From assembly GCF_020171785.1 (NCBI RefSeq), contig NZ_JAIVAE010000015.1:1-64000 (forward strand): 64,000 bases of DNA, read 5' to 3'. This DNA comes from Guptibacillus hwajinpoensis (GTDB taxonomy: Bacteria > Bacillota > Bacilli > Bacillales > Guptibacillaceae). Shown here in pieces: positions 1 through 64,000 of this stretch; position 1 is the stretch's first letter, and each line of letters opens with the position of its first letter. A program made the translations under genes and the position numbers. Below the pieces are notes generated by a model, which was not told where the DNA came from, ran no database searches, and saw nothing but the letters and a program-made list of their open reading frames with translations.

Positions 1-69
1 CGAATCCAACAAAAACTTGGATTCGCTTCACCGTCAGCTTTCTATAAAGACTATAAAAAAGCGAGTTAG
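1..69 (+). CDS. C-terminal fragment of a possible helix-turn-helix protein (left edge)
   Basis: Frame 1 is open from the window edge to a TAG at 67-69 and encodes 22 residues including GFASPSAFYKDYKK. This resembles the last helix of AraC-type DNA-binding domains (GFSSPSAFYRAFKR-like). Only the tail is visible, so the family call is an inference. A 9-bp inverted repeat (CGAATCCAA/TTGGATTCG, 1-25) lies within this coding tail. Confidence 0.4.
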   Translation, partial: RIQQKLGFASPSAFYKDYKKAS

Positions 70-81
70 AATTTCGGATTT

Positions 82-118
82 TGCCTGTGTCCATATTTAG
101 GGGGCTTGACCACAGGCA
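82..118 (-). terminator. Hairpin downstream of the ArsR-like gene
   Basis: TGCCTGTG (82-89) and CACAGGCA (111-118) form an 8-bp stem with a 21-base loop, directly after the stop codon of the minus-strand regulator. The U tract is weak, so terminator function is uncertain. Confidence 0.4.
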
Positions 119-121
119 CTA

Positions 122-1018
122 CTAAAGAAGCTGATCTACCAACATCCTAAACTCCTCTGCAATCTCTTTATTCGCACTATAATAAAACGTATTTCGCTCA
201 TCTCTAATATGAAGATTCACTAATCCAGCCCCTCTTAAAATCGAAAGGTGGTGGTGGATATTTCCTTTTGCCATCCCGATTTCAGAAACAATGTCTGTGA
301 AAGTATGGGACTCTTGAGACAGAAATTCGAGAATCTTTAATCGCTTTTCATCACCAAGTGCTTTTGTAAAACGGAGAAGTTCATTTCGTTCCTTTTTAGG
401 ATCCTTCACAGAATAACTAATATAAAGCGTATCTTTCAAATGATCGATCAATGCCATCGGTTGAATGTGAAGGGAAGGGATTAAGCATACGTTCTGAACC
501 GTTTTCGACTCCACTACAAAACGACTAGCTTGCAAAATAACTTCCTCTCCGGAATCTTCTTCCAACATCTTTTGTTTACTCTCTGCATCAGCCGTTAATC
601 GCTCCAAAACTCCCTCACGATGATCCTGAAAATATTGCGTATTCCATTCCTTTAACAATTTAATCGACTGATCTCGCTGCGCTAATAAATTTGTAGGTAT
701 CGCCCTTTGATCGTCGAGCGAAGAAGCGATCCGCTCAAACAATTCCCCAGCTGACATATTCCCTAACCATTCAAAAAAAGAATCGATGTCATGTTTATAA
801 GGGGATTGTTCAATGAAAAGCACGAGTAAATCTTCAAAGAACAGATTCTCTTTTGATGCGATGGCCTGTTTCAATTCAGGGGAAAGCGATTCTTCCACTT
901 CGCCTGGCCACTTAGAACCAAGATCTAAATATTTCATAAGGGTTTGTCTTTTATATAAAGAAAAGCTTAATAAGAGCTCATAAACTGTAGAAGCTAGCAC
1001 ACTAATGTTATAGGACAT
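122..1018 (-). CDS. ArsR-family winged-helix transcriptional regulator with N-terminal extension
   Basis: The last ~90 residues of this 298-residue protein are a typical ArsR HTH: KALGDEKRLKILEFL, then a recognition-helix region (MAKGNIHHHLSIL) and a wing (RDERNTFYYSAN). The N-terminal ~200 residues match no domain I recognise; larger ArsR proteins of this layout occur in Bacillaceae. I chose the ATG at 1018 because GGAGG lies 7 bases upstream; a longer frame to 1036 would put the RBS inside the gene. It is divergent from the hydrolase gene at 1167 and shares a ~145-base promoter region with two palindromes, so auto-regulation plus control of that gene is a reasonable inference. The effector is unknown. 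No CxC-type metal site was seen near the HTH. Confidence 0.85.
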   Translation of the reverse strand: MSYNISVLASTVYELLLSFSLYKRQTLMKYLDLGSKWPGEVEESLSPELKQAIASKENLFFEDLLVLFIEQSPYKHDIDSFFEWLGNMSAGELFERIASSLDDQRAIPTNLLAQRDQSIKLLKEWNTQYFQDHREGVLERLTADAESKQKMLEEDSGEEVILQASRFVVESKTVQNVCLIPSLHIQPMALIDHLKDTLYISYSVKDPKKERNELLRFTKALGDEKRLKILEFLSQESHTFTDIVSEIGMAKGNIHHHLSILRGAGLVNLHIRDERNTFYYSANKEIAEEFRMLVDQLL

Positions 1019-1066
1019 AGAAATTCCTCCGATCACTCAACTTTTTTATTAGCTTAACATAATGAG

Positions 1067-1079
1067 TTCTAAATTAGAA
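1067..1079. promoter_or_regulatory. Palindrome in divergent promoter region
   Basis: TTCTAA-A-TTAGAA is a perfect 13-base palindrome just upstream of the ArsR-like start. It is a candidate operator. Confidence 0.4.
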
Positions 1080-1119
1080 TAATCTAAATTTTTTGTATTA
1101 ACTCATTGACTGGATTTGT

Positions 1120-1141
1120 TAGTTCAATTAATATTGAACTA
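1120..1141. promoter_or_regulatory. Inverted repeat before the hydrolase gene
   Basis: TAGTTCAAT and ATTGAACTA are perfect 9-base arms separated by TAAT, ending about 10 bases before the hydrolase RBS. Position and symmetry suit binding by the divergent ArsR-like regulator (inference). Confidence 0.5.
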
Positions 1142-1166
1142 ATTCAAAAGGTGGGAGGTTTTTACA

Positions 1167-2123
1167 ATAACGTTCATTGAACTGCAAAGACAGGTAATTG
1201 ATCTTGTTGAAAAGAAAGCCAATAAAGAAGCTTTGTCATTGATGGAACAAGCAAAAGAAAAGTTCCCTCAGAAACGTGACCGTTTGGGACATTGGATCGC
1301 AAGTTTGTACGTTTTAGAAGGAAAGCATCAGGAAGCTCTGGCTGAACTTCATGATGTGATTCAGCATGGATTATGGTGGAATCCAGAAATTTTGTCATCA
1401 GATCCTGAATTGAGCGCATTGAAACCCTATGCTGAGTTCAATACGATTTTGCTAGAATGCAAGAGGATGTATGAAGCCGAAAAAAAATCTGCCCATGCTC
1501 ATTGCAGTACTCTAGGTAACCAGGAGGCAGAGACGGTTCTCTTCCCACTGCACTGGAAAGGATCGAATATCGAAGAGTTTTCGAAGCAGTGGTCTCATCC
1601 CGAAATTACAAACCATTACTTTATGGGTTTTCCTCAATCATCTCAGCTTTTTAGCTACCAATGCTACTCATGGGATGATGCAACAATGGCAATGAATGAA
1701 GTGAGAAGTACCTATCAATCGTTCATTCAACAGCATCATCTCTCTGAAAAAGTCCACATCATTGCAGGGGCATCACAAGGAGCGAATATCGCTACTCAAG
1801 TGAGTTTGCGAGCTGATGTAGAAGGGTTTCACAATTTTATTGGGATTGCTCCAGCTTTCGATCTTAAGGCACTACAAAAAATACTAAAAAATCAGCTGAA
1901 TCCTCGTGCAAGAGGCTGCATTATTACAGGAGATCAAGATCCTTTCTATGAAACTGTATTGGCGGCGGTTCAACTTTTTGAAACGTATCAGATTCCGTGC
2001 AAACTCATTGTAAAAGAAGGAATGGGGCATGAATTTCCAAGTGATTTCCAAGGTGTGTTAGAAGAGGCCGTTCAATATGTAACAGAACGAGATACAAGCA
2101 GGGATGCCCTTTCTGGAAAATGA
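1167..2123 (+). CDS. Alpha/beta hydrolase with N-terminal TPR-like helical region
   Basis: The C-terminal half is an alpha/beta hydrolase: nucleophile elbow GASQG (Ser ~204), acid in GDQDPF, and His in GMGHEFP close to the end. The first ~90 residues are helical (GHWIASLYVLEGKHQEALAELHDVIQ), like a TPR-type repeat. The start is unusual. A strong RBS (GTGGGAGG, 1151-1158) sits 8 bases before an ATA codon at 1167. Reading from there gives xTFIELQRQVIDLVEKKANK, which continues the helical region. The first canonical in-frame starts are TTG at 1233 and ATG at 1242, neither with an RBS. So either ATA is used, the ATG was mutated, or there is a sequence error. The substrate is unknown; esterase or peptidase-like chemistry is likely. 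Confidence 0.75.
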   Translation: MTFIELQRQVIDLVEKKANKEALSLMEQAKEKFPQKRDRLGHWIASLYVLEGKHQEALAELHDVIQHGLWWNPEILSSDPELSALKPYAEFNTILLECKRMYEAEKKSAHAHCSTLGNQEAETVLFPLHWKGSNIEEFSKQWSHPEITNHYFMGFPQSSQLFSYQCYSWDDATMAMNEVRSTYQSFIQQHHLSEKVHIIAGASQGANIATQVSLRADVEGFHNFIGIAPAFDLKALQKILKNQLNPRARGCIITGDQDPFYETVLAAVQLFETYQIPCKLIVKEGMGHEFPSDFQGVLEEAVQYVTERDTSRDALSGK

Positions 2124-2189
2124 AACCAAATCTCTGGCGAATCGTACTAGTAAGAGAGAGAGTGAAAATTCGAAATGGGGAGATTGGAA

Positions 2190-2393
2190 ATGGAGTCTAA
2201 AAAAAATCTATTGTTAAAACCCTACTGGATTATTAATTTGCTCGGCCTCTTACTTTTTGTCCTAATCGGAATGTTCCTTGTTGTGAACGACCATCTAACT
2301 GCGTTCACCATCGTTGCGATTTGCTATGGGTTTTTTATGTTAATTGGTCATTCGCTTTATCGCTCAAATCAAAAGTTTAAAAATAGAACATGA
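2190..2393 (+). CDS. Small two-TM membrane protein
   Basis: This 67-residue protein has two hydrophobic segments (IINLLGLLLFVLIGMFLVV and FTIVAICYGFFMLIGHSLY) and a basic tail. ATG 2190 is preferred because GGGGAG lies 7 bases upstream; an in-frame ATG at 2175 has no RBS. Its stop overlaps the ATG of the truncated kinase that follows. It may be a small intact gene or what is left at a deletion junction; no family recognised. Confidence 0.55.
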   Translation: MESKKNLLLKPYWIINLLGLLLFVLIGMFLVVNDHLTAFTIVAICYGFFMLIGHSLYRSNQKFKNRT

Positions 2394-3127
2394 CCATTTG
2401 CGTTTTGCAAGAACTCGCCAATACGTTTAATCAGTTACTTCAGCAGCTGGAAGAGCAGTTTGAGCGGGAGAAAAGTTTTGTCTCAAATGCTTCTCACGAA
2501 TTAAGAACGCCACTAACTTCTTTTCGTGGTCATTTAAATTTGATTAAAAGGTGGGGTAAGAACGATCCCGCCGTATTGGAAACATCCATACAAGCCTTGG
2601 ATGATGAAAGTAACCGAATGAAGCACATTTTAGAACAAATGCTCACCATTGCGCGAAATGAACATCTGGAAACAACTCCTGAAAAAGTGAATTTGTCCGA
2701 AATTGTTGAGGGAGTGATTGCGCAATTCGAAGCACGTTCACGTGTACCGATATCGGCAAATCTGGAGCAAAACGTCTTAGTATCAGGTGATCGTGAACAG
2801 CTTAGGCAAGTGGCGGTTATTATAGTAGAAAATGCAGAAAGGTATACAAAGGAAGGCAAGGTGACCGTCCTTTTAAAAGAGGCAGAGAACACGGTCATGT
2901 TAAGTATCTCGGATACAGGAATCGGTATTCCCCGTGAAGAAATACCGAAGATTTTTTCTCGCTTTTACCGTGTGGACAAAAACCGTTCACGAGAAACAGG
3001 TGGGACGGGACTTGGTTTATCGATCGCGAAGGAAATTGTCGAGAATCATCAAGGTAAGATTGAAGTGGAAAGTGAAGAAGCGGTTGGTAGCACATTTACT
3101 GTAGTACTACCCGTGATTTCGGGATAA
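2390..3127 (+). pseudogene. Histidine kinase, N-terminally truncated (HisKA+HATPase)
   Basis: The frame starts inside the end of a HAMP-like linker (ELANTFNQLLQQLEEQFEREKSFVSNAS). It continues with the H box SHELRTPL (His ~36), N box (VENAERYTKEGK), G1 box (DTGIGIP) and G2 box (GGTGLGLSIAKEIVENH), ending normally. The sensor, both TM helices and most of HAMP are missing, and no response regulator is adjacent. The apparent ATG at 2390 overlaps the previous stop and its first residues (MTICVLQ) are not kinase-like. This looks like a deletion that fused a kinase 3' end to an unrelated 5' sequence. A soluble 245-residue kinase core could still be made. Confidence 0.75.
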
Positions 3128-3246
3128 AAAGTCTAAAGAAAGGTCGTCGCTTTTAAGTGAGTGAGAAAACAACCCAAAATTGGATAAATGTGTTAAAGTT
3201 ATTTTGGTAATGGTTTGTAGTAAATCACTCAAAAGGAGCTGGAGAA

Positions 3247-3414
3247 GTGTCAATTCTTATTGCCTTATTTCCATTGTTTTTATGGTTAAGTATTTTTGGA
3301 GCTATCATCTATTTCATCGTTAGAAAAGTAAAACGTTCACGAAAAGCGCTTGAGGAACGTATTGAAGTTCTGGAGCGAAATCAAGCAGTGGTAAAAGATA
3401 AGAATGAGTTTTAA
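3247..3414 (+). CDS. 55-residue single-TM protein with charged tail
   Basis: This short GTG-started frame has a clear RBS (AAGGAGC, ~8 bases upstream). It encodes an N-terminal TM helix (ILIALFPLFLWLSIFGAIIYFIV), a basic KVKRSRK stretch and a short helical tail (ALEERIEVLERNQAVV). The same size and architecture recur in the 55-residue protein at 4792. It overlaps the next gene by 11 bases. Function unknown. Confidence 0.6.
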   Translation: MSILIALFPLFLWLSIFGAIIYFIVRKVKRSRKALEERIEVLERNQAVVKDKNEF

Positions 3415-3646
3415 GGCCGTTCATGTTCCACTGGGTTTACTAGTGAAGACTTGTGCGATTCTTTTTATCGGTATCTTCTATCAATTGTTTACGATTTTTG
3501 AGATAGTATTCTTTTCTCTTCTTCTTATTTTTCTCATGATGATAATTGTTGATATTCGACGTAGTTCATTTAAAGAAAAAGACGCAAAATGGCCACGGAA
3601 GTACATTTTAATGAACGGCGCCTTCACACTAGTAAGCTTTCTCTAA
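3404..3646 (+). CDS. Small membrane protein, 2-3 TM
   Basis: This 80-residue hydrophobic protein (CAILFIGIFYQLF, IVFFSLLLIFLMMIIVDI) overlaps the end of the 55-residue gene before it, suggesting translational coupling. The C-terminus (MNGAFTLVSFL) is hydrophobic and stops at a small inverted repeat (AAGCTTTCTCT/AGGGAAAGCTT). No family recognised. Confidence 0.5.
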   Translation: MSFKAVHVPLGLLVKTCAILFIGIFYQLFTIFEIVFFSLLLIFLMMIIVDIRRSSFKEKDAKWPRKYILMNGAFTLVSFL

Positions 3647-3779
3647 AGGGAAAGCTTTTTTCATGATTCATTTCAAATATGTTGCTTATTTGGACTTTGT
3701 AGATTTTTGTATAAAAAACTTATGTGTAATTATGGCGACAGAGATCACTGTAATTACCAAGGCAAGAAGGTGCTTTATC

Positions 3780-3914
3780 CTATTTATCGAAACAAGTTAT
3801 TTCACCGATCTGGATGGACATAACTTCGAATATCATACGGAAGCGTTAGAAAAACGGATACGTTAGTACAAACAAGACAAGGCATATATGGATTTTTGGA
3901 GTGAACCGAGTTAA
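3780..3914 (+). pseudogene. Remnant of a VOC/FosB-like metallothiol transferase C-terminus
   Basis: Translation gives YFTDLDGHNFEYHTEALEKRIR, an in-frame TAG at 3864-3866, then YKQDKAYMDFWSEPS and a stop at 3912. FosB and related glyoxalase-fold proteins end in ...[28 protein letters not shown]..., so both sides of the TAG match one ancestral protein. Upstream sequence cannot be aligned to the family, so this is a 3' fragment with an internal stop. Approximate left boundary. Confidence 0.6.
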
Positions 3915-4064
3915 TGGGAGGGTAAATATGCGTTTTGCAACATAGATAAATTGACCATAAACCAATAAGAGTTTTATAGGTTTAGTAAACCCTTGAAGAG
4001 GAATACATAGTAGATGGAATAGGACTTTAGAGTGGGCGAACTTTAGACTACAGGAGGCAATACA

Positions 4065-4580
4065 ATGAACGTATTAAAAGAGCAGTATGATTTGATCAAG
4101 CATACGCGTAAAGTTCTCTTTCACTTTTGTGAAAAAATCGAACAAGAGGATTATATAAAAGAAGTCGATGGATATGGATGGGGCTCGATCCGAAACCTGC
4201 ATGTGCATATCGCTGAATGCTACCAGAGTTGGATTGGTCGATTTGCTCTTGAAACCTCTGAACCCGTCGTAAAAGAGTCAGATGTAACAGATGTTAATGA
4301 AATGAGAAAGGTTTTTGAGCGGGTTGATGAGCTTGTTTATCATTTTTTAGATGAGTATGATGAACGCTTCGATGAAAAGATTAGTCGGGTAGTTTCCTGG
4401 AAAGAAGAGGAAGAAGAACTTTCTCCCTTATGGTTACTCACGCACACGATTACACATGAATTTCATCACAAGGGGCAGATTGTGATACTTGCTCGTGCTC
4501 TTGGCTATGAGCCTGTTGATACGGATCTATTAACCCCAGCTGATATTAACCGGTATTTAGACTATCCTGAACAAGGCTAA
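4065..4580 (+). CDS. DinB-like four-helix metalloprotein
   Basis: At 171 residues it has the usual DinB length. A histidine triad is visible: HVH in the first half (NLHVHIAE, ~47-49) and HEFHHKGQ (~131-136), the typical metal-binding positions. DinB-family proteins in Bacilli are often bacillithiol- or stress-linked transferases (family knowledge), but the substrate cannot be read here. The RBS AGGAGGC is 7 bases upstream of the ATG, and a strong terminator follows. It stands alone. Confidence 0.85.
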   Translation: MNVLKEQYDLIKHTRKVLFHFCEKIEQEDYIKEVDGYGWGSIRNLHVHIAECYQSWIGRFALETSEPVVKESDVTDVNEMRKVFERVDELVYHFLDEYDERFDEKISRVVSWKEEEEELSPLWLLTHTITHEFHHKGQIVILARALGYEPVDTDLLTPADINRYLDYPEQG

Positions 4581-4597
4581 TTGAAAGACTATAGTAG

Positions 4598-4634
4598 AAA
4601 GACGACTTGTGCATGCACAAATCGTCTTTTTTTA
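4598..4634 (+). terminator. Rho-independent terminator after the DinB-like gene
   Basis: AGACGA...TCGTCT arms flank an inner TTGTGCATGCACAA palindrome, followed by TTTTTTTATTTT. Confidence 0.85.
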
Positions 4635-4791
4635 TTTTATTTGATCTGGGTGATAGACGACTTTGTTAATAATGGTAAATAAGGGAAACAAACGTTTAAA
4701 GAAATGGTAAAATCAAGGTGAGGTATAGAAGGAGCAAGTAATTTGCCTTGCTATGTGTTATAAAAATTACACGTAAGGGACAGGTGATCAT

Positions 4792-4959
4792 ATGGGCGAT
4801 ATCGTATTTCAACTGATTTCGTTTTCTTTCATGTTGGGCTTAGTAGCGGGAATTGTCTTTTTAATCATAAATTTGAAAAAGAGAAGTTCGAAGCTTGATC
4901 GCGTCGAAAAAAAGGTCGATCAGCTGCTTGAAAGAAAAGAATCACAGTCTGATCGATAG
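4792..4959 (+). CDS. 55-residue single-TM protein with charged coil, twin of 3247 gene
   Basis: ATG start, 55 residues: a TM helix (LISFSFMLGLVAGIVFLII), then a positively charged heptad-like tail (NLKKRSSKLDRVEKKVDQLLERK). The length, membrane topology and tail match the protein at 3247, suggesting paralogy or a shared role. It begins a run of small membrane genes to 5932. The RBS (ACAGGTG) is moderate. Confidence 0.6.
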   Translation: MGDIVFQLISFSFMLGLVAGIVFLIINLKKRSSKLDRVEKKVDQLLERKESQSDR

Positions 4960-4965
4960 GGAGGA

Positions 4966-5421
4966 ATGGCTATTTTATTTAGGATTTTAGATGGTTTTTT
5001 GTTTCTTTTCATTACGCTCCTACTAATCTATGACTACTTTCCAACGTTCTTTTTAAAAGAAGTTCTTCCTCAATATGTTATCTTTTTGTTGTTGCTTGGT
5101 ATGCTTTTTATCAATGCTATCAACAAAAACAAGCAAATGTCCCCTGTGAAAGACACGTTCAAGTCACAGCTTTTCTTTCTCCTCTATGTTTTTATTTTGA
5201 TGTTTGTTCTAGACTTGGCTGGTGGAGAATCGACGGTAGGATTATCTTTTGAAAATCGAATTTTCTGGCTCGTGGTGTTCATCGCGATGGCTGGTCTTTT
5301 TATTACTCTTTTGGTGAGGCAAATTCGACTATGGAAATATGGTGCGATTCTTATTCATCCAAGTCGTCGTTATGAGGGGGAAGTGGAAGAAGAGCTGGAA
5401 GGTGGGGATTCGGAGGAATAG
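4966..5421 (+). CDS. Four-TM membrane protein of unknown function
   Basis: 151 residues with about four TM helices and an acidic C-terminus (EGEVEEELEGGDSEE). GGGAGG ends only one base before ATG 4966, which is too close for efficient initiation; a downstream non-ATG codon may be the true start. It follows the 55-residue gene by 6 bases and is probably co-transcribed with it and with the next two genes. Confidence 0.6.
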   Translation: MAILFRILDGFLFLFITLLLIYDYFPTFFLKEVLPQYVIFLLLLGMLFINAINKNKQMSPVKDTFKSQLFFLLYVFILMFVLDLAGGESTVGLSFENRIFWLVVFIAMAGLFITLLVRQIRLWKYGAILIHPSRRYEGEVEEELEGGDSEE

Positions 5422-5446
5422 ATTCAGAGAAGACGGAGGTGTTCAA

Positions 5447-5620
5447 ATGAGTCAAATGCAGGGAATACTGCTTGGTGTCGTAATAGGCATTGCGCTTGCG
5501 ATTGGTTTTAATGTTGGAATCGCGGTGACTGACAATATCGTAATAAGCATTGTGATCGCTTTAGTCGCGGGATTACTCGCTAGAGTGGTTGGCAAGCTTA
5601 TCATCAAAGGGATGAAATAG
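5447..5620 (+). CDS. 57-residue glycine-rich two-helix membrane protein
   Basis: ATG 5447 has an ideal RBS (CGGAGGTG). The product is almost entirely hydrophobic: GILLGVVIGIALAIGFNVGI and ISIVIALVAGLLARVVG, ending KGMK. The GxxxG-like spacing resembles small oligomeric membrane peptides. Third gene of the small-membrane run; family unknown. Confidence 0.6.
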   Translation: MSQMQGILLGVVIGIALAIGFNVGIAVTDNIVISIVIALVAGLLARVVGKLIIKGMK

Positions 5621-5647
5621 ATTGCATTGTATAGAAAAGAGATGATT

Positions 5648-5932
5648 ATGAAGCAGAGTATTTTGACGAAGAAGAGTAGAAAGGTTGTAAGAGGGCTTAT
5701 TTATGCCGCGCTCTTTATTGGAGCTATTCAATTTTGGTTTGATCGGGATCCTTTAAATGATTATGTTGGTTATGGATTTTTACTTATGTTTTGGTTCATT
5801 CGAATGGTACATAGCGGGATGAGAAATCTGAACGATGGCTACTCAAATCGTGCGATGTTGGATTTTGGCTTGGCGATAATGAGTGGTCTAGCTGTTCTGG
5901 CAGTATGGACGACTTATTTCATCGGTTTCTAA
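5648..5932 (+). CDS. Small three-TM membrane protein
   Basis: About 94 residues with three hydrophobic segments (GLIYAALFIGAIQFWF, YVGYGFLLMFWFIRMV, GLAIMSGLAVLAVWTTYFIGF). ATG 5648 is preferred over ATG 5642 because AAGAG lies about 6 bases upstream. Last of the run; no obvious terminator follows. Function unknown. Confidence 0.55.
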   Translation: MKQSILTKKSRKVVRGLIYAALFIGAIQFWFDRDPLNDYVGYGFLLMFWFIRMVHSGMRNLNDGYSNRAMLDFGLAIMSGLAVLAVWTTYFIGF

Positions 5933-5996
5933 GCATGGGGCAAAAGATGGAGACTAATCCATTCTTACCCTTTTCTGTATGGTTTCGCTTACAAAT

Positions 5997-6022
5997 GTTT
6001 ACACCTTTTTTATCCGTGGTAT
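5997..6022 (+). promoter_or_regulatory. SigmaB-like promoter of the stress SDR
   Basis: GTTTAC (5997-6002), 14 bases, then TGGTAT (6017-6022), close to the sigmaB consensus GTTTaa-N12-15-GGGTAT. It sits ~60 bases before the gene. The homologue YdaD is a sigmaB general-stress protein in B. subtilis, which fits. Confidence 0.6.
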
Positions 6023-6080
6023 TTCAATAAAACAGCATTATTAAACTAACCATTATGGAAGAAAAAAGGAGAGATACACC

Positions 6081-6935
6081 GTGGATAAAAACGGACAACC
6101 AAAACAAACACAGTCAGAGCAACCTGGAATTGAATCGCAAATGACGCCTTTACCTGATCAACCGCATGAATACATAGGCAGTCACAAACTTGAGAACAAA
6201 GTGGCCCTTATCACGGGTGGGGACAGCGGCATTGGTCGCGCTGTGGCCATCGCCTATGCAAAAGAAGGGGCACACGTCGCGATCAACTATCTTGAAAAAG
6301 AACAAAGTGACGCGGACGAAACAAAGAAATTTGTGGAGGAAGAAGGCGTCAAATGTCTCTTGATTCCGGGAGATGTATCGGAAGAGAAAGAATGTAAGGA
6401 TCTGATCGACAAAACGCTTGATCACTTTGGAAAGCTTGATATTCTCGTCAATAACGCAGCGATTCAATTTCCAACGGAAAGCATTGAAGACATTTCTTAT
6501 GAGCAGTGGGATCAAACGTTTAAAACAAATGTGTATTCCGTCTTCAATATGACAAAGTACGCGGTTCCGCATCTGCAAAAAGGAAGCTCGATTATTAATA
6601 CAACGTCGATTAATCCATATACAGGAAACAAAGTGTTAATTGACTATACGTCAACAAAAGGTGCCATTGTGGCGTTTACACGCAGTATGGCAGCGAACCT
6701 TGTGGATAAAGGCATTCGTGTGAATATGGTAGCACCAGGACCAATCTGGACACCACTCATTCCATCTACGTTTGATGAAGATTCCGTTGCAGAATTTGGT
6801 ACGGACAATCCAATGGGACGTCCGGGTCAACCGTCTGAACTGTTCGGCCCTTATGTCTTATTGGCGTCTGATGACGGTTCTTACATGACTGGTCAGTGTA
6901 TTCACGTAAACGGAGGAGACTTTATGTCCTCCTGA
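6081..6935 (+). CDS. SDR-family oxidoreductase, general-stress type (YdaD/YhdF-like)
   Basis: The 284-residue protein has the N-terminal extension of this SDR subgroup (QTQSEQPGIESQMTPLPD), cofactor motif TGGDSGIGRA (~46-55), NNAA (~129) and active-site S...YTSTK (~195-199). It ends HVNGGDFMSS. These are cytosolic NAD(P)-dependent dehydrogenases; YdaD and YhdF are stress-induced in B. subtilis. GTG start with AAAGGAGA upstream. The sigmaB-like promoter supports stress regulation. Substrate unknown. Confidence 0.88.
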   Translation: MDKNGQPKQTQSEQPGIESQMTPLPDQPHEYIGSHKLENKVALITGGDSGIGRAVAIAYAKEGAHVAINYLEKEQSDADETKKFVEEEGVKCLLIPGDVSEEKECKDLIDKTLDHFGKLDILVNNAAIQFPTESIEDISYEQWDQTFKTNVYSVFNMTKYAVPHLQKGSSIINTTSINPYTGNKVLIDYTSTKGAIVAFTRSMAANLVDKGIRVNMVAPGPIWTPLIPSTFDEDSVAEFGTDNPMGRPGQPSELFGPYVLLASDDGSYMTGQCIHVNGGDFMSS

Positions 6936-6972
6936 TCGTTTTAAGCGGTGAGGTTGGCGGTCGAAATGGCCG

Positions 6973-7052
6973 TTTATTGGCTGGAAATGGGATATATTGG
7001 CCAAACTCGAGATTTATTGGCTAAAATCACAATTTATTGGCTAAACCGCGCT
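6973..7052. repeat. Four tandem 20-bp units (TTTATTGGC repeat)
   Basis: TTTATTGG or TATATTGG recurs at 6973, 6993, 7013 and 7033, exactly every 20 bases, each followed by C and an A-rich stretch. The last half of each unit is variable. The same unit occurs in reverse orientation at 39944-39996. An 85-codon open frame over this stretch is a by-product of the repeat, not a supported gene. Confidence 0.75.
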
Positions 7053-7061
7053 TATACAAAA

Positions 7062-7103
7062 AGTCCGCTCCCTCATGGGTCAGCATTCATGAGGGAGCGG
7101 ACT
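7062..7103. terminator. Perfect 16-bp stem, terminator-like
   Basis: AGTCCGCTCCCTCATG pairs perfectly with CATGAGGGAGCGGACT around a 10-base loop. The T tract is on the minus-strand side (AAAAA before the left arm), although both flanking genes are on the plus strand. Confidence 0.6.
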
Positions 7104-7122
7104 TCCGTTTGCATGATCAGTC

Positions 7123-7155
7123 AAACGATTTCTGCCCCCGCAGGAATCGTTTTTA
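7123..7155 (+). terminator. Terminator hairpin
   Basis: AAACGATT...AATCGTTT arms with inner CTG/CAG and a CCCCCG loop, followed by TTTT. It probably ends transcription from the SDR region. Confidence 0.65.
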
Positions 7156-7169
7156 ATTTTCTAAATGAA

Positions 7170-7195
7170 ATCATTTCGATTGTATTGGAAATGAT
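7170..7195. promoter_or_regulatory. Inverted repeat upstream of the MFS gene
   Basis: ATCATTTC and GAAATGAT are perfect 8-base arms 10 bases apart, ~55 bases before the exporter start. Candidate operator. Confidence 0.35.
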
Positions 7196-7249
7196 GGTTT
7201 GCTAGAATCAGATGAACGTGTAACTAGAGAAGAGAAAGGTGTCACATTT

Positions 7250-8461
7250 ATGCTTCATAACCCAACAGGAAAAGAACGGATCGGACTCGCTTTACTACTA
7301 GGGATGCTCGGAATTATGGGCCCATTAAATATTGATATGTATCTCCCTAGTTTTCCAGGGATTGCGAGTGATTTAAATGCGAGCGCTTCGCTCGTTCAGT
7401 TAAGTTTAACAACCTGTCTCATTGGACTTGCGATTGGGCAAATTGTAATAGGTCCTTACAGTGATGCACAGGGAAGACGTAAGCCATTATTGATTTTTAT
7501 TTTCTTATTTGCGGTTGCCTCCATTCTTTGTGCAGTCGCACCGAACATTCTAACACTCGTGATTGCCCGTTTCCTTCAGGGCTTTACAGCATCAGCAGGT
7601 GTTGTACTCTCACGTGCGGTTGTTCGCGATGTGTTCAGTGGACGAGAGCTCACGAAGTTCTTCGCGCTATTGATGGTGATCAATGCAACGGCACCGATGA
7701 TTGCGCCAATTGCAGGTGGAGCGATTTTACTTCTGCCATTTGCGACGTGGAATACGATTTTTTATTTCCTCGGAATTCTTGGATTGATTATCGTAACGGT
7801 CATTGGCCTCCGGCTACCAGAAACGTTACCAGCTGAAAAAAGGATGCCAAGCACGGTAAAGCAATCGGTTCGTACGATGGGAAGTTTGCTGAAAGACCGT
7901 TCCTTTATTGGCTATGCATTAACGATTGGATTTGTACACGGTGGTAGCTTTGCCTACGTTTCCGGAACGCCTTTCGTTTACCAGGGGATTTACAACGTTT
8001 CGCCGCAGTTGTTTAGTCTATTATTTGGGATTAACGGGCTCGCGATTATTTCAGGGAGCTTTATGATTGGTAAGTTAAGTGCCTACTTTCATGAAAGAAG
8101 CTTGCTTCGAACCGCAGTGATTACGGCGGTATCGGCGACATCGTTCTTACTTGTTATGACGATTATAGAAGGACCGCTTGCGACGCTCGTCATTCCAATT
8201 TTCATTTACATGACGGCGATGGGAATGGTGCTTACAAGTACGTTTACGCTTGCGATGGATAAGCAGGGACACAGGGCAGGTAGTGCCAGTGCCGTACTTG
8301 GTATGCTGCCGCTGCTATTCGGTTCAATGGTTTCACCGCTTGTTGGAATTGATGAATCAACTGCCGTTCCAATGGGGGCGATTCTATTTACAACGTCTTC
8401 GATTGGGGCGATTACTTTCTTTACGCTTACAAAAAAACAGCGTGATCAAGCGACTTCCTAA
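7250..8461 (+). CDS. MFS exporter of the Bcr/CflA family
   Basis: 403 residues with 12 predicted TM helices. GPLNIDMYLPSFPGI in TM1 and GPYSDAQGRRKPLL in the first cytoplasmic loop (MFS motif A) are hallmarks of Bcr/CflA drug:H+ antiporters. They export compounds such as bicyclomycin, sulfonamides or cysteine pathway products (family knowledge); the substrate here is unknown. ATG 7250 is chosen because GAAAGGTG is 9 bases upstream; the open frame extends to 7199 without an RBS. The stop codon lies inside a 9-bp palindrome (GCGACTTCC/GGAAGTCGC), which is also the junction with the ABC-exporter remnant. Confidence 0.9.
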   Translation: MLHNPTGKERIGLALLLGMLGIMGPLNIDMYLPSFPGIASDLNASASLVQLSLTTCLIGLAIGQIVIGPYSDAQGRRKPLLIFIFLFAVASILCAVAPNILTLVIARFLQGFTASAGVVLSRAVVRDVFSGRELTKFFALLMVINATAPMIAPIAGGAILLLPFATWNTIFYFLGILGLIIVTVIGLRLPETLPAEKRMPSTVKQSVRTMGSLLKDRSFIGYALTIGFVHGGSFAYVSGTPFVYQGIYNVSPQLFSLLFGINGLAIISGSFMIGKLSAYFHERSLLRTAVITAVSATSFLLVMTIIEGPLATLVIPIFIYMTAMGMVLTSTFTLAMDKQGHRAGSASAVLGMLPLLFGSMVSPLVGIDESTAVPMGAILFTTSSIGAITFFTLTKKQRDQATS

Positions 8462-8462
8462 A

Positions 8463-8664
8463 GGAAGTCGCGATTCAAAAATCACTTGAGGCGTTAACAG
8501 AAGGGCGTACAACGCTTGTGATTGCCCACCGTCTTGCCACCATTAAAAATGCTGATCGGAAAATGGTTGTGACGAAGGACGGGATTGCCGAGCAAGGAAA
8601 CCATGCGGAGCTTATCGAATCAAGCGTTATTTACAGCCGTCTGCATAAAGCTCAGTTTGGGTGA
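8463..8664 (+). pseudogene. C-terminal remnant of an ABC exporter ATPase domain
   Basis: Translation gives EVAIQKSLEALTEGRTTLVI, then AHRLATIKNADRKMVV, GIAEQGNHAELIE and a stop at 8662. This is the D-loop to C-terminus of an MsbA/BmrA/YheI-type half transporter, including the switch His (IAHRL). Nothing upstream encodes the Walker motifs or membrane domain, and there is no start codon. It abuts the MFS stop codon at a short palindrome, pointing to a deletion with its endpoint there. Confidence 0.85.
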
Positions 8665-8670
8665 TATATG

Positions 8671-8707
8671 AAACGATCTCTATCATAAGTAGGGATCGTT
8701 TTTTTAT
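8671..8707 (+). terminator. Terminator retained after the ABC remnant
   Basis: AAACGATC/GATCGTTT arms with inner CTA/TAG, followed by TTTTTTTATTTT. Confidence 0.85.
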
Positions 8708-8822
8708 TTTCGAAGTGTCATCCTATCATTTGGAATAAAAATGTTCGTTTCGTATGAAAAGCTTTTTATGGATATTCGCTGTTTACTTGTATATTTAAAC
8801 TATATATATTTTTTTCTACTCA

Positions 8823-10052
8823 TCACCTGTCTGCGTTTGATTTCCTTTCGGTCGGGAAAGGGGTCTGTTCTTGTTGTGAATCATTTTCCTCATCCTTGGA
8901 CGCATTAGCTGTTTTGTAGCGCTGCTGCTGTCGATATCCATACGTTGACGAAAGAATGACTTCTTCATCTTCAAGTGCGGATCCAAGTGCGCCAATAATG
9001 ATTGAAATACTCGTAGCTGTCCACGTGATGTAGAAGTAGTTATCATACCCAACTGGTCCGGATAATTGCGATTCTAACAGCCCCATTGGAATGAAGGCTA
9101 GAACGGCTAAGCCAAACATAAAGAATAAAATAATGTAATAAATCCCTATCGTGACGAGTAGCGTCAAAATCGTGGCGGTGTTATACAGCTTTCGAAGGTA
9201 TTTTGCGCGATCCTGTCTTGGTTTTTCCCATAAATTATGGGCCATGACAATCCACCCGACCATCAAAAAGGAAGACACGACCATTAGCATAAACATTCTC
9301 CATAGTCCGTAGCTGTTACTTAATTGCCAGAGAGTGGGGAAAACAAGTGCGTAAGAGCCCGTCGCAAAGGCAAAAATAATCACTTTTTTAAAGGCTGGGA
9401 AGATGGCCCATGGTCGGTTGGCGCGAACCATGCCGGTTAAGATGCGTAAAGCACCGCTGAAGCGGGATTTCACAATATACTGCACATCAATGAGGGAGTC
9501 TTCTTCTTTTGTCACGCGTTTAATTGGAGAAAATCGTTCCACGCTCCCCCTTTTAAAAAGTTGCTTGGAGCCTTTGTCTTTCAACTTCTCGTTTTGCTGA
9601 TCACTTTTCGCCTGTATCCTTTGTTGTGCCTTTTCGCGATCTTTTTCAGGACTTCCATAATACATTTCATTCACTAACTGCAGGATCGATTGCCGAATGC
9701 GTTTCACCATCGGAGTAGATCCGAGGCCTGGAAGACTGATGATAGCCACTTTGTGATCCGTAGACGCTTCAGCTAAGATAGGCCTCTTTCCATCAAAGAA
9801 GGGCAAGTCCGTTAAACAAACGATATAGTCCCAATCTTCGTTTTCTTTTCTTTTACAGCCCGCTTCTAATATTTCTTCAGGGTTTTCCGTAACGCCAGTG
9901 AGTGGATCCACCCTTGAATCAACGTTCCATTCGCATTCATCTCTCACATAATAGCTTAGTAGCTCAGGTAACTCGCCGCTTAATTGTTCACTAAGCTTTT
10001 TGGGGTATCCGGGTGGTGTGACCAAACCAACCGATAATGTTCCTTGACTCAC
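8823..10052 (-). CDS. Large uncharacterised membrane protein with cytosolic N-terminal domain
   Basis: 409 residues. The first ~200 form a soluble domain (SVGLVTPPGYPKKLSEQL..., DWDYIVCLTDLPFFDGKRP, VAIISLPGLGSTP) ending in a highly charged linker (KSDQQNEKLKDKGSK). The second half has four TM helices (VIIFAFATGSYALVFP, MLMVVSSFLMVGWIVMA, ILTLLVTIGIYYIILFFMFG, YFYITWTATSISIIIGALG). GTG at 10052 is the start: GGAGG lies 8 bases upstream, whereas ATG 10073 has no RBS. The N-terminal domain has repeated hydrophobic strand/turn patterns suggesting an alpha/beta fold, but I do not recognise the family. Confidence 0.75.
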   Translation of the reverse strand: MSQGTLSVGLVTPPGYPKKLSEQLSGELPELLSYYVRDECEWNVDSRVDPLTGVTENPEEILEAGCKRKENEDWDYIVCLTDLPFFDGKRPILAEASTDHKVAIISLPGLGSTPMVKRIRQSILQLVNEMYYGSPEKDREKAQQRIQAKSDQQNEKLKDKGSKQLFKRGSVERFSPIKRVTKEEDSLIDVQYIVKSRFSGALRILTGMVRANRPWAIFPAFKKVIIFAFATGSYALVFPTLWQLSNSYGLWRMFMLMVVSSFLMVGWIVMAHNLWEKPRQDRAKYLRKLYNTATILTLLVTIGIYYIILFFMFGLAVLAFIPMGLLESQLSGPVGYDNYFYITWTATSISIIIGALGSALEDEEVILSSTYGYRQQQRYKTANASKDEENDSQQEQTPFPTERKSNADR

Positions 10053-10168
10053 GTTCTTTTCCTCCCACATCAATTTTTATAATAAGGAATAGATTCCCTC
10101 TTTTAGCGGAGTAAAACGGATTTTTTGTCGAAAAATGGATAAAACCAATCTTGAGTTTATTTCCAATA

Positions 10169-10186
10169 TTTGAAATAATTGTAGAG
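10169..10186 (+). promoter_or_regulatory. Conserved TTTGAAATAATTG element
   Basis: TTTGAAATAATTGTAGAG matches the first 13 bases of the 19-mer found repeatedly in the 44-50 kb array and at 19385. It lies 25 bases before the start of the next small membrane gene. Confidence 0.4.
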
Positions 10187-10210
10187 ATTAAGTAGAGAAG
10201 GAGACTTGTC

Positions 10211-10561
10211 TTGTTAGAAGTAATTGATGCACTTGTTCCTACATTTATCGCGTTCGGTTTTCCACTCGCTGCTTATATCTTCAGCTACGTGAAGATGGCT
10301 GAGGCGGAGCGTAAGGAAGTGAGAGAAACCTTTCTTACATTAAAATCTCTTTTGACAGGAGGATTCATTGGGTTAGGTTTATTTGTTGTCGCGATAGGAG
10401 ATGCCCTCACCATCAATAGCTTGAAAGTGATTGGCCTCCTTTTTCTTATTCCTGGGACGGTTTTTACGAGCGTGATGGTTTGGAAAAGAAGCAAAGTAAA
10501 AGGGATGACGACTGTACTTTTTTTAAGTGCAGTTATTTATTTTTGGGGACTGCCCGTGTAA
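10211..10561 (+). CDS. Small membrane protein, 3-4 TM
   Basis: 116 residues starting at TTG with AAGGAGA upstream. Hydrophobic segments: LVPTFIAFGFPLAAYIFSYV, GGFIGLGLFVVAIGDALTI, VIGLLFLIPGTVFTSVMVW and a C-terminal VLFLSAVIYFWGLPV. It ends 12 bases before the beta-propeller gene, and the two probably form an operon. Unknown function. Confidence 0.7.
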   Translation: MLEVIDALVPTFIAFGFPLAAYIFSYVKMAEAERKEVRETFLTLKSLLTGGFIGLGLFVVAIGDALTINSLKVIGLLFLIPGTVFTSVMVWKRSKVKGMTTVLFLSAVIYFWGLPV

Positions 10562-10573
10562 GGGGGGAAATGA

Positions 10574-11872
10574 ATGAAACAAAAAACAGTTTTATATGCT
10601 AGTCTAATTTGTTTGGTCTTGCTTGCTGCGTCCATTTCATACAACTTTCTCAATGAGGAAGATCAGTATCTTGGATTTACGGGATTAGGGGATTCGGTTA
10701 AGCTTTCAGAAGATGACCGTAAATTCTACTTTTCTTATTATCAAGATGGGATCGAATCGATCTATCGCGCAAATAGTGATGGCAGTGCAGTTGAACAATT
10801 AACACATCCGGATGAGCAACGGCATCGAAAGCCAGCCTTATCTCCAAACGGAGAGAAGCTCCTCTATTTATCGGAAAATCGTGATCGCATTCAGTCATTG
10901 TACATAGCGGATGTGAATGGGGAGAATCCTAAGAAACTAACGGATGATACGATTCATGTCGAAGAAGCAGTCTTTTCTGAGAACGAAATCTATTTTGTCG
11001 GAATGCCGGCAGAAGCCGTTGGAAAAGCCGAAGGGGAAACGAAAGAAGGATTTGATCTCCATTCGGTCGATCTGGACGGGGAAAATGAGCAAAAGTTAAC
11101 CGATCAAGATCATTTTACAATGAACCATCTTGCTATTTCGACTGATGGTTCCGAGCTCTATTACACGTTATTTAATGGGAATCGTGATCAAATCTATGCT
11201 TATCATGTAGAAGATAAGAGAGAAAGCATGGCGGATTGGGTACCGACTGAAGTTGGCTCTTTATATGACTATGATTACGATGAAGAAAAACAAGCGTTTA
11301 CTTATACAGATGTGTCAGAGGAATCCGACAGCTCATTATTCAAATATGAACTCTACTATCGAGATTTAGATGAGGGTGAGACAAAGCAACTCACGACATT
11401 AGAATCTTCTGTTGTGTCACCGGATTTCTTTCATCAGTCTGACAAAATCGCTTTTCTTGAGTATACGAATTGGTCTGGCCATCCAGAAAAGTATCAATTG
11501 AAGACGGTAGCCATCAATACGGGAGAAATGAATAACGTTACAATGGATCTTCCGGAATCCACAAACAGCCACTGGCTAAGAGAAGCGCTGAACATACTCA
11601 CGAGCTCTACGACAATCGCGATTCTGTACACCGTGCTGCTTTGTTTGGTCACGCTCTATTTCTTTAAAAAATCAGGGAAGCCATATCGGACAGGCCTGAT
11701 TAGCTTACTACTAGCAGTCGCTGTTTTTATGAGCAGCTTTATTTTTGGGATGTTGACGAATCCGTGGGTTGGTATTGCCATTAGCATTGTAGCGATTGGT
11801 ATGGTGCCAAGTAGTTTAATCGCATTACTTATAGGGTTTTTAATAAGGAAATTCTCTAAAAAGTCTAAGTAA
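10574..11872 (+). CDS. TolB-like beta-propeller protein anchored in the membrane
   Basis: 432 residues: an N-terminal TM/signal anchor (LYASLICLVLLAASISY), then extracytoplasmic WD40/TolB-type blades (YRANSDGSAVEQLTHPDEQ, LYIADVNGENPKKLTDDT, HSVDLDGENEQKLTDQD, YYRDLDEGETKQLTTLES), then three C-terminal TM helices (TIAILYTVLLCLVTLYFF onward). The repeated D-G-x-x-x-K-Q-L-T pattern is typical of TolB/DPP-IV propellers, used for protein binding. The combination with C-terminal membrane helices is uncommon. Likely partner: the small membrane protein encoded just upstream. Confidence 0.75.
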   Translation: MKQKTVLYASLICLVLLAASISYNFLNEEDQYLGFTGLGDSVKLSEDDRKFYFSYYQDGIESIYRANSDGSAVEQLTHPDEQRHRKPALSPNGEKLLYLSENRDRIQSLYIADVNGENPKKLTDDTIHVEEAVFSENEIYFVGMPAEAVGKAEGETKEGFDLHSVDLDGENEQKLTDQDHFTMNHLAISTDGSELYYTLFNGNRDQIYAYHVEDKRESMADWVPTEVGSLYDYDYDEEKQAFTYTDVSEESDSSLFKYELYYRDLDEGETKQLTTLESSVVSPDFFHQSDKIAFLEYTNWSGHPEKYQLKTVAINTGEMNNVTMDLPESTNSHWLREALNILTSSTTIAILYTVLLCLVTLYFFKKSGKPYRTGLISLLLAVAVFMSSFIFGMLTNPWVGIAISIVAIGMVPSSLIALLIGFLIRKFSKKSK

Positions 11873-11908
11873 AAGAGCCGTCTCCTATTATGGAGCGGCT
11901 CTTTTACT
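11867..11908. terminator. Bidirectional terminator between convergent genes
   Basis: AAGTAAAAGAGCCG and CGGCTCTTTTACTT pair with an inner CTCC/GGAG. T-rich on both strands and overlapping the stop codon of the plus-strand gene. Confidence 0.85.
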
Positions 11909-12279
11909 TAGGTGCAGACAACCTCGATACGTCCATATTCATCGACCCAAAGGCCAATAACGTGAGCGAACCCCCATGACCTTACAACCTGAGTGGACGT
12001 AGCAATGTCTTTAAAATGTTGGCATTTACTCACTGGGTTCGCAGCACAGTCAAAATGACCCACCACCGCAATGACTTGAGAAGCGTATGCAGTTAAGGAC
12101 ACGATGGTGTTTTCTCTTAATCGGGCAACTTCGCATGCAGGGCCATGAGACAGGACCCGGTCCATGCCTGGCTCTGTAATCAAGTCAACGAGCCCGTACT
12201 GCACTTTAAGCCACTCTGTTACTGGGATTTGTGTGCGGCCATCAATGCAATTTAATGCGGTTCCGAATCGATTTCTCAT
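11908..12279 (-). CDS. Small beta-carbonic-anhydrase-like protein
   Basis: 123 residues with ALNCIDGRTQIPVTEWLK near the N-terminus and VVGHFDCAANPVS in the middle. CxDxR plus HxxC is the zinc-ligand signature of beta-class carbonic anhydrases, but the protein is only about 60% of the usual length. It may hydrate CO2 or be a non-catalytic relative. It is followed by the Gly/Tyr/His-rich gene on the same strand, 20 bases further upstream. Confidence 0.65.
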   Translation of the reverse strand: MRNRFGTALNCIDGRTQIPVTEWLKVQYGLVDLITEPGMDRVLSHGPACEVARLRENTIVSLTAYASQVIAVVGHFDCAANPVSKCQHFKDIATSTQVVRSWGFAHVIGLWVDEYGRIEVVCT

Positions 12280-12298
12280 TTAACACCTTCAATTCCCG

Positions 12299-12508
12299 CT
12301 AACGTCCACGGCATGGGCAATAGCTGTAGGTTAATCGATAACCTGGATAATAAGTGGCTGGCCCGTGGTGAAAGCCATAGCCATGGTAATAACTTCCGTG
12401 TCCATGGTGGTACTTGAATCCAGGATGATCGCTTCCATATCCATGATGGTAACCGAATCCGGGATAGTCGCTTCCGTAGGCAGCGTCATAAAGTGGTCGT
12501 TGCAACAT
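12299..12508 (-). CDS. Gly/Tyr/His-rich repeat protein, spore-coat-like
   Basis: 69 residues composed of tandem units such as GSDYPGFGYHHGY / GSDHPGFKYHHGH / GSYYHGYGFHHGP, ending in a Cys-containing YSYCPCRGR. Low-complexity Gly-Tyr-His proteins of this kind are typical of Bacillus spore coats. The ATG at 12508 follows GGGGG at 7 bases; longer frames read through without an RBS. Probably transcribed with the carbonic-anhydrase-like gene downstream. Spore localisation is an inference. Confidence 0.65.
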   Translation of the reverse strand: MLQRPLYDAAYGSDYPGFGYHHGYGSDHPGFKYHHGHGSYYHGYGFHHGPATYYPGYRLTYSYCPCRGR

Positions 12509-12626
12509 CGGGTCCCCCTTCAACAGTTGTACGTTAGTGTATGTAAACAGATGAAGGGGCGTATAGGCATAGAATTTCGCTACTATGATAAAATGAAACA
12601 ACCATATAATAAAGGATCGGGATGAC

Positions 12627-15600
12627 ATGGATCGTAAAATCAACAATAAGCTTATAAAAGAAATGTGTGGGGAACGCTCTTTTAAAAAGGGGGAGTCTTA
12701 TTTCAATTCCAATAAAGTGACGCTTCATCACGCTCACTCGATGAGATATGAAGCGACAGTTCACGGAATGGAAGACTTTTATGTCACGGTAACGACAGAT
12801 GCAAATGGACACATCAAAGCAGCATGTAGCTGCCCTTCGCTTGCAACCTTTCAAAAAGATTGTCAGCACATTGCGGCCGTGTTAATCGGCATCCGTCACG
12901 CGCAACAAAAAGAAACGGCCGTGCAGGATGAGAATAGACTAGCGGAAGATTTCATGACGCTATTTACCGACAAATTAACGCCAGAAAGCGGTCACCAACG
13001 CTTTTTTGAAAAGCGAAAGGTGCTTGATGTGGGGTTTACCTTGAAGCCTGTTTCACTTCGCGATCAGGATTTACTGGGGATTGAAGTTGCTGTCGAACAC
13101 GTGAAAGTTTCTTCGATTCGCGACTTTCTTCACGATGTACACGAGGGGAACGTCAATGAAGTCTCTCCTGACGTAATCTATCATCCTGACAGTCACTGCT
13201 TTTCAAATGAAGCAGATGCCATTCTCCATCATTTAATCCGCGTGGCTCGTGATGAAAAAACGTTGCTTCAATCGCTCCCTTTGTGGCGTGATGATCAGCG
13301 GTCCGATACGTTACTGATCTCGCCTTCTTCATGGAGCAATTTGATCTCGTTCATTACTAGCGCTGACAATGTCAAAATTGCCCATCGAGGCTCTTTGTTA
13401 GAACACGTAAGAGTAGAAAAAGGCTCGCCGCCGATTCGCTTTTTGATTGACGTATGGGATGAGAAACACTGCCGCATAACGATTAAAGGTTTCGAGCAGA
13501 TGACGCTTTTGCATAGCTATCAATCGCTTTTATACAAAGGAATCATCTTTCAACTGGATAGACAAGACTTTACCCGCATGGCTGAGTTAAAGAAGATGCT
13601 TCCGTCAGAGAACAATCAGATTCCAATTCCGTACGAACAAATGGATCAATTTCTTGAAAAGGTTGTTCCCGATTTGAAGCGAATGGGGCAAGTGGAGCTA
13701 TCAAAAGCATTTCGTGAAACGTATATGAAAACCCCGTTAAAGGCACGGCTCTATCTTGATCGTTTGAAAAACCGACTACTGGCAGGGCTTGAATTTCAGT
13801 ATGAAGAAGTGGTTATTCAGCCATTAGAACGGCGGGATGCTCCGGGTTCGACAATCATTCGCGACATCGAGCGTGAAGAAGAAATTCTAACCATAATGGA
13901 AGAGAGCGGATTTTCAAAAACAGATGGCGGATACATGATGCAAAATGAAGAACTTGAGTATAATTTTCTTCATCATACCGTTCCAAAACTACAATCCATG
14001 TTGAAGCTTTACGCGACAACAGCTGTTCGAAATCGACTCGTTCGAAAGAAGCAATATCCCAAAATAAATGTAAAGCTGAAGAAACGAGAGCGGACAAATT
14101 GGTTAGAATTCACCTTTGAAATGGATGGCATATCTGACAATCAAATTCGAGAGATATTAGCGGCATTAGAAGAAAAGCGTAAGTATTATCGCCTGCCAAA
14201 TGGATCGCTTTTGTCCCTTGAAACGAAAGAAATGGAGGATATGCATGAGTTTCTAACCACGGTCCCCCCGCAGGAACAGTTTGAGCCATATTTTTCGCTT
14301 CCGGTTAAAAAAAGCGCGAGTTTAATGGGGACAATTGAAACGAATAGCATCTTTCTAGCAGACGCATCGTTTCGTAACTTTCTAGACACGATGCGTCTTC
14401 CGGATCAAGATGAGTTTAAAGTGCCCGAATCGTTGGATCACATTTTGAGAGATTATCAAATACAGGGCTATCAATGGATGAAAACCTTAGCGAGCTACGG
14501 GTTTGGCGGAGTGTTAGCGGATGATATGGGACTTGGAAAAACGCTGCAAAGCATCACGTATATCGTGTCTGAGCTTAACGCTATTCGTGAAGAGCATAAA
14601 CCGGTTCTGATCGTGTGTCCTTCCTCGCTTACGTATAATTGGTTCAATGAAATAAAGAAGTTTGCTCCGGAGCTTCAAGCGCAGATTATTGATGGCAATC
14701 AATCAACGCGAGACAAGCTTCAGCAGACGAGCAAGGAGATGGATGTGGTGATTACGTCTTATCCGTTACTTCGTCGCGACATCCACTGGTATGAAAAGAA
14801 AACCTTCCATACGGTCTTTTTTGATGAAGCTCAAGCGTTTAAAAACCCTTCCACCCAAACGGCCAGAACGGTTAAGAAAATCAAAGCGGATCACCGGTTT
14901 GGTTTAACTGGCACTCCGGTAGAAAATGCGATTGAAGAGCTTTGGTCGATTTATCACGTTGTCTTTCCAGAGCTTTTTAAAGGGATCAAAGCCTACAGCA
15001 ATTTAACGAAGAAAACGATCGCAAGGAGAGTGCACCCCTTTTTATTAAGAAGAATGAAAGAAGACGTTCTGGCAGAGTTACCAGAAAAGCTTGAGTCATT
15101 GGAGTTAACCGAGCTATTACCTGAACAGAAAAAGCTTTACGCCGCATACCTTGCAAAGCTAAGAACCGATACGTTGAAGCATCTCGATCGAGACACGATT
15201 CGTAAAAATCGCATTAAGATCTTAGCTGGGTTAACGCGTCTGCGCCAGATTTGTTGTCACCCATCTCTATTTGTGGACGGCTATCATGGGAGTTCGGCTA
15301 AGTTCGAGCAGCTGCTTCAGATTATCGAAGATTCGAGACGATCCGGGAGGAGAATGCTGATTTTCTCTCAATTTACAAAAATGCTTCAGTTGATCGGAAG
15401 AGAGCTTGCAGCAAGAGGACAAAGCTTTTTCTACCTGGATGGGGAGACGCCCGCTGAAGAACGAGTGGAGACGTGTGATCGATTTAATGATGGCGAACGA
15501 AATGTGTTTCTCATTTCTTTAAAAGCTGGGGGAACGGGTTTGAATTTAACCGGAGCGGATACGGTCGTTCTTTATGATCTCTGGTGGAATCCCGCTGTTG

Positions 15601-15809
15601 AAGAACAAGCGGCAGACCGAACGCATCGGATTGGCCAAGATAAGGTGGTCAACGTCGTTAAACTTGTCGCAAGGGGGACGATTGAAGAAAAGATGAATGA
15701 TCTTCAGGAGAAAAAGCGTGAGCTCATTTCAGAATTAATTGATTCAGAAGAGAAAACAAAGACTTCCTTAACCGAAGAAGATATTCGTGAGATTTTAATG
15801 GAGTCGTAG
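12627..15809 (+). CDS. SNF2-family helicase/ATPase with N-terminal SWIM zinc finger
   Basis: 1060 residues. SWIM finger at ~70-90 (ACSCPS...DCQHIAAVL, CxC...CxH), a long SNF2-associated central region, then Swi2/Snf2 ATPase: YQWMKTLASYGFGGVLADDMGLGKT (split here as ~618-638), DEAQ box FFDEAQAFKNP (~731), GLTGTPVENAIEELWS, then the C-terminal RecA lobe with SLKAGGTGLNLTGA and arginine finger region DRTHRIGQ (~998). These DNA translocases are widespread in Bacilli (YwqA-like) with poorly defined roles in repair or transcription recycling. AAAGGATC RBS, ATG start. Intact. Confidence 0.93.
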   Translation: MDRKINNKLIKEMCGERSFKKGESYFNSNKVTLHHAHSMRYEATVHGMEDFYVTVTTDANGHIKAACSCPSLATFQKDCQHIAAVLIGIRHAQQKETAVQDENRLAEDFMTLFTDKLTPESGHQRFFEKRKVLDVGFTLKPVSLRDQDLLGIEVAVEHVKVSSIRDFLHDVHEGNVNEVSPDVIYHPDSHCFSNEADAILHHLIRVARDEKTLLQSLPLWRDDQRSDTLLISPSSWSNLISFITSADNVKIAHRGSLLEHVRVEKGSPPIRFLIDVWDEKHCRITIKGFEQMTLLHSYQSLLYKGIIFQLDRQDFTRMAELKKMLPSENNQIPIPYEQMDQFLEKVVPDLKRMGQVELSKAFRETYMKTPLKARLYLDRLKNRLLAGLEFQYEEVVIQPLERRDAPGSTIIRDIEREEEILTIMEESGFSKTDGGYMMQNEELEYNFLHHTVPKLQSMLKLYATTAVRNRLVRKKQYPKINVKLKKRERTNWLEFTFEMDGISDNQIREILAALEEKRKYYRLPNGSLLSLETKEMEDMHEFLTTVPPQEQFEPYFSLPVKKSASLMGTIETNSIFLADASFRNFLDTMRLPDQDEFKVPESLDHILRDYQIQGYQWMKTLASYGFGGVLADDMGLGKTLQSITYIVSELNAIREEHKPVLIVCPSSLTYNWFNEIKKFAPELQAQIIDGNQSTRDKLQQTSKEMDVVITSYPLLRRDIHWYEKKTFHTVFFDEAQAFKNPSTQTARTVKKIKADHRFGLTGTPVENAIEELWSIYHVVFPELFKGIKAYSNLTKKTIARRVHPFLLRRMKEDVLAELPEKLESLELTELLPEQKKLYAAYLAKLRTDTLKHLDRDTIRKNRIKILAGLTRLRQICCHPSLFVDGYHGSSAKFEQLLQIIEDSRRSGRRMLIFSQFTKMLQLIGRELAARGQSFFYLDGETPAEERVETCDRFNDGERNVFLISLKAGGTGLNLTGADTVVLYDLWWNPAVEEQAADRTHRIGQDKVVNVVKLVARGTIEEKMNDLQEKKRELISELIDSEEKTKTSLTEEDIREILMES

Positions 15810-15966
15810 AAATAAATGACAAGAGCCTGGGCTAGAAACTGCTTCGGGCTTTTCTTTTTCTCACAACCACCTCTTTACGAAAAAACAATTTCTTCCTGAA
15901 GGTTTTACGTGTCGAATGAGAGGGAATTGAGGTTTTAAAATGTGAGATTTAGTGGAGGTTAGGAAA

Positions 15967-16818
15967 ATGAACGGAGTCGCCGTTGGTCATAAAATACAGT
16001 GCAAGTCCGAATACGAAACTCTCAAAAACGTGGTTGTTGTAAAACCATCGTTTATGAGAATTACAGAAATCATAAATGAAACCCAAAAGCATTATGAAAA
16101 GAGCAACATTAACATTCCGCTCGCCCTCGAACAACACGAAGCATTTGTGAAAGTGTTAGAAGCAAATGGGGCTAACGTAAGAGAACTGCAAGCTGCATCG
16201 AGTCTACCTGAGCAAGTTTTTACTCGTGATATTGGCTTTGCGATTCACGATGAACTATTCGTTGCGACGATGAATGAACAAGTCCGCCAGCCAGAAGTAA
16301 ATACGGTAAAAGCGTTCCTTGAAGAGAATGAAATCTCTTACCAGGAAGGTTTACCAGAATCGATTGAAGGTGGCGATGTCGTGGTGGACGGTTCCACGAT
16401 TTGGGTGGGGAATAGTGGCCGAACGTCACAAGTCGCGATTCAAGAACTGCAAAAGCGCTTGCCAGCTTACACAGTTGTACCATTGTCGTTAAGAGAGGAT
16501 ATCCTTCACCTCGATTGCGTATTTAACATTATTAGTGAAGAGATCGCGCTTGTTTATCCATCAGCTTTTACAAAAGATGATTTAAGCAAATTGGAAGCGC
16601 GATTTCAGTTAATTCACGTGACAGAGGAAGAACAGTTCTATATGGGACCGAATGTGCTTTCAATTGGAGAGGGAAAGATCGTCAGTCTTTCGCAAAACAA
16701 ACGCTTAAATCGTATCTTAACGGCACATGGGTTCCGCGTTCTTCCGATAGATTTCTCTGAGATTATTAAATCGGGTGGGTCCTTTCGCTGCTGTACTCTT
16801 CCGCTTGAACGAAGCTAA
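15967..16818 (+). CDS. DDAH/amidinotransferase-family hydrolase (YkgA-like)
   Basis: 283 residues. Visible motifs of the pentein superfamily: RDIGFAI (~82), EGGDVVV (~131), HLDCVFNII (~180) and the catalytic Cys segment SGGSFRCCTLPL at the end. The family hydrolyses or transfers amidino groups of arginine derivatives such as dimethylarginine. B. subtilis YkgA has nearly the same length and is uncharacterised. ATG 15967 is chosen because GGAGG is 8 bases upstream. Confidence 0.88.
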   Translation: MNGVAVGHKIQCKSEYETLKNVVVVKPSFMRITEIINETQKHYEKSNINIPLALEQHEAFVKVLEANGANVRELQAASSLPEQVFTRDIGFAIHDELFVATMNEQVRQPEVNTVKAFLEENEISYQEGLPESIEGGDVVVDGSTIWVGNSGRTSQVAIQELQKRLPAYTVVPLSLREDILHLDCVFNIISEEIALVYPSAFTKDDLSKLEARFQLIHVTEEEQFYMGPNVLSIGEGKIVSLSQNKRLNRILTAHGFRVLPIDFSEIIKSGGSFRCCTLPLERS

Positions 16819-16832
16819 TCTTCTAGCGGAAG
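16797..16832 (+). terminator. Hairpin over the stop codon of the DDAH-like gene
   Basis: CTTCCGCT and AGCGGAAG with inner GAAG/CTTC. No long T run follows (TCGATTTTG), so it may be a weak terminator or an RNA-stability element. Confidence 0.45.
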
Positions 16833-16874
16833 TCGATTTTGTCGCTAGCCAACTTATAAAAAGGAGTCGTGAGA

Positions 16875-17609
16875 ATGTTAAAAACAGAAAGTCGCTACTT
16901 GTTAACGAAAGAAGATATCGAAACTCGTGAAGATCTTCCAACGTGGTTGAAGGAGGAGTATGAAACTTTCAGCCAATTAGTAACAGACCCGACCTTCCCA
17001 TGTTTTTTTGGTCGAACTGCTCAGCTTAAAGGTGAACTTCGCTATGCTTATATTGAACATAAGGATTGGTCGAATTTACCGGAGGCCGTTGAAAGCTTTC
17101 TAAGCTTGTTCCAAAAGCCAACAAAAATCAGACACGGCTTATTCATTTTCGTAGAGCCCGAAAGCAAAGAAAAGTCCATTGATGAGTATCGATCGCAGTT
17201 CTGGGATATCCTTCAATATTTACATAATCACGATCGCTTCCCTTGGCCGAGCGATGCACCGAAAGATCCAGAGCACTACTTATGGGACTTTCACTTTGCT
17301 GGAGAGCCAATCTTTACCTTTGGCAATGCGCCAGCTTATAAGCAGCGTAAAACAAGAAACCTTGGCAATAGCTTGATTCTCGGATTTCAACCTCGTGCTA
17401 TTTTCCAAGGGTTGGAAGGCACTGAAAAAGGCGGCATCATGTCACGTGAAAAAGTTCGCGCTCGTGTCGAGGCATGGGACCAGCTTCCGAAGCACCCGGA
17501 TATTAGTCATTTCGGCGACCCCGATCACAATGAATGGAAACAATCGTTTATTGGTGACGACGTGACGCCAATTGAAGGGAAGTGTCCTTTCTTTCATAAA
17601 GGTTCTTAA
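16875..17609 (+). CDS. YqcI/YcgG family protein
   Basis: 244 residues. Family features: FPCFFGRTAQLKGELRYAYI near the N-terminus, HGLFIFVEP, the central FPWPSDAPKDPEHYLWDFHF and the C-terminal CPFFHKG with conserved Cys/His. Proteins of this family include heme-binding oxygenase-like members; B. subtilis YqcI is uncharacterised. ATG 16875 has AAGGAG 8 bases upstream, preferred over GTG 16869. Confidence 0.85.
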   Translation: MLKTESRYLLTKEDIETREDLPTWLKEEYETFSQLVTDPTFPCFFGRTAQLKGELRYAYIEHKDWSNLPEAVESFLSLFQKPTKIRHGLFIFVEPESKEKSIDEYRSQFWDILQYLHNHDRFPWPSDAPKDPEHYLWDFHFAGEPIFTFGNAPAYKQRKTRNLGNSLILGFQPRAIFQGLEGTEKGGIMSREKVRARVEAWDQLPKHPDISHFGDPDHNEWKQSFIGDDVTPIEGKCPFFHKGS

Positions 17610-17620
17610 AGACAACGATC

Positions 17621-17656
17621 AGCCTGAGTAGGGAAAGTTCCTGCTCAGGTTTTTTT
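17621..17656 (+). terminator. Rho-independent terminator after yqcI-like gene
   Basis: CCTGAG/CTCAGG with inner GG/CC, followed by TTTTTTT. Confidence 0.85.
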
Positions 17657-17658
17657 GC

Positions 17659-17814
17659 GAGGGGAAGTAAGTGAACGGATAGTGGAATAATATGTTAAAA
17701 TGGAACGTACCATCAAGGCAAAAAAAAGCATAGTTCAAGAAAGCTGAAACGGATGCGAACATGCTCCTACCTGTAAGGTGAACCAACTTTGGTTTTTTCC
17801 TGGGAGGTACTCAG
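17659..17814 (+). other. Long leader of the 57-residue gene, possibly structured
   Basis: A promoter-like TATGTTAAAAT lies at ~17691-17701, leaving a ~115-base leader. It contains ACCAAC/TTGGT followed by TTTTTT (~17780-17798, terminator-like) just before the GGGAGG RBS, and a CTCCTACC stretch that could pair with the RBS. I could not match it to a known riboswitch class. Confidence 0.3.
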
Positions 17815-17988
17815 ATGAAGGGTCAAAAGAAAGAGAAAAAGAAAAAGGATTTCTTTAAAATTCAGAATGAGTATAGACGAAAAGTACGAGAAAAAGGGGA
17901 ACAACCTTCACCAACTTCTGAATTAAAAAGCATCGTGCTGATCCTTTTCACTTTGATCTTAATGAAGTGGTTGTATATGTTTATTTGA
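17815..17988 (+). CDS. 57-residue basic protein with C-terminal TM anchor
   Basis: ATG with TGGGAGGT 7 bases upstream. The first ~35 residues are very basic (MKGQKKEKKKKDFFK, YRRKVREKGEQ) and the C-terminus is a TM helix (SIVLILFTLILMKWLYMFI), so it is probably tail-anchored with a cytosolic, RNA- or lipid-binding basic arm. Family not recognised. Confidence 0.6.
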   Translation: MKGQKKEKKKKDFFKIQNEYRRKVREKGEQPSPTSELKSIVLILFTLILMKWLYMFI

Positions 17989-18033
17989 TCTTCATAAATG
18001 GATAAGGAGAATGCCGTAGAGGAGGCGTTTTTA

Positions 18034-18621
18034 TTGAACAGCATAATGAAAGGGCTACCAAATCTAGAAACGGAACATTTTTATCTACGGAAAATAAATA
18101 CGGATGATATCCCAGCTATTTTTGATTATGGTTCGAATCCAAACGTTTCGAAACAGGTAAGCTGGGAAACACATCAGACGGTAGCAGACACGAGGGTGTT
18201 TGTGGATATGATTGTAGAAGGATATGCTCAAGGAACGAAAGCGCTGTGGGGAATGGAGTTAAAATCTACTGGAAAGCTTGTCGGAACAATTGATTTTGTC
18301 ACGATTCAAGAACGTCATCGAAAAGCGGAAATCGGCTATGTGCTTTCGGAAGATTGCTGTGGAAAAGGGTATATGACGGAAGCTGCCAGAAGAATCATTG
18401 CATTTGGATTTGAAGAGCTTCAGCTAGAACGCATTCAAGCAAGGTGCTTTGTTGACAACGAAGGTTCTGCGCGAGTGATGGAAAAGGTCGGCATGTCTTA
18501 TGAAGGAACCATGAGAAGCGCGATGTTTGCGAAGGGGAAGTTTCGTGATTTAAAAATGTATGCGATTGTTTCGGAAGATTATTTGAAATGTCGTAATAAC
18601 AACATTAAAAGATGTGAGTGA
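18034..18621 (+). CDS. GNAT acetyltransferase, RimJ/RimL type
   Basis: 195 residues. ETEHFYLRKINTDDIPAIF at the N-terminus, then the acetyl-CoA site region (IGYVLSEDCCGKGYMTEAARRIIAFGF) and NEGSARVMEKVGMSYEGTMR. This is the YdaF/RimJ/RimL branch, acting on amino groups of proteins or small molecules. TTG 18034 is 8 bases after GAGGAGG; the longer frame from ATG 17998 would place the RBS inside the gene. Confidence 0.85.
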   Translation: MNSIMKGLPNLETEHFYLRKINTDDIPAIFDYGSNPNVSKQVSWETHQTVADTRVFVDMIVEGYAQGTKALWGMELKSTGKLVGTIDFVTIQERHRKAEIGYVLSEDCCGKGYMTEAARRIIAFGFEELQLERIQARCFVDNEGSARVMEKVGMSYEGTMRSAMFAKGKFRDLKMYAIVSEDYLKCRNNNIKRCE

Positions 18622-18651
18622 AAACGCCCTTTTTCTAGGTCGTTTTCTTTT
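18619..18651 (+). terminator. Terminator after the GNAT gene
   Basis: GAAAACG and CGTTTTC arms with a 14-base loop, followed by TTTTG. Confidence 0.6.
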
Positions 18652-18677
18652 GTTGACGAATCATTTAAGTTAGATTA

Positions 18678-18709
18678 CTATCTAATTAGGTAGTTGTCTA
18701 ATTAGATAG
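18678..18709 (+). promoter_or_regulatory. Operator of the ArsR/DUF2087 regulator
   Basis: CTATCTAATTAG and CTAATTAGATAG are perfect 12-base arms 8 bases apart, directly before and abutting the GGAGG RBS. The inner CTAATTAG is itself a palindrome. The position indicates autorepression. Confidence 0.7.
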
Positions 18710-18722
18710 GAGGTGGAATAAA

Positions 18723-19298
18723 TTGCAGTTAAACAGATTGGTCAATTTTCATAAAACACTTGGTGATCCAACACGGATACGAATTCTTTCGTTACTAGCG
18801 ACAGGCCCTCTCCATGGACAAGCGATCGCTGGCAAGTTGGGGTTGAAAGCACCTACGATTACGCATCACATGACGAAATTAAGAGATACAGGCATTGTGT
18901 ATCAGCGTAGAGACAAGAATACAATTTACTATTATATTGATGAGAAAAAGTTCCGCTCTTATTCTGAAGCGTTACCGAATATGCTTTACCAGCCTGAACA
19001 AGACAAGGAGGACGATGCATTGAAGGCGCAAGCGGTAGTAAATAATTTTATCGAAGCAGATGGAACGTTGAAACACCTCCCTTCTCAACGAAAGAAAAAG
19101 ATTATTATTCTGAAGCACTTGATAAATGGATTGGAACGAGGGAAAAAGTATCCGGAGAAAGAAATAAATGAGTATATTAAACGGTTCCATCCTGATTTTG
19201 CGACCATTCGTCGTGAATTTATTATCAATCATTTTATGTACCGAGAGAATAACATCTACGAACTAAATCCAGAAGAAATGTGGGCAACGATCGACTAA
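18723..19298 (+). CDS. ArsR-family regulator with C-terminal DUF2087
   Basis: 191 residues: an ArsR winged helix (HKTLGDPTRIRILSLLATGP ... APTITHHMTKLRDTGIVY, wing RRDKNTIYYYI) followed by DUF2087 (LPSQRKKKIIILKHLINGLE ... YPEKEINEYIKRFHPDF). This fusion is widespread in Bacilli, and its ligand is unknown. TTG start with AGGAGGTG upstream. The palindrome at 18678 is the likely autoregulatory site. Confidence 0.88.
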   Translation: MQLNRLVNFHKTLGDPTRIRILSLLATGPLHGQAIAGKLGLKAPTITHHMTKLRDTGIVYQRRDKNTIYYYIDEKKFRSYSEALPNMLYQPEQDKEDDALKAQAVVNNFIEADGTLKHLPSQRKKKIIILKHLINGLERGKKYPEKEINEYIKRFHPDFATIRREFIINHFMYRENNIYELNPEEMWATID

Positions 19299-19327
19299 AA
19301 GCGCAATCGCAGATTGTGCTTTTTTTC
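19298..19327 (+). terminator. Terminator after the DUF2087 regulator
   Basis: AGCGCAATC/GATTGTGCT stem (one G-U pair), then TTTTTTC. Confidence 0.8.
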
Positions 19328-19384
19328 TTTGGATTAGAAGATGAGGGGTGCCATAAGAAATAGTAATTGAAATATTCTTCATGT

Positions 19385-19403
19385 TTTGAAATAATTGGTA
19401 ATG
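19385..19403 (+). promoter_or_regulatory. Copy of the conserved 19-mer outside the array
   Basis: TTTGAAATAATTGGTAATG differs from the array consensus at two positions. It lies ~57 bases after a terminator and ~57 bases before a secreted lipoprotein gene, the same spacing pattern as in the 44-50 kb array. Confidence 0.5.
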
Positions 19404-19459
19404 TTGAAAATGGAAGCTCATTCATACGATTTTTACATTAAAAATGGAGGGTTTATCAA

Positions 19460-20092
19460 ATGAAAGTGAAAACGAAACGATCCATGATCATGCTAACTTT
19501 CGCTCTAGTTGCTTTGTCTGCCTGCGGAAATGCAACTAATGAGTCTAGTGCGCAATCGACCAACCAGCCACCAAGTAACACATCTCCTCAACTGACAGAA
19601 GAGGTTGATTCAGCTGAAGAAGTCGTAAAAGATACGAGTGCTGACGATATAGAGGTAAATGAGCAAAAGGATTCGTCAGCTCCTTCAACGGAAGATTCTA
19701 CTAATGAAGAGAAGGGAAATTCCGATCAACCTAATGTTGAAAACCAAAAAGAAAAATACTTCAAGAAACTAAATAGCATGTATGAATCTGATCGAAATGT
19801 AGAAGTGAAAGAAACGATGGTAGAAATGGAGGAACAAGAGGCGGAAAGGTATCAAAATTGGGATAAGATGTTAAACGAAATATATGGAGAGCTTCAGGTA
19901 CAGCTTCCTTCGGATGAGATGGATCAATTAAGAGAAGAACAGCGAAAATGGGTAGAGCATCGAGATGAAACTGCGAAAAAGGCCTCACTTAAATACGAAG
20001 GTGGTACGACCGAATCATTAGAATATGTCGCAACGCAGGCAAGTCTGACAAGAGAAAGATGCTATGAGTTAGTTGCTAAGTATATGGAGTGA
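19460..20092 (+). CDS. Lipoprotein with LprI-like (DUF1311) domain
   Basis: 210 residues. A type II signal peptide ends in the lipobox LSAC (Cys ~22), followed by ~70 residues rich in Ser/Asn/Glu (disordered linker). The C-terminal half is LprI/DUF1311-like: WDKMLNEIYGELQVQLPSDE, EEQRKWVEHRDETAKKAS, then RERCYELVAKYME. LprI of Mycobacterium inhibits lysozyme; in Bacilli the role is unproven. GGAGGG RBS. Exposed on the outer membrane face. Confidence 0.8.
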   Translation: MKVKTKRSMIMLTFALVALSACGNATNESSAQSTNQPPSNTSPQLTEEVDSAEEVVKDTSADDIEVNEQKDSSAPSTEDSTNEEKGNSDQPNVENQKEKYFKKLNSMYESDRNVEVKETMVEMEEQEAERYQNWDKMLNEIYGELQVQLPSDEMDQLREEQRKWVEHRDETAKKASLKYEGGTTESLEYVATQASLTRERCYELVAKYME

Positions 20093-20189
20093 TGGTAAGG
20101 TTATCGATTTTGTCTGTGTGATTCTACAAACATACACTAGTGCATCTGCTAAGACTAAGATGCAAATAAAGTAAAGGGTGAGTGATTTC

Positions 20190-20477
20190 GTGGCACCAAA
20201 AGTGAGAGACATCATGAAATATAGAAGGATTTCACTTGTCTTTTTATTTATCTCCATGCCTTTAAACATCCTGGGAAGTTTTGTCGGGGGATGGTGGTTG
20301 GCTTTGTTAGGTCTCTCGCTTTTAAGCCTCTTTTTTATCATAACTTTTCTTTTTTGGAGATGTCCAGTGTGCAAAAGGAGATTGCCATTCCGATTTGACA
20401 ATGATAAAGACTTAAATGACATTTATCGGTGTCCTTATTGCCAAACAAGGTTCTTGAGTGGAGAAATCATAAAATAG
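20190..20477 (+). CDS. Two-TM protein with C-terminal zinc ribbon
   Basis: 95 residues from GTG 20190 (AAGGGTGAG upstream). Two adjacent TM helices (ISLVFLFISMPLNILGSF, WLALLGLSLLSLFFIITFLF) are followed by a CPVC...CPYC zinc ribbon (CPVCKRRLPF, YRCPYCQTRF). The ribbon is probably cytosolic. No family recognised. Confidence 0.65.
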   Translation: MAPKVRDIMKYRRISLVFLFISMPLNILGSFVGGWWLALLGLSLLSLFFIITFLFWRCPVCKRRLPFRFDNDKDLNDIYRCPYCQTRFLSGEIIK

Positions 20478-20657
20478 GTGAAGTACTGTCTTGCAGCTAG
20501 TGAGAAATGGTAGAAAGCTGTAAGTCCTCTTTGTTTCTTTCATAATCGCTATTTTGGCGCTATCGACCCTGCTACCACCTTTTTCGTTTGAATATTCTGC
20601 GAAAATGAAACTTTTAGTGATAAAAAACGTAGAATGAACGAGGATAGGAGAGGTTTT

Positions 20658-20969
20658 TTGAAAAAGGTAATCGGCAGGGCAATACTAGCATCTCTGATAA
20701 TCGGTCTAATCGTATGGGCACTAAGCGCATTCTTTTCTTTCTCGTATTTTGAATGGAGTTTTCTCATTGGAATTGGCTTATCAGTGATCCTTTATTTTTT
20801 CAATAGTAGTGGGGGAATTCTATCAGATGCAATAAATTTCGAAGCGAGTCAAGCAGGGTGGAAAATTCAAAGAGATAGCGAAATGAAAGTGAATGTTGGA
20901 GCTGTGTTTTATGGTTCCTTACTGTATACACTGATAAGTTTAATTTTGACAATTGTTGCTTTCTATTAA
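20658..20969 (+). CDS. Small three-TM membrane protein
   Basis: 103 residues. TTG 20658 is chosen because AGGAGAGG lies just upstream; the in-frame ATG 20634 has none. TM segments AILASLIIGLIVWALSAFF, WSFLIGIGLSVILYFF and AVFYGSLLYTLISLILTIVAFY. A conserved-looking GGILSDAINFEASQAGWKI lies between TM2 and TM3. Probably co-transcribed with the S41 protease that follows. Confidence 0.6.
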   Translation: MKKVIGRAILASLIIGLIVWALSAFFSFSYFEWSFLIGIGLSVILYFFNSSGGILSDAINFEASQAGWKIQRDSEMKVNVGAVFYGSLLYTLISLILTIVAFY

Positions 20970-20995
20970 GCGGATATTTAAGGAGTGAGAGATCG

Positions 20996-22297
20996 TTGCG
21001 TAAACAGATAACTAGTAGCATGCCGGTCAGACAGGAAAGCGATGAAATATACCTGGATATGTTTCGTGACGTAATTGAGATGATGCATCATGATTATGCA
21101 GGTTATGAGGATAAAGCTGGGTGGGATCAACCGGAATTTTACTTAGATCAGATCCATGAGATGGACGATCAAAAATTTGTTGACCTCGTGCAAAGCTATT
21201 TGTTGGATTTTAATGATTTACATACAGGGTTTACGGATCTTCTTAATCTGAAAAAGGATATCGGGTTTACGGTAAGACGGTTTGAAAACAGGCTCTATGT
21301 CACTTCCTCATCAAACGAGAAGCGAATCAATACTGGTGATCAGATCGTGGCATTAGATGGAATTGGCATTGCACAAATAGCAAAGAAATATGCAAAGGAG
21401 CTTCGAACAACTATTCATGAAAGACAAAAATGGGAACCAATATTATTACGCTTTGCAATAGCAGAAATTGAAACGAAACAGGGTGATCAGGTCTCTTTAG
21501 AGCTAAGGTCATACGAGCCAATTCCTTATAAAGCGGAATATAGCATTCAAGAATTACAGAAAGATATTCTTTATATGAAAATAACTGATTTTATGAATCA
21601 TGATGCGATTGGGGAATTGATTCGTCATAACGAAGACAAACTATCAACCTATCCCTTCTTAATTATTGACGTGCGATTAAATAGAGGGGGAAGTGATCTT
21701 GCTTATTTAGAATTGTTACCTTATTTATTTGATGGAGATAAAGTAGATCTTCGTGATTTTTTAAATGAAACAGCTTTCACTAATTGTACCGAGAGAAACG
21801 TAAAATTACGAATTCAAATGCTTGAAGAGGCTTTGGCTTCAATCCAGGATAAAGAAACCCGGCATCAAATTGAGATGATGATAAGAGAATTAGATCATCA
21901 TCGAGGAGAAGGATTTGTTGAACTGGACTTATCAGAATTAGAAGAGGATCTTGTCTTTGAAACCAAATCAGGTCCTAAAAAGGTTATTATTCTATCAGAT
22001 GTCTTCTGTGGAAGCTCTGGGGATTCTTTCGTTGAAACGTGTAAGCATTCATCCAAGGTAACCGTATTAGGTAGACCAACGTTAGGAATGAATGATTATG
22101 CGAATGTCGCCTTCAAAGAGTGGAATAATCGCTTTCAACTGATGTATCCGACGTCAAAGTCGTCCCGTGTTGATGAAGGGAAGGGGATGAGTGGAAAAGG
22201 GATACAACCTGACAAATATGTTAAGTGGACCCCTTTCCATTTAAAACAAGATGTTGACTTAACCTTCGCTGTACAGGAGCTATATAAGGAAAAGTGA
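20996..22297 (+). CDS. S41-family serine peptidase
   Basis: 433 residues. No signal peptide, so probably cytosolic. N-terminal helical region with DYAGYEDKAGW and FNDLHTGF, a PDZ-like middle (GDQIVALDGIGI), then the protease core with DVRLNRGG and nucleophile segment FCGSSGDSFVE (Ser ~340), followed by GRPTLGMNDYAN. This is the S41 subgroup that has GRxTxGM in place of the GKxSFGK loop of CtpA enzymes. TTG start with AAGGAG. Substrate unknown. Confidence 0.85.
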   Translation: MRKQITSSMPVRQESDEIYLDMFRDVIEMMHHDYAGYEDKAGWDQPEFYLDQIHEMDDQKFVDLVQSYLLDFNDLHTGFTDLLNLKKDIGFTVRRFENRLYVTSSSNEKRINTGDQIVALDGIGIAQIAKKYAKELRTTIHERQKWEPILLRFAIAEIETKQGDQVSLELRSYEPIPYKAEYSIQELQKDILYMKITDFMNHDAIGELIRHNEDKLSTYPFLIIDVRLNRGGSDLAYLELLPYLFDGDKVDLRDFLNETAFTNCTERNVKLRIQMLEEALASIQDKETRHQIEMMIRELDHHRGEGFVELDLSELEEDLVFETKSGPKKVIILSDVFCGSSGDSFVETCKHSSKVTVLGRPTLGMNDYANVAFKEWNNRFQLMYPTSKSSRVDEGKGMSGKGIQPDKYVKWTPFHLKQDVDLTFAVQELYKEK

Positions 22298-22302
22298 TGA
22301 AG

Positions 22303-22488
22303 CTCATCAGATAGGAAAGAAGAGAAATTCTTCTTACACATGAGGAACTGGCTAGATATGCTTGAGAGAGTCAAAATGAACTCCCGATCGAGAGAAATGG
22401 AAATAAATCAACTTTACCGAAAGAAATGGATGAGGCGGAATATGCCTTTGTATTTACAGTGGAATTAACGAAGGATAACGAGCTTTAG
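22303..22488 (+). pseudogene. Decayed small gene with two in-frame stops
   Basis: One frame reads EILLTHEELARYA, TGA, ESQNELPIERNGNKSTLPKE, MDEAEYAFVFTVELTKDNEL, stop, with another TAG near its beginning. The amino-acid composition is protein-like and continuous across both stops. Family unknown. It directly follows the protease gene. Confidence 0.4.
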
Positions 22489-22531
22489 CCACTGCAAGAA
22501 ACGGCAAAAAGATAGGGGATGAAGATGCTTT

Positions 22532-22879
22532 ATGAGTAAGGGATTATTACATTCGGAAGGGCTAATTGTTTTAATTGGCTCTTTATACTTCTACAAATCA
22601 ATCGATGCAAGTTGGTGGCTGTTCATTCTTTGCTTATTCCTGCCTGATCTCTTTATGTTAGGATACGTGATAAACGATAGAATCGGTGCTCTGATCTATA
22701 ATATTGGGCATACGTACGCTTTTCCACTTATTCTTCTCATCCTAAGTGTAAGTTTGAAGCTAGATTTACCTCTCGCACTTAGCCTCATCTGGATTGCGCA
22801 TATTGGAATGGATCGTACTGTAGGTTATGGGTTAAAGTACCCATCACAGTTTAAAGAGACGCATTTACAAAAAGTCTAG
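22532..22879 (+). CDS. DUF4260 membrane protein
   Basis: 115 residues, four TM helices. Characteristic features: HSEGLIVLIGSLYFY, LPDLFMLGYVIN, YNIGHTYAFPLILL and WIAHIGMDRTVGYGLKYPSQFKETHL. These match the DUF4260 family of small integral membrane proteins. Function unknown. Confidence 0.85.
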   Translation: MSKGLLHSEGLIVLIGSLYFYKSIDASWWLFILCLFLPDLFMLGYVINDRIGALIYNIGHTYAFPLILLILSVSLKLDLPLALSLIWIAHIGMDRTVGYGLKYPSQFKETHLQKV

Positions 22880-22925
22880 CTATCACCTAGATGATCAAAG
22901 AAAATGGTGAAAGGGGGAGACGGTC

Positions 22926-23066
22926 ATCAATCGGTTCATTTCCATCGGCTGTCATTTTGATTTTGCAAAAGAAGAGGAACTCGCTCAGGCAGACCGAGTG
23001 ATTCATGATTTAAACGAGCTTACAATGGTATTGACCGGGTTAAATCTAGCAGAGGTTAAGGGATAA
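22926..23066 (+). CDS. Short ORF lacking a canonical start codon
   Basis: Reading from ATC 22926 gives INRFISIGCHFDFAKEEELA, QADRVIHDLNELTMVL, TGLNLAEVKG, stop. AAGGGGGAG lies 6 bases before that ATC, and no in-frame ATG, GTG or TTG exists between the RBS and residue 36. The protein-like sequence and RBS suggest a gene that lost its start codon. 46 codons; family unknown. Confidence 0.35.
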   Translation: MNRFISIGCHFDFAKEEELAQADRVIHDLNELTMVLTGLNLAEVKG

Positions 23067-23129
23067 TAGCAAATAATGTATTCCCAATGCTTGTGGTGCG
23101 ATACAGAAAGGCGTTAATCTTAATAAAGG

Positions 23130-23324
23130 TTAACGTCTTAAGATACCAGCCAATAAAACACTAAATCCAAGCAGTAAGATTATGAAGCTGTTCACTATTA
23201 AATACTGTTCATAAAATGATTTTTCTAAATAATAGGTATCCGTCAAATATTCTCCTAATAACGGACTTATACTCATTACGAGGATGCCTAAAATAATTAA
23301 CCCCGTTTTACCTTTTAGTCCCAT
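23130..23324 (-). CDS. Small two-TM membrane protein
   Basis: 64 residues from ATG 23324 (GGAGATGGGG upstream). TM helices: GLIILGILVMSISPLLGEYL and YLIVNSFIILLLGFSVLLAGIL. The open frame extends to 23393 but without an RBS. Upstream on the same strand is a 16-codon ORF (23380-23430) with a perfect RBS, ending inside the extended frame; possibly a leader or a broken 5' end. Confidence 0.5.
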   Translation of the reverse strand: MGLKGKTGLIILGILVMSISPLLGEYLTDTYYLEKSFYEQYLIVNSFIILLLGFSVLLAGILRR

Positions 23325-23430
23325 TGGTTTTCCCCATCTCCAGTATTTGAATGGAAGTTGCGAGCAAGATTTATGCGTATTAACCCATTTCATCCTGTAA
23401 CTTTATTGGTTGAGCTGCAATTGGAAGCAT

Positions 23431-23669
23431 AGTAGTATTGACCTCCTTAGACAGAATGAAATCCTTAACTGACACATCACATCTAATCTCCAGAATGTCT
23501 TTCTCTTTTATTTTATAGGTTTTTTCTAATGTAGTGTTGTATTTCATGAGTAGCGTCATTTAATTTTAAATGATGAACGTGCCTCGAAACAATTTAAAAC
23601 AGAGAAATGTTAAAAAAAGTATATTAACGATTGTATTTTATTTATGTTGAGATATAATAAAGATAATAA
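23431..23669. other. Intergenic region before the NAD salvage cluster
   Basis: AT-rich, no supported gene. It holds an inverted repeat TCATTTAA/TTAAATGA at ~23559-23576 and promoter-like A/T stretches near 23640-23665. Confidence 0.4.
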
Positions 23670-23684
23670 TTAACGTTTTGTTAA
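23670..23684 (+). promoter_or_regulatory. Candidate NrtR operator
   Basis: TTAAC-GTTTT-GTTAA lies ~43 bases before the regulator gene. A related TAACA-N7-TGTTA site precedes pncA; both contain TGTTAAAT. Confidence 0.45.
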
Positions 23685-23726
23685 ATAAAAACAACAGCAT
23701 AACATATGTATCAAAGGGGGAATTCC

Positions 23727-24509
23727 ATGTCAAATCAAGAAGCGCTTGATCAATATGATGTTAAAAAGTATCGTACTCCAGATGGTTATACTTCTGATAT
23801 CGCCGTTTTCACAATCGTCTCTGAAAAGAACGCCGATTATAAACCATCCAAGATGACGCTAAAACTTATGTTGATCAAACGAGCGAAACAGAATAACGAA
23901 AAACAGGTTAACATCGAAGCTGATAAGTGGGCTTTACCTGGTGGTTTCGTTCAAGATGATGAAACAGCATTTGAAGCTGCAGGTCGAGAACTATTTGAAG
24001 AAACGGGAGTATCTAAGATACATCTAAAACATTTCGGTATTTATGATAAGCCGGGTAGAGATCCTCGCGGTTGGATTATCTCAAATGCCCATTATGCTAT
24101 TGTCTCCTCTCAACAACTCGCTCAAAGAAAAGCTGATGACGATGCAGCGGAAGTGGCGTTATTTTCGATGGAGAAAGTTTACAACCTTAACCTTGCTTTT
24201 GATCACAGGCAAATCATCAAAGATGCTTTTGCAGTCATAAAGCAGGATCTTCTTCTAACGACAGTTGCTAAAAACTTTTTGCCAGAACAATTTACTTATT
24301 CTGAATTACAATCGGTCCTCCTGACTGTTACGGACGATTCGGCTATTTCAAGCGATGCAAGTTTTGCAAGAAAAATTAAGTCCCTTCCCTTCATTGAGGT
24401 TGTTGAGGGGAAAAAGACACAGAGAACATCAAAAATTCCGACTCAGTTGTACCGATTTGTTCATATGGATGCTGATATCATCAAACCGATCTACACAGCA
24501 AGATATTAA
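23727..24509 (+). CDS. nrtR: NrtR-like Nudix transcriptional regulator of NAD metabolism
   Basis: 260 residues: an N-terminal Nudix domain with a complete Nudix box (GGFVQDDETAFEAAGRELFEETGV region, ~71-94, split here) and a C-terminal winged-helix-like domain (LPEQFTYSELQSVLLTV ... KIKSLPFIEVVEGKKTQRTS). NrtR proteins repress NAD biosynthesis and salvage genes and sense ADP-ribose. The genes that follow are exactly that pathway. Because the catalytic Nudix residues are intact, hydrolase activity is possible. ATG 23727 has AAAGGGGG upstream. Longer frame from 23706 has no RBS. Confidence 0.85.
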   Translation: MSNQEALDQYDVKKYRTPDGYTSDIAVFTIVSEKNADYKPSKMTLKLMLIKRAKQNNEKQVNIEADKWALPGGFVQDDETAFEAAGRELFEETGVSKIHLKHFGIYDKPGRDPRGWIISNAHYAIVSSQQLAQRKADDDAAEVALFSMEKVYNLNLAFDHRQIIKDAFAVIKQDLLLTTVAKNFLPEQFTYSELQSVLLTVTDDSAISSDASFARKIKSLPFIEVVEGKKTQRTSKIPTQLYRFVHMDADIIKPIYTARY

Positions 24510-24523
24510 TTTTTTAGATTTAA

Positions 24524-24540
24524 TAACAAACAATATGTTA
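24524..24540 (+). promoter_or_regulatory. Second candidate NrtR operator
   Basis: TAACA-N7-TGTTA between the regulator and pncA, with TGTTAAAT shared with the site at 23670. Confidence 0.4.
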
Positions 24541-24569
24541 AATGTTAATTAAATTAGGAGGTTTCTGTT

Positions 24570-25121
24570 GTGAGTAAAAAAGCATTGATTAATATTGATT
24601 ATACGAATGATTTTGTTTCTGATAAGGGTGCGTTGACGTGCGGGATACCCGCTCAACAAATGGAAGAGAACATTTTAGCCGTAACCAAACAGTTCATTGA
24701 TGACGGTGATTATGTCGTTTTTGCAGTTGATATCCATCAAAAAGATGATCCCTATCATCCAGAAGCCAATCTTTTCCCTGCTCATAACTTATCTGGTAGT
24801 AATGGCAGAAACTTATATGGCGAGATGAATCGAGTATATGAAGATAACTCCTTCCTCCAGAACGTTTATTGGATGGACAAAACACGCTACTCTGCTTTTG
24901 CAGGAACAGATCTTGAATTAAAGTTACGAGAACGGGGAATATCAGAATTACACCTAGTAGGGGTATGTACAGACATATGTGTTCTCCATACGGCTGTTGA
25001 TGCTTACAACAAAGGATTTAAGATCGTTATTCATAAAGATGCAGTGGCTAGCTTCAATCAAATTGGGCACGAGTGGGCGCTTGGTCACTTTAAAGCTTGT
25101 TTAGCAGCGAACGTTATTTAA
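24570..25121 (+). CDS. pncA: Nicotinamidase
   Basis: 183 residues of the isochorismatase-like hydrolase fold. Catalytic triad Asp10 (NIDYTNDF), Lys104 (MDKTRYSAF) and Cys137 (GVCTDICV); metal ligands Asp54, His56 and His72. It deamidates nicotinamide to nicotinate, first step of salvage through PncB and NadD, both encoded downstream. GTG start with GGAGG 7 bases upstream. Confidence 0.92.
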   Translation: MSKKALINIDYTNDFVSDKGALTCGIPAQQMEENILAVTKQFIDDGDYVVFAVDIHQKDDPYHPEANLFPAHNLSGSNGRNLYGEMNRVYEDNSFLQNVYWMDKTRYSAFAGTDLELKLRERGISELHLVGVCTDICVLHTAVDAYNKGFKIVIHKDAVASFNQIGHEWALGHFKACLAANVI

Positions 25122-25237
25122 GTTCCCGCTCCGTACGTCTTATTGAATAGAACCTTCCGATCAAACGGATAAAAGGAGAATGCACTACTTGTTTTCCATA
25201 CTCTTTTGACACTTTTAATTTCTAGGAGGAATCGACT

Positions 25238-26692
25238 ATGACGAATACGTATGTTGACGATAGCTTTGCTCTACACACTGATCTTTATCAAATCAATATG
25301 GCGGAAGCCTACTGGAGAGATAACTTCCATAACAGAAAAGCTGTTTTTGAAGTGTTTTTCCGGAAACTCCCATTCGGAAGTGGCTATGCTCTCTTCGCTG
25401 GTCTTGAACGAATGATTGAATACTTAAAAGACTTCCGCTTCTCCGAAAGTGATTTAGCGTATCTTCGCGATCAGGGTTACAAAGAGGACTTTCTTAAATA
25501 CTTGAGCACCGTTCGGTTTACAGGAACCATAGAATCAATGGAAGAAGGCGAAGTTGTTTTTGGCAACGAACCGATCATTCGCATTGAAGCGCCATTATTG
25601 GAAGCACAGCTAATAGAGACCCCTATACTCACGATCGTAAATTATCACATACTGATTGTAACGAAAGCTTCCCGAATCGTCCAAGCCATTGGTGATGGTA
25701 CAGCAATGGAATTCGGATCTAGAAGAAGCCAGGAATTTGATGCTGGGATATATGGAACAAGAGCCGCGTATATCGCAGGGTTCTCCGCTACTTCCAACGT
25801 ACGAGCGGGTAAGAAATTCGGGATACCGATCGCTGGAACTCACGCTCACTCACTTGTTCAAGCCTATCGTGATGAGTACACAGCATTTAAGAAGTATGCA
25901 ACTACTCATCGCGAGTGCACCTTCTTAGTTGATACGTATGACACATTAAAGTCAGGTGTTCCTAATGCGATTAGAGTTGCGGACGAAGAGGGGGACAACA
26001 TTCACTTCAAAGCCATCCGCCTTGATAGCGGTGACCTCTCTTTCCTATCAAAAGAAGCAAGAAAGAAACTGGATCAAGCAGGATACAAAAATACGAAGAT
26101 TGCAGCCTCTAATGATTTGGATGAATATACGATTACCGACTTGAAATCCCAAGGAGCTAAAATTGATATATGGGGCGTTGGTACGAAGGTAATTACAGGT
26201 TTCGATCAACCAGCTCTTGGCGCAGTATACAAACTCGTTTCAATAGAAGATGAAAATGGCGAGATGGCAGATACGATTAAAATTAGTGCTAATCCAGAAA
26301 AAGTTTCTACTCCAGGCTTGAAAAAAGTCTATCGAATCATTAATAAATCCAACGGGAAATCAGAAGGAGATTATATTGCGTTAGCTCACGAAAAACCTCA
26401 AGAAGAAGAACGATTAAAAATGTTCCACCCCGTCCACACGTATATCAGTAAATTTGTCACTAACTTTGAAGCGAGGGACCTTCACCAAACGATCTTTCAA
26501 GATGGTGAACTTGTGTATCAGTGTCCTCCGCTTCAAGATGTGCAAGCATTTGTTAAGGACAATTTAAATCTCTTGTGGGATGAATACAAACGGTTGAAAA
26601 TGCCCGAAGAATACCCAGTTGATTTAAGCCAATCTTGTTGGGATAACAAAATGAGCAAGATCCAGCAAATTAAAGAAACGGTTTCACTTTAG
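25238..26692 (+). CDS. pncB: Nicotinate phosphoribosyltransferase
   Basis: 484 residues, the usual PncB length. Motifs: LHTDLYQINMAEAYW at the N-terminus, EFGSRRSQEFDAG (~170), GTSNV-like FSATSNVRAG, GTHAHSLVQAYRDE (~207) and IRLDSGDL (~263). It converts nicotinate and PRPP to NaMN in the cytosol. GGAGG RBS. Separated from pncA by ~115 bases without a terminator, so probably one transcript. Confidence 0.95.
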   Translation: MTNTYVDDSFALHTDLYQINMAEAYWRDNFHNRKAVFEVFFRKLPFGSGYALFAGLERMIEYLKDFRFSESDLAYLRDQGYKEDFLKYLSTVRFTGTIESMEEGEVVFGNEPIIRIEAPLLEAQLIETPILTIVNYHILIVTKASRIVQAIGDGTAMEFGSRRSQEFDAGIYGTRAAYIAGFSATSNVRAGKKFGIPIAGTHAHSLVQAYRDEYTAFKKYATTHRECTFLVDTYDTLKSGVPNAIRVADEEGDNIHFKAIRLDSGDLSFLSKEARKKLDQAGYKNTKIAASNDLDEYTITDLKSQGAKIDIWGVGTKVITGFDQPALGAVYKLVSIEDENGEMADTIKISANPEKVSTPGLKKVYRIINKSNGKSEGDYIALAHEKPQEEERLKMFHPVHTYISKFVTNFEARDLHQTIFQDGELVYQCPPLQDVQAFVKDNLNLLWDEYKRLKMPEEYPVDLSQSCWDNKMSKIQQIKETVSL

Positions 26693-26803
26693 CTGTGGCG
26701 CCTCTGGCCATTAGCCGCTAAATGTTTTGGTGATCCACCTGTTCTATAAGGGGTGAGTTTCTTTCAGAGGTTTCATTTTATATATGTTCTTGTACAAAAA
26801 AAC

Positions 26804-26844
26804 GACCCACCCTGGTCCGCATTTTATAAGTGGCGTGGTGGGTC
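26804..26844 (+). promoter_or_regulatory. Hairpin in the nadD leader
   Basis: GACCCACC and GGTGGGTC (perfect 8-bp arms) with an inner CGC/GCG, in the pncB-nadD gap and ~37 bases before the nadD start. No T run, so a processing, stability or attenuation element rather than a simple terminator. Confidence 0.4.
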
Positions 26845-26881
26845 CATAAATGGTGTGAAAAATTCGGAGGGGGTATATGAT

Positions 26882-27505
26882 ATGGCGAAAATCGGTATCT
26901 ATGGATCTTCTTTTGATCCCATTACGAATGTTCATTTATGGACGGCGAACACGATTGCAAATAGATGCAAACTTGATAAGGTTGTTTTCTTGCCCTGTTC
27001 AAATAAACGTCGAGATAAAACGATCAAAACAAGCAATGAAGACCGTTGGAACCTTTTATCTTTAGCGACGAAAAACAACGATACATTTGTTTTAAGTGAT
27101 TACGAAATAAACCAAGAAGGCTGGCACCTGACCACATATGAAACATTAAGTCATTTCAAAAAGATTTATCCAGATGATGAAATTTACTTTATTATGGGTG
27201 CCGACTTACTTGTTGATATTGCAGAGGGCAGATGGGGTAAATCAGAAAAGTTGATTAAGGAAAATAAATTTATCGTCATGGCTCGTGATGGTATAGATAT
27301 GTTAAAAGCGATTAGCAGTTCACCACTTCTTCGCAATAATGACGATGGGACCTTTCATTTACTAGACAAAGGAATTGCTATGGAGATTAGTTCTAGTTAT
27401 ATCCGTGACGAACTATCTATGGGTGGTGCACCGAGGTATTTACTTCCAGATGATTGTTATGATTACATTCTTGCCAATTCATTGTATATCCTGAAGGAAA
27501 AATGA
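26882..27505 (+). CDS. nadD: Nicotinate-nucleotide adenylyltransferase
   Basis: 207 residues. Nucleotidyltransferase motif GIYGSSFDPITNVHLWTA (His18) and the C-terminal ISSSYIRDEL (ISSTxIR motif); MGADLLVDI matches the family's conserved MGxDxL. It adenylates NaMN to form NaAD. Start ATG 26882 follows GGAGGGGG. The sequence GSSFDPITN differs from the chromosomal NadD consensus (GGTFDPPHxGH), suggesting this is a salvage-cluster paralogue rather than the essential copy (inference). Confidence 0.85.
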   Translation: MAKIGIYGSSFDPITNVHLWTANTIANRCKLDKVVFLPCSNKRRDKTIKTSNEDRWNLLSLATKNNDTFVLSDYEINQEGWHLTTYETLSHFKKIYPDDEIYFIMGADLLVDIAEGRWGKSEKLIKENKFIVMARDGIDMLKAISSSPLLRNNDDGTFHLLDKGIAMEISSSYIRDELSMGGAPRYLLPDDCYDYILANSLYILKEK

Positions 27506-27569
27506 TGACGATGCATAAACAAACGACGAAGAATGACATACAAAAACAGCCAGGGTTTTTTGGGGGATG

Positions 27570-27590
27570 GAGGAACAGATATTGTTCCTC
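27570..27590 (+). terminator. Hairpin downstream of nadD
   Basis: GAGGAACA/TGTTCCTC stem with a 5-base loop; the following TGATTTTGG is a poor T tract. About 60 bases after the nadD stop. The next ~230 bases to 27841 hold no supported gene. Confidence 0.45.
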
Positions 27591-27841
27591 TGATTTTGGT
27601 GCTTTCAATAGCATTCAGTAGCTGTCTTTTAGAAGTGTGTTAGTTTCCAAAAATATATTCGGACTTTACAAATGAAACTTATTACGAATCGTTTTCGTAT
27701 AGAGAGAATAACGAGAAAAAACATTTTATGTAAAATTGCGAAGGGAACGGTATTTGGAGGCAGTTCTAAATTTCGAATGGTGTTTTAAGTTAGTTGGGCT
27801 AATAGGATTCAGATGAACCATTGTTTGAAAGGAGTTCACTA

Positions 27842-28258
27842 TTGGAGACTTTTGGGGTCACCGTTATATTGGTCCTGTCTGCTTTCTGTCTGGGCCTCTA
27901 CTATTTGAACAAAGCTTTACGGAAGTGGCTTAAGGTTGAAAAGAAAAGCATGTTTTCTTATAACCATGTGAATGATACACATCGAAAGATAGACTGGACC
28001 ATTCGGATTAGTTTCATGCTGCTATTGATTAGTAGTTTATTTATTAATATAGAGCGTATTCCTTTAGAACCGCTCTGGTATTTTCAGACTCACATCATCA
28101 TGTTTGGATTTATCGTTGTAACGGAAAGCGTAAGAGCAATTATGGAGAAGCTTTACGCAGAGAATGAAAATGATTATCTTTTTACGCTTTTTCAACTTGG
28201 AATAATCATTGCTTTTTTACTTTCATTGTTTCTAACTAACTTCTTTTGGCTCTTGTGA
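27842..28258 (+). CDS. DUF4181 membrane protein
   Basis: 138 residues, four TM helices. The FSYNHVNDTHRKIDWTIR segment after TM1 is the DUF4181 signature; a QTHIIMFGFIVVTESVRAIMEKLY region follows. TTG 27842 has AAAGGAG 7 bases upstream; an earlier in-frame TTG at 27821 does not. Function unknown. Confidence 0.8.
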   Translation: METFGVTVILVLSAFCLGLYYLNKALRKWLKVEKKSMFSYNHVNDTHRKIDWTIRISFMLLLISSLFINIERIPLEPLWYFQTHIIMFGFIVVTESVRAIMEKLYAENENDYLFTLFQLGIIIAFLLSLFLTNFFWLL

Positions 28259-28295
28259 AATAGCCGCAAAGCATGCGAGAAAAGGAGGATTCAAT

Positions 28296-28583
28296 ATGGA
28301 TGTCGGTTTATTTATCATCGGGATCGCTTTCTTAATCGTTTCTTATTTGGTTGGTGTGAAAAAACAAACGTGGTTACTGGCAGGTTTTAATGAAAAGATG
28401 GTGGATAACAAATCCCTACTTGGAACAATTGTGGGCTTGCTGTTTTTTCTTCCGTTAGGGTTACTTACGATCATCCTTAGCATAGTGGATTTTGCTAATG
28501 AAGGGACGATCATCGTCGTAACAATGGTAATTTTGTTTGGAGTTGTTGCGGTTTTGATTAATCGAAGGTTACTTGATTCATAG
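28296..28583 (+). CDS. DUF3784 membrane protein
   Basis: 95 residues, three TM helices. The central KKQTWLLAGFNEKMVDNK matches DUF3784 (W.(L/I)AG(F/Y)N). GGAGG RBS. Probably in one transcript with the DUF4181 gene 37 bases upstream. Function unknown. Confidence 0.82.
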   Translation: MDVGLFIIGIAFLIVSYLVGVKKQTWLLAGFNEKMVDNKSLLGTIVGLLFFLPLGLLTIILSIVDFANEGTIIVVTMVILFGVVAVLINRRLLDS

Positions 28584-28591
28584 GTTGTCGC

Positions 28592-28622
28592 ATACCCACT
28601 TGATGACTAAGTGGGTATTTAT
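28592..28622 (+). terminator. Terminator after the DUF3784 gene
   Basis: ATACCCACTT/AAGTGGGTAT perfect stem, 7-base loop, then TTATTT. Confidence 0.85.
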
Positions 28623-28651
28623 TTAGGAGAATAAATTGGGAGGAGAATGCA

Positions 28652-28804
28652 ATGAATACAGAAAGATGTGAGCTACGGTTATTTTCTAAATCGGATAAGC
28701 AGCATATTAAAAAATTGTATATGAGTGAACAAGTTCGAAAGTATTTAGGACAGCTTGAACGATTTGGAGAAGAGCAGTCGGTATTCCAACTTTATCGTCC
28801 ATGA
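28652..28804 (+). pseudogene. N-terminal fragment of a GNAT acetyltransferase
   Basis: Good RBS (GGGAGGAG) and ATG, then MNTERCELRLFSKSDKQHIK and KLYMSEQVRKYLGQLERFGE, typical of the first strand and helix of RimJ/RimL GNATs (TERCxLRxFxxxD). The frame ends after 50 codons, before the acetyl-CoA motif. The rest is missing. Confidence 0.6.
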
Positions 28805-28873
28805 AAGGTTCAATAATGATGTTAAGGGGAAGAGAGGATAATAAGGAAAAAATAAGAAGGAGAAAGGCGGCTA

Positions 28874-29425
28874 ATGATGTATTGGTTCATAGCCCTTTTT
28901 GATGAACAGACTGAGGCGCAGGTGAAAGCAATATGGCAGGAGCTTAAGGAGCAGTCTCTTTCCTACTATATCGATGAAGTGAAGGACGGTAGACCACACA
29001 TCACGCTCGCAAGTTATGAGGAGTTAGATAAGGAAGAATACATAAGAAAAATCGATGCCTTTTATGAAGAGGTAAAGAAGGTGGAGCTTACGTTTAATAC
29101 GATTAGTTCGTTCTTAAACTATGGAACGATCTTTCTAACACCTACCGTAACGGAGAATTTACTCTCCCTTCATTCCGCGCATCATCATCATTTCGAACGC
29201 TTTAATGGGAGTGCCAATCCGTTATATTTACCGGGTAAATGGATTCCTCATTGTACATTAGCAAATGATTTATCTTCAGAAGAACTAGCAAAAGTTTATC
29301 AGTATTGCTTTGATCATAGTGATACGATTTATGGCAGGATTGAAGAGGTAGCGTTAATTGAACGAATCGATGAAAGTGAAGAAGGAATGGAAGCTCCGAT
29401 CATCTACTCCAAGCGATTGAGGTAG
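28874..29425 (+). CDS. 2'-5' RNA ligase / cyclic phosphodiesterase-like (2H) protein
   Basis: 183 residues. Two HxT/S motifs, HITLASYEEL (~47) and HCTLANDL (~135), define the 2H phosphoesterase superfamily. Such proteins open 2',3'-cyclic nucleotides or ligate RNA. RBS AAGGAG and ATG-ATG start; first or second Met possible. A second, unrelated-in-sequence 2H protein is encoded at 62669. Confidence 0.85.
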   Translation: MMYWFIALFDEQTEAQVKAIWQELKEQSLSYYIDEVKDGRPHITLASYEELDKEEYIRKIDAFYEEVKKVELTFNTISSFLNYGTIFLTPTVTENLLSLHSAHHHHFERFNGSANPLYLPGKWIPHCTLANDLSSEELAKVYQYCFDHSDTIYGRIEEVALIERIDESEEGMEAPIIYSKRLR

Positions 29426-29464
29426 AAGATAAACTTTATATCTCAGAGATTAGAAGCGTTACTA

Positions 29465-29995
29465 CTATAAAGTGATTTCTAATTGAATATCACGCGTTTC
29501 TCGTTCATAGATTTCATGATTCATTTCTTTAGCAATCATGCATCCCATCTCTTTGTAAAAGCGCTGCGTTTCAACAGAGGGGTGCGCACCAATATACAAC
29601 TTTTTTACGCCCAATTGCTTTGCAATGTCTTTCGCTTTAACAAATAGTCTGCGGCCGATCCCCATTCCTCTATAAGGTAATGAAGTATGCATGTATGAAA
29701 GTTCACGATAAGTTGAGCGCTCTCCAAATGTCTCAGCTTCAATAACAGCGAAGCCAAGGACTTTGCTCCCTTGTTCAGCTACAATGACAGCCCCGCCACA
29801 AGTGATGTTTGATTTGAAGTGATTCACAATTTCTCGTTTTCTCTCAATTGTCCAATCGTCCTCAAATCGATTCTCCTTTTCGTTTAACCTGTTCGATTCA
29901 ACTACAAGGACCTTCGTTGTTTCCTGTTTACGTTCAAACGTATCAAGGATTGAGTCATCAAAATTAATCGATTGTAAAACCCTTATCGTGTCCAT
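29465..29995 (-). CDS. GNAT acetyltransferase
   Basis: 176 residues. Acetyl-CoA binding motif LPYRGMGIGRRLF (~110-122), then IGAHPSVETQRFYKEMGC. The N-terminal ~80 residues are helical and charged. AAAGGAGTG RBS. Substrate unknown. It converges with the 2H gene, with only ~40 bases between stops. Confidence 0.85.
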   Translation of the reverse strand: MDTIRVLQSINFDDSILDTFERKQETTKVLVVESNRLNEKENRFEDDWTIERKREIVNHFKSNITCGGAVIVAEQGSKVLGFAVIEAETFGERSTYRELSYMHTSLPYRGMGIGRRLFVKAKDIAKQLGVKKLYIGAHPSVETQRFYKEMGCMIAKEMNHEIYERETRDIQLEITL

Positions 29996-30089
29996 TAACC
30001 TTCACTCCTTTTGCACTAAATATAGCATAGTGAAATGAATTCGCATGTCTTTTGGTGAAGGATGAAACAAGGTTTGTTATCTAACAAAA

Positions 30090-30113
30090 GAGGATAGCCG
30101 AGTGGCTATCCTC
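30090..30113. terminator. Terminator after the aldo/keto reductase gene
   Basis: GAGGATAGCC/GGCTATCCTC perfect 10-bp stem with a GAGT loop; T-rich on the minus-strand exit side. Confidence 0.8.
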
Positions 30114-30124
30114 TTCCTGTTTCT

Positions 30125-30967
30125 TTAAAATTCTTCGTAAGTAGCGGGATCTTGATCATTGATGCGGCCATCAGGGCGCGTTAATTCAGCCATCATAGCC
30201 ATTTCAGTTTCATCTAATTCGAAATCGAAAATGGAGAGATTCTCATGCTGGCGTTCTGGTGAGGAAGATTTAGGAATCGGAATTGAACCTAATTGGTAAT
30301 GCCACCGTAAAATGATTTGGGAAACGGACTTGTTATGCTGCTTCGAGATTTGCGTGATCGTTTCATTTTCTAAAATGTCATTCACACGAGCGAGTGGGCT
30401 CCAGGATTCCGTTTTAATGTTGTTTTGTTCGTGCCATCTTCTTTGTTCTTCTTGGTTAAAGAACGGATGCAATTCGATTTGATTGATGCTTGGCTTAACG
30501 CCTGTATCCTTTTCCAATTGTTCTAAGTGCTCAGGGAGGAAATTACATACGCCAATGGAGCGGATCAAGCCCCATTTTTTTGCATCTATTAAAGCTTGCC
30601 ATGCTTCCACAAAATGACCTTGTTTCGGATTTGGCCAGTGGATGAGGTACAAATCGTAGTAATCTAAATTCGCACGATACAGTGATTCTTGAATAGCCGT
30701 TACCGCTTTTTCATATTCCTGATATCGACCTGGTAGTTTCGATGTGATGCGTAATTCGTTTCTTGGAACTGTACTGCGACGAATGGCTTCACCAACCGTT
30801 CCTTCATTCTCATAATTATACGCGGTATCAATGAGGCGGTAGCCAACATCAATCGCACTTGTGATGCCTGTTGCACCATGATTTCCGTTTAATTTGTAAG
30901 TTCCAAATCCAATCGCAGGTAAAGTAAGGCCATCATTCAACGTGATTTCTGGAATTGATTTCTTCAT
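30125..30967 (-). CDS. Aldo/keto reductase
   Basis: 280 residues. GFGTYKLNG at the N-terminus, DVGYRLIDTAYNYENE (Asp, Tyr of the catalytic tetrad), ITSKLPG (Lys), YLIHWPNP (His) and C-terminal IPIPKSSSPERQHEN for NADPH binding. Cytosolic NADPH-dependent reductase of carbonyls (YtbE/YvgN class). RBS GAAAGGAATG upstream. Stands alone. Confidence 0.92.
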   Translation of the reverse strand: MKKSIPEITLNDGLTLPAIGFGTYKLNGNHGATGITSAIDVGYRLIDTAYNYENEGTVGEAIRRSTVPRNELRITSKLPGRYQEYEKAVTAIQESLYRANLDYYDLYLIHWPNPKQGHFVEAWQALIDAKKWGLIRSIGVCNFLPEHLEQLEKDTGVKPSINQIELHPFFNQEEQRRWHEQNNIKTESWSPLARVNDILENETITQISKQHNKSVSQIILRWHYQLGSIPIPKSSSPERQHENLSIFDFELDETEMAMMAELTRPDGRINDQDPATYEEF

Positions 30968-31092
30968 CCAAACTCATTCCTTTCTGGAGTACGTTCTTTA
31001 AACTAGTACCTCGTTCTAGAAAATGTAAACTTATGTAAGCGTGATCAATTCATTTTCAAATAAAATAATTGGAAATTGTTTTATCACACCAT

Positions 31093-31125
31093 ACAAGAGC
31101 TTACGAAAAGAGAGTAAGCTCTTGT
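31093..31125. terminator. 12-bp stem between AKR promoter and sda
   Basis: ACAAGAGCTTAC/GTAAGCTCTTGT, perfect, 9-base loop, just downstream of the sda stop. No strong T tract on the minus strand. Confidence 0.6.
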
Positions 31126-31138
31126 ATGTTACGGCGAC

Positions 31139-31306
31139 CTATGGAATCATTCTCGCTTTCTCATAACAGTCTATATGGGGATCAGGAGGAGTTAGCCCCC
31201 TGCGATAAATTTCAGAAGTTAACATTTTGATAAACGCTTGATCAAGTTGAAGCTTATACGCATCACAATAGGCAATGAACAACTCCTGATTTGTGAGAAA
31301 CATCAT
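31139..31306 (-). CDS. sda: Sda-like sporulation histidine-kinase inhibitor
   Basis: 55 residues. The helical hairpin FLTNQELFIAYCDAYKLQL and DQAFIKMLTSEIYRRGL aligns with Sda (LSDELLIESYxKAxELxLxxxFIxLIxxEIxRRSL). Sda binds the KinA dimerisation domain and blocks sporulation phosphorelay on DNA damage. Two adjacent ATGs; GGAGG 8 bases upstream of the first. It carries a ~15-residue C-terminal extension (PPDPHIDCYEKARMIP) not seen in B. subtilis Sda. The next gene upstream is HD-GYP, so this may be a second, specialised copy. Confidence 0.75.
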   Translation of the reverse strand: MMFLTNQELFIAYCDAYKLQLDQAFIKMLTSEIYRRGLTPPDPHIDCYEKARMIP

Positions 31307-31363
31307 TCTGATGACCTCCCTAATTTGTTGTTGTAGCTGAAACGATAAAGGATATGCTGCTTT

Positions 31364-32002
31364 TCATTTTTGATGGGGTACATAATCAAAATAATGAAGC
31401 AGAATCTTTTTCCCTTTTAATCGCTTTTCCATATAGGCAACAAACAAGAAAGTGCATCGAGCATCATACAGATTTCGATGTTTCTTAAGTTCATAGATGG
31501 CGGCCTGATCTGATCGCTTTGGACGATAAGGTCGGTCCATTGTCATAGCGGTATAGCTATCAATCACACGAAGGAGATTTACGGCAAACGGCAGCTGTTC
31601 CTTTAACATGTGATCCGGATATCCTGTTCCGTCATTATTTTCGTGATGATGTAAGATCAAGGAAGGCTCGACATCAATTTCTGGATAGTCACTTAAAATC
31701 TCTATGCCAAGTTCTGGGTGTTGTTCCAGATCTTTTTTCTCAGAAAGAGTGAGTGGTCCATTCTGTTGAAGAATTTCTTTTGAAACAAGTAGCATTCCTA
31801 TGTCGTGTAAAAGAACGGACTGAAGGATAATCGGCTTCAATAAGGAGTGAAGGTTGTAGTGCAAGCAAAAATCAATATAATAACTTGTGGATTGAACGGA
31901 GTGATGAAAGGAAGGTGGATCGTGATGACGGAGAAGTTCCATCAATTGCAGTGATTGATAAGAAAATAAATGAGCGTGCCCGTGCAATGTACACTTTTTC
32001 AT
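31364..32002 (-). CDS. HD-GYP-type phosphohydrolase (c-di-GMP phosphodiesterase-like)
   Basis: 212 residues. Signature elements: LLHDIGM (HD, ~68), HPELGIEIL, HHHENNDGTGYP (HHExxDGxGYP, ~118-129) and VIDSYTAMTMDRPYR (~147). No sensor domain or TM helix. HD-GYP enzymes hydrolyse c-di-GMP. Start is ATG 32002, 7 bases after GGAG; ATG 32008 is too close to the RBS. The leader carries a c-di-GMP-II riboswitch-like RNA, so the enzyme would be controlled by its own substrate. Confidence 0.88.
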   Translation of the reverse strand: MKKCTLHGHAHLFSYQSLQLMELLRHHDPPSFHHSVQSTSYYIDFCLHYNLHSLLKPIILQSVLLHDIGMLLVSKEILQQNGPLTLSEKKDLEQHPELGIEILSDYPEIDVEPSLILHHHENNDGTGYPDHMLKEQLPFAVNLLRVIDSYTAMTMDRPYRPKRSDQAAIYELKKHRNLYDARCTFLFVAYMEKRLKGKKILLHYFDYVPHQK

Positions 32003-32009
32003 GTTCATT

Positions 32010-32092
32010 CTCCTTTTAAGGAGCCGGTTGCACTACTTGCTCCCTATCATTCAAGTGCCCAGGCTAAAATGATAGTTCATCGCATTCTCTTT
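32010..32092 (-). promoter_or_regulatory. c-di-GMP-II riboswitch controlling the HD-GYP gene
   Basis: Read on the minus strand, the leader contains an 8-bp P2 (CUAUCAUU 32075-32068 / AAUGAUAG 32051-32044) closing a 16-base loop with CUGGGCACUUG, followed by GUAGUGCAACCG. These elements and the loop length match the c-di-GMP-II class (for example the C. acetobutylicum aptamer: UUGGGCACUUG ... GUAGUGCAACCGACC). The P1 3' strand (CUCCUU, next to the aptamer end) is also perfectly complementary to the Shine-Dalgarno AAGGAG 2 bases further on. Ligand-stabilised P1 would therefore free the RBS: an ON switch for a c-di-GMP phosphodiesterase. Confidence 0.8.
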
Positions 32093-32404
32093 GTTAGTGT
32101 TGTGTTCCCGTGAAATTTACGGAACTCTAATTTCTTATCTAATCAATACCATAAAAAGGCGGGTTTGTTAATAGTTTTATGCATGATTTTATACAAAAGG
32201 TTAAAGCAGCTGGTTACCTAGAAAGTCAGGTTTTCTTTATAGCGACCTTTAATCCTATTGGGCAACAAAGAAATAAAACAGAAGCATTTCTTTAATTGAA
32301 TATACTTTATTTCCCAATACAAAATTATCCATTTTAAAGATATGATGTTAGTGTACTCATTTGGTGAAAATCAGATGAGAAAATACATATCGAGGAGGAG
32401 TAAA
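32093..32404. other. Divergent intergenic region between HD-GYP and LysM genes
   Basis: About 310 bases with no supported gene. It must hold the promoters for the riboswitch transcript (minus) and the LysM gene (plus). A small inverted repeat (TTCCCGTGAAATTTACGGAA, CCGT/ACGG) lies at ~32106-32125. Confidence 0.4.
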
Positions 32405-32689
32405 ATGAAGAAACTTGCAAAATTCGCAACCATTTCATTTGTATCAGTTGGATTGTTAGCTGGAGCAGCACAGGTAGGTACCCCTACAGTTGAAGCTAAA
32501 GGGCCTGTAGTCAATGCACCAGCTGGATGTTTTGGACCGGTTTATTATACGGTGAAGTATGGTGACACTCTATCAGAAATTGCCTCTAAATATGGTTTAA
32601 CAACGAACTACCTTGCTTCACTGAACAATATTTCAAACCCGAATCAAATCTACGTTGGGCAAAAATTAAAAGCTTATAACTGTAATTAA
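32405..32689 (+). CDS. Secreted LysM-domain protein
   Basis: 94 residues. Signal peptide [18 protein letters not shown]...VEA, then a single LysM repeat ([20 protein letters not shown] ... [19 protein letters not shown]) that binds peptidoglycan or chitin. No catalytic domain. Two Cys (GCFGP, YNCN) flank the repeat and may form a disulfide. GAGGAGG RBS at ATG 32405. Confidence 0.88.
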
Positions 32690-32695
32690 ATCGTG

Positions 32696-32735
32696 AAACA
32701 GAGCTTACTGAGGTTTATCCTTAAGCTCTGTTTTT
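32696..32735. terminator. Bidirectional terminator
   Basis: AAACAGAGCTTA/TAAGCTCTGTTT arms with TTTTTC after; it overlaps the stop codon of the convergent germination permease gene. Confidence 0.85.
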
Positions 32736-33805
32736 CTTATTGTGCTAATAATTAACAAAAGTAGTGGAAGTCCAAATACAAAGAAATAACTTGCAGTGGC
32801 ATGAAAGTTTGAAAGGGTTTCAATGGTGAACATGTCGTGAGGAACAAGTGAAATAGTCAATATGAGAAAGGTTGTTATGATAATTGGCCACGTTGCTCTC
32901 TTTCTTTTTGTAAGCGTCTTTACCCCCTCAGAAGAAATGTACAAATACGATCCAAACGAGGTTAAGACGGATACAGTCCAAATCGATAGAAATATCAGAT
33001 CTATCCGATCAACGGTTAGAAAAGAGATTCCTTTTAACATATAAACGGTTGGGTCTGGAATCGTTTCAAACTGCTTTGGACTAAAATACACGTATGTGGC
33101 TATCGTAATTAGGCAGTAAAAGCATGTTACCGCAACGTTCGAGAGCGTTAAACTAACAAGTGCTTCTTTTCCTTTGTTTTGTAAATAAGGAAAAACAAAT
33201 AAAGCCATCTCAAAACCAATCATGGAAAAGAATCCTTCAGGCGTGGCTTTTAGGATCGGACGTAACCCGTTCTCTGCAATAGGAAGAATGTAACGGATAT
33301 CGGAATATTTTAACGTTAATAGAAGCATCACAATAAGAGGGACAACTAAGATTGTAACGAATTGATTAAATCGACCGAGCACTTTTACTCTCCCTGAAAC
33401 AAGGTAAGCACCTGAGATTGAGAGAAGGAAAAGGACGACAATAGAAGGCGTTTTCGGGAGAATCCAGGTTTTAATCGAGATTTGATAAAGTTGAAGTACA
33501 AGGATTGCTGTTAATCCTGCAAATAAAATGTAACCAATCGAAATCATTGTGCCGATCCATCGTCCCATAATTTTCGGTGCATACTCATAGAGCGATAAGG
33601 TAGAAAATCGTTTACTTAGAAAATACAGAATGAAGATAACGGCTTGAAAGCCTACCCCTGCCAATATGATCGCGATCCATCCATCTTTTTCTGCAGTGGA
33701 GTAGAGTGTCGCAGGCAAGGAAAGAATGCCTACTCCTACTTGGGTCTGGAAAATGATAAAGAGAAATTGAACTGAATTAATTTGCTTACTCGTTTTCATC
33801 TCCAC
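32705..33805 (-). CDS. GerAB-family spore germination permease
   Basis: 366 residues with 10 TM helices. FLFIIFQTQVGVGILSLPAT in TM1, SKRFSTLSLYEYAPKIMGRW, and a C-terminus LVPHDMFTIETL typical of the endospore germination permease (B subunit) family. GerAB-type proteins are the germinant-sensing inner membrane subunit. No gerAA or gerAC partner is adjacent, so this is an orphan B subunit. GTG 33805 has GGAG 5 bases upstream; ATG 33799 is the alternative. Confidence 0.88.
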   Translation of the reverse strand: MEMKTSKQINSVQFLFIIFQTQVGVGILSLPATLYSTAEKDGWIAIILAGVGFQAVIFILYFLSKRFSTLSLYEYAPKIMGRWIGTMISIGYILFAGLTAILVLQLYQISIKTWILPKTPSIVVLFLLSISGAYLVSGRVKVLGRFNQFVTILVVPLIVMLLLTLKYSDIRYILPIAENGLRPILKATPEGFFSMIGFEMALFVFPYLQNKGKEALVSLTLSNVAVTCFYCLITIATYVYFSPKQFETIPDPTVYMLKGISFLTVDRIDLIFLSIWTVSVLTSFGSYLYISSEGVKTLTKRKRATWPIIITTFLILTISLVPHDMFTIETLSNFHATASYFFVFGLPLLLLIISTIRKTELKDKPQ

Positions 33806-33989
33806 TGCCACTCCGATCGTCCCGCGATTATTACTACTATCTCCAGCATAGTAAAAAAAATGCGATGAGAAGAAAAAGGCTTTTTCCACGCTGATTTCGA
33901 AAGATTAGGTGATATAGAAAATATTGGATTTGTATTGGTAGAAACAGGGTATTGAATAGGGGATTTTAACTTTCAAAGGGGGAAGAGGA

Positions 33990-34535
33990 GTGGAAGAAAC
34001 GGTGATGAAGTTCTACGAATCAAAAGGAAAATTAATCTTATTAATGGTCGGGTGCTTGTTGTTCATAGGGGCGGGTGGGTATTTTTCATATTCTTTATTT
34101 CAAGAAGGTAGTATTTTGTTTGCTTTCATTATGCTACTTTGTGGTGGTTTTTTCCTGTTTATTCTCACAATGTATGCTAAAAAAATCGCCTTAGGCCACC
34201 CCCATGTAACCCTAACGCCTGTGGATATGGAGCTATATGTGCTTCCAGCAGAGAAAATAAACATTCGATGGGAAGACATTGAGACGTTTATTACGTATCG
34301 CATGCATAGCAATTCTTTTCTTGGGCTTGTCTTAAAGGAGGAAGAACGCTATGAAAAGTTAATACCAAATAAAATGAAAAAGCTATCTAGAATGAATGTA
34401 AGAATGGGGTACCCAAAATATAATATTGTTCTTACTCATTTAAAACAAAAGAACCTTCTTATCGAAGAATTGGAAAAGCGAATCGTTGAAACGAATCCAA
34501 ACGAGAGTTTTAAGACGAACGGAGCGCTTAAATAA
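33990..34535 (+). CDS. Two-TM protein with PH-like cytosolic domain
   Basis: 181 residues. Two adjacent TM helices (LILLMVGCLLFIGAGGYFSY, LFAFIMLLCGGFFLFILTMY), then a domain with PHVTLTPVDMELYVLPAEKI and IRWEDIETF, as in STM3941/bPH-like membrane proteins. GTG start with GGGGGAAGAGG. Function unknown. Confidence 0.7.
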   Translation: MEETVMKFYESKGKLILLMVGCLLFIGAGGYFSYSLFQEGSILFAFIMLLCGGFFLFILTMYAKKIALGHPHVTLTPVDMELYVLPAEKINIRWEDIETFITYRMHSNSFLGLVLKEEERYEKLIPNKMKKLSRMNVRMGYPKYNIVLTHLKQKNLLIEELEKRIVETNPNESFKTNGALK

Positions 34536-34566
34536 AGGACTCACTTTTGTCTTTTACTAGAGCTGA

Positions 34567-35121
34567 TTATACCCTTTCCGACATCTTAATAAAAAGATTG
34601 GTGATTAGTTTGGCGGCATAAACGACAAATAAGTAGGCCGCTAAAAGGACGAACCAATTTGTATACAGTTCAAAAAGGTGTAGTCCAATTAAAAGCGGTT
34701 TAAAGATAAATGTGAACGCAATGGCAGAAAGCGTACCATACAGCCAGTAGTTTTTCTCCTTATTTAAGCACCATTGGTAAAGCAAAATAAAATAAACGGG
34801 TATGAATGAAGCATCGATGCTAACGCTTGAAGGGAGTTGTGGGATTGCGATATAAGGATAATCCCACCAGGACTTTCTAACCCCTAGTGAGTCAAGATAG
34901 GCAGCGATGACGTGAATCGAAAAGCCAAAAAACCCAAGAAGGAAGATGTTTTTACGATCGATGAAGAAATACAATACAATGAGAGGGACGAGTAGCATTG
35001 CAAGTATGGTCCAGAATTGCCACGTCGTATAATTGGAGAACTGATGCCAGTAATCGATAGAAGCCGCTTCAAGTTGTTTTTTTAATGAAAGTATATGATC
35101 AAATTGTTGTTGGCGATCCAT
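34567..35121 (-). CDS. CBO0543-family membrane protein
   Basis: 184 residues, five TM helices after a polar N-terminus. Typical features: FFGFSIHVIAAYLDSLGVRK, WWDYPYIAIPQLPSSVSIDA, YQWCLNKEKNYWLYGTLSAI. Members are common in Bacilli, often in several copies and without known function. GGAGG RBS. Confidence 0.8.
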   Translation of the reverse strand: MDRQQQFDHILSLKKQLEAASIDYWHQFSNYTTWQFWTILAMLLVPLIVLYFFIDRKNIFLLGFFGFSIHVIAAYLDSLGVRKSWWDYPYIAIPQLPSSVSIDASFIPVYFILLYQWCLNKEKNYWLYGTLSAIAFTFIFKPLLIGLHLFELYTNWFVLLAAYLFVVYAAKLITNLFIKMSERV

Positions 35122-35284
35122 GTAAATACCTCCTTTAATGGGTAGTATTCATCGATTATTGAAACGCTATTACAATTCGGGATAACTTTTGACAAGTTAA
35201 GTGAAAGATCTCTTACTAAAAGGAAAGTTGACCATAAGTGACGAATTCAATAAGCGACTTTACTATCCTAAATGAGGTGATGAG

Positions 35285-35692
35285 TTGGCTCGAACGGCAA
35301 AGCAAGTGTTTGTTAACTTACCAGTGAAGAACTTGGATAAGTCGATTCATTTTTTCACAGAGCTAGGTTTTGAATTTAATCCACAATTTACAGATAAGAA
35401 TGCCACATGTATGGTGATCAATGAAAATACATTCGTGATGCTGCTCGTTGAAGAGTTCTTTCAAACATTCACTCAGAAGGAGCTAGTAAACGCGAGGTCA
35501 TCAACGGAAGTGATCATGGCGATATCAGCTGAAAGCAATGATGAGGTTGATGAGATTGTGAAGCGAGCGCTAGCAGCCGGGGGAAGTCCTTCAAATGAAA
35601 CCATTGATCATGGTTTCATGTATGCATGGAGCTTCCAGGATCTAGATGGTCACCTGTGGGAAGTGATGCATATGCAAGGTTCAGTAGAGTAG
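35285..35692 (+). CDS. VOC/glyoxalase-family protein
   Basis: 135 residues. VFVNLPVKNLDKSIHFFTEL GFEF and the C-terminal FQDLDGHLWEVMHM are typical of a single VOC module. Close relatives are annotated as glyoxalases or extradiol dioxygenase-like; the metal ligands seem to be reduced to the C-terminal Glu/His region. TTG start after GAGGTGA. Substrate unknown. Confidence 0.85.
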   Translation: MARTAKQVFVNLPVKNLDKSIHFFTELGFEFNPQFTDKNATCMVINENTFVMLLVEEFFQTFTQKELVNARSSTEVIMAISAESNDEVDEIVKRALAAGGSPSNETIDHGFMYAWSFQDLDGHLWEVMHMQGSVE

Positions 35693-35716
35693 GATAGAAC
35701 AGATTAAACAAAAAAA

Positions 35717-35751
35717 GGCCCCATCCTACTAACAAAGTAGATGGGGCCATT
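35717..35751. terminator. Bidirectional terminator between VOC and YceI genes
   Basis: GGCCCCAT...ATGGGGCC with inner CTACT/AGTAG; A-rich before, T-rich after. Confidence 0.85.
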
Positions 35752-35766
35752 TATACGATTATACGA

Positions 35767-36297
35767 TTAGTCTGCTACAACAAACTCAAAGTTTCCTTCA
35801 AATTTAACATCTTTTCCTAGCAAGAAACCGCCAGTCTCAATAGCTGCATTATACGTCATGCCGTATGCTTCACGGTTAATTTTCCCTGAAACGTCAAAAC
35901 CAGCGACAGTGCTACCATCAAGTGGGCTTTTCGATGTTCCATTATATTCAACTGTAAACGTTTCTTCTTTTGTCACGCCTTTAATGGTAAAGTTCCCAGT
36001 TACATCATATTCTTCATCAGATTTCTTTTTGATCGACTTGCTTTCGAATACCATATTTGGGTATTGATCAGCTTCAAAGAAATCACCAGAGCGAAGGTGC
36101 CCGTCGCGGTCTTCGTTACCTGTATCGATTGACTTTACAGAGATGGTTACTTTAATGTTTGCGGCTGTAAGGTCATTAAGATCGCCATTGAAATTAACGT
36201 CAAAGTCAGTGAATTCCCCTTTTGCTTTCGAAACCATCATATGTTTGATTTGGAAATCTAAGCTACTGTGAACCTTATCTAATGTTAATGTTTTCAT
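35767..36297 (-). CDS. YceI-family lipocalin-like protein
   Basis: 176 residues without a signal peptide. Family features: LDKVHSSLDFQIKHMMVSKA at the N-terminus, RDGHLRSGDFFEADQYPNM in the middle and a TGGFLLGKDVKFEGNFEF ending. YceI proteins bind isoprenoid-quinone-like lipids. The GAGGAAT RBS is near the ATG. The promoter region carries an MhqR-like operator (36356), which fits a role in quinone or thiol-electrophile stress (inference). Confidence 0.9.
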   Translation of the reverse strand: MKTLTLDKVHSSLDFQIKHMMVSKAKGEFTDFDVNFNGDLNDLTAANIKVTISVKSIDTGNEDRDGHLRSGDFFEADQYPNMVFESKSIKKKSDEEYDVTGNFTIKGVTKEETFTVEYNGTSKSPLDGSTVAGFDVSGKINREAYGMTYNAAIETGGFLLGKDVKFEGNFEFVVAD

Positions 36298-36340
36298 GAA
36301 AAATTCCTCCTCAAGGATTGGTGCTTTTTAGTATGAATTA

Positions 36341-36388
36341 AAGATATCTTATTTTTATCTCGAAGTCAAGATAATTTATTTCGAGATA
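36341..36388 (-). promoter_or_regulatory. MhqR-like operator cluster upstream of the YceI gene
   Basis: TATCTCGAAGTCAAGATA (36356-36373) differs at two positions from the MhqR consensus TATCTCGAATTCGAGATA of B. subtilis. A further half-site TTCGAGATA (36380-36388) and a perfect AAGATATCTT palindrome (36341-36350) flank it. Confidence 0.6.
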
Positions 36389-36542
36389 TTGAGTTCTTTT
36401 TTTCTAACAAGAATAATGAGTTGAAAACATCATGCGAAAGACGTGTTTTCGTGTAAATGGGTGGAAATGAGGGTGATCGCGTTTACGAAAATAAAAGTCG
36501 TGTCATGAGGGGGGAGTAGAAGGGAAGAAAGAAGCTAGTTAT

Positions 36543-36701
36543 ATGAAAAAATGGATAGTACTTGGAAGTGTCATGTTTGTGCTTGCAGCTTGTGGTGGAG
36601 GAAATGAAAAAGGAACGATGGAAAATGAACCTGAGATAACAGGGGAGAAGCAACGTGTAAAAAGGCAAACGGCTTTTAAAAAACCGTTTGCCATTTCTTA
36701 G
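36543..36701 (+). CDS. Short lipoprotein, probably truncated
   Basis: 52 residues. Signal peptide MKKWIVLGSVMFVLAACGGG with a lipobox (LAAC), then a polar tail that runs directly into the terminator of the convergent RND gene (its last ~12 residues are encoded by the terminator stem). Weak RBS. Likely the 5' remainder of a longer lipoprotein gene. Confidence 0.4.
   Translation: MKKWIVLGSVMFVLAACGGGNEKGTMENEPEITGEKQRVKRQTAFKKPFAIS
36664..36692 (-). terminator. Terminator of the RND transporter gene
   Basis: GGCAAACGG/CCGTTTGCC perfect 9-bp stem, T tract on the minus strand. Confidence 0.85.
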
Positions 36702-39700
36702 TTTGCGACACTTTGTTCAGTCACGACTTCCTGTTTGCGCTCTCTTTTTGCTTTTCGGAAATAAAGCAGTTCATAAAAAACAGGGACGATGACGAGTGTT
36801 AGAACCGTAGCGCCAGAAAGACCGCCGATGACGACAACGGCAAGTGACTTTGATACGAGACTGCCATCTTCTGCATGACCGAATAGGAGTGGAAGCATGG
36901 CACAAATGGTGGCGATCGCTGTCATGATAACCGGTCGGAGGCGCGTACTGCAGGCCTCCATTATCGCATCGCGAATGATCATCGTTTCTTCGTTTTGTTT
37001 CACGCGATCGATTAATACAATCGCATTTGTAACCACGATGCCAATGAGCATCAACGCCCCGATCAGTGCGGTCGCATCAGCTGGCACACCTGAAATCAGT
37101 AGACCAAGAACGGCGCCAATGGATGCTAGCGGGAGCGTCATTAGAATCGCAAGTGGCGCGCGCAGAGTTTTAAAGGTTAGCACCATAATGAGATACACGA
37201 TAAGAATGGACGCGAGCATGGTCATGCCAAGATCTTTAAAATCATCTGCCTGTTGCTGCGAGGCGCCTCCAGTAGCAAGTGTAACGCCATTCGGTAAATC
37301 AAGTCCATTTACATTTTGATCGATATTTTGCGCAATAACTGAAAGCTCCTCTGGCGTCACTTCGGCTGTAATCCTTGCAAACAAATCACCGTCTTTATGA
37401 AGCACCGTGCTCGGTTTCTCTTCTGTGGTGATGGATGCAACTTGAGACAATGGCACAACGCCGTTTGCCGTGGCAAGTGTTAAATCGTTTAACTCAGAAA
37501 GTGAATCTGTTTTGATTCCAGCATTTAAAAACACTGGAGTTTGTTGCTCGTTCAGATCGATTGCACCAATTGGCTGTGGATTCAGCAAGCTTCGAATCTG
37601 CATGGCCGTTTGCTCGGCATTGGCTTTTTCTGTATTGACTTTAACTGTATACACGGGCGACGTTTTATCCTGATTGCTTGAGACTTTTTGTACTCCATTG
37701 ACTTCTTTCATTTCATTCATGATCTGATCAGAAGCAGTTAGAATATCGGTTGTATTGTTTCCGATTACATCGTATGTGATAGAAGAATTCGAGGAGCCAC
37801 CAAACATTGAAGACGGGCTCGCTTCAATCGTCACGTTCTTTTCATTCTTTTTCGCTTCGTTCACCTGGTCAATGAATTTCTCTGCGTCAGCGTCTTCTTT
37901 CATAATAAAGAGATAATTCACTGTATCAGGATCGCTTACTTGACCATACTGAGCATCTTCCTCGCTCGATCCATATTGGGTAACCATATGCTCATAGCCA
38001 TCGAAGTCGGCTAATATCTGTTCAAAATCGACCATCCGTTCTTGCTTTGTTTCTTCAGGTGTTGCGCTTGGGAATTCCATACTGACGGATACCATTGAAG
38101 CATCGTTTGCACCGGTTGCTGCTTTTGGCATCGTCATGTAAAGTGCGATCGAACCACCAAATACAAGGATCGCTAATAAGATCGGAACGAATTTATGATT
38201 AAGTGACCAACGCAATACTTTTAAATAGCGATCCGGCGTTTTATGTGCTGGTAAAGTGGTGTTCTTTAGCATCGCTCGACTTAGAAGTGGAACGACGGTA
38301 AGCGCAACAATAAGGGAAGCGAGTAGAGAATAAGTGACGGTTAAGCCAAAAGGTAAAAGGAAAGCTCTAAGGGAACCATTCACTAGCCCCATTGGCAAGA
38401 AAACGGCAACCGTAATGAGCGTTGAAGACGTAATCGCTCTCGATACTTCCTTTGTGGCATCAAGCACCATTGCTTTCGATAGCTTCTCATTTTGACTTCG
38501 CCTGAAGATATTCTCAACGACAACAATACTGTCATCAACAAGGCGTCCGACGGCAACAGCAACCCCACCAAGCGTAAGAATATTCAATGTTACGCCAGAA
38601 AGCCAGAGAAGAAGGAGCGTAATGGCGAGTGAAAGTGGAATGGAAAGCGCCGTAATGAGCGTCGGTTTAAATTTCCTCAGAAATAATAAAATCACAAATG
38701 TGGCAAATAAAGCACCAAGTCCAACTTCACGAGCCATGCTCGTTACCGAATTTTTTACCATGTCACCAGTTGTAAAGAGCGTAGTCGCTTCTACACCTGG
38801 GTAGTCTTTGTTAATTTTTTTTACGGCTTGTTCGACTTCATTTCCAGCCGTTACAGCACTCGCGTCGCTTTCTTTAAAAAGCACAACTGCAACAGCTTCT
38901 TTCCCGTCAACACGCGCAATCATCTCTTCTGATTTTACTTGATCAACCGATGCGATCTCTTTCAGAGAAACAGAAGGCGCATCCGGAATTTGAAGCGGGA
39001 TCGGTAAATTTTCCAGCGCCTCAATCGACGTCAGATTATCGGTAACGTTAATCGTGCTTTTTTGTCCATCTATTGTACTGTTTCCAGCAGTGGCTGATAC
39101 GTTTTGGCCTTGTAGAACGCCCATAACTGCATTCACTGGTAGTTGTAACTCTTTCAACTTTTCCTGATCTAAATTGATTTGAATGCGAGATCCGCTTTCA
39201 CCGACGATGCTTGCAGCGGACAAGCTTTCTTCATTTTCAAAGAGCGGTTTAAACTCATCGTTCACTTTTTCGATGTTCGTCTTCGTTAATCCATCGTCAA
39301 ACGTAAGCGACACTTGACCAACAGGGATCATCGTAGTATTGAGCTGCGACACCTGTGGTTTGCCGATGCCTTCAGGTAACGAGAGTATGCTAATGGCATC
39401 TTGCACATTGTTCTTCGCTTCTTTCATATTTGTTTTGGAGTCAAAGTTGATCACAATTTGTGAAAAGCCTTCGCCAGTTGTTGAAAGGATGGAAGTTTTC
39501 CCATTAATCGACGCAACCGCCTGTTCGACGGGCTCTGTGACTGATGTCGTCATCGACCCTGCATCATAACCCTGACCTAGTGTCACGACTGTTACTTGTG
39601 GATTATCCGCTTCAGGTAAAAATTCCATTGGCAAAAGAAAATAGCTAACCGTCCCGACTAATAACGTGATGATAACAAACAATGTCATCGCTGCTTTGTT

Positions 39701-39730
39701 TCGAAAAGCCCAATTCGTTAATGATGGCAT
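36698..39730 (-). CDS. RND-family efflux permease (SwrC/AcrB-like)
   Basis: 1010 residues. N-terminal TM1 (KAAMTLFVIITLLVGTVSYF), large extracytoplasmic loops, then GGVAVAVGRLVDDSIVVVEN (RND motif A, ~391-410) in TM4 and a second half ending in VTNAIVLIDRVKQN. Full-length HAE-type RND protein as found in Gram-positives, where SwrC of B. subtilis exports surfactin. It works without an outer-membrane partner; no adaptor is adjacent. Start ATG with GGGGG upstream. Confidence 0.93.
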   Translation of the reverse strand: MPSLTNWAFRNKAAMTLFVIITLLVGTVSYFLLPMEFLPEADNPQVTVVTLGQGYDAGSMTTSVTEPVEQAVASINGKTSILSTTGEGFSQIVINFDSKTNMKEAKNNVQDAISILSLPEGIGKPQVSQLNTTMIPVGQVSLTFDDGLTKTNIEKVNDEFKPLFENEESLSAASIVGESGSRIQINLDQEKLKELQLPVNAVMGVLQGQNVSATAGNSTIDGQKSTINVTDNLTSIEALENLPIPLQIPDAPSVSLKEIASVDQVKSEEMIARVDGKEAVAVVLFKESDASAVTAGNEVEQAVKKINKDYPGVEATTLFTTGDMVKNSVTSMAREVGLGALFATFVILLFLRKFKPTLITALSIPLSLAITLLLLWLSGVTLNILTLGGVAVAVGRLVDDSIVVVENIFRRSQNEKLSKAMVLDATKEVSRAITSSTLITVAVFLPMGLVNGSLRAFLLPFGLTVTYSLLASLIVALTVVPLLSRAMLKNTTLPAHKTPDRYLKVLRWSLNHKFVPILLAILVFGGSIALYMTMPKAATGANDASMVSVSMEFPSATPEETKQERMVDFEQILADFDGYEHMVTQYGSSEEDAQYGQVSDPDTVNYLFIMKEDADAEKFIDQVNEAKKNEKNVTIEASPSSMFGGSSNSSITYDVIGNNTTDILTASDQIMNEMKEVNGVQKVSSNQDKTSPVYTVKVNTEKANAEQTAMQIRSLLNPQPIGAIDLNEQQTPVFLNAGIKTDSLSELNDLTLATANGVVPLSQVASITTEEKPSTVLHKDGDLFARITAEVTPEELSVIAQNIDQNVNGLDLPNGVTLATGGASQQQADDFKDLGMTMLASILIVYLIMVLTFKTLRAPLAILMTLPLASIGAVLGLLISGVPADATALIGALMLIGIVVTNAIVLIDRVKQNEETMIIRDAIMEACSTRLRPVIMTAIATICAMLPLLFGHAEDGSLVSKSLAVVVIGGLSGATVLTLVIVPVFYELLYFRKAKRERKQEVVTEQSVAN

Positions 39731-39943
39731 ACAGTTTCCCCCGGTTTCCTTAAAATAGTAAGTACGATATAAAACCCCGTCCTCGTTCTTTTATAATTTA
39801 CTGCAATTACGAGTGAGTGACAGCGGTCCCCGGTCCAAACTTTTACTAGGTCTCTAGACGTAGAATGCGGAGTCCGTACTACAAAGGTCATTGTACGCCT
39901 GAGATCATGGACATATGCTAGTTGCGGGAACGACTTTTGCCGG
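39731..39943. other. Intergenic region upstream of the RND gene
   Basis: No gene seen. It should hold the RND promoter (minus strand). Sequence looks unstructured apart from the repeat that follows. Confidence 0.4.
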
Positions 39944-39996
39944 TTTGGCCAATAAAAGTGAAATTCGGACAATAAAATCTCAGTTTGGCCAATAAC
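39944..39996. repeat. Three tandem 20-bp units (TTTGGCCAATAAA repeat)
   Basis: CCAATAAA/ACAATAAA/CCAATAAC recur at exact 20-base steps (39949, 39969, 39989), each preceded by TTTGG or TTCGG. This is the reverse complement of the unit at 6973-7052. Both copies lie between transcription units. Confidence 0.7.
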
Positions 39997-40221
39997 CTGC
40001 GCTTCCGGTTAATTTCTTAATGGGATGTAAGGTCTTCTCACACAGAAAATTGGTAATTTGCAGAAAAAAGAGATTAGTACTTTAGCATTAGGGTATTAAC
40101 ATATTGTCCTTGTCTGTAGAGGAGTTGAAAAAGGATGAACTCACTGTCTTCCAACTATGAATTGGTAGGAAACTCTAATTCGAGAGGTTGATAGGAAATA
40201 AAAGTAAAGGAGGCTATCGTA
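39997..40221. other. Leader/promoter region of the osmoprotectant ABC operon
   Basis: No long ORF. It includes an 18-codon ORF (40135-40191) after GAGGAG, which could be a leader peptide, and CTCTAATTCGAGAG, a near-palindrome at ~40171-40184. Confidence 0.35.
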
Positions 40222-40875
40222 TTGGACAAATGGATGAAATTTCTCGAGGTGAATGCTCCTCGTATACTTGATTTAGCGATTGAGCATACGATTTTAGTAG
40301 GCTTAGCCATTCTTGTAGCGCTGATCATTGGCGTTCCGCTTGGCATCTACTTAACGACCAATGACTATCTTGCTGAAACCGTTCTTCAGATTGCTTCTGT
40401 CATGTTAACGATTCCAAGTATTGCCCTATTCGGGGTAATGATCCCAGTCTTTTCAATTGTAAATCAGGGTATTGGATTTGTCCCTGCTTTCGTAGCGCTG
40501 GTGTTATACTCGCAGCTCCCGATTATTCGAAATACATATACGGCAATTCGAAACGTTAATCCGGAAATGAGAGATGCTGCAAAGGGGTTAGGGATGAAGA
40601 CGAGTCAGCGTCTTTTGCGGGTGGAGATTCCAAACGCTTTTCCCATTATTATGGCAGGTATTCGTACGGCCGTTGTCCTTAATATTGGGATCGGTGTCAT
40701 CGCAGCCTATATTGGTGCGGGCGGCTTAGGCGTCCTGATTACACAAGGCATATCACGTGGCGATAATTACTTAATCATCAGCGGTTCAATTGCTGTCGCT
40801 ATTCTAGCAATGATTGCAGATGGGATTTTGCTATTTATTCAAAAACGCTATACACCAAAAAGTATTGCGAACTAA
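40222..40875 (+). CDS. Osmoprotectant ABC transporter permease (OpuCB/YehY-like)
   Basis: 217 residues, five to six TM helices. EAA-like loop GAxxxG region reads RNVNPEMRDAAKGLGMKTSQ, and VVLNIGIGVIAAYIGAGGLG is conserved in glycine betaine/choline permeases. First gene of a four-gene operon (permease-ATPase-permease-binding protein) with short gaps. TTG start after AAAGGAGG. Confidence 0.9.
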   Translation: MDKWMKFLEVNAPRILDLAIEHTILVGLAILVALIIGVPLGIYLTTNDYLAETVLQIASVMLTIPSIALFGVMIPVFSIVNQGIGFVPAFVALVLYSQLPIIRNTYTAIRNVNPEMRDAAKGLGMKTSQRLLRVEIPNAFPIIMAGIRTAVVLNIGIGVIAAYIGAGGLGVLITQGISRGDNYLIISGSIAVAILAMIADGILLFIQKRYTPKSIAN

Positions 40876-40891
40876 GGAGTGAGGAGAAGGA

Positions 40892-41884
40892 ATGATTACA
40901 TTTGATAAAACCACGAAGACGTATGAAGGTGGTGTCACTGCCGTAGATGGAGTGGACTTTACCGTTGAAAAAGGTAACATTGTCGTGCTACTCGGCCCAT
41001 CAGGGTGTGGGAAAACAACGCTGCTTCGTATGGTGAACCGTCTGGAAACGATTTCAGATGGAAAAATCACGATTGATGGGGAAGATTCAATGTCATTAGA
41101 CCAAATTGCTTTAAGGCGGAAAATTGGTTATGTCATTCAAAGCAATGGTCTTTTTCCGAATATGACGATTGAAGAGAACGTGATGATTGTCCCGGATCTA
41201 CTAGGTTGGAAGAAGAAAGAGAAGCGAGAGCGATTTAACAAACTCATGGAAATGATTGGGTTGAGTGGAGAGAAGTTTGGCAAGCGGTATCCGCATGAAC
41301 TTTCAGGAGGACAACAGCAGCGTATTGGTGTCATTCGTGCATTAGCGGCAGATCCGCCGGTTATGTTGATGGATGAACCTTTTGGAGCTCTTGATCCGAT
41401 CATCCGTGAAAAGATTCAAGATGAGTTTCTTCAGATTCAACGCGAAGTCAAGAAAACGATTCTTTTTGTTAGTCATGACATCGATGAAGCAATTAAAATG
41501 GCAGATAAAATCGTTCTTTTACGTGGTGGAGAAGTAATGCAATACGATACCCCTTCTGAGATGCTTGTTCGTCCTAAAAATGAATTCGTTCGTGAATTTT
41601 TTGGGAAGGACCGGGCCATTAAGAGCTTAAGTCTACATACGATTAATGATCTTCAAGAGGTCATTGGACTTGCAAATATGGATGAAACGATTTCCGATAC
41701 GATTACAATTAACGTGAATCATGATTTGCGTAATACGTTATCGATGCTTTTGAATCAAGAAGCTGATCAGGTAATTGTGATCGATGATGAAGGAAATAAG
41801 CTTGGTGCGATTACAATTGATATTGTTCAAAAGTACCTTCACTTTGAAATTAAGGCAAAGCCTACCCTGGTGCAGAAGGGGTGA
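40892..41884 (+). CDS. Osmoprotectant ABC transporter ATPase (OpuCA-like)
   Basis: 330 residues. Walker A GPSGCGKTT (~35-43), Q-loop VIQSNGLFPNM, signature LSGGQQQR (~137), Walker B VMLMDEPF, switch His (VSHD). The C-terminal ~90 residues form a short CBS-like domain (DTITINVNHDLRNTL ... VIDDEGNKLGAI), as in OpuCA/ProV, which links ATPase activity to ionic strength or c-di-AMP. Overlaps or abuts its neighbours. Confidence 0.93.
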   Translation: MITFDKTTKTYEGGVTAVDGVDFTVEKGNIVVLLGPSGCGKTTLLRMVNRLETISDGKITIDGEDSMSLDQIALRRKIGYVIQSNGLFPNMTIEENVMIVPDLLGWKKKEKRERFNKLMEMIGLSGEKFGKRYPHELSGGQQQRIGVIRALAADPPVMLMDEPFGALDPIIREKIQDEFLQIQREVKKTILFVSHDIDEAIKMADKIVLLRGGEVMQYDTPSEMLVRPKNEFVREFFGKDRAIKSLSLHTINDLQEVIGLANMDETISDTITINVNHDLRNTLSMLLNQEADQVIVIDDEGNKLGAITIDIVQKYLHFEIKAKPTLVQKG

Positions 41885-41888
41885 TGAG

Positions 41889-42626
41889 ATGAATAAGAAA
41901 AAAGTTATGAGCCGTGTGGTGAGCTTTCTCGTCTATGGCATTGTCGCTGTGTTCTTCATTTGGGCAATCAGCAACAGCTATTTTAACTATATTTTTAGTC
42001 AATCAAGTACATTTCTTTATTTATTGAAACAGCACATGCAGTTGGTGCTTGTTTCTTCACTCTTAGCTGTTGGTGTCGCATTGCCAGTTGGGATTCTGGT
42101 TACGCGTAGAAGTTTTCGCCGTGCAGAGTGGATCGTCTCGAATACGGTGAATCTTGGACAAACCATCCCAAGTCTTGCTGTTCTGGCTTTGATGATTAGT
42201 ATTCTAGGTATAGGGTTTAAAACGGCCGTATTCGCCCTGTTTATTTACTCGCTCCTGCCAATGTATCGCAATACAGTGGCAGGGATTGATTCGATTGATG
42301 AGAATTTGATCGATGCAGCGAGAGGGATGGGGATGAAGCCGATTCAAATTCTATTTCGCATCGAGTTACCAAATGCGTCTTACTCCATTCTTGCGGGAAT
42401 TCGTACAGCTGTCGTATTAAATATCGGTACAGCAGCACTCGCCTATGTTGTTGGCGGAGGCGGACTTGGCGTATGGATTTTCACAGGCATTCAGTTATTT
42501 GATAATGGCTATTTAATTTCAGGCGCTATTCCAGTCACATTGTTAGCGATTTTTGTAGATTATTTGCTTCGGTTGCTTGAGCGTAAAATCGTACCAAAAG
42601 GCTCAAAGCCGCCACAAGAAACGTAA
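41889..42626 (+). CDS. Osmoprotectant ABC transporter permease, second subunit
   Basis: 245 residues, six TM helices. IDSIDENLIDAARGMGMKPI is the cytoplasmic coupling loop; IRTAVVLNIGTAALAYVVGG GGLG is parallel to the first permease. Paired with it as a heterodimer. ATG 41889 lies 4 bases after the ATPase stop with GGGGTGA upstream. Confidence 0.9.
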   Translation: MNKKKVMSRVVSFLVYGIVAVFFIWAISNSYFNYIFSQSSTFLYLLKQHMQLVLVSSLLAVGVALPVGILVTRRSFRRAEWIVSNTVNLGQTIPSLAVLALMISILGIGFKTAVFALFIYSLLPMYRNTVAGIDSIDENLIDAARGMGMKPIQILFRIELPNASYSILAGIRTAVVLNIGTAALAYVVGGGGLGVWIFTGIQLFDNGYLISGAIPVTLLAIFVDYLLRLLERKIVPKGSKPPQET

Positions 42627-42643
42627 AGGTGGGAGGTGTTTGC

Positions 42644-43555
42644 ATGAAAAGAAAGCTATCTCGTATCATCGGAATTGTGCTGGTTCTATCGATGCTCGCT
42701 TCGTGTTCAAGTGTAGGGATTGGAGGTAAGCAGATATCCGTTGGAGGGAAGAACTTTACGGAACAATACTTGCTTTCAGAAATGACGGCTTTCCTTCTAA
42801 AAGAAGAAGGCTTTGATGTAAAGCAGATGAATAACCTTGGAAGTACCGTCGTGCGGAAAGCGCTGGAAAACAGCCAGGTTGATATGATGTGGGAATATAC
42901 GGGCACAGCCCTGATTACATATATGGGCGAAGAGCCTATCGCAGATCCTAAGAAAGCATTTGAAAAGGTAAAAGCATTGGATGCTGAGAACAATGACATC
43001 CACTGGATGAACATGTCGAATGTGAACAACACCTATGCGCTTGCAATGAGAGAAGAGCAGGCGGATGAATTAGGCATTGAATCTATTAGTGATCTAGCAG
43101 CTTATGTAAATGAAAATCCAGGCGAACTTACGATGGCCTCAGACGCTGAATTTGCGAACCGACCTGACGGGTTGCCTGGAGTCGAGGAAACCTACGGATT
43201 TGAATTCGATTCAAGCCAAATCAAGCTGATGGATCTTGGGTTAACGCAGCGGTCATTAGATAACGAACAAGTCGATGTCTCAGTTGCGTTTGAAACAGAT
43301 GCAACGATCGTCGAGTATGATCTTGTTACGTTGAAGGATGATCAATCCTTCTTCCCGCCATACAGAGCGGCGGTTAGCATCAACGAGGACGTATTCGAAA
43401 AGTATCCGGAAGTAGAAGAAATCACCGCGCGTTTAGGTGATAAACTTAACAGCGATATTATGCGTGAACTGAATTATAAAGTCGATATTGAAGGGAACAG
43501 TGTTTCTGTTGTGGCGCATGATTGGCTTGTGGAGAATGGATTGTTGGAAGAATAA
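42644..43555 (+). CDS. Osmoprotectant-binding lipoprotein (OpuCC/OsmF-like)
   Basis: 303 residues. Signal peptide with lipobox LASC (Cys ~22), then the choline/betaine-binding fold: VGGKNFTEQYLLSEMTAFLL, DMMWEYTGTALITYMGE, SDAEFANRPDGLPGVEETYG, and a late AHDWLVENGLL. The order permease-ATPase-permease-binding protein resembles the E. coli yeh system with the binding protein moved to the end, rather than B. subtilis opuC. GGGAGGTG RBS. Confidence 0.92.
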   Translation: MKRKLSRIIGIVLVLSMLASCSSVGIGGKQISVGGKNFTEQYLLSEMTAFLLKEEGFDVKQMNNLGSTVVRKALENSQVDMMWEYTGTALITYMGEEPIADPKKAFEKVKALDAENNDIHWMNMSNVNNTYALAMREEQADELGIESISDLAAYVNENPGELTMASDAEFANRPDGLPGVEETYGFEFDSSQIKLMDLGLTQRSLDNEQVDVSVAFETDATIVEYDLVTLKDDQSFFPPYRAAVSINEDVFEKYPEVEEITARLGDKLNSDIMRELNYKVDIEGNSVSVVAHDWLVENGLLEE

Positions 43556-43568
43556 ATTTCATTTTGAA

Positions 43569-43600
43569 ATGTCCTGCGAATTGGTGCAGGGCATTTTTTG
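43569..43600 (+). terminator. Terminator of the osmoprotectant operon
   Basis: ATGTCCTGC/GCAGGGCAT stem (one G-U), then TTTTTTG. Confidence 0.85.
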
Positions 43601-43645
43601 TATGAAGATTTATAATAGTGTTTTTCTATTTTTAATGAAATTGAA

Positions 43646-43664
43646 TTTACTTTTTATGGTATTG
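43646..43664 (+). promoter_or_regulatory. Variant of the array 19-mer
   Basis: TTTACTTTTTATGGTATTG; the same variant recurs at 48441 (TTTACTTTTAATGGTATTA). TGGTATT resembles an extended -10. Confidence 0.35.
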
Positions 43665-43684
43665 TGGGAGGGAGAGCTTCTTCC

Positions 43685-43714
43685 ATAATCGGGCAGGATT
43701 GTTGAACAGTAAGC
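43685..43714 (+). repeat. Array boundary element, TCGGGC form
   Basis: ATAATCGGGC followed by ATTGTTGAAC; similar to 46331-46364. First such element of the array. Confidence 0.4.
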
Positions 43715-43737
43715 AATGAACATTAGGGGGGTAAAAA

Positions 43738-44064
43738 ATGGATTGGGACACATTGCCTAATTGGTTTTGGGTAATATATTACTTGTTTTTATTAACAACA
43801 TTAGGAACAACTATATACAGCGTTGTGAAAAGGAAAATGAAAGGTTTGTCAATTGTAGCTATTCTGTTCACTGTGACAGTTCCAATAATTGTCCTCATAA
43901 ATAGTATTGGTAGAGCAGAAGAAATGAATGAGTTTGAACATTTAGTTAGTCAATTACAACAAGGTGCTTTATGGTCATATTTCACAAGTATAGGTTATTT
44001 GTTTCTGTTAGTATGGTGGGTTTTGTTCCTATTCAAAAGCAGAGCAAACTACACGTCTTATTAA
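43738..44064 (+). CDS. Array gene 1: three-TM membrane protein
   Basis: 108 residues. TM helices: WFWVIYYLFLLTTLGTTIYSV, SIVAILFTVTVPIIVLINSI, YFTSIGYLFLLVWWVLFLF. Between the last two is a polar GRAEEMNEFEHLVSQLQQG. AGGGGGG RBS. Unrecognised family; comparable in size and topology to bacteriocin-immunity-type proteins, but nothing proves that role. Confidence 0.65.
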   Translation: MDWDTLPNWFWVIYYLFLLTTLGTTIYSVVKRKMKGLSIVAILFTVTVPIIVLINSIGRAEEMNEFEHLVSQLQQGALWSYFTSIGYLFLLVWWVLFLFKSRANYTSY

Positions 44065-44065
44065 A

Positions 44066-44100
44066 TTAACTCGGAGCTATTCAAAAGTAAGCGTTACCTA
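44066..44100 (+). repeat. Array boundary element, short TCGGAGC form
   Basis: TTAACTCGGAGCTATTCAAA directly after the stop of array gene 1, without the full hairpin. Confidence 0.45.
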
Positions 44101-44178
44101 TTTTTTATTCAATACCGAAACTTTATTACAGATTTATCGTAATAACAGTAAACTAAGCTTTTATGGGGAGTGAAAGAG

Positions 44179-44345
44179 ATGTTTGGAAATACACCAAAAT
44201 GTTCAAATTGCGGGGGAGAAATAAAAGGAAATGATGTTGTTTACATAAAGATGCGATATCCTGAGAGAAAAGGTATGACAGAGATAAAAGCATACTTGAA
44301 TAATGAAGTAAAGTCATTTGCGAGGAATGTTTTAACCAAAAGTAA
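44179..44345 (+). pseudogene. Array gene 2: small zinc-ribbon protein with a one-base deletion
   Basis: ATG 44179 (GGGGAG upstream) encodes MFGNTPKCSNCGGEIKGNDV and MRYPERKGMTEIKAYLNNE. After ~44308 the frame goes astray. Adding one G there restores EGKVICEECFNQK and a stop at 44343, giving a 55-residue CxxC...CxxC ribbon of a known Bacillus small-protein type. In the sequence as given, the frame runs on to 44415 with an unrelated tail. Decay or a sequence error. Confidence 0.65.
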
Positions 44346-44470
44346 TCCATTGATGTTATTCAATATAATCGGAGCTTTCCTTCATGAAAAGAAGTTCACT
44401 GCTTATTTTGGATAAAGATAAAAGTTATTTATTAAGTAATCCAATTTTTATTAAATAAGGAGATGTTTAC

Positions 44471-44761
44471 ATGACTCCAAATGAAAATATTAGGATATGC
44501 GACAAAGGGCACAAATATGATAAAAGTAGCGATTGCCCGACTTGTCCAATCTGTGAAAACGCACGAAAACCTGAAAGTGGATTCCTCTCATTACTTTCAG
44601 CACCAGCCAGAAGGGCCTTGGAAAACAATGGTATAACTTCTTTAAAGATTTTATCAACATACAGTGAAAAAGAGGTTTTGAAACTTCATGGCATGGGGCC
44701 AGCGTCATTACCAAAACTCAAATCAGCTTTGAAAGAGAAGGGATTATCTTTTAAGAAATAA
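44471..44761 (+). CDS. Array gene 3: zinc-knuckle plus RNA polymerase alpha-CTD-like protein
   Basis: 96 residues. N-terminal Cys/His cluster (ICDKGHKYDKSSDCPTCPIC), then LSAPARRALENNGITSLKIL and EVLKLHGMGPASLPKLKSAL, a helix-hairpin-helix fold like the C-terminal domain of the RNA polymerase alpha subunit. It could bind DNA or contact transcription complexes. AAGGAGA RBS. The only clearly nucleic-acid-type protein of the array. Confidence 0.75.
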   Translation: MTPNENIRICDKGHKYDKSSDCPTCPICENARKPESGFLSLLSAPARRALENNGITSLKILSTYSEKEVLKLHGMGPASLPKLKSALKEKGLSFKK

Positions 44762-44828
44762 ATTCCTTTATTCTGTATCTAGGTGTCCTTTGTAATTATT
44801 TATATTATCTTGAAATCAAGTCTTAAAC

Positions 44829-44866
44829 AATCTCGGAGCTTATCTGTAATAGGATAGGCTCCTTTA
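44829..44866 (+). terminator. Array terminator repeat A1
   Basis: GGAGCTTATCT-GTAATA-GGATAGGCTCC stem, then CCTTTAAA. Preceded by AATCTC. Confidence 0.75.
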
Positions 44867-44900
44867 AATATGGAATAAAAGATTGAGTTATGTAGGTGGG

Positions 44901-44919
44901 TTTGAAATAATTGGTATTA
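44901..44919 (+). promoter_or_regulatory. Array 19-mer P1
   Basis: TTTGAAATAATTGGTATTA, exact consensus, 35 bases after repeat A1. Confidence 0.5.
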
Positions 44920-44984
44920 GTGGTGTGCGCAGCATTGGTGAAGACTTTAATTTAGAGATATTTTAGTGAATTTGGTGGGTTAAT

Positions 44985-45047
44985 ATGAAGAACGAAAACT
45001 CAAATAAGGTTCCAAAGATATTAATATTGGAAAGAGAGGCGCTATGA
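44985..45047 (+). CDS. 20-codon ORF coupled to array gene 4
   Basis: ATG after TGGTGGG; encodes MKNENSNKVPKILILEREAL. Its TGA overlaps the ATG of the next gene (ATGA), so it may act as a coupling leader peptide, or be noise. Confidence 0.35.
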   Translation: MKNENSNKVPKILILEREAL

Positions 45048-45397
45048 AATATTTAAAATGGATTCTTTTAATAATGGCTGCATCAGCTACAGAAATGGCT
45101 ATCTGGATGAATGCAGAATGGCTACGTGCAGAAATGATTTCTTTAAACTATTACTTTTTGGGTTCTTTGGTAATTATATTAATGATTTTTGCATTAAGTG
45201 ATTCCCCTTCAAGAAAACAATACAAATTAATCTTGGGATTAACTATCACCGCTTTTGCTATTCTAACTACAGGGGCACTGAAAAACTTTGATTTCCTCCG
45301 TGAAAAAAATGCATTACTGTCTATGTTGGTAAATTTGGTCGCTTACCTCATATTCGCATTTTTTATAATAGTGAGAATGAAGAAAAAAACTAACTAA
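45044..45397 (+). CDS. Array gene 4: four-TM membrane protein
   Basis: 117 residues. TM segments WILLIMAASATEMAIWM, YYFLGSLVIILMIFAL, LILGLTITAFAILTTGAL, MLVNLVAYLIFAFFIIV. RBS GAAAGAGAGG. Short polar loops; no family recognised. Confidence 0.65.
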   Translation: MKYLKWILLIMAASATEMAIWMNAEWLRAEMISLNYYFLGSLVIILMIFALSDSPSRKQYKLILGLTITAFAILTTGALKNFDFLREKNALLSMLVNLVAYLIFAFFIIVRMKKKTN

Positions 45398-45489
45398 TTT
45401 TAAAAATGGTCTACTTTGTTTTATAAAATTTCTCTTTATATATTGAACAGTCGTTAACATATCAGAAAAAATTATTAGGGGGAATTAAA

Positions 45490-45646
45490 TTGCCTGTAGA
45501 AATTATGAAAACCGAAAAAACAGTACTTAACACCCGAACAAGTTAGAACGAAGGTTGTAGAAGATTATTCTTATAGCTATCAAGGTATTGCTCTCTCAAT
45601 GGCAAGTGTTACCATCGGTGCATTAACGTCAGTGGCTGGAAAATGA
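45490..45646 (+). pseudogene. Array gene 5: small protein broken by an extra A
   Basis: TTG 45490 (GGGGG RBS) begins MPVEIMK and then meets a stop in its frame at 45544. Removing one A from the AAAA at ~45507-45510 gives MKPKKQYLTPEQVRTKVVED, YSYSYQGIALSMASVTIGAL, TSVAGK and a stop at 45644, a 51-residue product. Unknown family; the C-terminal half is a possible TM or amphipathic helix. Confidence 0.5.
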
Positions 45647-45658
45647 CGATATTCCATT

Positions 45659-45718
45659 ATCTCGGAGCAAATACAGAATAATAAAAGGATCGCTGCTTTT
45701 TTTGAATGCAGTAATCCT
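45659..45718 (+). terminator. Array boundary element with alternative hairpin
   Basis: ATCTCGGAGC, then a different stem-loop AGGAT-CG-CTGC / GCAG-TA-ATCCT. Shares only the TCGGAGC head with repeat A. Confidence 0.55.
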
Positions 45719-45748
45719 GTTATAAATAAAAGACAATAAGGAGGCAGC

Positions 45749-46303
45749 GTGCAAACACCAACTTTTTCATTATACTGGGCACTTATTATTTATGGTGCTC
45801 TTTTAGGTTTAATCTATGTTTTCCCAAAGACAAGGCAGCTTTATAAGAAAGCATTTGATTTTAGTGTTCTGAAGAAATTTCCAACGTACCTTCTGATTTT
45901 AACAGCATTTCTGACCATATTTTTTGCAAACCTAGTAATCTTCAAGCGTCATTTATCATCAACCTTCAATTTACTTACTAGTAATTATTCACAAACACTT
46001 TTTTTAGATACCTTCGAACTAATATCACTTCTTGTTGGTAAGCTTATAATAGCTCCAGTGTTTGAAGAGTTGATGTTCAGAGTACCATTATCTATTTGGA
46101 TGAATAGACGTTTCTATTTCATCTTGGCACTATTGGGTTCCTCTATAATATTCGGAATGATGCATTCAGAGTATCCGTTATTCGGGGTCATATTAGGAAT
46201 CGTTTTTGGGAGTGTTTATGGATTAACTAAGTCTATTGTTCCTGGTATACTCGTTCACTTTCTATGGAACTTATTTTCACTCTACTATTTTAATTACATA
46301 TAG
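45749..46303 (+). CDS. Array gene 6: CPBP (CAAX/Abi) intramembrane protease
   Basis: 184 residues with about six TM helices. Motifs of the CPBP glutamic protease family: EELMFR (EExxxR, ~111), FGMMHS (FxxxH, ~142) and HFLWN (HxxxN, ~174). Family members process prenylated or lipid-like substrates or confer bacteriocin self-immunity in Gram-positives. GTG start after AAGGAGG. A truncated second copy of its 5' end lies at 48236. Confidence 0.88.
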   Translation: MQTPTFSLYWALIIYGALLGLIYVFPKTRQLYKKAFDFSVLKKFPTYLLILTAFLTIFFANLVIFKRHLSSTFNLLTSNYSQTLFLDTFELISLLVGKLIIAPVFEELMFRVPLSIWMNRRFYFILALLGSSIIFGMMHSEYPLFGVILGIVFGSVYGLTKSIVPGILVHFLWNLFSLYYFNYI

Positions 46304-46330
46304 TAGGCAATATAGGAATCAACATTTTAG

Positions 46331-46364
46331 ATGTTCAATTAAATCGGAGCCATTGTTGAATAGG
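46331..46364 (+). repeat. Array boundary element, short form
   Basis: TTCAATTAAATCGGAGCC then ATTGTTGAATAGG; outer TTCAAT/ATTGTTGAA can pair. Confidence 0.45.
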
Positions 46365-46408
46365 ATTATTCTCCCCACATAAGTTTAATTACGAAAGGGT
46401 TTATAAAA

Positions 46409-46966
46409 ATGTTTAATCCATATGATTGTATCACTGACTTTATTTTCGTTGAAACTGAAGTATCTGCAGCTGACGTCATATTAGTACCCGGTGCTAATCA
46501 TCCACAGCTAATGGAAAAGGCTTCATGGCTATATAAAAATGGAATGGCTCCATACATTCTTCCGTCAGGCGGGTACAAACCCCACGTAGGTACATCTGAG
46601 TGGGAATATCTAAGAAAGGTTGGTATTACAAACGGGGTGCCTGACGAAGTTATCCTTAAAGAAGACGAAGCTCAGCATACTTTAGAAAATGCCCGTTTTT
46701 CTTTAGAAGTATTACAGGGTAAAGGTATTAAATATGAAAAAGTTATCATTGTCTGTAAAGCAGGACATTCTCGAAGAGCATTGCTATGTTATCAGGATGC
46801 ATTTCCAAAGAACACTAGTTTTATGGTTTCTCCAGTAGAAGATCGATTCGGAATTACTAAAGAGAATTGGTTTACTACGGAAGTTGGTATAAGCAGGATT
46901 ATGACTGAGGTAGAGAAGATTGGTAAATACTTTGGAGATTTTATTCCGAAATGGGTGGGGCGATAA
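46409..46966 (+). CDS. Array gene 7: YdcF/DUF218-family protein
   Basis: 185 residues, soluble. DUF218 elements: ADVILVPGANHPQLMEKASW, ILPSGGYKPHVGTSEWEYLR, LKEDEAQHTLENARFSLEVL and IIVCKAGHSRRALLCYQDAF. In other bacteria such proteins (SanA, YdcF, ElyC) have roles in envelope metabolism and binding of nucleotide-like ligands. RBS GAAAGGGT. Followed by repeat A2. Confidence 0.85.
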   Translation: MFNPYDCITDFIFVETEVSAADVILVPGANHPQLMEKASWLYKNGMAPYILPSGGYKPHVGTSEWEYLRKVGITNGVPDEVILKEDEAQHTLENARFSLEVLQGKGIKYEKVIIVCKAGHSRRALLCYQDAFPKNTSFMVSPVEDRFGITKENWFTTEVGISRIMTEVEKIGKYFGDFIPKWVGR

Positions 46967-46989
46967 AATCTTGATACTGAGTCTTCAAA

Positions 46990-47026
46990 AACTCGGAGCT
47001 TATCTGTAATAAGATAGGCTCCTTAT
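46990..47026 (+). terminator. Array terminator repeat A2
   Basis: GGAGCTTATCT-GTAATA-AGATAGGCTCC, then TTATTTTATTT. Confidence 0.8.
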
Positions 47027-47053
47027 TTTATTTGGTTGTGTAAATGAAGTTGT

Positions 47054-47070
47054 TTTGAAATAATTGTTAG
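47054..47070 (+). promoter_or_regulatory. Array 19-mer P2 (shortened)
   Basis: TTTGAAATAATTGTTAG; diverges after TTG. Confidence 0.4.
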
Positions 47071-47116
47071 GGAGCAAATTTTGTAACCTTTTTTTCGTTA
47101 TATGGAGGGATGGATT

Positions 47117-47362
47117 TTGGAAAAAACGTTGGTTAAAACTGGTTTATATTCATTGGTTATTTCCTTTTTAATTTTATTTGCAGGGGTAAGTAGAGTGAAG
47201 TCTACAACAGATGTAAAAGGAATGACTTCAGTTGTAGAAATTACATATCCGGATTTCTTTTTTATGATTTCTCGATATTCTATTATCATTTCATTCATCA
47301 CAGTTATTTGTATATTTGCCATAATACAGTATAAGAAAAACAAACGAATAAAATCATCTTAA
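47117..47362 (+). CDS. Array gene 8: two-TM protein
   Basis: 81 residues from TTG 47117; GGAGGG lies 8-9 bases upstream. The ATG at 47102 is the codon overlapping that RBS and is unlikely. TM helices flank an extracytoplasmic stretch (VSRVKSTTDVKGMTSVVEIT): YSLVISFLILFAGV and YSIIISFITVICIFAIIQY. Basic C-terminus. Unknown family. Confidence 0.6.
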   Translation: MEKTLVKTGLYSLVISFLILFAGVSRVKSTTDVKGMTSVVEITYPDFFFMISRYSIIISFITVICIFAIIQYKKNKRIKSS

Positions 47363-47440
47363 AAGTTGGAGGTTTGCTTAAGAAAATAATTGTTGTTAAA
47401 ACGATTAGGTACAGTTGAAATTTAAAAGTGATCTTCCAGT

Positions 47441-47478
47441 ATCTCGGAGCTTATCTGTAATAAGATAGGCTCTTTTTA
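47441..47478 (+). terminator. Array terminator repeat A3
   Basis: ATCTCGGAGC, stem with AGATAGGCTC, TTTTT. Confidence 0.8.
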
Positions 47479-47506
47479 GTGAAAAAGATGGATTTATTAG
47501 CTCTGA

Positions 47507-47525
47507 TTTGAAATAATTGGTATTA
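47507..47525 (+). promoter_or_regulatory. Array 19-mer P3
   Basis: TTTGAAATAATTGGTATTA, exact consensus. Confidence 0.5.
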
Positions 47526-47585
47526 AGCATTTTGATTAAAATTAGATGCTAATCGAACTACTTTATGCTCTAGGAGGATTATTAT

Positions 47586-47783
47586 TTGAATACCAAAAAA
47601 CTTGATTTGATCATCTTATTAACCCTGACAGTTGCAGTTCCGGTTTGTACAATTCTACCGTACCTTGGAATAGTTCCGGACCTTTTACTATTCATCATCT
47701 TGCCAGTAGGAATTATCTTTTGCCTCATAGGGGTAATGGCTTCAGTTCTAAGGATACAAACCAGTGGTTGGAAACAATCATAA
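47586..47783 (+). CDS. Array gene 9: two-TM protein
   Basis: 65 residues, TTG start after AGGAGG. Helices LIILLTLTVAVPVCTILPYL and LLLFIILPVGIIFCLIGVMA. The sequence just upstream (TTTATGCTCTAGG) recurs before array gene 12. Unknown family. Confidence 0.6.
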   Translation: MNTKKLDLIILLTLTVAVPVCTILPYLGIVPDLLLFIILPVGIIFCLIGVMASVLRIQTSGWKQS

Positions 47784-47801
47784 CAAATATTAATGTTCCA
47801 T

Positions 47802-47840
47802 AATCTCGGAGCTTATCTGTAATAAGATAGGATCTTTTTT
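47802..47840 (+). terminator. Array terminator repeat A4
   Basis: AATCTCGGAGC head, same stem with GGATC instead of GGCTC, then TTTTTT. Confidence 0.75.
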
Positions 47841-47969
47841 CTGAAAGGCTTGCAACAAGATAATGAAATGATATGGATTACATAAAAGGTTGTCGATGAT
47901 TTTTTAAAAAGTATACTTAATCTATTTTATGATAATATAGAAAAAAGGGAAATTATGGAGGTGGAGAAG

Positions 47970-48155
47970 TTGAAGTGGGTACTTGGCATCGGGTTAGGTG
48001 TTGTTACAATTATTTGGTTAGCCATGGAAATAGCTACCGTGGATGATAAAGGCAAAGGCTTTGGGTCTTATTTTAAAGCATTTAAAAAGAGTTTAATTGG
48101 CGTTATTTCCTTATTCATCGTAGCAGGAATTATCTATTACGGATTGATTTACTAG
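47970..48155 (+). CDS. Array gene 10: DUF4199-like/two-TM small protein
   Basis: 61 residues from TTG 47970, with GGAGGTGG upstream. Helices KWVLGIGLGVVTIIWLAME and SLIGVISLFIVAGIIYYGLI, separated by DDKGKGFGSYFKAFKK. The family name is a guess; treat as unknown two-TM protein. Confidence 0.5.
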   Translation: MKWVLGIGLGVVTIIWLAMEIATVDDKGKGFGSYFKAFKKSLIGVISLFIVAGIIYYGLIY

Positions 48156-48235
48156 ATTTTCTAGGTAAGTAAAATATAAAAATTGGAGTAAGTAATAAGC
48201 TTTCTATGTAGGTTAAAAGACAATAAGGAGGAACC

Positions 48236-48337
48236 GTGCAAACACCTACTTTTTCATTATTCTGGGCACTTATTATTTATGGTGCTCTTTTAAGTTTAAT
48301 CTATATTTTCCTATTGGTATCTAACATTTGTTTATAA
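48236..48337 (+). pseudogene. Truncated second copy of the CPBP protease 5' end
   Basis: GTG 48236 encodes MQTPTFSLFWALIIYGALLS then LIYIFLLVSNICL and a stop. The first ~28 codons and the upstream AAAAGACAATAAGGAGG match array gene 6 (45732 onward) at about nine of ten bases; similarity stops abruptly after ~48310, followed by unrelated sequence and repeat A5. Confidence 0.8.
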
Positions 48338-48351
48338 AATGGATATTAAAC

Positions 48352-48390
48352 AATCTCGGAGCTTATCTGTAATAGGATAAGCTTCTTTTT
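48352..48390 (+). terminator. Array terminator repeat A5
   Basis: AATCTCGGAGCTTATCT, loop, GGATAAGCTTC, TTTTTT. Confidence 0.75.
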
Positions 48391-48440
48391 TGAAGACTCT
48401 TTTCGAAAAGATTGTTGATTTTAACTATAACAATGAATAA

Positions 48441-48460
48441 TTTACTTTTAATGGTATTAT
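48441..48460 (+). promoter_or_regulatory. Variant of the array 19-mer
   Basis: TTTACTTTTAATGGTATTA, same variant as 43646. Confidence 0.35.
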
Positions 48461-48473
48461 TTAAAGAGAGGCT

Positions 48474-48500
48474 TATTCAACTAACGCGACAGTTTGAGAT
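48474..48500 (+). repeat. Array boundary-like element
   Basis: TTATTCAACTAACGCGACAG followed by TTTGAG; resembles the TTCAAT...TTGTTGAA form. Confidence 0.3.
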
Positions 48501-48567
48501 ACTTTGAAAAACAAAATTGGAATAGACTTTAACTTCTAACAAAAGTGTTTTGAAGGGAGAAGAAAAA

Positions 48568-48738
48568 ATGAAAAAGGTAAAAAATTTCTTTATTGCTGGC
48601 TTACTCTTATTTTTGTTAGGAATATATTTATCTACTTTTTCATTAACCCATTGGGTAATAATTGGTACATTACTTGCAATAATTGGTGGATTTCTAATGG
48701 GTGGAAGTACATATTTTTTACCTAAATCTAAGAAGTAA
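48568..48738 (+). CDS. Array gene 11: small two-TM protein
   Basis: 56 residues from ATG 48568 (GGGAGAAG upstream). NFFIAGLLLFLLGIYLSTF and WVIIGTLLAIIGGFLMGGS, ending KSKK. Unknown. Confidence 0.55.
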   Translation: MKKVKNFFIAGLLLFLLGIYLSTFSLTHWVIIGTLLAIIGGFLMGGSTYFLPKSKK

Positions 48739-48801
48739 ACATCCTTAAATGTACCTATTCTTCAAGTTAAGGTTGTCTTTTCTCATACCATTGATCCCAT
48801 T

Positions 48802-48836
48802 GTTCCGTTAAATCGGAGCAATAGTTTAAAAGAGTG
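48802..48836 (+). repeat. Array boundary element, short form
   Basis: GTTAAATCGGAGCAATAGTT followed by TAAAAGAG; no full hairpin. Confidence 0.4.
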
Positions 48837-48893
48837 TTTGCTTTATGCTCCAGGGTTGCAGTTATTTGAACATTAAAGAGAAAGGAATTGATA

Positions 48894-49352
48894 GTGATTC
48901 GTTCAATATTTTCTATAGTAAGTTTATGCTGTATCTTTTTGTTGACCGCCTGTATAGGGGAGGATTACGATTTCACTCCTCCAACAATGACAGTTTGGTA
49001 CCATCATCTAAACGACTATGATTCATATGAGCTTAAAGAGGCTTCCGTGAATTGGGAGGGTCCTAATGAGGAATACAAAAAGACTGTTGTTGATTTTCAA
49101 TCATTAGGAATCGAACAGAATCAAATTAAGGTCAATGCTGGTTCAGAGGGAAACCTAGAATTAGAACATTCTGATTTTCAATTAGAAGAGTTTCAAGTAT
49201 CTCTGTGGCAAAACAATGAAGAGATTGAATTGCCTGTAAATAAATCTAGTGGTTTTCAATTTCCCGATTCAAAAGGTAATTATATCTTAGAAGTGAATCT
49301 GTCTTCTGATATGGGAGATGTTCAATATGTGGGTAACATCGATCTAAATTAA
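48894..49352 (+). CDS. Array gene 12: secreted lipoprotein
   Basis: 152 residues. Signal peptide IRSIFSIVSLCCIFLLTAC with lipobox LTAC, then an all-beta-like acidic domain (MTVWYHHLNDYDSYELKEAS ... VSLWQNNEEIELPV ... SSDMGDVQYVGNIDLN). GTG 48894 has AAAGGA 8 bases upstream. Unknown family. It is the only obvious exported non-membrane protein of the array. Confidence 0.7.
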   Translation: MIRSIFSIVSLCCIFLLTACIGEDYDFTPPTMTVWYHHLNDYDSYELKEASVNWEGPNEEYKKTVVDFQSLGIEQNQIKVNAGSEGNLELEHSDFQLEEFQVSLWQNNEEIELPVNKSSGFQFPDSKGNYILEVNLSSDMGDVQYVGNIDLN

Positions 49353-49403
49353 CACTAATTTAGGGTGAATTCTAGAATTTATCCAGATCCCAAGTCTTCT
49401 GGT

Positions 49404-49442
49404 TTATCGGAGCTTATCTGTAATAAGGTAAGTTCCTATTTT
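49404..49442 (+). terminator. Array terminator repeat A6 (diverged)
   Basis: TTATCGGAGCTTATCTG, loop, AAGGTAAGTTCC, then TATTTT. Confidence 0.7.
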
Positions 49443-49473
49443 AATGATGTAAGGATTGAATTACACATGATAA

Positions 49474-49492
49474 TTTGAAATTATTGGTATTA
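49474..49492 (+). promoter_or_regulatory. Array 19-mer P4
   Basis: TTTGAAATTATTGGTATTA, one mismatch. Confidence 0.5.
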
Positions 49493-49535
49493 AATACAGG
49501 CTAATTTATTTGAGCAGAGATTAAGGAGGTAATAT

Positions 49536-49715
49536 ATGAGTCTGAAAATAAAGGTTTTCTTTCTGATTCTTTTACCACTTTTATTAATAACATTGAGTAT
49601 TTTGAAGTTTTCAGGAAACCTGAACTCAATAACAGGGTTAATAGTAGTCCTACTATGCGCTCTATGCGGGTTAGCGGTTAATAGATCTATTAAAAAAAAT
49701 AAAAACAATAATTAA
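49536..49715 (+). CDS. Array gene 13: 59-residue two-TM protein
   Basis: ATG 49536 with AAGGAGG 7 bases upstream. Helices VFFLILLPLLLITLSILKF and GLIVVLLCALCGLAV, ending in a poly-Lys/Asn tail (NRSIKKNKNNN). Unknown. Confidence 0.6.
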   Translation: MSLKIKVFFLILLPLLLITLSILKFSGNLNSITGLIVVLLCALCGLAVNRSIKKNKNNN

Positions 49716-49742
49716 ACTCAAATTGTAGTTTTCTTTCTTCCA

Positions 49743-49780
49743 TAATCTCGGAGCTTATCTTTAATAAGATAGGCTCCTTA
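49743..49780 (+). terminator. Array terminator repeat A7
   Basis: TAATCTCGGAGCTTATCT, TTAATA loop, AGATAGGCTCC, TTATTG. Confidence 0.75.
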
Positions 49781-49813
49781 TTGTGAAATGAAAGATGGAA
49801 TTATTAGATGAAT

Positions 49814-49832
49814 TTTGAAATAATTGGTATTG
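49814..49832 (+). promoter_or_regulatory. Array 19-mer P5
   Basis: TTTGAAATAATTGGTATTG, one mismatch at the last base. Confidence 0.5.
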
Positions 49833-49907
49833 ACGAGTAGAACAGGATTTTAAAGAGGGTAGTATCTGTTCAAACAACAATTGGGAAATCTACTAGAGGT
49901 GATATTT

Positions 49908-50111
49908 ATGATTGGTATATTAGAGCTTATATTTCAAGTATCAGGAGTTGTGTTGCTCATATGTGCAATTTATTATTATTTTCATTTTAAGAAAATCAAA
50001 CGGAAAAGGAAACTGAGTCTAGTTGAGTTAACAGTTTACGCTGTAACTCAAATTGCATTTCTTCTTTTAGGAAGCAGCTTTTTACTACTTCTATTGGATA
50101 AAAATTATTAA
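49908..50111 (+). CDS. Array gene 14: two-TM protein
   Basis: 67 residues from ATG 49908 (GAGGTGAT). ILELIFQVSGVVLLICAIYY, basic loop KKIKRKRK, then LTVYAVTQIAFLLLGSSFLL. Unknown family; last gene of the array. Confidence 0.6.
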   Translation: MIGILELIFQVSGVVLLICAIYYYFHFKKIKRKRKLSLVELTVYAVTQIAFLLLGSSFLLLLLDKNY

Positions 50112-50112
50112 A

Positions 50113-50171
50113 CAATCTCGGAGCGATTATTAAATTAATAAGTGAACCTTTCAACAAAGGTTCCTTTTTTA
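50113..50171 (+). terminator. Last array element and terminator
   Basis: AATCTCGGAGC head at 50115, then a different hairpin GAACCTTT-CAAC-AAAGGTTC followed by CTTTTTTATTT. Marks the right end of the array. Confidence 0.75.
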
Positions 50172-50204
50172 TTTAATAACCACCAAGTAACTTTTAGCCT
50201 CATG

Positions 50205-51203
50205 TTACTGACCTATTAACGGAAACGTTCTGCTTTCTTTCAACGTATCATTCATGATTTCAACTTCCCAAGCATGAAAGTCAAGTGCCGCCAATTGAAT
50301 TGCGTTCTCAAAAACAACGCGATCTGCTTCTGTTACTATTTCTTCATCCATTTTGTATTGCACCGTAGCAACACTATTTTTAATGGATGAATCAAGAATT
50401 TCTATCCCTTCAACAATGGCTGACGAATAAAACGCATCAGCATAATCTATTGAACTCATTGCTTCTATTGTCTCTGGGAAAGAGAGTAGCTCATCGTTTT
50501 CATTTACTACTTGCTCCTCTAACTCGCCACCAGGCAGATAGAAGGTTTTCCCTAATTCTTCGTCATAAATCGTATAGTAGCCGCGTGTTAAACCTCTTTC
50601 TTCTTTAACAGCCACAGATTCATCGACTGATCTTTCAGCCAATATTATACCCTTTTCACCATTAGGATTTAAAAATGTAATTTCTTTCACTCCATACAGA
50701 TCACTGATCCCAAATAACGCCTCGAAGAATAAATTGCTTTGCGCAGAGGTTGCTGCTAAAGCATTTCCATCTTTATTGAAGTGGATTAGTAAATTGGGCC
50801 ATTCAAGTGATAGATCAGCATATGAATTTAGTATATCCTGCTCAGACGGATCATTACTGAATAGTGACGTTTCTAAGCGTTTTTCAGGTGAAAGTGCTTG
50901 CTCTTCTTCCTCATCACGCTGTATCGTGTATGCCGTGTAAAAATTATTTTCATAATCGAATAAGTGAGTATTAATAAAATAATTAGGATTTTTTTGCTCC
51001 CCGCCATAAACGTCTGTTTTGTTCTCATCAGCATTAAACGTTTCGGCTTTATCTGAAGGTTCCATGTTAGCGCCGTTGTCTTCTGCACTACCATCGTTTT
51101 CTACCGATTCCATCCTTTCATTTTCACTAGACTCAGAAGTCTGCGAATTTACCTTATCCTCTGAGCTTTGACATCCAGCAATTAAAAGAGCAATTAGTAA
51201 CAC
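50205..51203 (-). CDS. Lipoprotein with frameshifted start
   Basis: The frame begins at GTG 51203 with MLLIALLIAGCQSS, a lipobox (IAGC) lacking the basic N-region. The true start is visible further upstream: GGAGG (51239-51243), 9 bases, ATG at 51229, but ATG-GAAAAAAGACG is out of frame by one. Adding an A to the A6 run (51220-51225) gives MEKKTKLAGVLLIALLIAGC in frame. The mature part has an acidic Ser/Glu linker, then a globular domain repeated in style of sporulation/stress lipoproteins (GerM-like YKMDEEIVTEADRVVFENAI). GerM assignment is tentative. Confidence 0.6.
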   Translation of the reverse strand: MLLIALLIAGCQSSEDKVNSQTSESSENERMESVENDGSAEDNGANMEPSDKAETFNADENKTDVYGGEQKNPNYFINTHLFDYENNFYTAYTIQRDEEEEQALSPEKRLETSLFSNDPSEQDILNSYADLSLEWPNLLIHFNKDGNALAATSAQSNLFFEALFGISDLYGVKEITFLNPNGEKGIILAERSVDESVAVKEERGLTRGYYTIYDEELGKTFYLPGGELEEQVVNENDELLSFPETIEAMSSIDYADAFYSSAIVEGIEILDSSIKNSVATVQYKMDEEIVTEADRVVFENAIQLAALDFHAWEVEIMNDTLKESRTFPLIGQ

Positions 51204-51445
51204 CCCTGCTAGTTTCGTCTTTTTTCCATTTTTTTACGCCTCCTTAACCCATATATACCCCCTAAGTAGTTTCTAAACAGTTATTTTTGGTTATTTATAT
51301 TTATTTTTCGAAATATCTTTCAGCTGAATAGAGACTAAAAATGAGGTGGTAAAAAAATCCTAAATGTGCTCTTTTGAGTTTTGAGATCGAGTTACGGGGT
51401 ACATTCCTACATGTAACACAATAACTGACGAAGGAGTTTTTTTAG

Positions 51446-51634
51446 ATGGCAGAGCGTTTTAAGACTGGCGAAAAGGCACCTGAGAATGGAACGTATGAAT
51501 TTGTTGGATTAGTAAACGAATCAAATGGGAACGCTAACGCGGAAGAAGAAAAAAACATTGAACTAAGCAGTGGAGATACATTTCCTCCATCTCAATCCAA
51601 CAAAGATGCGGCGTATTGGAAAAAATCAAATTAA
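51446..51634 (+). CDS. YjzC-like protein
   Basis: 62 residues. MAERFKTGEKAPENGTYEFV and DTFPPSQSNKDAAYWKK match YjzC/YjcZ-type small proteins (MAERFKTGExxPxxGxYxxDGY...FPPxxxxxKxAxWKK). Cytosolic, hydrophilic; in B. subtilis YjzC is poorly characterised. GAAGGAG RBS and terminator follow. Confidence 0.85.
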   Translation: MAERFKTGEKAPENGTYEFVGLVNESNGNANAEEEKNIELSSGDTFPPSQSNKDAAYWKKSN

Positions 51635-51644
51635 ATTGACATGG

Positions 51645-51687
51645 AACCTCCGAGAATGTTCATTCGTTCTTCGAGGTTTTTTTGTTT
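51645..51687 (+). terminator. Terminator after the YjzC-like gene
   Basis: CCTC-C-GAGAA/TTCTTCGAGG imperfect stem, then TTTTTTTG. Confidence 0.7.
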
Positions 51688-52025
51688 TTTTGATGGCTTA
51701 GATTTGTCAGTGCAACAGGAAAAAGATTTAACATAAAAAAATCCTCCGCATATGGAAATAAATGTTACGATCGATGGTTTGAGACGAAAGTCATTTATTC
51801 AAGAAAAGTTGGTAACAAATATATAACAGATCGACATTGATCCAATAGCTAATAAACCTCTTATCACCTTAATTCATAAACGAACTGTTCGAGAATGAGG
51901 GAAGTACGAAGAAGGAAGTAAGCGTCACTTCATGGGGCATTTTATACTTCTATACATAGTAAAAACGGAAAGCATGATTGTAGTTATGAAAGAATAAGGC
52001 TCCTGGAATCCAATTGCCAAGAAAG
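51688..52025. other. Region without supported gene before the phosphotransferase remnant
   Basis: About 340 bases with many stops in all frames. It may contain further decayed parts of the phosphotransferase gene, but no recognisable motif was found. Confidence 0.35.
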
Positions 52026-52507
52026 CGTTGTCAGCCCGATGTGTTTCATGAGGTGGCACATGACGTTTTATCAACAATAAAAAATCCTCCAAAGTCCTAT
52101 TCCAACTATGGATAGTTGCTCGGTGATTTGTGCTTAGAAAATGTATTCGTGGATCAAGAATCAATTTTTACAATGATTGATTTTCAAGATTGTGAGAAAC
52201 ACTTTTATGTTTTCGACCTAGCTGCTGCAATTTATAGTGCGATGGAATATTCATATGTTGGTGGGGGGAACATCGGAGACTATGGACGAGCGATGACAAA
52301 AGCAATCCTCCAAGGTTACCAGGAGGAAAATAACTTATCCCCTGAAATGGAAGATCAGCTTCCTTTATTTATTAAATTAAAGGAAGTAATTGAATACAGC
52401 TTAATGCATATGTACTGGAAAAAGAGAGGTTAACGGAAGAACAGATTAGAATCATGAGTCATTTTAGATTAAGGATTGAACAGAACCATTCTTTACTAAC
52501 GAGTTGA
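52026..52507 (+). pseudogene. Remnant of an aminoglycoside-phosphotransferase-family kinase
   Basis: Reads HEVAHDVLSTIKNPPKSYSN, YG, TAG at 52113, LLGDLCLENVFVDQESIFTM, IDFQDCEKHFYVFDLAAAIY. LxGDLxxxNxxV and IDFxDC match the catalytic loop and metal site of APH/CHK kinases, although the usual HGDxH is changed to GDLCLEN. A second lesion follows LMHMYWK: one missing A at ~52424-52428 separates it from ERLTEEQIRIMSHFRLRIEQ, ending at 52505. The N-terminal lobe is absent. Confidence 0.75.
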
Positions 52508-52601
52508 ACCGAATCGTTTGGAATGTAGCCTGACTTCTAAGTAATTTAAAAATCAGGCGCTTGTAAGCATAAATGAAACTATTTCCTTTGGTACTTCAAT
52601 A

Positions 52602-53446
52602 TTATTTAATGGAATCCATATATTTTTTAACTTTTGCAGCTGTTGCAAAACGATCTGTACCAGAAAGTACTGTGAATTTATCTGCTTTTAAGTCATTAGA
52701 CTTTCCACCTACAACAATCAATTCATTGGCCACTTTATTGTTTGTAGCTACGCTTCTTGTATAGATCGGGGCTGCAATACGATTGGCGAGTAACTCCGCA
52801 ACAGGGTAATCAACAAATGAGTTAACGACTACCGCTACCTTTAACAATGACAAGTCCTCCTCAGGTTTATAAGTCACGCCATAATAATCACAAATGCCTT
52901 TAGCATGTTCAATCGCTACTTCCTTTTGAAAATCTTTATCCAGCATGAGTAAAGCTTCAAATTTGTTATCCATATAGCCGTTTTCGGTTAGGACGGCGAT
53001 CATCTTTGTCTCTCGTAAAACATGGAAATCTGCTTCTTTAATCCCTCGGTAATTTGCGGTGTCCCTTGTCGTAGGTATTTCGCGATGGAAGAAGCGAGTT
53101 TACCAGCTTCTTTGTTTGTATGCCCTAAATAAACGTATAGTTCGATACCACTCGGATTTGCTCCACCAAATGAACCATCAAAGGCATTGTAGTGGATGGA
53201 GACGTAGGCATCTGCCTTCTTGCTGTTCGCAAGGTCTGTCCGTGTTTTAAGCGGAGTATCTGTATTAGTAGGGGCTACTAATAGAGTTTGAAATCCACAT
53301 CTCTCTAATTCAACTTTAAGATACTTGACCACTTCTCTGTTAAATTCGTTTTCTTGGATGGAGCGACCGATTTCTGGAATATAGGGTGTTCGTTTTCCAG
53401 CAGTGTTCATTCCATGTCCATCATCTAACGCAATAAGTTTAGGCAT
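52602..53446 (-). pseudogene. N-acetylmuramoyl-L-alanine amidase with cell-wall-binding tail, frameshifted
   Basis: From ATG 53446 (GAGGTGA upstream): MPKLIALDDGHGMNTAGKRT, EFNREVVKYLKVELERCGFQ and SIHYNAFDG are amidase_3 motifs with zinc ligands (His, Glu, His). After YLRQGTPQ the frame is lost; adding one A at ~53053 restores NYRGIKEADFHVLRETKMIA then VLTENGYMDN with the catalytic Glu. The C-terminal ~80 residues are a cell-wall-binding repeat 2-like domain (VLSGTDRFATAAKVKKYM). The two parts overlap by ATGA, so two polypeptides might be made. Otherwise decay or sequence error. Confidence 0.75.
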
Positions 53447-53501
53447 TAGCTCACCTCTTTTAAAGTAAAAGGGTATCCCTTTATTTAGTTGTTTACAAAA
53501 T

Positions 53502-53909
53502 TTAAAACGTGTAGGAAACACCTAAAAATTCCACTGGTCCAGTAACAACTGCTCCAGTTAGGAGAGAATTTTCAAGCTCAACAGTAAGCGAGTATCCCTG
53601 ATTGGATGTATCAGGAACGTTCATATCGATTGCATGAACGGTAACAGTTTGTTCTTGTCCCACTGACAAGAGCACTGCTTCTCTGCTCGTATAGATGACT
53701 TGATTCCCTCTTAGTATCGTAAAGATTAATACTGGAGTTAGCAAAGAGGACCTAACCCCTACTGTAGCACTTAATAGGACTCTGTTAGCGCCTTGAGGTA
53801 CAGCAAGACCAAATTGAGCAAGTAAAATTGGTGTGCCTGTAACAGTGCGGTTTAGTGATCCACTTCCTTGAGCAGGTACACTTGTCCCAATATTAAACAC
53901 GTTCGACAT
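53502..53909 (-). CDS. Beta-sandwich protein, possibly spore surface-associated
   Basis: 135 residues from ATG 53909. It is rich in beta-strand patterns (SLNRTVTGTPILLAQFGLAV, RVLLSATVGVRSSLLTPVLI, VTGPVEFLGVSYTF), with no signal peptide or Cys. The layout resembles the small exosporium or jelly-roll type proteins of Bacillus (inference, weak). It is upstream of the amidase gene on the same strand, ~55 bases apart. Confidence 0.5.
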   Translation of the reverse strand: MSNVFNIGTSVPAQGSGSLNRTVTGTPILLAQFGLAVPQGANRVLLSATVGVRSSLLTPVLIFTILRGNQVIYTSREAVLLSVGQEQTVTVHAIDMNVPDTSNQGYSLTVELENSLLTGAVVTGPVEFLGVSYTF

Positions 53910-54192
53910 GATAACTTCTCTCTTCAAATTACAGATAGGAATAGAGTCAGGATGAAGGATATTTCAAAATGGACGCTGAATATAAAAAGATACAAGCTAT
54001 TCCTTCCTTAATATTATATGGATTTATATGGAAGGTGATTGGGTTGTGCAGGAAATTGTACTATTGAAGAACAATATATAAGAATAGTTATTGCGTTTAA
54101 AAAAAAGCAAAGTGTTTGAGACGTAAAAAAGGAAAAGTAAACGTAACGGTGGTCCTGACCCAGAAACGAAACAACTGATTAGAAGTATTATT

Positions 54193-54369
54193 ATGTTTGA
54201 AGCTGAGAATATAGAGGAAGCGATCGTGTTGGCTATTCTTCATGCGACAACACAAGTGAATAGAAGAAGAATTAGGATAACATCGCAAGTCTATCATAGA
54301 GGATTTGCTACAAAACAAGAAAAAATTATAGGGGAAATAAGGAAAAAGAGGCGAAGCGAAAGAAAATGA
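54193..54369 (+). CDS. 58-residue basic ORF overlapping the double-GNAT gene
   Basis: MFEAENIEEAIVLAILHATT, QVNRRRIRITSQVYHRGFAT and a Lys/Arg-rich end. Its TGA overlaps the ATG of the next gene (ATGA), and the frame is open for another ~60 bases upstream (GGPDPETKQLIRSII). RBS weak. Possibly a small regulatory or phage-type protein; unrecognised. Confidence 0.4.
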   Translation: MFEAENIEEAIVLAILHATTQVNRRRIRITSQVYHRGFATKQEKIIGEIRKKRRSERK

Positions 54370-55256
54370 AAACAATCACTGATCCGACTATTAAACTAAA
54401 ACCATCATTAAATCAAATAGACTACTACGAAATCCTGAGATTAAAAGATCGCTGTCTTGATGAAGAAGAAGACTTAACGTTAAAACTAGAACTTGATTAC
54501 AAACTAAATCATTCTCGTAACGAGAGTACAGGTCAGCATAAACTCAACGAGTTTCTATTTTATGATGATTACACACTGATCGGCTATATGGGCATCTGTC
54601 AATTTAGTTCAGAAGCATTAGAAGTAAATGGGATGGTTCATCCGGATTATAGGAGAATGGGAGTCTTTAAACGATTGTTTTCATTCGTTCATGATGAGTG
54701 GAATAAAAGAGAATCGAAACAAATGCTTTTGTTGAGTGATCACAATTCTAGATCTGGGATTGAATTTAGTAAGAGTATGGGAGCTCATTATGAAAACTCG
54801 GAATATGAGATGCATTTAGTCGGTGAAGCAAGTGAAGCTATCGAAATGACAAACCTACATTTCAGAAAAGCTTTAAAACAAGATGCAAAAGAAATTGCAA
54901 GACAGAATGCGATCTACTTTCATATGAATTCAGACGAAGAGTTTCCCGAGGAAACATCAATAGGCGGAATGGATGTTTTTCTAGCTGAATGGAACCAGTC
55001 GGTTGTAGGGAAAGTTCATATAGAACTACAGAATGGTGTAGGTGGTATTTATGGTTTAGGTGTTCTACCCGAATATCGACGACAAGGATTTGGCAGAGAG
55101 ATTCTGATGAAAGCTGTAAAGGAACTAAGAGATAAACAAGCTCAACAAATCTTGCTTCAAGTGGCAGTAAAGAACAAGAATGCGTTAAAGCTATACCGAT
55201 CGTGTGGTTTTAAAGTGACTTCTACAATGGATTATTTCAAATTAACAAAGAAGTGA
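54366..55256 (+). CDS. Two-domain GNAT acetyltransferase
   Basis: 296 residues with two GNAT folds in tandem: first with VNGMVHPDYRRMGVFKRLFS (~97-116), second with IYGLGVLPEYRRQGFGREIL (~229-248) and VKNKNALKLYRSCGF. Tandem GNATs of this size are found in Bacilli as mycothiol/bacillithiol- or antibiotic-modifying relatives; the substrate is not predictable. ATG overlaps the previous short ORF. Confidence 0.88.
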   Translation: MKTITDPTIKLKPSLNQIDYYEILRLKDRCLDEEEDLTLKLELDYKLNHSRNESTGQHKLNEFLFYDDYTLIGYMGICQFSSEALEVNGMVHPDYRRMGVFKRLFSFVHDEWNKRESKQMLLLSDHNSRSGIEFSKSMGAHYENSEYEMHLVGEASEAIEMTNLHFRKALKQDAKEIARQNAIYFHMNSDEEFPEETSIGGMDVFLAEWNQSVVGKVHIELQNGVGGIYGLGVLPEYRRQGFGREILMKAVKELRDKQAQQILLQVAVKNKNALKLYRSCGFKVTSTMDYFKLTKK

Positions 55257-55488
55257 CGAAAACATTTAGCCAATAACAAGGGGAGCCCTCGGTTTATATC
55301 AGACCCAATCCCCATGTTGACATGTTTACCGCCGGTGAATATACTAAATATGTAAGTAAAAGGTGGAAAGGAATGGTACTTAGCGGATGTGGAATTAATC
55401 TTATTTAAACGGGATCAAACTCATATTTTCATAAAAATGAGAACCTGGAAAATAGGATTAGTCTGTCCAATTAAGTGATCATTTCATC
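55257..55488. other. Intergenic region before the ABC-F leader
   Basis: No supported gene. A promoter-like stretch lies before the leader ORF. An 11-codon ORF (55374 onward, after GGTGGAAAGGA) encodes MVLSGCGINLI and is probably not a gene. Confidence 0.35.
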
Positions 55489-55626
55489 ATGTACCTTTTT
55501 CAAATAAAGGGAGACGTAAAGAATATTTACGTTTATTTCACTATTTGTTTAAGCGTTTGCATGTTATTTGATATGGGATTAGCAGCCTCTCCAGGATTCT
55601 TGGAGAGGCTTATTTATGTTCAATAA
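55489..55626 (+). CDS. Possible 45-codon leader peptide of the ABC-F gene
   Basis: ATG 55489 to TAA 55624. The ORF spans both leader hairpins (ACGTAAA/TTTACGT at 55514-55532 and the terminator-like stem at 55585), and ends 34 bases before the ABC-F start. No good RBS. Leader ORFs translated through attenuators are common upstream of ABC-F resistance genes. Confidence 0.4.
   Translation: MYLFQIKGDVKNIYVYFTICLSVCMLFDMGLAASPGFLERLIYVQ
55585..55615 (+). promoter_or_regulatory. Attenuator-like hairpin upstream of the ABC-F gene
   Basis: GCCTCTCCA/TGGAGAGGC perfect 9-bp stem, then TTATTTAT. A second GCCTCTC (55627-55633) downstream can compete for GAGAGGC, giving two mutually exclusive folds. This is the layout of antibiotic-responsive attenuators. 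Confidence 0.6.
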
Positions 55627-55660
55627 GCCTCTCAATCAAATTTAGTAAGAGGTGACCTGC

Positions 55661-57373
55661 ATGGCGCGAGTGATACAAGTGAAAGAACTGCAGAAAAGTT
55701 TTGGCGAACGGGAAATTTTAAGTGACGTTAACTTTGAGATACGAAATGGTGAAAAGATTGGTTTAGTGGGCTGGAATGGGGCTGGGAAATCAACCCTTGT
55801 CAATATTTTGATGAAAAGGATTGAACCAGATAGAGGTTCTGTGACCATTCCCCATGTGAACATTGGCTATTTGCCTCAATCAACAGATAATCACCTGGCT
55901 GTTGATGCTGAACTTTTCGGTGAAAGGTTACTGGAACAAAGTAAGAAGCTAGGGTTTCAGAAAGAGCGATGGGAGCAGGAGAATCTCCAACATTTAAGTG
56001 GTGGCGAAAAACTGAAATTCTCTTTAGCGAAGATCTGGGCAAGTTCACCCGAATTTTTGATCTTAGATGAACCAACGAATCACTTGGATATGCAGGGGGT
56101 TAAATGGCTTAGTGAAGAAGTGAGGAGTTATTCCGGTGCTGCCCTCATCATTTCACATGATCGCTATTTTTTAGATGAAACTGTGACGAAGATATTTGAA
56201 TTGGAATTTGGAAAATTAACAATCTATGATGGGAATTACTCGTTCTACCGACATGAAAAACAGAGAAGAACCGAGCAGAATAAGCGTGATTATGAAAAAC
56301 AACAGCGTAAGGTCGAGGTGATTGAACAGCAAATCTCTACGTTGAAAGATTGGTCAGCTAAGGGCCATCGTGAAGCTGGAAAAGGTGGATCCCAATCGGA
56401 AAATCGACAAATGGGATTGCGGGAATTCGAACGAGCGAAGGCTAAGAAAAAGGATAATCAGATAAAATCGAAGCTGAAACGCTTAAATCTAGAGCTTAAG
56501 AAAGATGGAGTCGAAAAGCCGAAAGAAGAGAAGACGGTCTCTTTTCAGTTTGAACCAGCGTCAAAACGTGGGAAACGAGTTCTCGAAGCCAAAGGAATCA
56601 AGAAGGAGTTTGGGGATCGGCTACTTTTTGATAACAGTCACTTTTACATCAAACATGGTGAACGAATTGGGTTGATTGGCTCCAATGGTACCGGAAAAAC
56701 CACGTTTATTAAACTCCTTTTGGAACAAGAAAAGCTTACAAAAGGTTCGCTATGGATAAGTGAATCGACAAAAGTGGCGTACCTTTCGCAAGATGTAACG
56801 GACTTACCAGGCGAGAAGACACCACTAGACTACCTTAATTTATCGAATCGACAGCAGGAAACAAAAGCGAGAACACTCCTGTCCAATATGGGCATTTCTC
56901 AAGTAATTCTTGGGAAAACCATTTCTCAATTGAGTCTAGGAGAACGAACGAGATTAAAGCTAATTTATATGATTTTGATGGATTATGACTTCTTAATTCT
57001 GGATGAACCGACGAACCATCTCGATCTTCCAAGCCGGGAAGAGTTAGAAAGAACGCTAAGTACGTATACAGGTACGCTGTTGATCGTTTCACATGACAGG
57101 TACGTAATTGAAAAACTGTGTACCAAATTATTAGTTATTGAAAACGGGCAAATGAAGCGGGTTGAGGTAGGCATTAAGGAATATGAGGAAAAACATAAGA
57201 ATAAGGAGACAGGAAGCGAAAACGTAAGGGAAGAATTAGCCGTTCTTGAGACCAAAATGACAGAGCTCCTAGGCAAAATCAGTTACTTGGCAGTGGGAAC
57301 GGAGGAATATAAATCGATTGATAAAGAGCTAATGAAGTTGATGGATCTAAAAAGAAAGATTAACAGCTTATGA
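55661..57373 (+). CDS. ABC-F protein, ribosome-protection type
   Basis: 570 residues, two ABC domains and no membrane segment: Walker A GWNGAGKST (~36), signature LSGGEKLKF, LDEPTNHLD (~134); second GSNGTGKTT (~341), LSLGERTRL, LDEPTNHLD (~447). The interdomain linker is long and charged (RDYEKQQRKVEVIEQQI ... KKKDNQIKSKLKRL), as in Vga/VmlR/Lsa-type proteins that displace lincosamides, pleuromutilins and streptogramin A from the ribosome. ATG 55661 follows GAGGTGA. The attenuator-like leader supports drug-inducible expression. Drug spectrum cannot be read. Confidence 0.88.
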   Translation: MARVIQVKELQKSFGEREILSDVNFEIRNGEKIGLVGWNGAGKSTLVNILMKRIEPDRGSVTIPHVNIGYLPQSTDNHLAVDAELFGERLLEQSKKLGFQKERWEQENLQHLSGGEKLKFSLAKIWASSPEFLILDEPTNHLDMQGVKWLSEEVRSYSGAALIISHDRYFLDETVTKIFELEFGKLTIYDGNYSFYRHEKQRRTEQNKRDYEKQQRKVEVIEQQISTLKDWSAKGHREAGKGGSQSENRQMGLREFERAKAKKKDNQIKSKLKRLNLELKKDGVEKPKEEKTVSFQFEPASKRGKRVLEAKGIKKEFGDRLLFDNSHFYIKHGERIGLIGSNGTGKTTFIKLLLEQEKLTKGSLWISESTKVAYLSQDVTDLPGEKTPLDYLNLSNRQQETKARTLLSNMGISQVILGKTISQLSLGERTRLKLIYMILMDYDFLILDEPTNHLDLPSREELERTLSTYTGTLLIVSHDRYVIEKLCTKLLVIENGQMKRVEVGIKEYEEKHKNKETGSENVREELAVLETKMTELLGKISYLAVGTEEYKSIDKELMKLMDLKRKINSL

Positions 57374-57587
57374 TGTAGCGTGATGTTTTGCTATCTTTGC
57401 AGAACCCGGTTGAACTTAAGATAAGTTGAAGGAAGATTCCTCGATCACTTATTTGAATGGAATAATTAAACCAGCTAGACATTGAGGGTGCCAATGATTC
57501 GAGGGTTGTTAAGGGTGTCTCCAATCAGATTTTTAATGGACTGAAGGGTTTGATTAGCAACTAATTCAATATTACTAACTTCTAACG
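57374..57587. other. Intergenic region after the ABC-F gene
   Basis: About 210 bases, no gene seen. Confidence 0.4.
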
Positions 57588-57630
57588 ATGCTAGGAATCC
57601 AATCTATTCGAGATTCCTAGCATTTTTTAT
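57588..57630 (+). terminator. Rho-independent terminator
   Basis: ATGCTAGGAATC/GATTCCTAGCAT perfect 12-bp stem, then TTTTTTATG. It lies ~215 bases after the ABC-F stop. Confidence 0.85.
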
Positions 57631-57834
57631 GTAGGTTTTTGCGTTTCGTTTACAAATAGGTTCACTCGTTGGTGTATCGAGTTATTACATCTATTAGACT
57701 TTCTATTGTCTTTGGCAACAGTATGGTAAAAAGTATGGAATGTTCATGTATTTTCCATGATTTTGTTTTATGTGGTAAATAATTGGGAATTCCCTCCGAA
57801 CAACATTATTTTAGTACAGCAAAGGAGGATTATA

Positions 57835-58710
57835 ATGCGAGTCTATTATACAGGTTTCGTAATATTAGCAGCTATTTTATGGGGGATTTCAGGAGGTTTA
57901 GCAGGGATTTTAATGGACAAAGGATGGAGTCCCCTTGTGATCTCTTTTTATAGAGGGGCGATAGGGTTAGTGTGTTTAGTGATTTGGGTACTTCTTAAAC
58001 GAAAAGAGAATTTAAAGAAACATTCGTCGAAAACGGTTATGTGGGCAATGCTCGCTGGAGTGGCTGTAGCTAGTAACTTCAGCTTTTACTTTCTTAGTAT
58101 TTCTGAATCTGGTGTAGCAGTAGCCTCGACCTTAATGTACACCGCACCGATATTCGTCTTAATTAGTTCTTTTTGCTTTCGAATCGAGTCAATTACGCCA
58201 TTTAAGGTTATCTCGATGATTATTGTCATGTTTGGTATCAGTTTATTAACGAACATTTATGAAACAGGAATAAGCGAACTAAATGTGGTAGGGATCATGA
58301 GCGGGTTACTATCAGGTATTTCTTATGCGCTCTTTATCTTTAGTTTCAAAAATGCTTCTAAAAATAATAGTCCTCCGTTTGTTCTTAGCACGGCTTTTGC
58401 TACATTTACTGTGGTATTGCTCCTGTTTATTGATCATAAGGAAGCAGTATCCGCATTGTTTTCGGAGGATCTAATCTGGTTTATTACGCTCGGAATCATT
58501 GGCGCAGGCGTTTCCTTTTACCTCTATGTAGAAGGGTTGAAAAAAACTTCCGCTTCCGTAGCTTCGGTTATTGCGATGGTTGAACCCGTCACCGCTTCTT
58601 TATTTGGATTAGTGGTTTTAGGAGAAGTTCTTACGGTCCTTCAGAGTATTGGGCTTATTGTTATCCTAATTACAATTACGATGTTAAGTGTAAAACAAAA
58701 GGATTGTTGA
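57835..58710 (+). CDS. EamA/DMT-family transporter
   Basis: 291 residues, ten TM helices in two EamA repeats. ILAAILWGISGGLAGIL at the N-terminus, SFYRGAIGLVCLVIWVLL, and in the second repeat FYLYVEGLKKTSASVASVIA, EPVTASLFGLVVLGEVL. Exporters of metabolites or drugs; substrate unknown. ATG 57835 has AAAGGAGG 7 bases upstream. A GGGAATTCCC palindrome lies in the promoter region (~57785-57794). Confidence 0.9.
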   Translation: MRVYYTGFVILAAILWGISGGLAGILMDKGWSPLVISFYRGAIGLVCLVIWVLLKRKENLKKHSSKTVMWAMLAGVAVASNFSFYFLSISESGVAVASTLMYTAPIFVLISSFCFRIESITPFKVISMIIVMFGISLLTNIYETGISELNVVGIMSGLLSGISYALFIFSFKNASKNNSPPFVLSTAFATFTVVLLLFIDHKEAVSALFSEDLIWFITLGIIGAGVSFYLYVEGLKKTSASVASVIAMVEPVTASLFGLVVLGEVLTVLQSIGLIVILITITMLSVKQKDC

Positions 58711-58813
58711 AGAATGATGAGAGAAAGTATGGTAGTAGCGTAGGTTGTTTGATTTAATGAATGTAAGAACTTTTGTGAAATTTTTACTACTGCGAATCGA
58801 AGGGGAAAGTGAT

Positions 58814-59011
58814 ATGGAAAAGGAGTGTTTTGTTTGCGTGAAGCCTGTAGGACTGCTGAGGGGGATGAGCTATGAAGATGATTTGTACGGAAGACATAGT
58901 GATCGAAGAAAAAAACGGGTCTATTCCGGCCATGTGGTCATTAAGGTAAAAGTGAGTAAGGCACTTCCTGGATGTGAGCGCGCTCAATTAGTAAGACTAG
59001 TCATCACATGA
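58814..59011 (+). CDS. 65-residue basic protein of unknown function
   Basis: ATG 58814 with AAGGGGAAAG upstream. MEKECFVCVKPVGLLRGMSY, then GRHSDRRKKRVYSGHVVIKV. One CVC near the N-terminus. Overlaps the next gene by ATGA. Family unknown. Confidence 0.45.
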   Translation: MEKECFVCVKPVGLLRGMSYEDDLYGRHSDRRKKRVYSGHVVIKVKVSKALPGCERAQLVRLVIT

Positions 59012-59232
59012 GCGTGTCCTTCATTTGGTTTATCGTGCTGACGAGCATGGGGCTATCATTTTTTTATTGGGGAGTAAGAGAAGTATGGCGAGGTAGTAAA
59101 GGGATTAATCGTGTTAAAGGCTATTTGGAATGTTTGTATGAAGTGGTGACACTTCAACTAAGTTCGGTTAGTCTTCACCTTCTAGTGGGAGTTGTATTGT
59201 TTATAGCAGGTGGAGTGTCTCTTTTCTTGTAG
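59008..59232 (+). CDS. Small two-TM membrane protein
   Basis: 74 residues, ATG overlapping the previous stop. Helices SFIWFIVLTSMGLSFFYWGV and LHLLVGVVLFIAGGVSLFL around a polar REVWRGSKGINRVKGYLECL. Translationally coupled to the 65-residue gene; unknown function. Confidence 0.55.
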   Translation: MSVSFIWFIVLTSMGLSFFYWGVREVWRGSKGINRVKGYLECLYEVVTLQLSSVSLHLLVGVVLFIAGGVSLFL

Positions 59233-59310
59233 AGTGAAGGAATGTCTTTCAGTACGTGAGATAGATCTATGTGAGAGAGCATATTATATGGTTGAAGAGA
59301 ACGGTAAGAA

Positions 59311-59343
59311 AAGGCCCGCAAAACGAATGGTTTTGCGGGCCTT
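59311..59343. terminator. Bidirectional terminator
   Basis: AAGGCCCGCAAAAC/GTTTTGCGGGCCTT perfect 14-bp stem with GAATG loop, between convergent genes. Confidence 0.9.
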
Positions 59344-59361
59344 AATATTATTTTAGATCAC

Positions 59362-60111
59362 TTACTTCGTATTCGTAAACCCGCCATCAATGCGGATCAC
59401 TTCACCATTGATATACTGTGCTTTCGACGTTAGTAGAAACGTAACAAGTTCTGCTACTTCTTCGGGCGTTCCGAGACGTTTCTGTGGAATACCGGCTTCG
59501 GCATTTTCTTTCATTTTCGGATTGGCATCATAAAAGTCTTTAACCATTGGGGTTTCGGTTGGTCCAGGGGCGATTGCGTTTGCACGCAGGCCGTCTTTCG
59601 CATATTCAGCCACAATACTTTTCGTTAGTCCAATAATCCCGTGCTTTGTAGCGGAATACGTGACAACCGAATCCTGACCAATGACGCCGGCACTTGAAGC
59701 GGTGTTCACGATGGAACCTCCACCATTTTTGATCATCACATCAGCTACGTATCGAACACCGTATAAGGCGCCCATTAGGTTAATGTCGACGATCTTCTCG
59801 ATTTCTTCAACCTTTGTATTTAAGTAGTATTCTCCACTACCGGAGATGCCGGCGTTATTGAAGAAATAATCAATTGAACCAAAGGCTTCCACTGTTTTAT
59901 CGACGTAGTTTTTTACTTCATCTGCTTTGGATACATCAGCTTTTATGAAAAGCGCATCAACGCCAGCTTTTTTTGCTAGGTCAACCGTTTCATTACCGCC
60001 TTCTTCGTTAATGTCTACGGCAACGATATTAACACCTTCATTAGCTAAACGAACAGCAGCTGCTTGTCCTAATCCACTTCCTGCACCTGTAATAATTGCG
60101 ACTTTACTCAT
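59362..60111 (-). CDS. Classical SDR oxidoreductase
   Basis: 249 residues. TGAGSGLGQA (~8-17) for NAD(P), NNAGISG (~88), SSAGVIG, and YSATK (~153-157). The C-terminus GEVIRIDGGFTNTK is typical. Acidic residue after strand 2 (AVDINEE) suggests NAD+ preference. Substrate unknown; similar to glucose/3-hydroxyacyl dehydrogenases. GGAGG RBS close to ATG 60111. Confidence 0.9.
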   Translation of the reverse strand: MSKVAIITGAGSGLGQAAAVRLANEGVNIVAVDINEEGGNETVDLAKKAGVDALFIKADVSKADEVKNYVDKTVEAFGSIDYFFNNAGISGSGEYYLNTKVEEIEKIVDINLMGALYGVRYVADVMIKNGGGSIVNTASSAGVIGQDSVVTYSATKHGIIGLTKSIVAEYAKDGLRANAIAPGPTETPMVKDFYDANPKMKENAEAGIPQKRLGTPEEVAELVTFLLTSKAQYINGEVIRIDGGFTNTK

Positions 60112-60263
60112 GCATAAAACCTCCTAATTCGTTGTTTAAAAATCCTATCCTGTTGCTATAGTACTAGCTTTACCCGATAAAAAATCACATTAAACGATTG
60201 GAGTGTAGCGCATAAGTCACGGATGGTAAGGCGTAACAAAAAAGCTGAAATGGAAAAACGATG

Positions 60264-60842
60264 TTACCTTGATACGTATTTGTTTCCCGTTACCCAAAAA
60301 CGCCATGGATAGTCCCGTGCTTCACCGGAGTTATCAATGCCAATTCGTTTTCCTTCAGAAATGTGATCAGGCTGATAACCACTCCGAATATAAAGTGGCG
60401 CTCGCATTAAAGCATGTCCATAATCCCCTGGATCAATCCCAAGTGCTTTTGTGAGCTTACCAGGTCCATCCGTCCATTCCTTTTGTTTACGGCCGGGTCT
60501 TCGTTGTTCCATTAAATCGAGTCCTTTTAGAGGCTCAACGGCTCGCACTAGAACAGCTTCTGGAACACCGGTTTCAGCACTGACGACGTTGAATAAACAG
60601 TGAGTATGCATCACATAGGTATAGGCATTTCCAGGAGGGCCAAACATCACTTCCGTGCGCTTTGTGCGTTTGTTATTGAAACTATGGGCGGCTTGATCGG
60701 TTGCTCCTAGATATGCTTCTGTTTCAACGATATATCCCGATGCAAGCCCTTCGTCTGTTTCTTTTACCAGCTCACAGCCGAGAAGCGCTTTTGCTAGTTC
60801 GAGGGTCGGTTTTTGATAGAATTCTCTTGGTAAGATTGACAT
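60264..60842 (-). CDS. DNA-3-methyladenine glycosylase (AAG/MPG family)
   Basis: 192 residues. Family features: LAKALLGCELVKE, IVETEAYLGATDQAAHSFNN (catalytic Glu, ~42), MFGPPGNAYTYVMHTHCLFN and GPGKLTKALGID. Excises alkylated purines in base-excision repair (AlkA-independent, AAG type; YxlJ in B. subtilis). ATG 60842 has AAAGGAAG upstream; the longer frame to 60995 lacks support and overlaps the cotA end. Confidence 0.9.
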   Translation of the reverse strand: MSILPREFYQKPTLELAKALLGCELVKETDEGLASGYIVETEAYLGATDQAAHSFNNKRTKRTEVMFGPPGNAYTYVMHTHCLFNVVSAETGVPEAVLVRAVEPLKGLDLMEQRRPGRKQKEWTDGPGKLTKALGIDPGDYGHALMRAPLYIRSGYQPDHISEGKRIGIDNSGEARDYPWRFWVTGNKYVSR

Positions 60843-60931
60843 GAGTGGCTTCCTTTCTAATGGGGGATGAAAACTTGATTTCAGGTCTCTATGTACCAGT
60901 TTTCCACGAGTTTTGAATAGATAAACGCGGG

Positions 60932-60958
60932 AACCGCGGGTGACAGGCACCCGCGGTT
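60932..60958. repeat. REP-like hairpin with GGTGACAGGCACC core
   Basis: AACCGCGGGTG-ACAGG-CACCCGCGGTT, an 11-bp stem downstream of cotA and before the glycosylase gene. The loop-proximal GGTGACAGGCACC recurs at 63410-63422. It may terminate cotA or be a dispersed repeat. Confidence 0.5.
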
Positions 60959-60975
60959 TTGAAATGTCCGATCGT

Positions 60976-62511
60976 TCACTTTCTAATGACGACATAAGGC
61001 CGCATCATTTCATAATCTTCGTGTTCTAATAGATGGCAGTGCCATACAAACAAGCCTGCATAAGGTGCGAACTTCATAATGATGCGCGTGATTTCATTTG
61101 GATTTGCCCTGACGGTATCTTTCCAACCGCATTCATTCTCTTCCGGTTTCTTTCGTGGTCCCGTTGGAACAATGCCCCCTTTTTGATCATATAAACCCCT
61201 GTCAAAAGGCTGGCGATCAAGAATTTGAAAGCGAATAAGATGGAGATGAATAGGGTGAGTATTATTCGTGATATTAATAAAACTCCAAATTTCCACGTCA
61301 CCTAATCGAGGCTTTTCGGTGATTGGATCAGACCAGAGCTGATTGTTTAATAGATGAAGGGATCGATTGTAGGAATCGTTTCTCATGTTAAGTAGAAGGT
61401 TTCGTTGATTGTTTGCCTGGTGCTCGTTCATTGTTTCATACTTGCCCAAGGAGCCTGGTATGACACCTTTCTCTTCATGAGAGAGCTCTTCTTTTACGCG
61501 AAATTGCATAATAACCCCGGTGGTCTTAGAATTCGGTAACTTTCCATTTGGATAGGATGAGGGGGCATTATTGGTTAAGGTGATCATCTTTCCACTAGAA
61601 CGACTGAAGTCCACCACGACGTCCACACGTTCTGCAGGAGCGATCAAAACGCGAGTGACAGGCACCGGATGTGGTAATAACCCTTGATCTGTGCCAATTT
61701 TAGTAAAGGGAACGCCGTTAGAAAGAGAGAGACAATAGAATCGAGCATTTGCGCCATTCAGAATGCGAAACCGATACTTGCGAGGCTCCACTTCTAAATA
61801 GGGCCATACTTTCCCATTTACAAGGTTTACCTTACCAAAAAACTCTCCAACAACAGAGGGGGAGACACCTGTTACAGGGGGGGTGGGCTCAGACGGATAA
61901 TACAAAGAACCGTCTTGATGAAACGAGCGATCTTGAATAATGAGCGGAAGATCGAATGGGCCGTCCGGCAAGCCGAGTGAACGTTCTTCTTCATCATGAA
62001 TGAGATACATGCCAAGAAGTCCAGCATAGATGTTCAAGCGGGTAATCCCCATCGCATGATCGTGATACCAGAGGTTCGTGGCAGCTTGACGATTCGGATA
62101 TTCATAAACGGGGTTAGTGAAAAAGGGACCGAGTTGCTGAAACCCCTTTGTAAACCAAGCTTCTGGATAGCCATCGCTCGTATCAGGTGTAGAGCCTCCG
62201 TGAAGATGTACGACGGTACGAACGTCGGGTACATCTAGACCAGCCCCATGAACGGTGTGATCAATCGGAAGGAAATGCCTGGTGGGAAGTTCGTTTTTCC
62301 AAAGAACACGAATAGGCTGATCCCGAAAGACGTGAAAGGTTGGACCTGGAAACATCCCGTTATATCCCCAGATCCGAGTTGGAGGCAAATCTCGATGAAG
62401 CTTTTGCATGGTTTCTTTCATGGTCACTTCGTAGAAGGGGGTGCCGTTGATGGTTTTAATTGGTTGAATGGTCGGGAGGATGGGGAGTCGATCCACAAAC
62501 TTTTCGAGCAT
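60976..62511 (-). CDS. cotA: CotA-type multicopper oxidase (spore-coat laccase)
   Basis: 511 residues, close to B. subtilis CotA. Copper ligands: HLHGG (~104), WYHDHAMGITR (~150), HPIHLHL (~416) and the C-terminal HCHLLEHED. ATG 62511 has AAAGGAGTG 8 bases upstream; a longer frame has no RBS. CotA oxidises phenolics and bilirubin and makes the brown spore pigment in the outer coat. Expect mother-cell sigmaK control, though I did not find a clear promoter. Confidence 0.95.
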   Translation of the reverse strand: MLEKFVDRLPILPTIQPIKTINGTPFYEVTMKETMQKLHRDLPPTRIWGYNGMFPGPTFHVFRDQPIRVLWKNELPTRHFLPIDHTVHGAGLDVPDVRTVVHLHGGSTPDTSDGYPEAWFTKGFQQLGPFFTNPVYEYPNRQAATNLWYHDHAMGITRLNIYAGLLGMYLIHDEEERSLGLPDGPFDLPLIIQDRSFHQDGSLYYPSEPTPPVTGVSPSVVGEFFGKVNLVNGKVWPYLEVEPRKYRFRILNGANARFYCLSLSNGVPFTKIGTDQGLLPHPVPVTRVLIAPAERVDVVVDFSRSSGKMITLTNNAPSSYPNGKLPNSKTTGVIMQFRVKEELSHEEKGVIPGSLGKYETMNEHQANNQRNLLLNMRNDSYNRSLHLLNNQLWSDPITEKPRLGDVEIWSFINITNNTHPIHLHLIRFQILDRQPFDRGLYDQKGGIVPTGPRKKPEENECGWKDTVRANPNEITRIIMKFAPYAGLFVWHCHLLEHEDYEMMRPYVVIRK

Positions 62512-62611
62512 GTGTAGCACTCCTTTCATTACGGTGCTTTTATTTATCTTATGTTTACGTGTAAGCATCTATTTTTGATTTGTTTCGAGTGTGAGGGTGA
62601 GAACAGAAAAA

Positions 62612-62646
62612 ACCCCCTCCTTTTCAATTGGAAGAGGGAGGGGGCG
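62612..62646 (-). terminator. Terminator of the 2H phosphoesterase-like gene
   Basis: CCCCCTCC...GGGAGGGGG with inner TTC/GAA; T tract on the minus strand. Confidence 0.8.
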
Positions 62647-62668
62647 GCTAGGTCTATGGAGCGCACAT

Positions 62669-63199
62669 TCAGCCTAGAGGGATTTGGAGTAGTGGTTCGT
62701 AGCGTTTGCTGTTAGGGCGTAGTTCGTATACTTGCACGGATTTTACTAGAAAAGTAGGGTACGGTGTTAACTCTTTCTCTGCTGCATGCGCCATATCGCT
62801 TAGCTCCTCTTTCGATAAGCCATGCTGTTCTTTTCCGAGCGTGAGGTGAGCTACAAAGTTATCGAGCTCAAAATATTGGTTAATAAGTTTCTGGGGAGGA
62901 GAAATTGCTCTTACAATCGCTTCGTGTAAGGGATACAGCTCATTAGATAGAACGCTTAAGTAAAGAATGTTATCCCCAAAATAGTTTGGTTTGGCTAGGG
63001 TAATCGTAAACGGGTGAAGGCTTTTACAAACCGTTCTCACTTTTTCCATCCATTCCTTATCTGGTGTTAAACCACCTTGTGCTTTGAGCGTAATGTGCGG
63101 TTCGACGATCAGGGAATCTAGCCATTTATGTTGAAAGTATTCGACCTTTTTTAGATAGTCGGGTGGTGGGGTGATACCGATGAAATACTGTGAGGGCAT
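62669..63199 (-). CDS. 2'-5' RNA ligase-like (2H) protein, YjcG type
   Basis: 176 residues. PHITLKAQGG (~34) and AHLTLGKEQHG (~115) are the paired HxT motifs. YFIGITPPPDYLKKVEYFQ at the N-terminus matches YjcG-like members. Role uncertain (RNA ligase or cyclic phosphodiesterase). ATG start; RBS AAAGGACTG. Confidence 0.85.
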   Translation of the reverse strand: MPSQYFIGITPPPDYLKKVEYFQHKWLDSLIVEPHITLKAQGGLTPDKEWMEKVRTVCKSLHPFTITLAKPNYFGDNILYLSVLSNELYPLHEAIVRAISPPQKLINQYFELDNFVAHLTLGKEQHGLSKEELSDMAHAAEKELTPYPTFLVKSVQVYELRPNSKRYEPLLQIPLG

Positions 63200-63440
63200 A
63201 GAGATTCAGTCCTTTTGATAGATTTTAATCGTGAGTACCGTTTGATTACGAGTATGGGCTTCTTATGCTGTTATATCTGTTTAATTATAGTTATTATAGC
63301 AAAATTAGGATTGTGAGAGTGTTTGACTGGTTGTAGTGTTCGAACATAGGGTATCATTGCTATATCTTACCACTTTGCAAATATCGACAGCATTCGCCTA
63401 AAACCGGGCGGTGACAGGCACCAACTAGAGGAGGTTTTCT
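63200..63440. other. Divergent intergenic region
   Basis: About 240 bases, no gene. It contains one GGTGACAGGCACC (63410-63422), with little flanking dyad. Confidence 0.4.
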
Positions 63441-64000
63441 ATGTCTTCAGAACTTGAATCAAATATGGAACGCGAAACGAAGTCGCCATTACCTAAGAAA
63501 TTCATCTTACAAGCTTCCTACTGGAAAGCCATTCAACTTCTTGCAGGGATAAATCTGCTCTTTAGTTTATTTTATCTCTCATTTCGAAATACAAGTCCGA
63601 TTTGGAATGTGTTTGGGGTTTTGTTTCTCGTCATGATTGTGATGAGCATCTTGGGGGTGCTCAGGCAGCGTAAACTCAGTATTGTGAGCATGCTGTATCT
63701 GTTGTTTCTTCCTTTTGCTTTAATTTTAATAGGCCTCTTAAATTTCCAGCTATCAAATCAGTATCCAGGTGAAACGAGCAGCGCGCCGATCTTGATCCCT
63801 TCTTTGTTCCTTCTCGTTCATGTAGTGACGCTTATTTTTGCTTGGAGAATGGACAAGGAGCGAAATGGGAGAGTAAACGGCATCCCGAGGTGGTTTTCTG
63901 ATCTATTAATATGGGGCAATGTCGTTGCATTAATTGTCGGACTCTTCACAAGCTCTCTGATTCTCTTTCGTTACGAAAACGGCGGCTATGGGCCTTACGT
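63441..64000 (+). CDS. Multi-TM membrane protein, cut by the window edge
   Basis: ATG with GAGGAGG 7 bases upstream; open to the end of the window (186 codons seen). About six TM helices after a polar N-terminus: AIQLLAGINLLFSLFYLSF, VFGVLFLVMIVMSILGVL, MLYLLFLPFALILIGLL, ILIPSLFLLVHVVTLIFAW and further. Family unknown. Confidence 0.7.
   Translation, partial: MSSELESNMERETKSPLPKKFILQASYWKAIQLLAGINLLFSLFYLSFRNTSPIWNVFGVLFLVMIVMSILGVLRQRKLSIVSMLYLLFLPFALILIGLLNFQLSNQYPGETSSAPILIPSLFLLVHVVTLIFAWRMDKERNGRVNGIPRWFSDLLIWGNVVALIVGLFTSSLILFRYENGGYGPY

Follow-up and report, generated by a model that had tools for sequence, protein, structure and literature searches.

We report an array of small genes in Guptibacillus hwajinpoensis that, judged from its sequence, is very probably (probability about 0.85) an integron-like array of mobile gene cassettes moved by a XerA-like recombinase. 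The array occupies positions 43691-50124 of the analysed stretch of 64,000 nucleotides (the window; NZ_JAIVAE010000015.1). The evidence is comparative throughout: comparison with related genomes shows that cassettes are gained and lost as units, that they are exchanged exactly at a short symmetric site, and that the sites share one orientation. In this reading, each cassette extends from one TCGGAGC core to the next, and a GGGCAG site beside a conserved leader marks the start of the array. The XerA-like recombinase would excise cassettes as circles and reinsert these at other sites, while the hairpin carried by some cassettes would terminate the preceding unit and a promoter-like element would drive the gene of its own cassette. 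From these features we infer the activity of the enzyme, the circular intermediate, and the promoter and terminator activities. It is likely, with somewhat less confidence, that the Bacillaceae possess their own cassette-capture system parallel to integrons, with a XerA-like recombinase, double-stranded 13-6/7-13 sites, long one-directional arrays and a head site, in which different genera share the enzyme and the arm sequences but have different core sequences.

The array and its sites

The window contains 14 copies of TCGGAGC (4.18 expected; none of 100 shuffles reached 14). Thirteen of them, all on the plus strand and spanning 44071-50124, form the array, which confirms the cassette-like block of the preliminary description; a matrix of the TCGGAGC site (threshold 15) gave no scoring sites in the window outside the array. 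The features are as follows (all on the plus strand; identities refer to homologous cassettes in genomes of the genus):

43644..43664, +, conserved leader AATTTACTTTTTATGGTATTG, directly 5' of the array; possible extended -10 promoter
43677..43710, +, array head site, GGGCAG core (43691-43696) between two arms; candidate attI-like anchor
43691..44077, +, head cassette (GGGCAG to TCGGAGC), ORF 43738-44064, membrane protein; also at G000 C6 (99% over 387 nt, left arm different)
44058..44090, +, recombination site 1, core 44071-44077
44071..44375, +, cassette 1, ORF 44170-44415 crosses the next site; perhaps remnant or fusion
44356..44388, +, recombination site 2, core 44369-44375; right arm weak
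44369..44839, +, cassette 2, ORF 44471-44761, cysteine-rich start; weak RNA polymerase alpha-CTD / HHH matches, both under the Pfam cut-off
44820..44852, +, recombination site 3, core 44833-44839; long form with hairpin
44833..45668, +, cassette 3, ORF 45044-45397, membrane protein; 97% in G000 C8, 89-91% in G009 and two G007 arrays
45649..45681, +, recombination site 4, core 45662-45668
45662..46350, +, cassette 4, CPBP/Rce1-like membrane protease, ORF 45749-46303 (Pfam PF02517, 6.1e-16)
46331..46363, +, recombination site 5, core 46344-46350; dyad clear
46344..46999, +, cassette 5, DUF218 protein, ORF 46409-46966 (Pfam PF02698, 4.9e-20); 99% in G009
46980..47012, +, recombination site 6, core 46993-46999; long form
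46993..47450, +, cassette 6, ORF 47102-47362, membrane protein; 88% in G007
47431..47463, +, recombination site 7, core 47444-47450; long form
47444..47812, +, cassette 7, ORF 47586-47783, membrane protein; nine homologous cassettes across 6 other genomes (85-100%), the G011 copy 100% identical with different neighbours
47793..47825, +, recombination site 8, core 47806-47812; long form, stem broken
47806..48362, +, cassette 8, ORF 47955-48155 and truncated CPBP copy 48236-48337 (98-nt repeat, 94% identity to the CPBP gene start)
48343..48375, +, recombination site 9, core 48356-48362; long form
48356..48819, +, cassette 9, ORF 48550-48738; contains another leader-like copy (48439)
48800..48832, +, recombination site 10, core 48813-48819
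48813..49413, +, cassette 10, ORF 48888-49352, lipoprotein-like; weak cupredoxin-like Pfam match; 97% in G002
49394..49426, +, recombination site 11, core 49407-49413; long form
49407..49754, +, cassette 11, ORF 49536-49715; 78% in G003
49735..49767, +, recombination site 12, core 49748-49754; long form
49748..50124, +, cassette 12, ORF 49881-50111; 92% in G004
50105..50137, +, last recombination site, core 50118-50124

Seven copies of a 61-nt hairpin stand at the places given in the preliminary description; its list had omitted the core at 44369 and the GGGCAG-core site at 43691, which is the start of the array. Six of the seven hairpins fold (11-12 bp stem, z -2.58 to -5.46), and in the one at 47802 the stem is broken (z -0.57). 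In the window's genome, at least 26 matches to the hairpin module were found, all within five clusters (BLAST; 40 of 54 candidates scored), so the hairpin is not a terminator scattered genome-wide; this clustering and the silence of the matrix elsewhere in the window rule out a genome-wide terminator family. A bare 8-mer search was uninformative (51 forward and 59 reverse matches across the genome). A known RNA family was also rejected, both Rfam matches lying far under their gathering scores.

The site is approximately 33 bp long and consists of a 7-nt core between imperfectly inverted 13-nt arms, with the dyad of the site matrix maximal at the core centre (2.82 vs 1.37 for the next-best centre). 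Using a site model (R1) built from 41 of 46 listed sites, sites were found in 12 of the 14 genomes of the genus (taken to be Pseudalkalibacillus); since 150 candidates were scored per genome, counts per genome are to be read as "at least". The 44 regions fetched from these 12 genomes, which are among the matches listed and represent part of the arrays of the genus, contain 554 sites in a common orientation and a single site on the opposite strand, and 484 of the 554 have the core TCGGAGC. Strong conservation at fixed positions is confined to about -13 to +21; no position is conserved between -110 and about -20 of the core, and there is no second conserved half-site within 110 nt upstream or 140 nt downstream of the core. 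This 13-7-13 layout fits a double-stranded core site with one tyrosine recombinase acting at both arms. The core of attC is GTT and that of dif has 6 nt; the site described here is neither of these.

That the head site stands first in its array is clear at the sequence level: a GGGCAG site precedes the first TCGGAGC in 15 of the 44 regions, and 15 of the 16 GGGCAG sites in these regions lie ahead of the first TCGGAGC. Its anchoring role is one that we infer. Homology at the head ends at 43696 in comparison with G005 and G009, at 43699 with G008, and at 43706 with G007 and G011, and the right flank common to the window, G007 and G009 resumes at 51339. The leader recurs, identical or nearly so, behind the orthologous osmoprotectant gene in G005, G007, G008, G009, G011 and G013. 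The core beside it is not constant (GGGCAG in G000, G008 and G011; AGGGCAG in G007; GTGCAG in G005; GGGAAG in G009 and G013), which counts against the array model, as does the presence of two core types per array, for which simple exchange between matching overlaps is no explanation.

Cassette exchange and cargo

The data support the proposal that whole units are gained or lost at the shared spacers: homologous cassettes lie between different neighbours, and relatives differ unit by unit. Among 282 homologous cassette pairs (site matches at most 60 nt apart merged; intervals of 4 kb or more excluded), both neighbours were different in 178 and the same in 2; for 244 of 495 cassettes, the set contained no homologue. 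In 59 cassette families, identity rises from 0.54 to 0.98 at the 5' edge and falls from 1.00 to 0.34 at the 3' edge, in both cases exactly at the 7-mer. The exchange point is therefore not the hairpin plus 19-mer, as originally suggested, but the short TCGGAGC site, because only 51 of 339 non-redundant cassettes carry both elements (long hairpin form, 70; 19-mer, 83). The hairpin and the 19-mer look like a terminator and a promoter at the 5' end of the cassette, in a module that contains a TTGAGT-17-AATAAT element, and the 51 cassettes that begin with both would thus be self-contained units.

The greater conservation of spacers than of genes was seen inside one array but not between species, where whole cassettes are conserved, up to 100%. 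Fifty-one between-species cassette pairs are at least 97% identical; cassette traffic therefore looks recent. No clear case was encountered of a cassette found both behind GGGCAG and behind TCGGAGC, which was sought to place the crossover in the core. An empty locus is represented by G004, which has the orthologous flanking gene without an array; the comparison is weak because the nearest flanking gene in G001, G002, G010 and G012 has just 73-77% DNA identity and may be a second copy. A second copy of this gene is also present in other genomes.

Of 210 referenced cassette proteins that are 90-330 aa long and encoded in array direction, 105 were scanned for their functions (recombinase excluded). 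The sampled cargo was mixed, so the earlier notion of an orphan immunity array is unsupported as a general description. A defence-island reading was likewise rejected, with five PADLOC families among the 105 proteins.

The XerA-like recombinase and rival explanations

The likely cassette enzyme is a XerA-like recombinase of 280 aa, whose gene is intact in 8 of the 14 genomes, and its association with the sites is evident from the sequences. Sites adjoin it in seven of the eight: it lies downstream of the sites and in the same direction in G004, G007, G009, G010 and G011, and between sites in G002 and G012 (GGGAGC or TGGAGC cores in G012). The G013 contig stops 0.9 kb upstream of the gene, and the 11.3 kb fetched there contain no site. 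G003 retains only 20 residues, at two contig ends. Arrays without an intact gene occur in G000, G005, G006 and G008, with a fossil of the gene in G000 and a remnant in G008; these cases leave a small probability that XerCD or some other enzyme acts on the sites. A linked recombinase, which the preliminary description proposed to look for, exists at arrays of related species, but in the window strain the gene has been deleted except for ~9 codons, and its arrays are therefore probably frozen unless helped in trans.

The protein matches PF00589 (tyrosine recombinases; 1.6e-38). Residues R137, H228, R231, H254 and Y263 are invariant in 18 sequences and K161 is present in at least 90%; we take this R, K, H, R, H, Y set to be catalytic. 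Scores are far under the XerC and XerD model cut-offs. The best match among solved structures is 4a8e, a XerA / XerC-like tyrosine recombinase; unlike such enzymes, the gene here lies inside cassette arrays, and it falls just under the cut-off of NF040815. Confidence in the structure model is moderate (pLDDT 78.2, pTM 0.54). A phage origin was rejected, since the five matching phage records (E up to 1e-40) all have <38% identity.

It is improbable that host XerC and XerD move the cassettes, as they do the pdif modules of Acinetobacter, with the XerA-like gene as a passenger. Arrays do persist without an intact XerA-like gene, and two further Xer-sized recombinases, presumed to be XerC and XerD, are present in all 14 genomes; but the genome has a single exact dif-type site, the 554 array sites match dif no better than random 50-mers (median 13/28 for both), and the arms mirror each other, as for one enzyme rather than two. 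In other genera, moreover, many loci have sites flanking the XerA-like gene, its fossils show that G000 and G008 both once had it, and 36 tyrosine-recombinase loci of the genus (L026-L061, ~3.5 kb each; L060 and L061 are the cassette recombinase itself) have no GG-core site. The pdif / dif modules resemble the array in being bounded by Xer-type sites, and the cores in other genera have 6 nt, as in dif; they differ in that the sites described here are unrelated to host dif and have symmetric arms and their own recombinase, in long chromosomal arrays of one orientation.

A diverged true integron, with IntI as recombinase and attC as sites, is less probable still. The nearest NCBIfam model is NF040815, "tyrosine recombinase/integron integrase" (219.1 and 217.5 vs a cut-off of 220), and the cargo overlaps that of integrons, including 2 Cass2 proteins among the 105. 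Against this, the integron integrase model TIGR02249 scores 94.8 and 97.2 bits (cut-off 265) and PRK15417 56.8 and 63.6 (cut-off 435), the core lacks GTT and a second half-site, and the gene is downstream of the sites or between them. In two homologous proteins, the TIGR02249 alignment leaves ~39 profile positions unmatched between two matched stretches. This gap presumably includes the I2 insertion, and the recombinase seems, from this alignment, to lack that IntI-specific insert. I2 comprises about 20 residues and, according to PMC4792948, has not been identified outside IntI.

RecA-dependent homologous recombination between the repeated terminators is the least probable. The 61-nt long-form repeats (64-85% identity to the reference copy) could serve it, but between two sites of the same genome the exact match through the core has a median of only 9 nt (25 nt or more in 1.6% of sampled pairs), exchange also involves short forms, and the breakpoint does not stray from the 7-mer; of the two mechanisms first proposed, the evidence favours the integron-like, site-specific one over the homology-driven one.

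Relation to integrons and occurrence in other genera

Like integrons and CALINs, the arrays run in one direction and consist of small, mostly unrelated cassettes that are exchanged at a short site, and the cassettes are mobile between like sites. Further similarities to integrons are a Xer-related tyrosine recombinase, a distinct head site that may correspond to attI and overlapping cargo (acetyltransferases, NUDIX, Cass2); as among CALINs, there are clusters without the enzyme. Unlike in integrons, the recombinase is not IntI, the site is compact and symmetric (33 bp, TCGGAGC or GGGNNN core) rather than folded as attC, some cassettes bring their own hairpin and promoter-like element, the enzyme gene is at the far end and in the same direction in 5 of the 7 genomes with adjoining sites, and the host clade is the Bacillaceae. 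The system works like an integron, yet differs from one in integrase, I2 and attC.

According to the IntegronFinder 2.0 report, Firmicutes made up 22% of the genomes searched and yielded one complete integron and a few integrase-less clusters (PMC9024848); on that account, integrons are almost unknown in this phylum. The cassette system could account for some of the small accessory genes present in environmental Bacillaceae, and offers a test of cassette capture without single-stranded attC sites. If our reading is correct, it would be a living example of double-stranded cassette recombination without the single-strand specialisation of integrons, and its simple double-stranded site might become a tool for Gram-positive bacteria.

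In other genera, relatives of the recombinase are flanked by the same arms with other cores, mostly GGGNNN: 257 GGR-core sites were counted in 700 kb around the recombinase vs 0 in 226 kb of control. A core-masked scan gave 140 forward and 163 reverse matches and is therefore silent on orientation; cores were counted separately, against a shuffle that preserved base composition only. In 38 of 42 loci (L114, L119, L120 and L121 excluded), a site lies upstream of the gene in 24 and downstream in 20, and 3 have fewer than three sites. Homology breakpoints fall on a site in both loci at 37 of 197 left and 36 of 197 right ends, and many of these represent the recombinase unit itself, so cassette mobility in other genera is weakly shown. 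Relatives of the recombinase also occur in 9 plasmid records; the 2 inspected contain 4 GGR-core sites in 37 kb.

Cassette array and its exchange

A 6.4-kb block of the window consists of short plus-strand genes with copies of TCGGAGC between them. This heptamer occurs 14 times in the window (4.18 expected), 13 times on the plus strand at 44071-50124, and a 61-nt hairpin-bearing repeat, well folded in six of its seven long copies, extends seven of these copies. Ten array proteins were scanned against Pfam; two scored above cut-off, one a CPBP/Rce1-like protease and the other a DUF218 protein, and the remaining eight gave weak matches or none. The open reading frame (ORF) at 44170-44415 continues straight through the site at 44369, which may lie inside coding sequence; the ORF may be a fusion or remnant. 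Before the shared right flank resumes, the array is followed by a minus-strand lipoprotein-like gene (50205-51203) to which none of the other 13 genus genomes has a match.

The strain carries several arrays, as the 26 BLAST matches of the module in its genome fall into five clusters. Applied to 14 genomes of the genus, a sequence-only site model (R1), built from 41 sites of this genome, detected sites in all but G001 and G012; it detected none in G014, which belongs to another genus. A matrix scan of 44 regions fetched from the 12 site-bearing genomes yielded 554 sites on one strand, 484 of them with the exact TCGGAGC core, and one on the opposite strand.

Cassettes were defined as intervals of less than 4 kb cut at the cores (n = 495, median 658 bp), and homologous pairs by >70% identity and >80% coverage. 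Both neighbours differed in 178 of the 282 homologous pairs, one was shared in 8 and both in 2, at least one neighbour being unknown in the other 94. The gain and loss of genes as units proposed in the preliminary description is supported: relatives differ cassette by cassette, and the hairpin is not spread over the whole genome. For seven of the 12 window cassettes bounded by TCGGAGC on both sides, related cassettes exist elsewhere, with 100% identity in another species for one of the seven. A few neighbour pairs were adjacent in one array and two or three cassettes apart in another, a pattern that inserting or losing units would produce.

To profile breakpoints, one pair was taken from each of 59 families, with different neighbours on both sides and an identity of at least 90%. 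Identity rose from 0.54 one base ahead of the 5' core to 0.98 at its first base, and fell from 1.00 at the last base of the 3' core to 0.34 at the next; exchange therefore takes place at the core. The breakpoints do lie at the shared spacers, as first proposed, but at the TCGGAGC core and not at the hairpin plus 19-mer, which are part of a cassette's 5' end. Homologous recombination between sites, the other mechanism considered at that stage, is very unlikely, since the median stretch of exact identity between two sites of a genome is 9 nt, too short for this process. We are about 95% confident that the units are site-specifically exchanged cassettes.

Sites and array head

The site matrix has a 13-nt arm on either side of a 7-nt core, and its dyad symmetry peaks at the exact core centre (2.82; next best 1.37). 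In 339 non-redundant cassettes, fixed-position conservation was small beyond about -13 to +21, with a weak signal at -20, -18 and +23 to +33. This shape would fit a simple double-stranded tyrosine-recombinase core site rather than attC.

The window array begins with the following feature:

43691-43696, GGGCAG core: head site, first site of the window array, adjoining the conserved leader

The 44 regions contain 16 GGGCAG cores flanked by the same arms, of which 15 precede the region's first TCGGAGC. The chromosomal leader at the window's locus is common to other species. For G005 and G009, homology from it ends at 43696, where GGGCAG ends; for G008, G007 and G011 it extends 3 to 10 bases further. 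The head site may be attI-like, and the chances are about even that it is the entry point for cassettes. The core at the leader varies between genomes (GGGCAG in G000, the window strain, G008 and G011; AGGGCAG in G007; GTGCAG in G005; GGGAAG in G009 and G013), which counts against a fixed attI. The window's head cassette also heads the C6 array of the same genome, there with a different left arm. In G004, the orthologous flanking gene is present and the array absent; orthology of this gene is unsure for G001, G002, G010 and G012. Cassette 9 contains, at 48439-48500, a second leader copy (AATTTACTTTTAATGGTATT) and, after it, an arm-like stretch around a GCGACAG core. This may be a degenerate head from a different array, fused at this point.

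Recombinase, 5' module and cargo

A search of the Phage_integrase proteins of the genus found one 280-aa type at arrays, encoded in full in 8 of the 14 genomes. Sites adjoin the gene in seven of these: they lie upstream with the same orientation as the gene in G004, G007, G009, G010 and G011, and on both sides in G002 and G012 (cores GGGAGC or TGGAGC in G012, seen at a lower threshold). No site was seen in G013, where the contig ends 0.9 kb upstream of the gene. The closest NCBIfam model is NF040815 (219.1; cut-off 220), the scores being far under the cut-offs of XerC, XerD and the integron integrase. Among solved structures, the XerC-like 4a8e is its closest relative. The window strain has lost the gene at its syntenic C6 locus, where about the last nine codons remain; G008 carries a different deletion (residues 248-280 left), and in G003 20 residues are visible at two contig ends. 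The preliminary description had suggested looking for a linked tyrosine or serine recombinase elsewhere in the genome; the XerA-like enzyme described here probably carries out the exchange. G010 and G003 have in common a four-cassette block adjoining the recombinase end, which hints that the array is older at this end. The array region of G007 (C1:2760001-2794000; loci L064 and L065) contains two reverse-transcriptase-like ORFs, presumably of group II introns; integron sites and terminators are targets of some introns of this group.

The right arm and the greater part of the core make up the first strand of the hairpin. TTGAGT precedes the 19-mer, which includes AATAAT at a spacing of 17 nt and has TGGTATTA as its end. 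The module is a putative terminator for the preceding unit and a putative promoter for the unit's own gene. The 339 cassettes include 83 with the 19-mer, 70 with the long hairpin form and 51 with both. Their longest ORF (at least 50 aa) points along the array in 299 cassettes and against it in 31, and 9 have none; hydropathy predicts a membrane segment in 157 of the 330 ORFs. Among 105 sampled cargo proteins (25 of 66 families listed), GNAT acetyltransferases were most frequent (10), followed by alpha/beta hydrolases (6) and GrpB, phosphotransferases and NUDIX (3 each); families with two members include GyrI-like and integron-associated Cass2. Five PADLOC families were represented in this sample.

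Known systems and other genera

The integron-like character proposed initially holds for the way the array works, but not for the tested defining features of integrons (IntI family, I2 insert, attC architecture). PMC11014356 describes integron cassettes as generally promoterless and reliant on a platform promoter, whereas some cassettes here carry a promoter-like element. A pdif system was rejected because host dif, which we take to be the single exact match to the Bacillus-type sequence at C3:163038-163065 of the window strain's genome, occurs once and the array sites resemble it no better than random. No description of such arrays in Bacillaceae was found in the open-access papers searched, and priority is not certain.

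Of 49 loci found in a protein search with the recombinase, 42 belong to other genera, mostly of Bacillaceae. Near the gene in other genera, 6-nt cores stand between the same arms (333 matches, 11 in shuffled sequence), most commonly GGGCGC, GGGCCA, GGGGGC, GGGCAG or GGGTGC. The 700 kb around these genes contain 257 GGR-core sites, compared with none in two controls, Bacillaceae plasmid DNA (100 kb) and recombinase loci of the genus (126 kb). Sites lie upstream of the recombinase at 24 and downstream at 20 of 38 loci. In 197 alignments between such loci, homology breakpoints coincide with sites at 37 left and 36 right ends, a weak indication that cassettes are mobile there. Nine plasmid records encode relatives with 55-64% identity, and the two inspected contain few sites. 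In other genera (for example at L085 and L099), sites are often paired 42-46 bp apart, with GGGCGC or GGGGGC as the first core and GGGCCA, GGGCAG or similar as the second, suggesting a tail plus a head between units.
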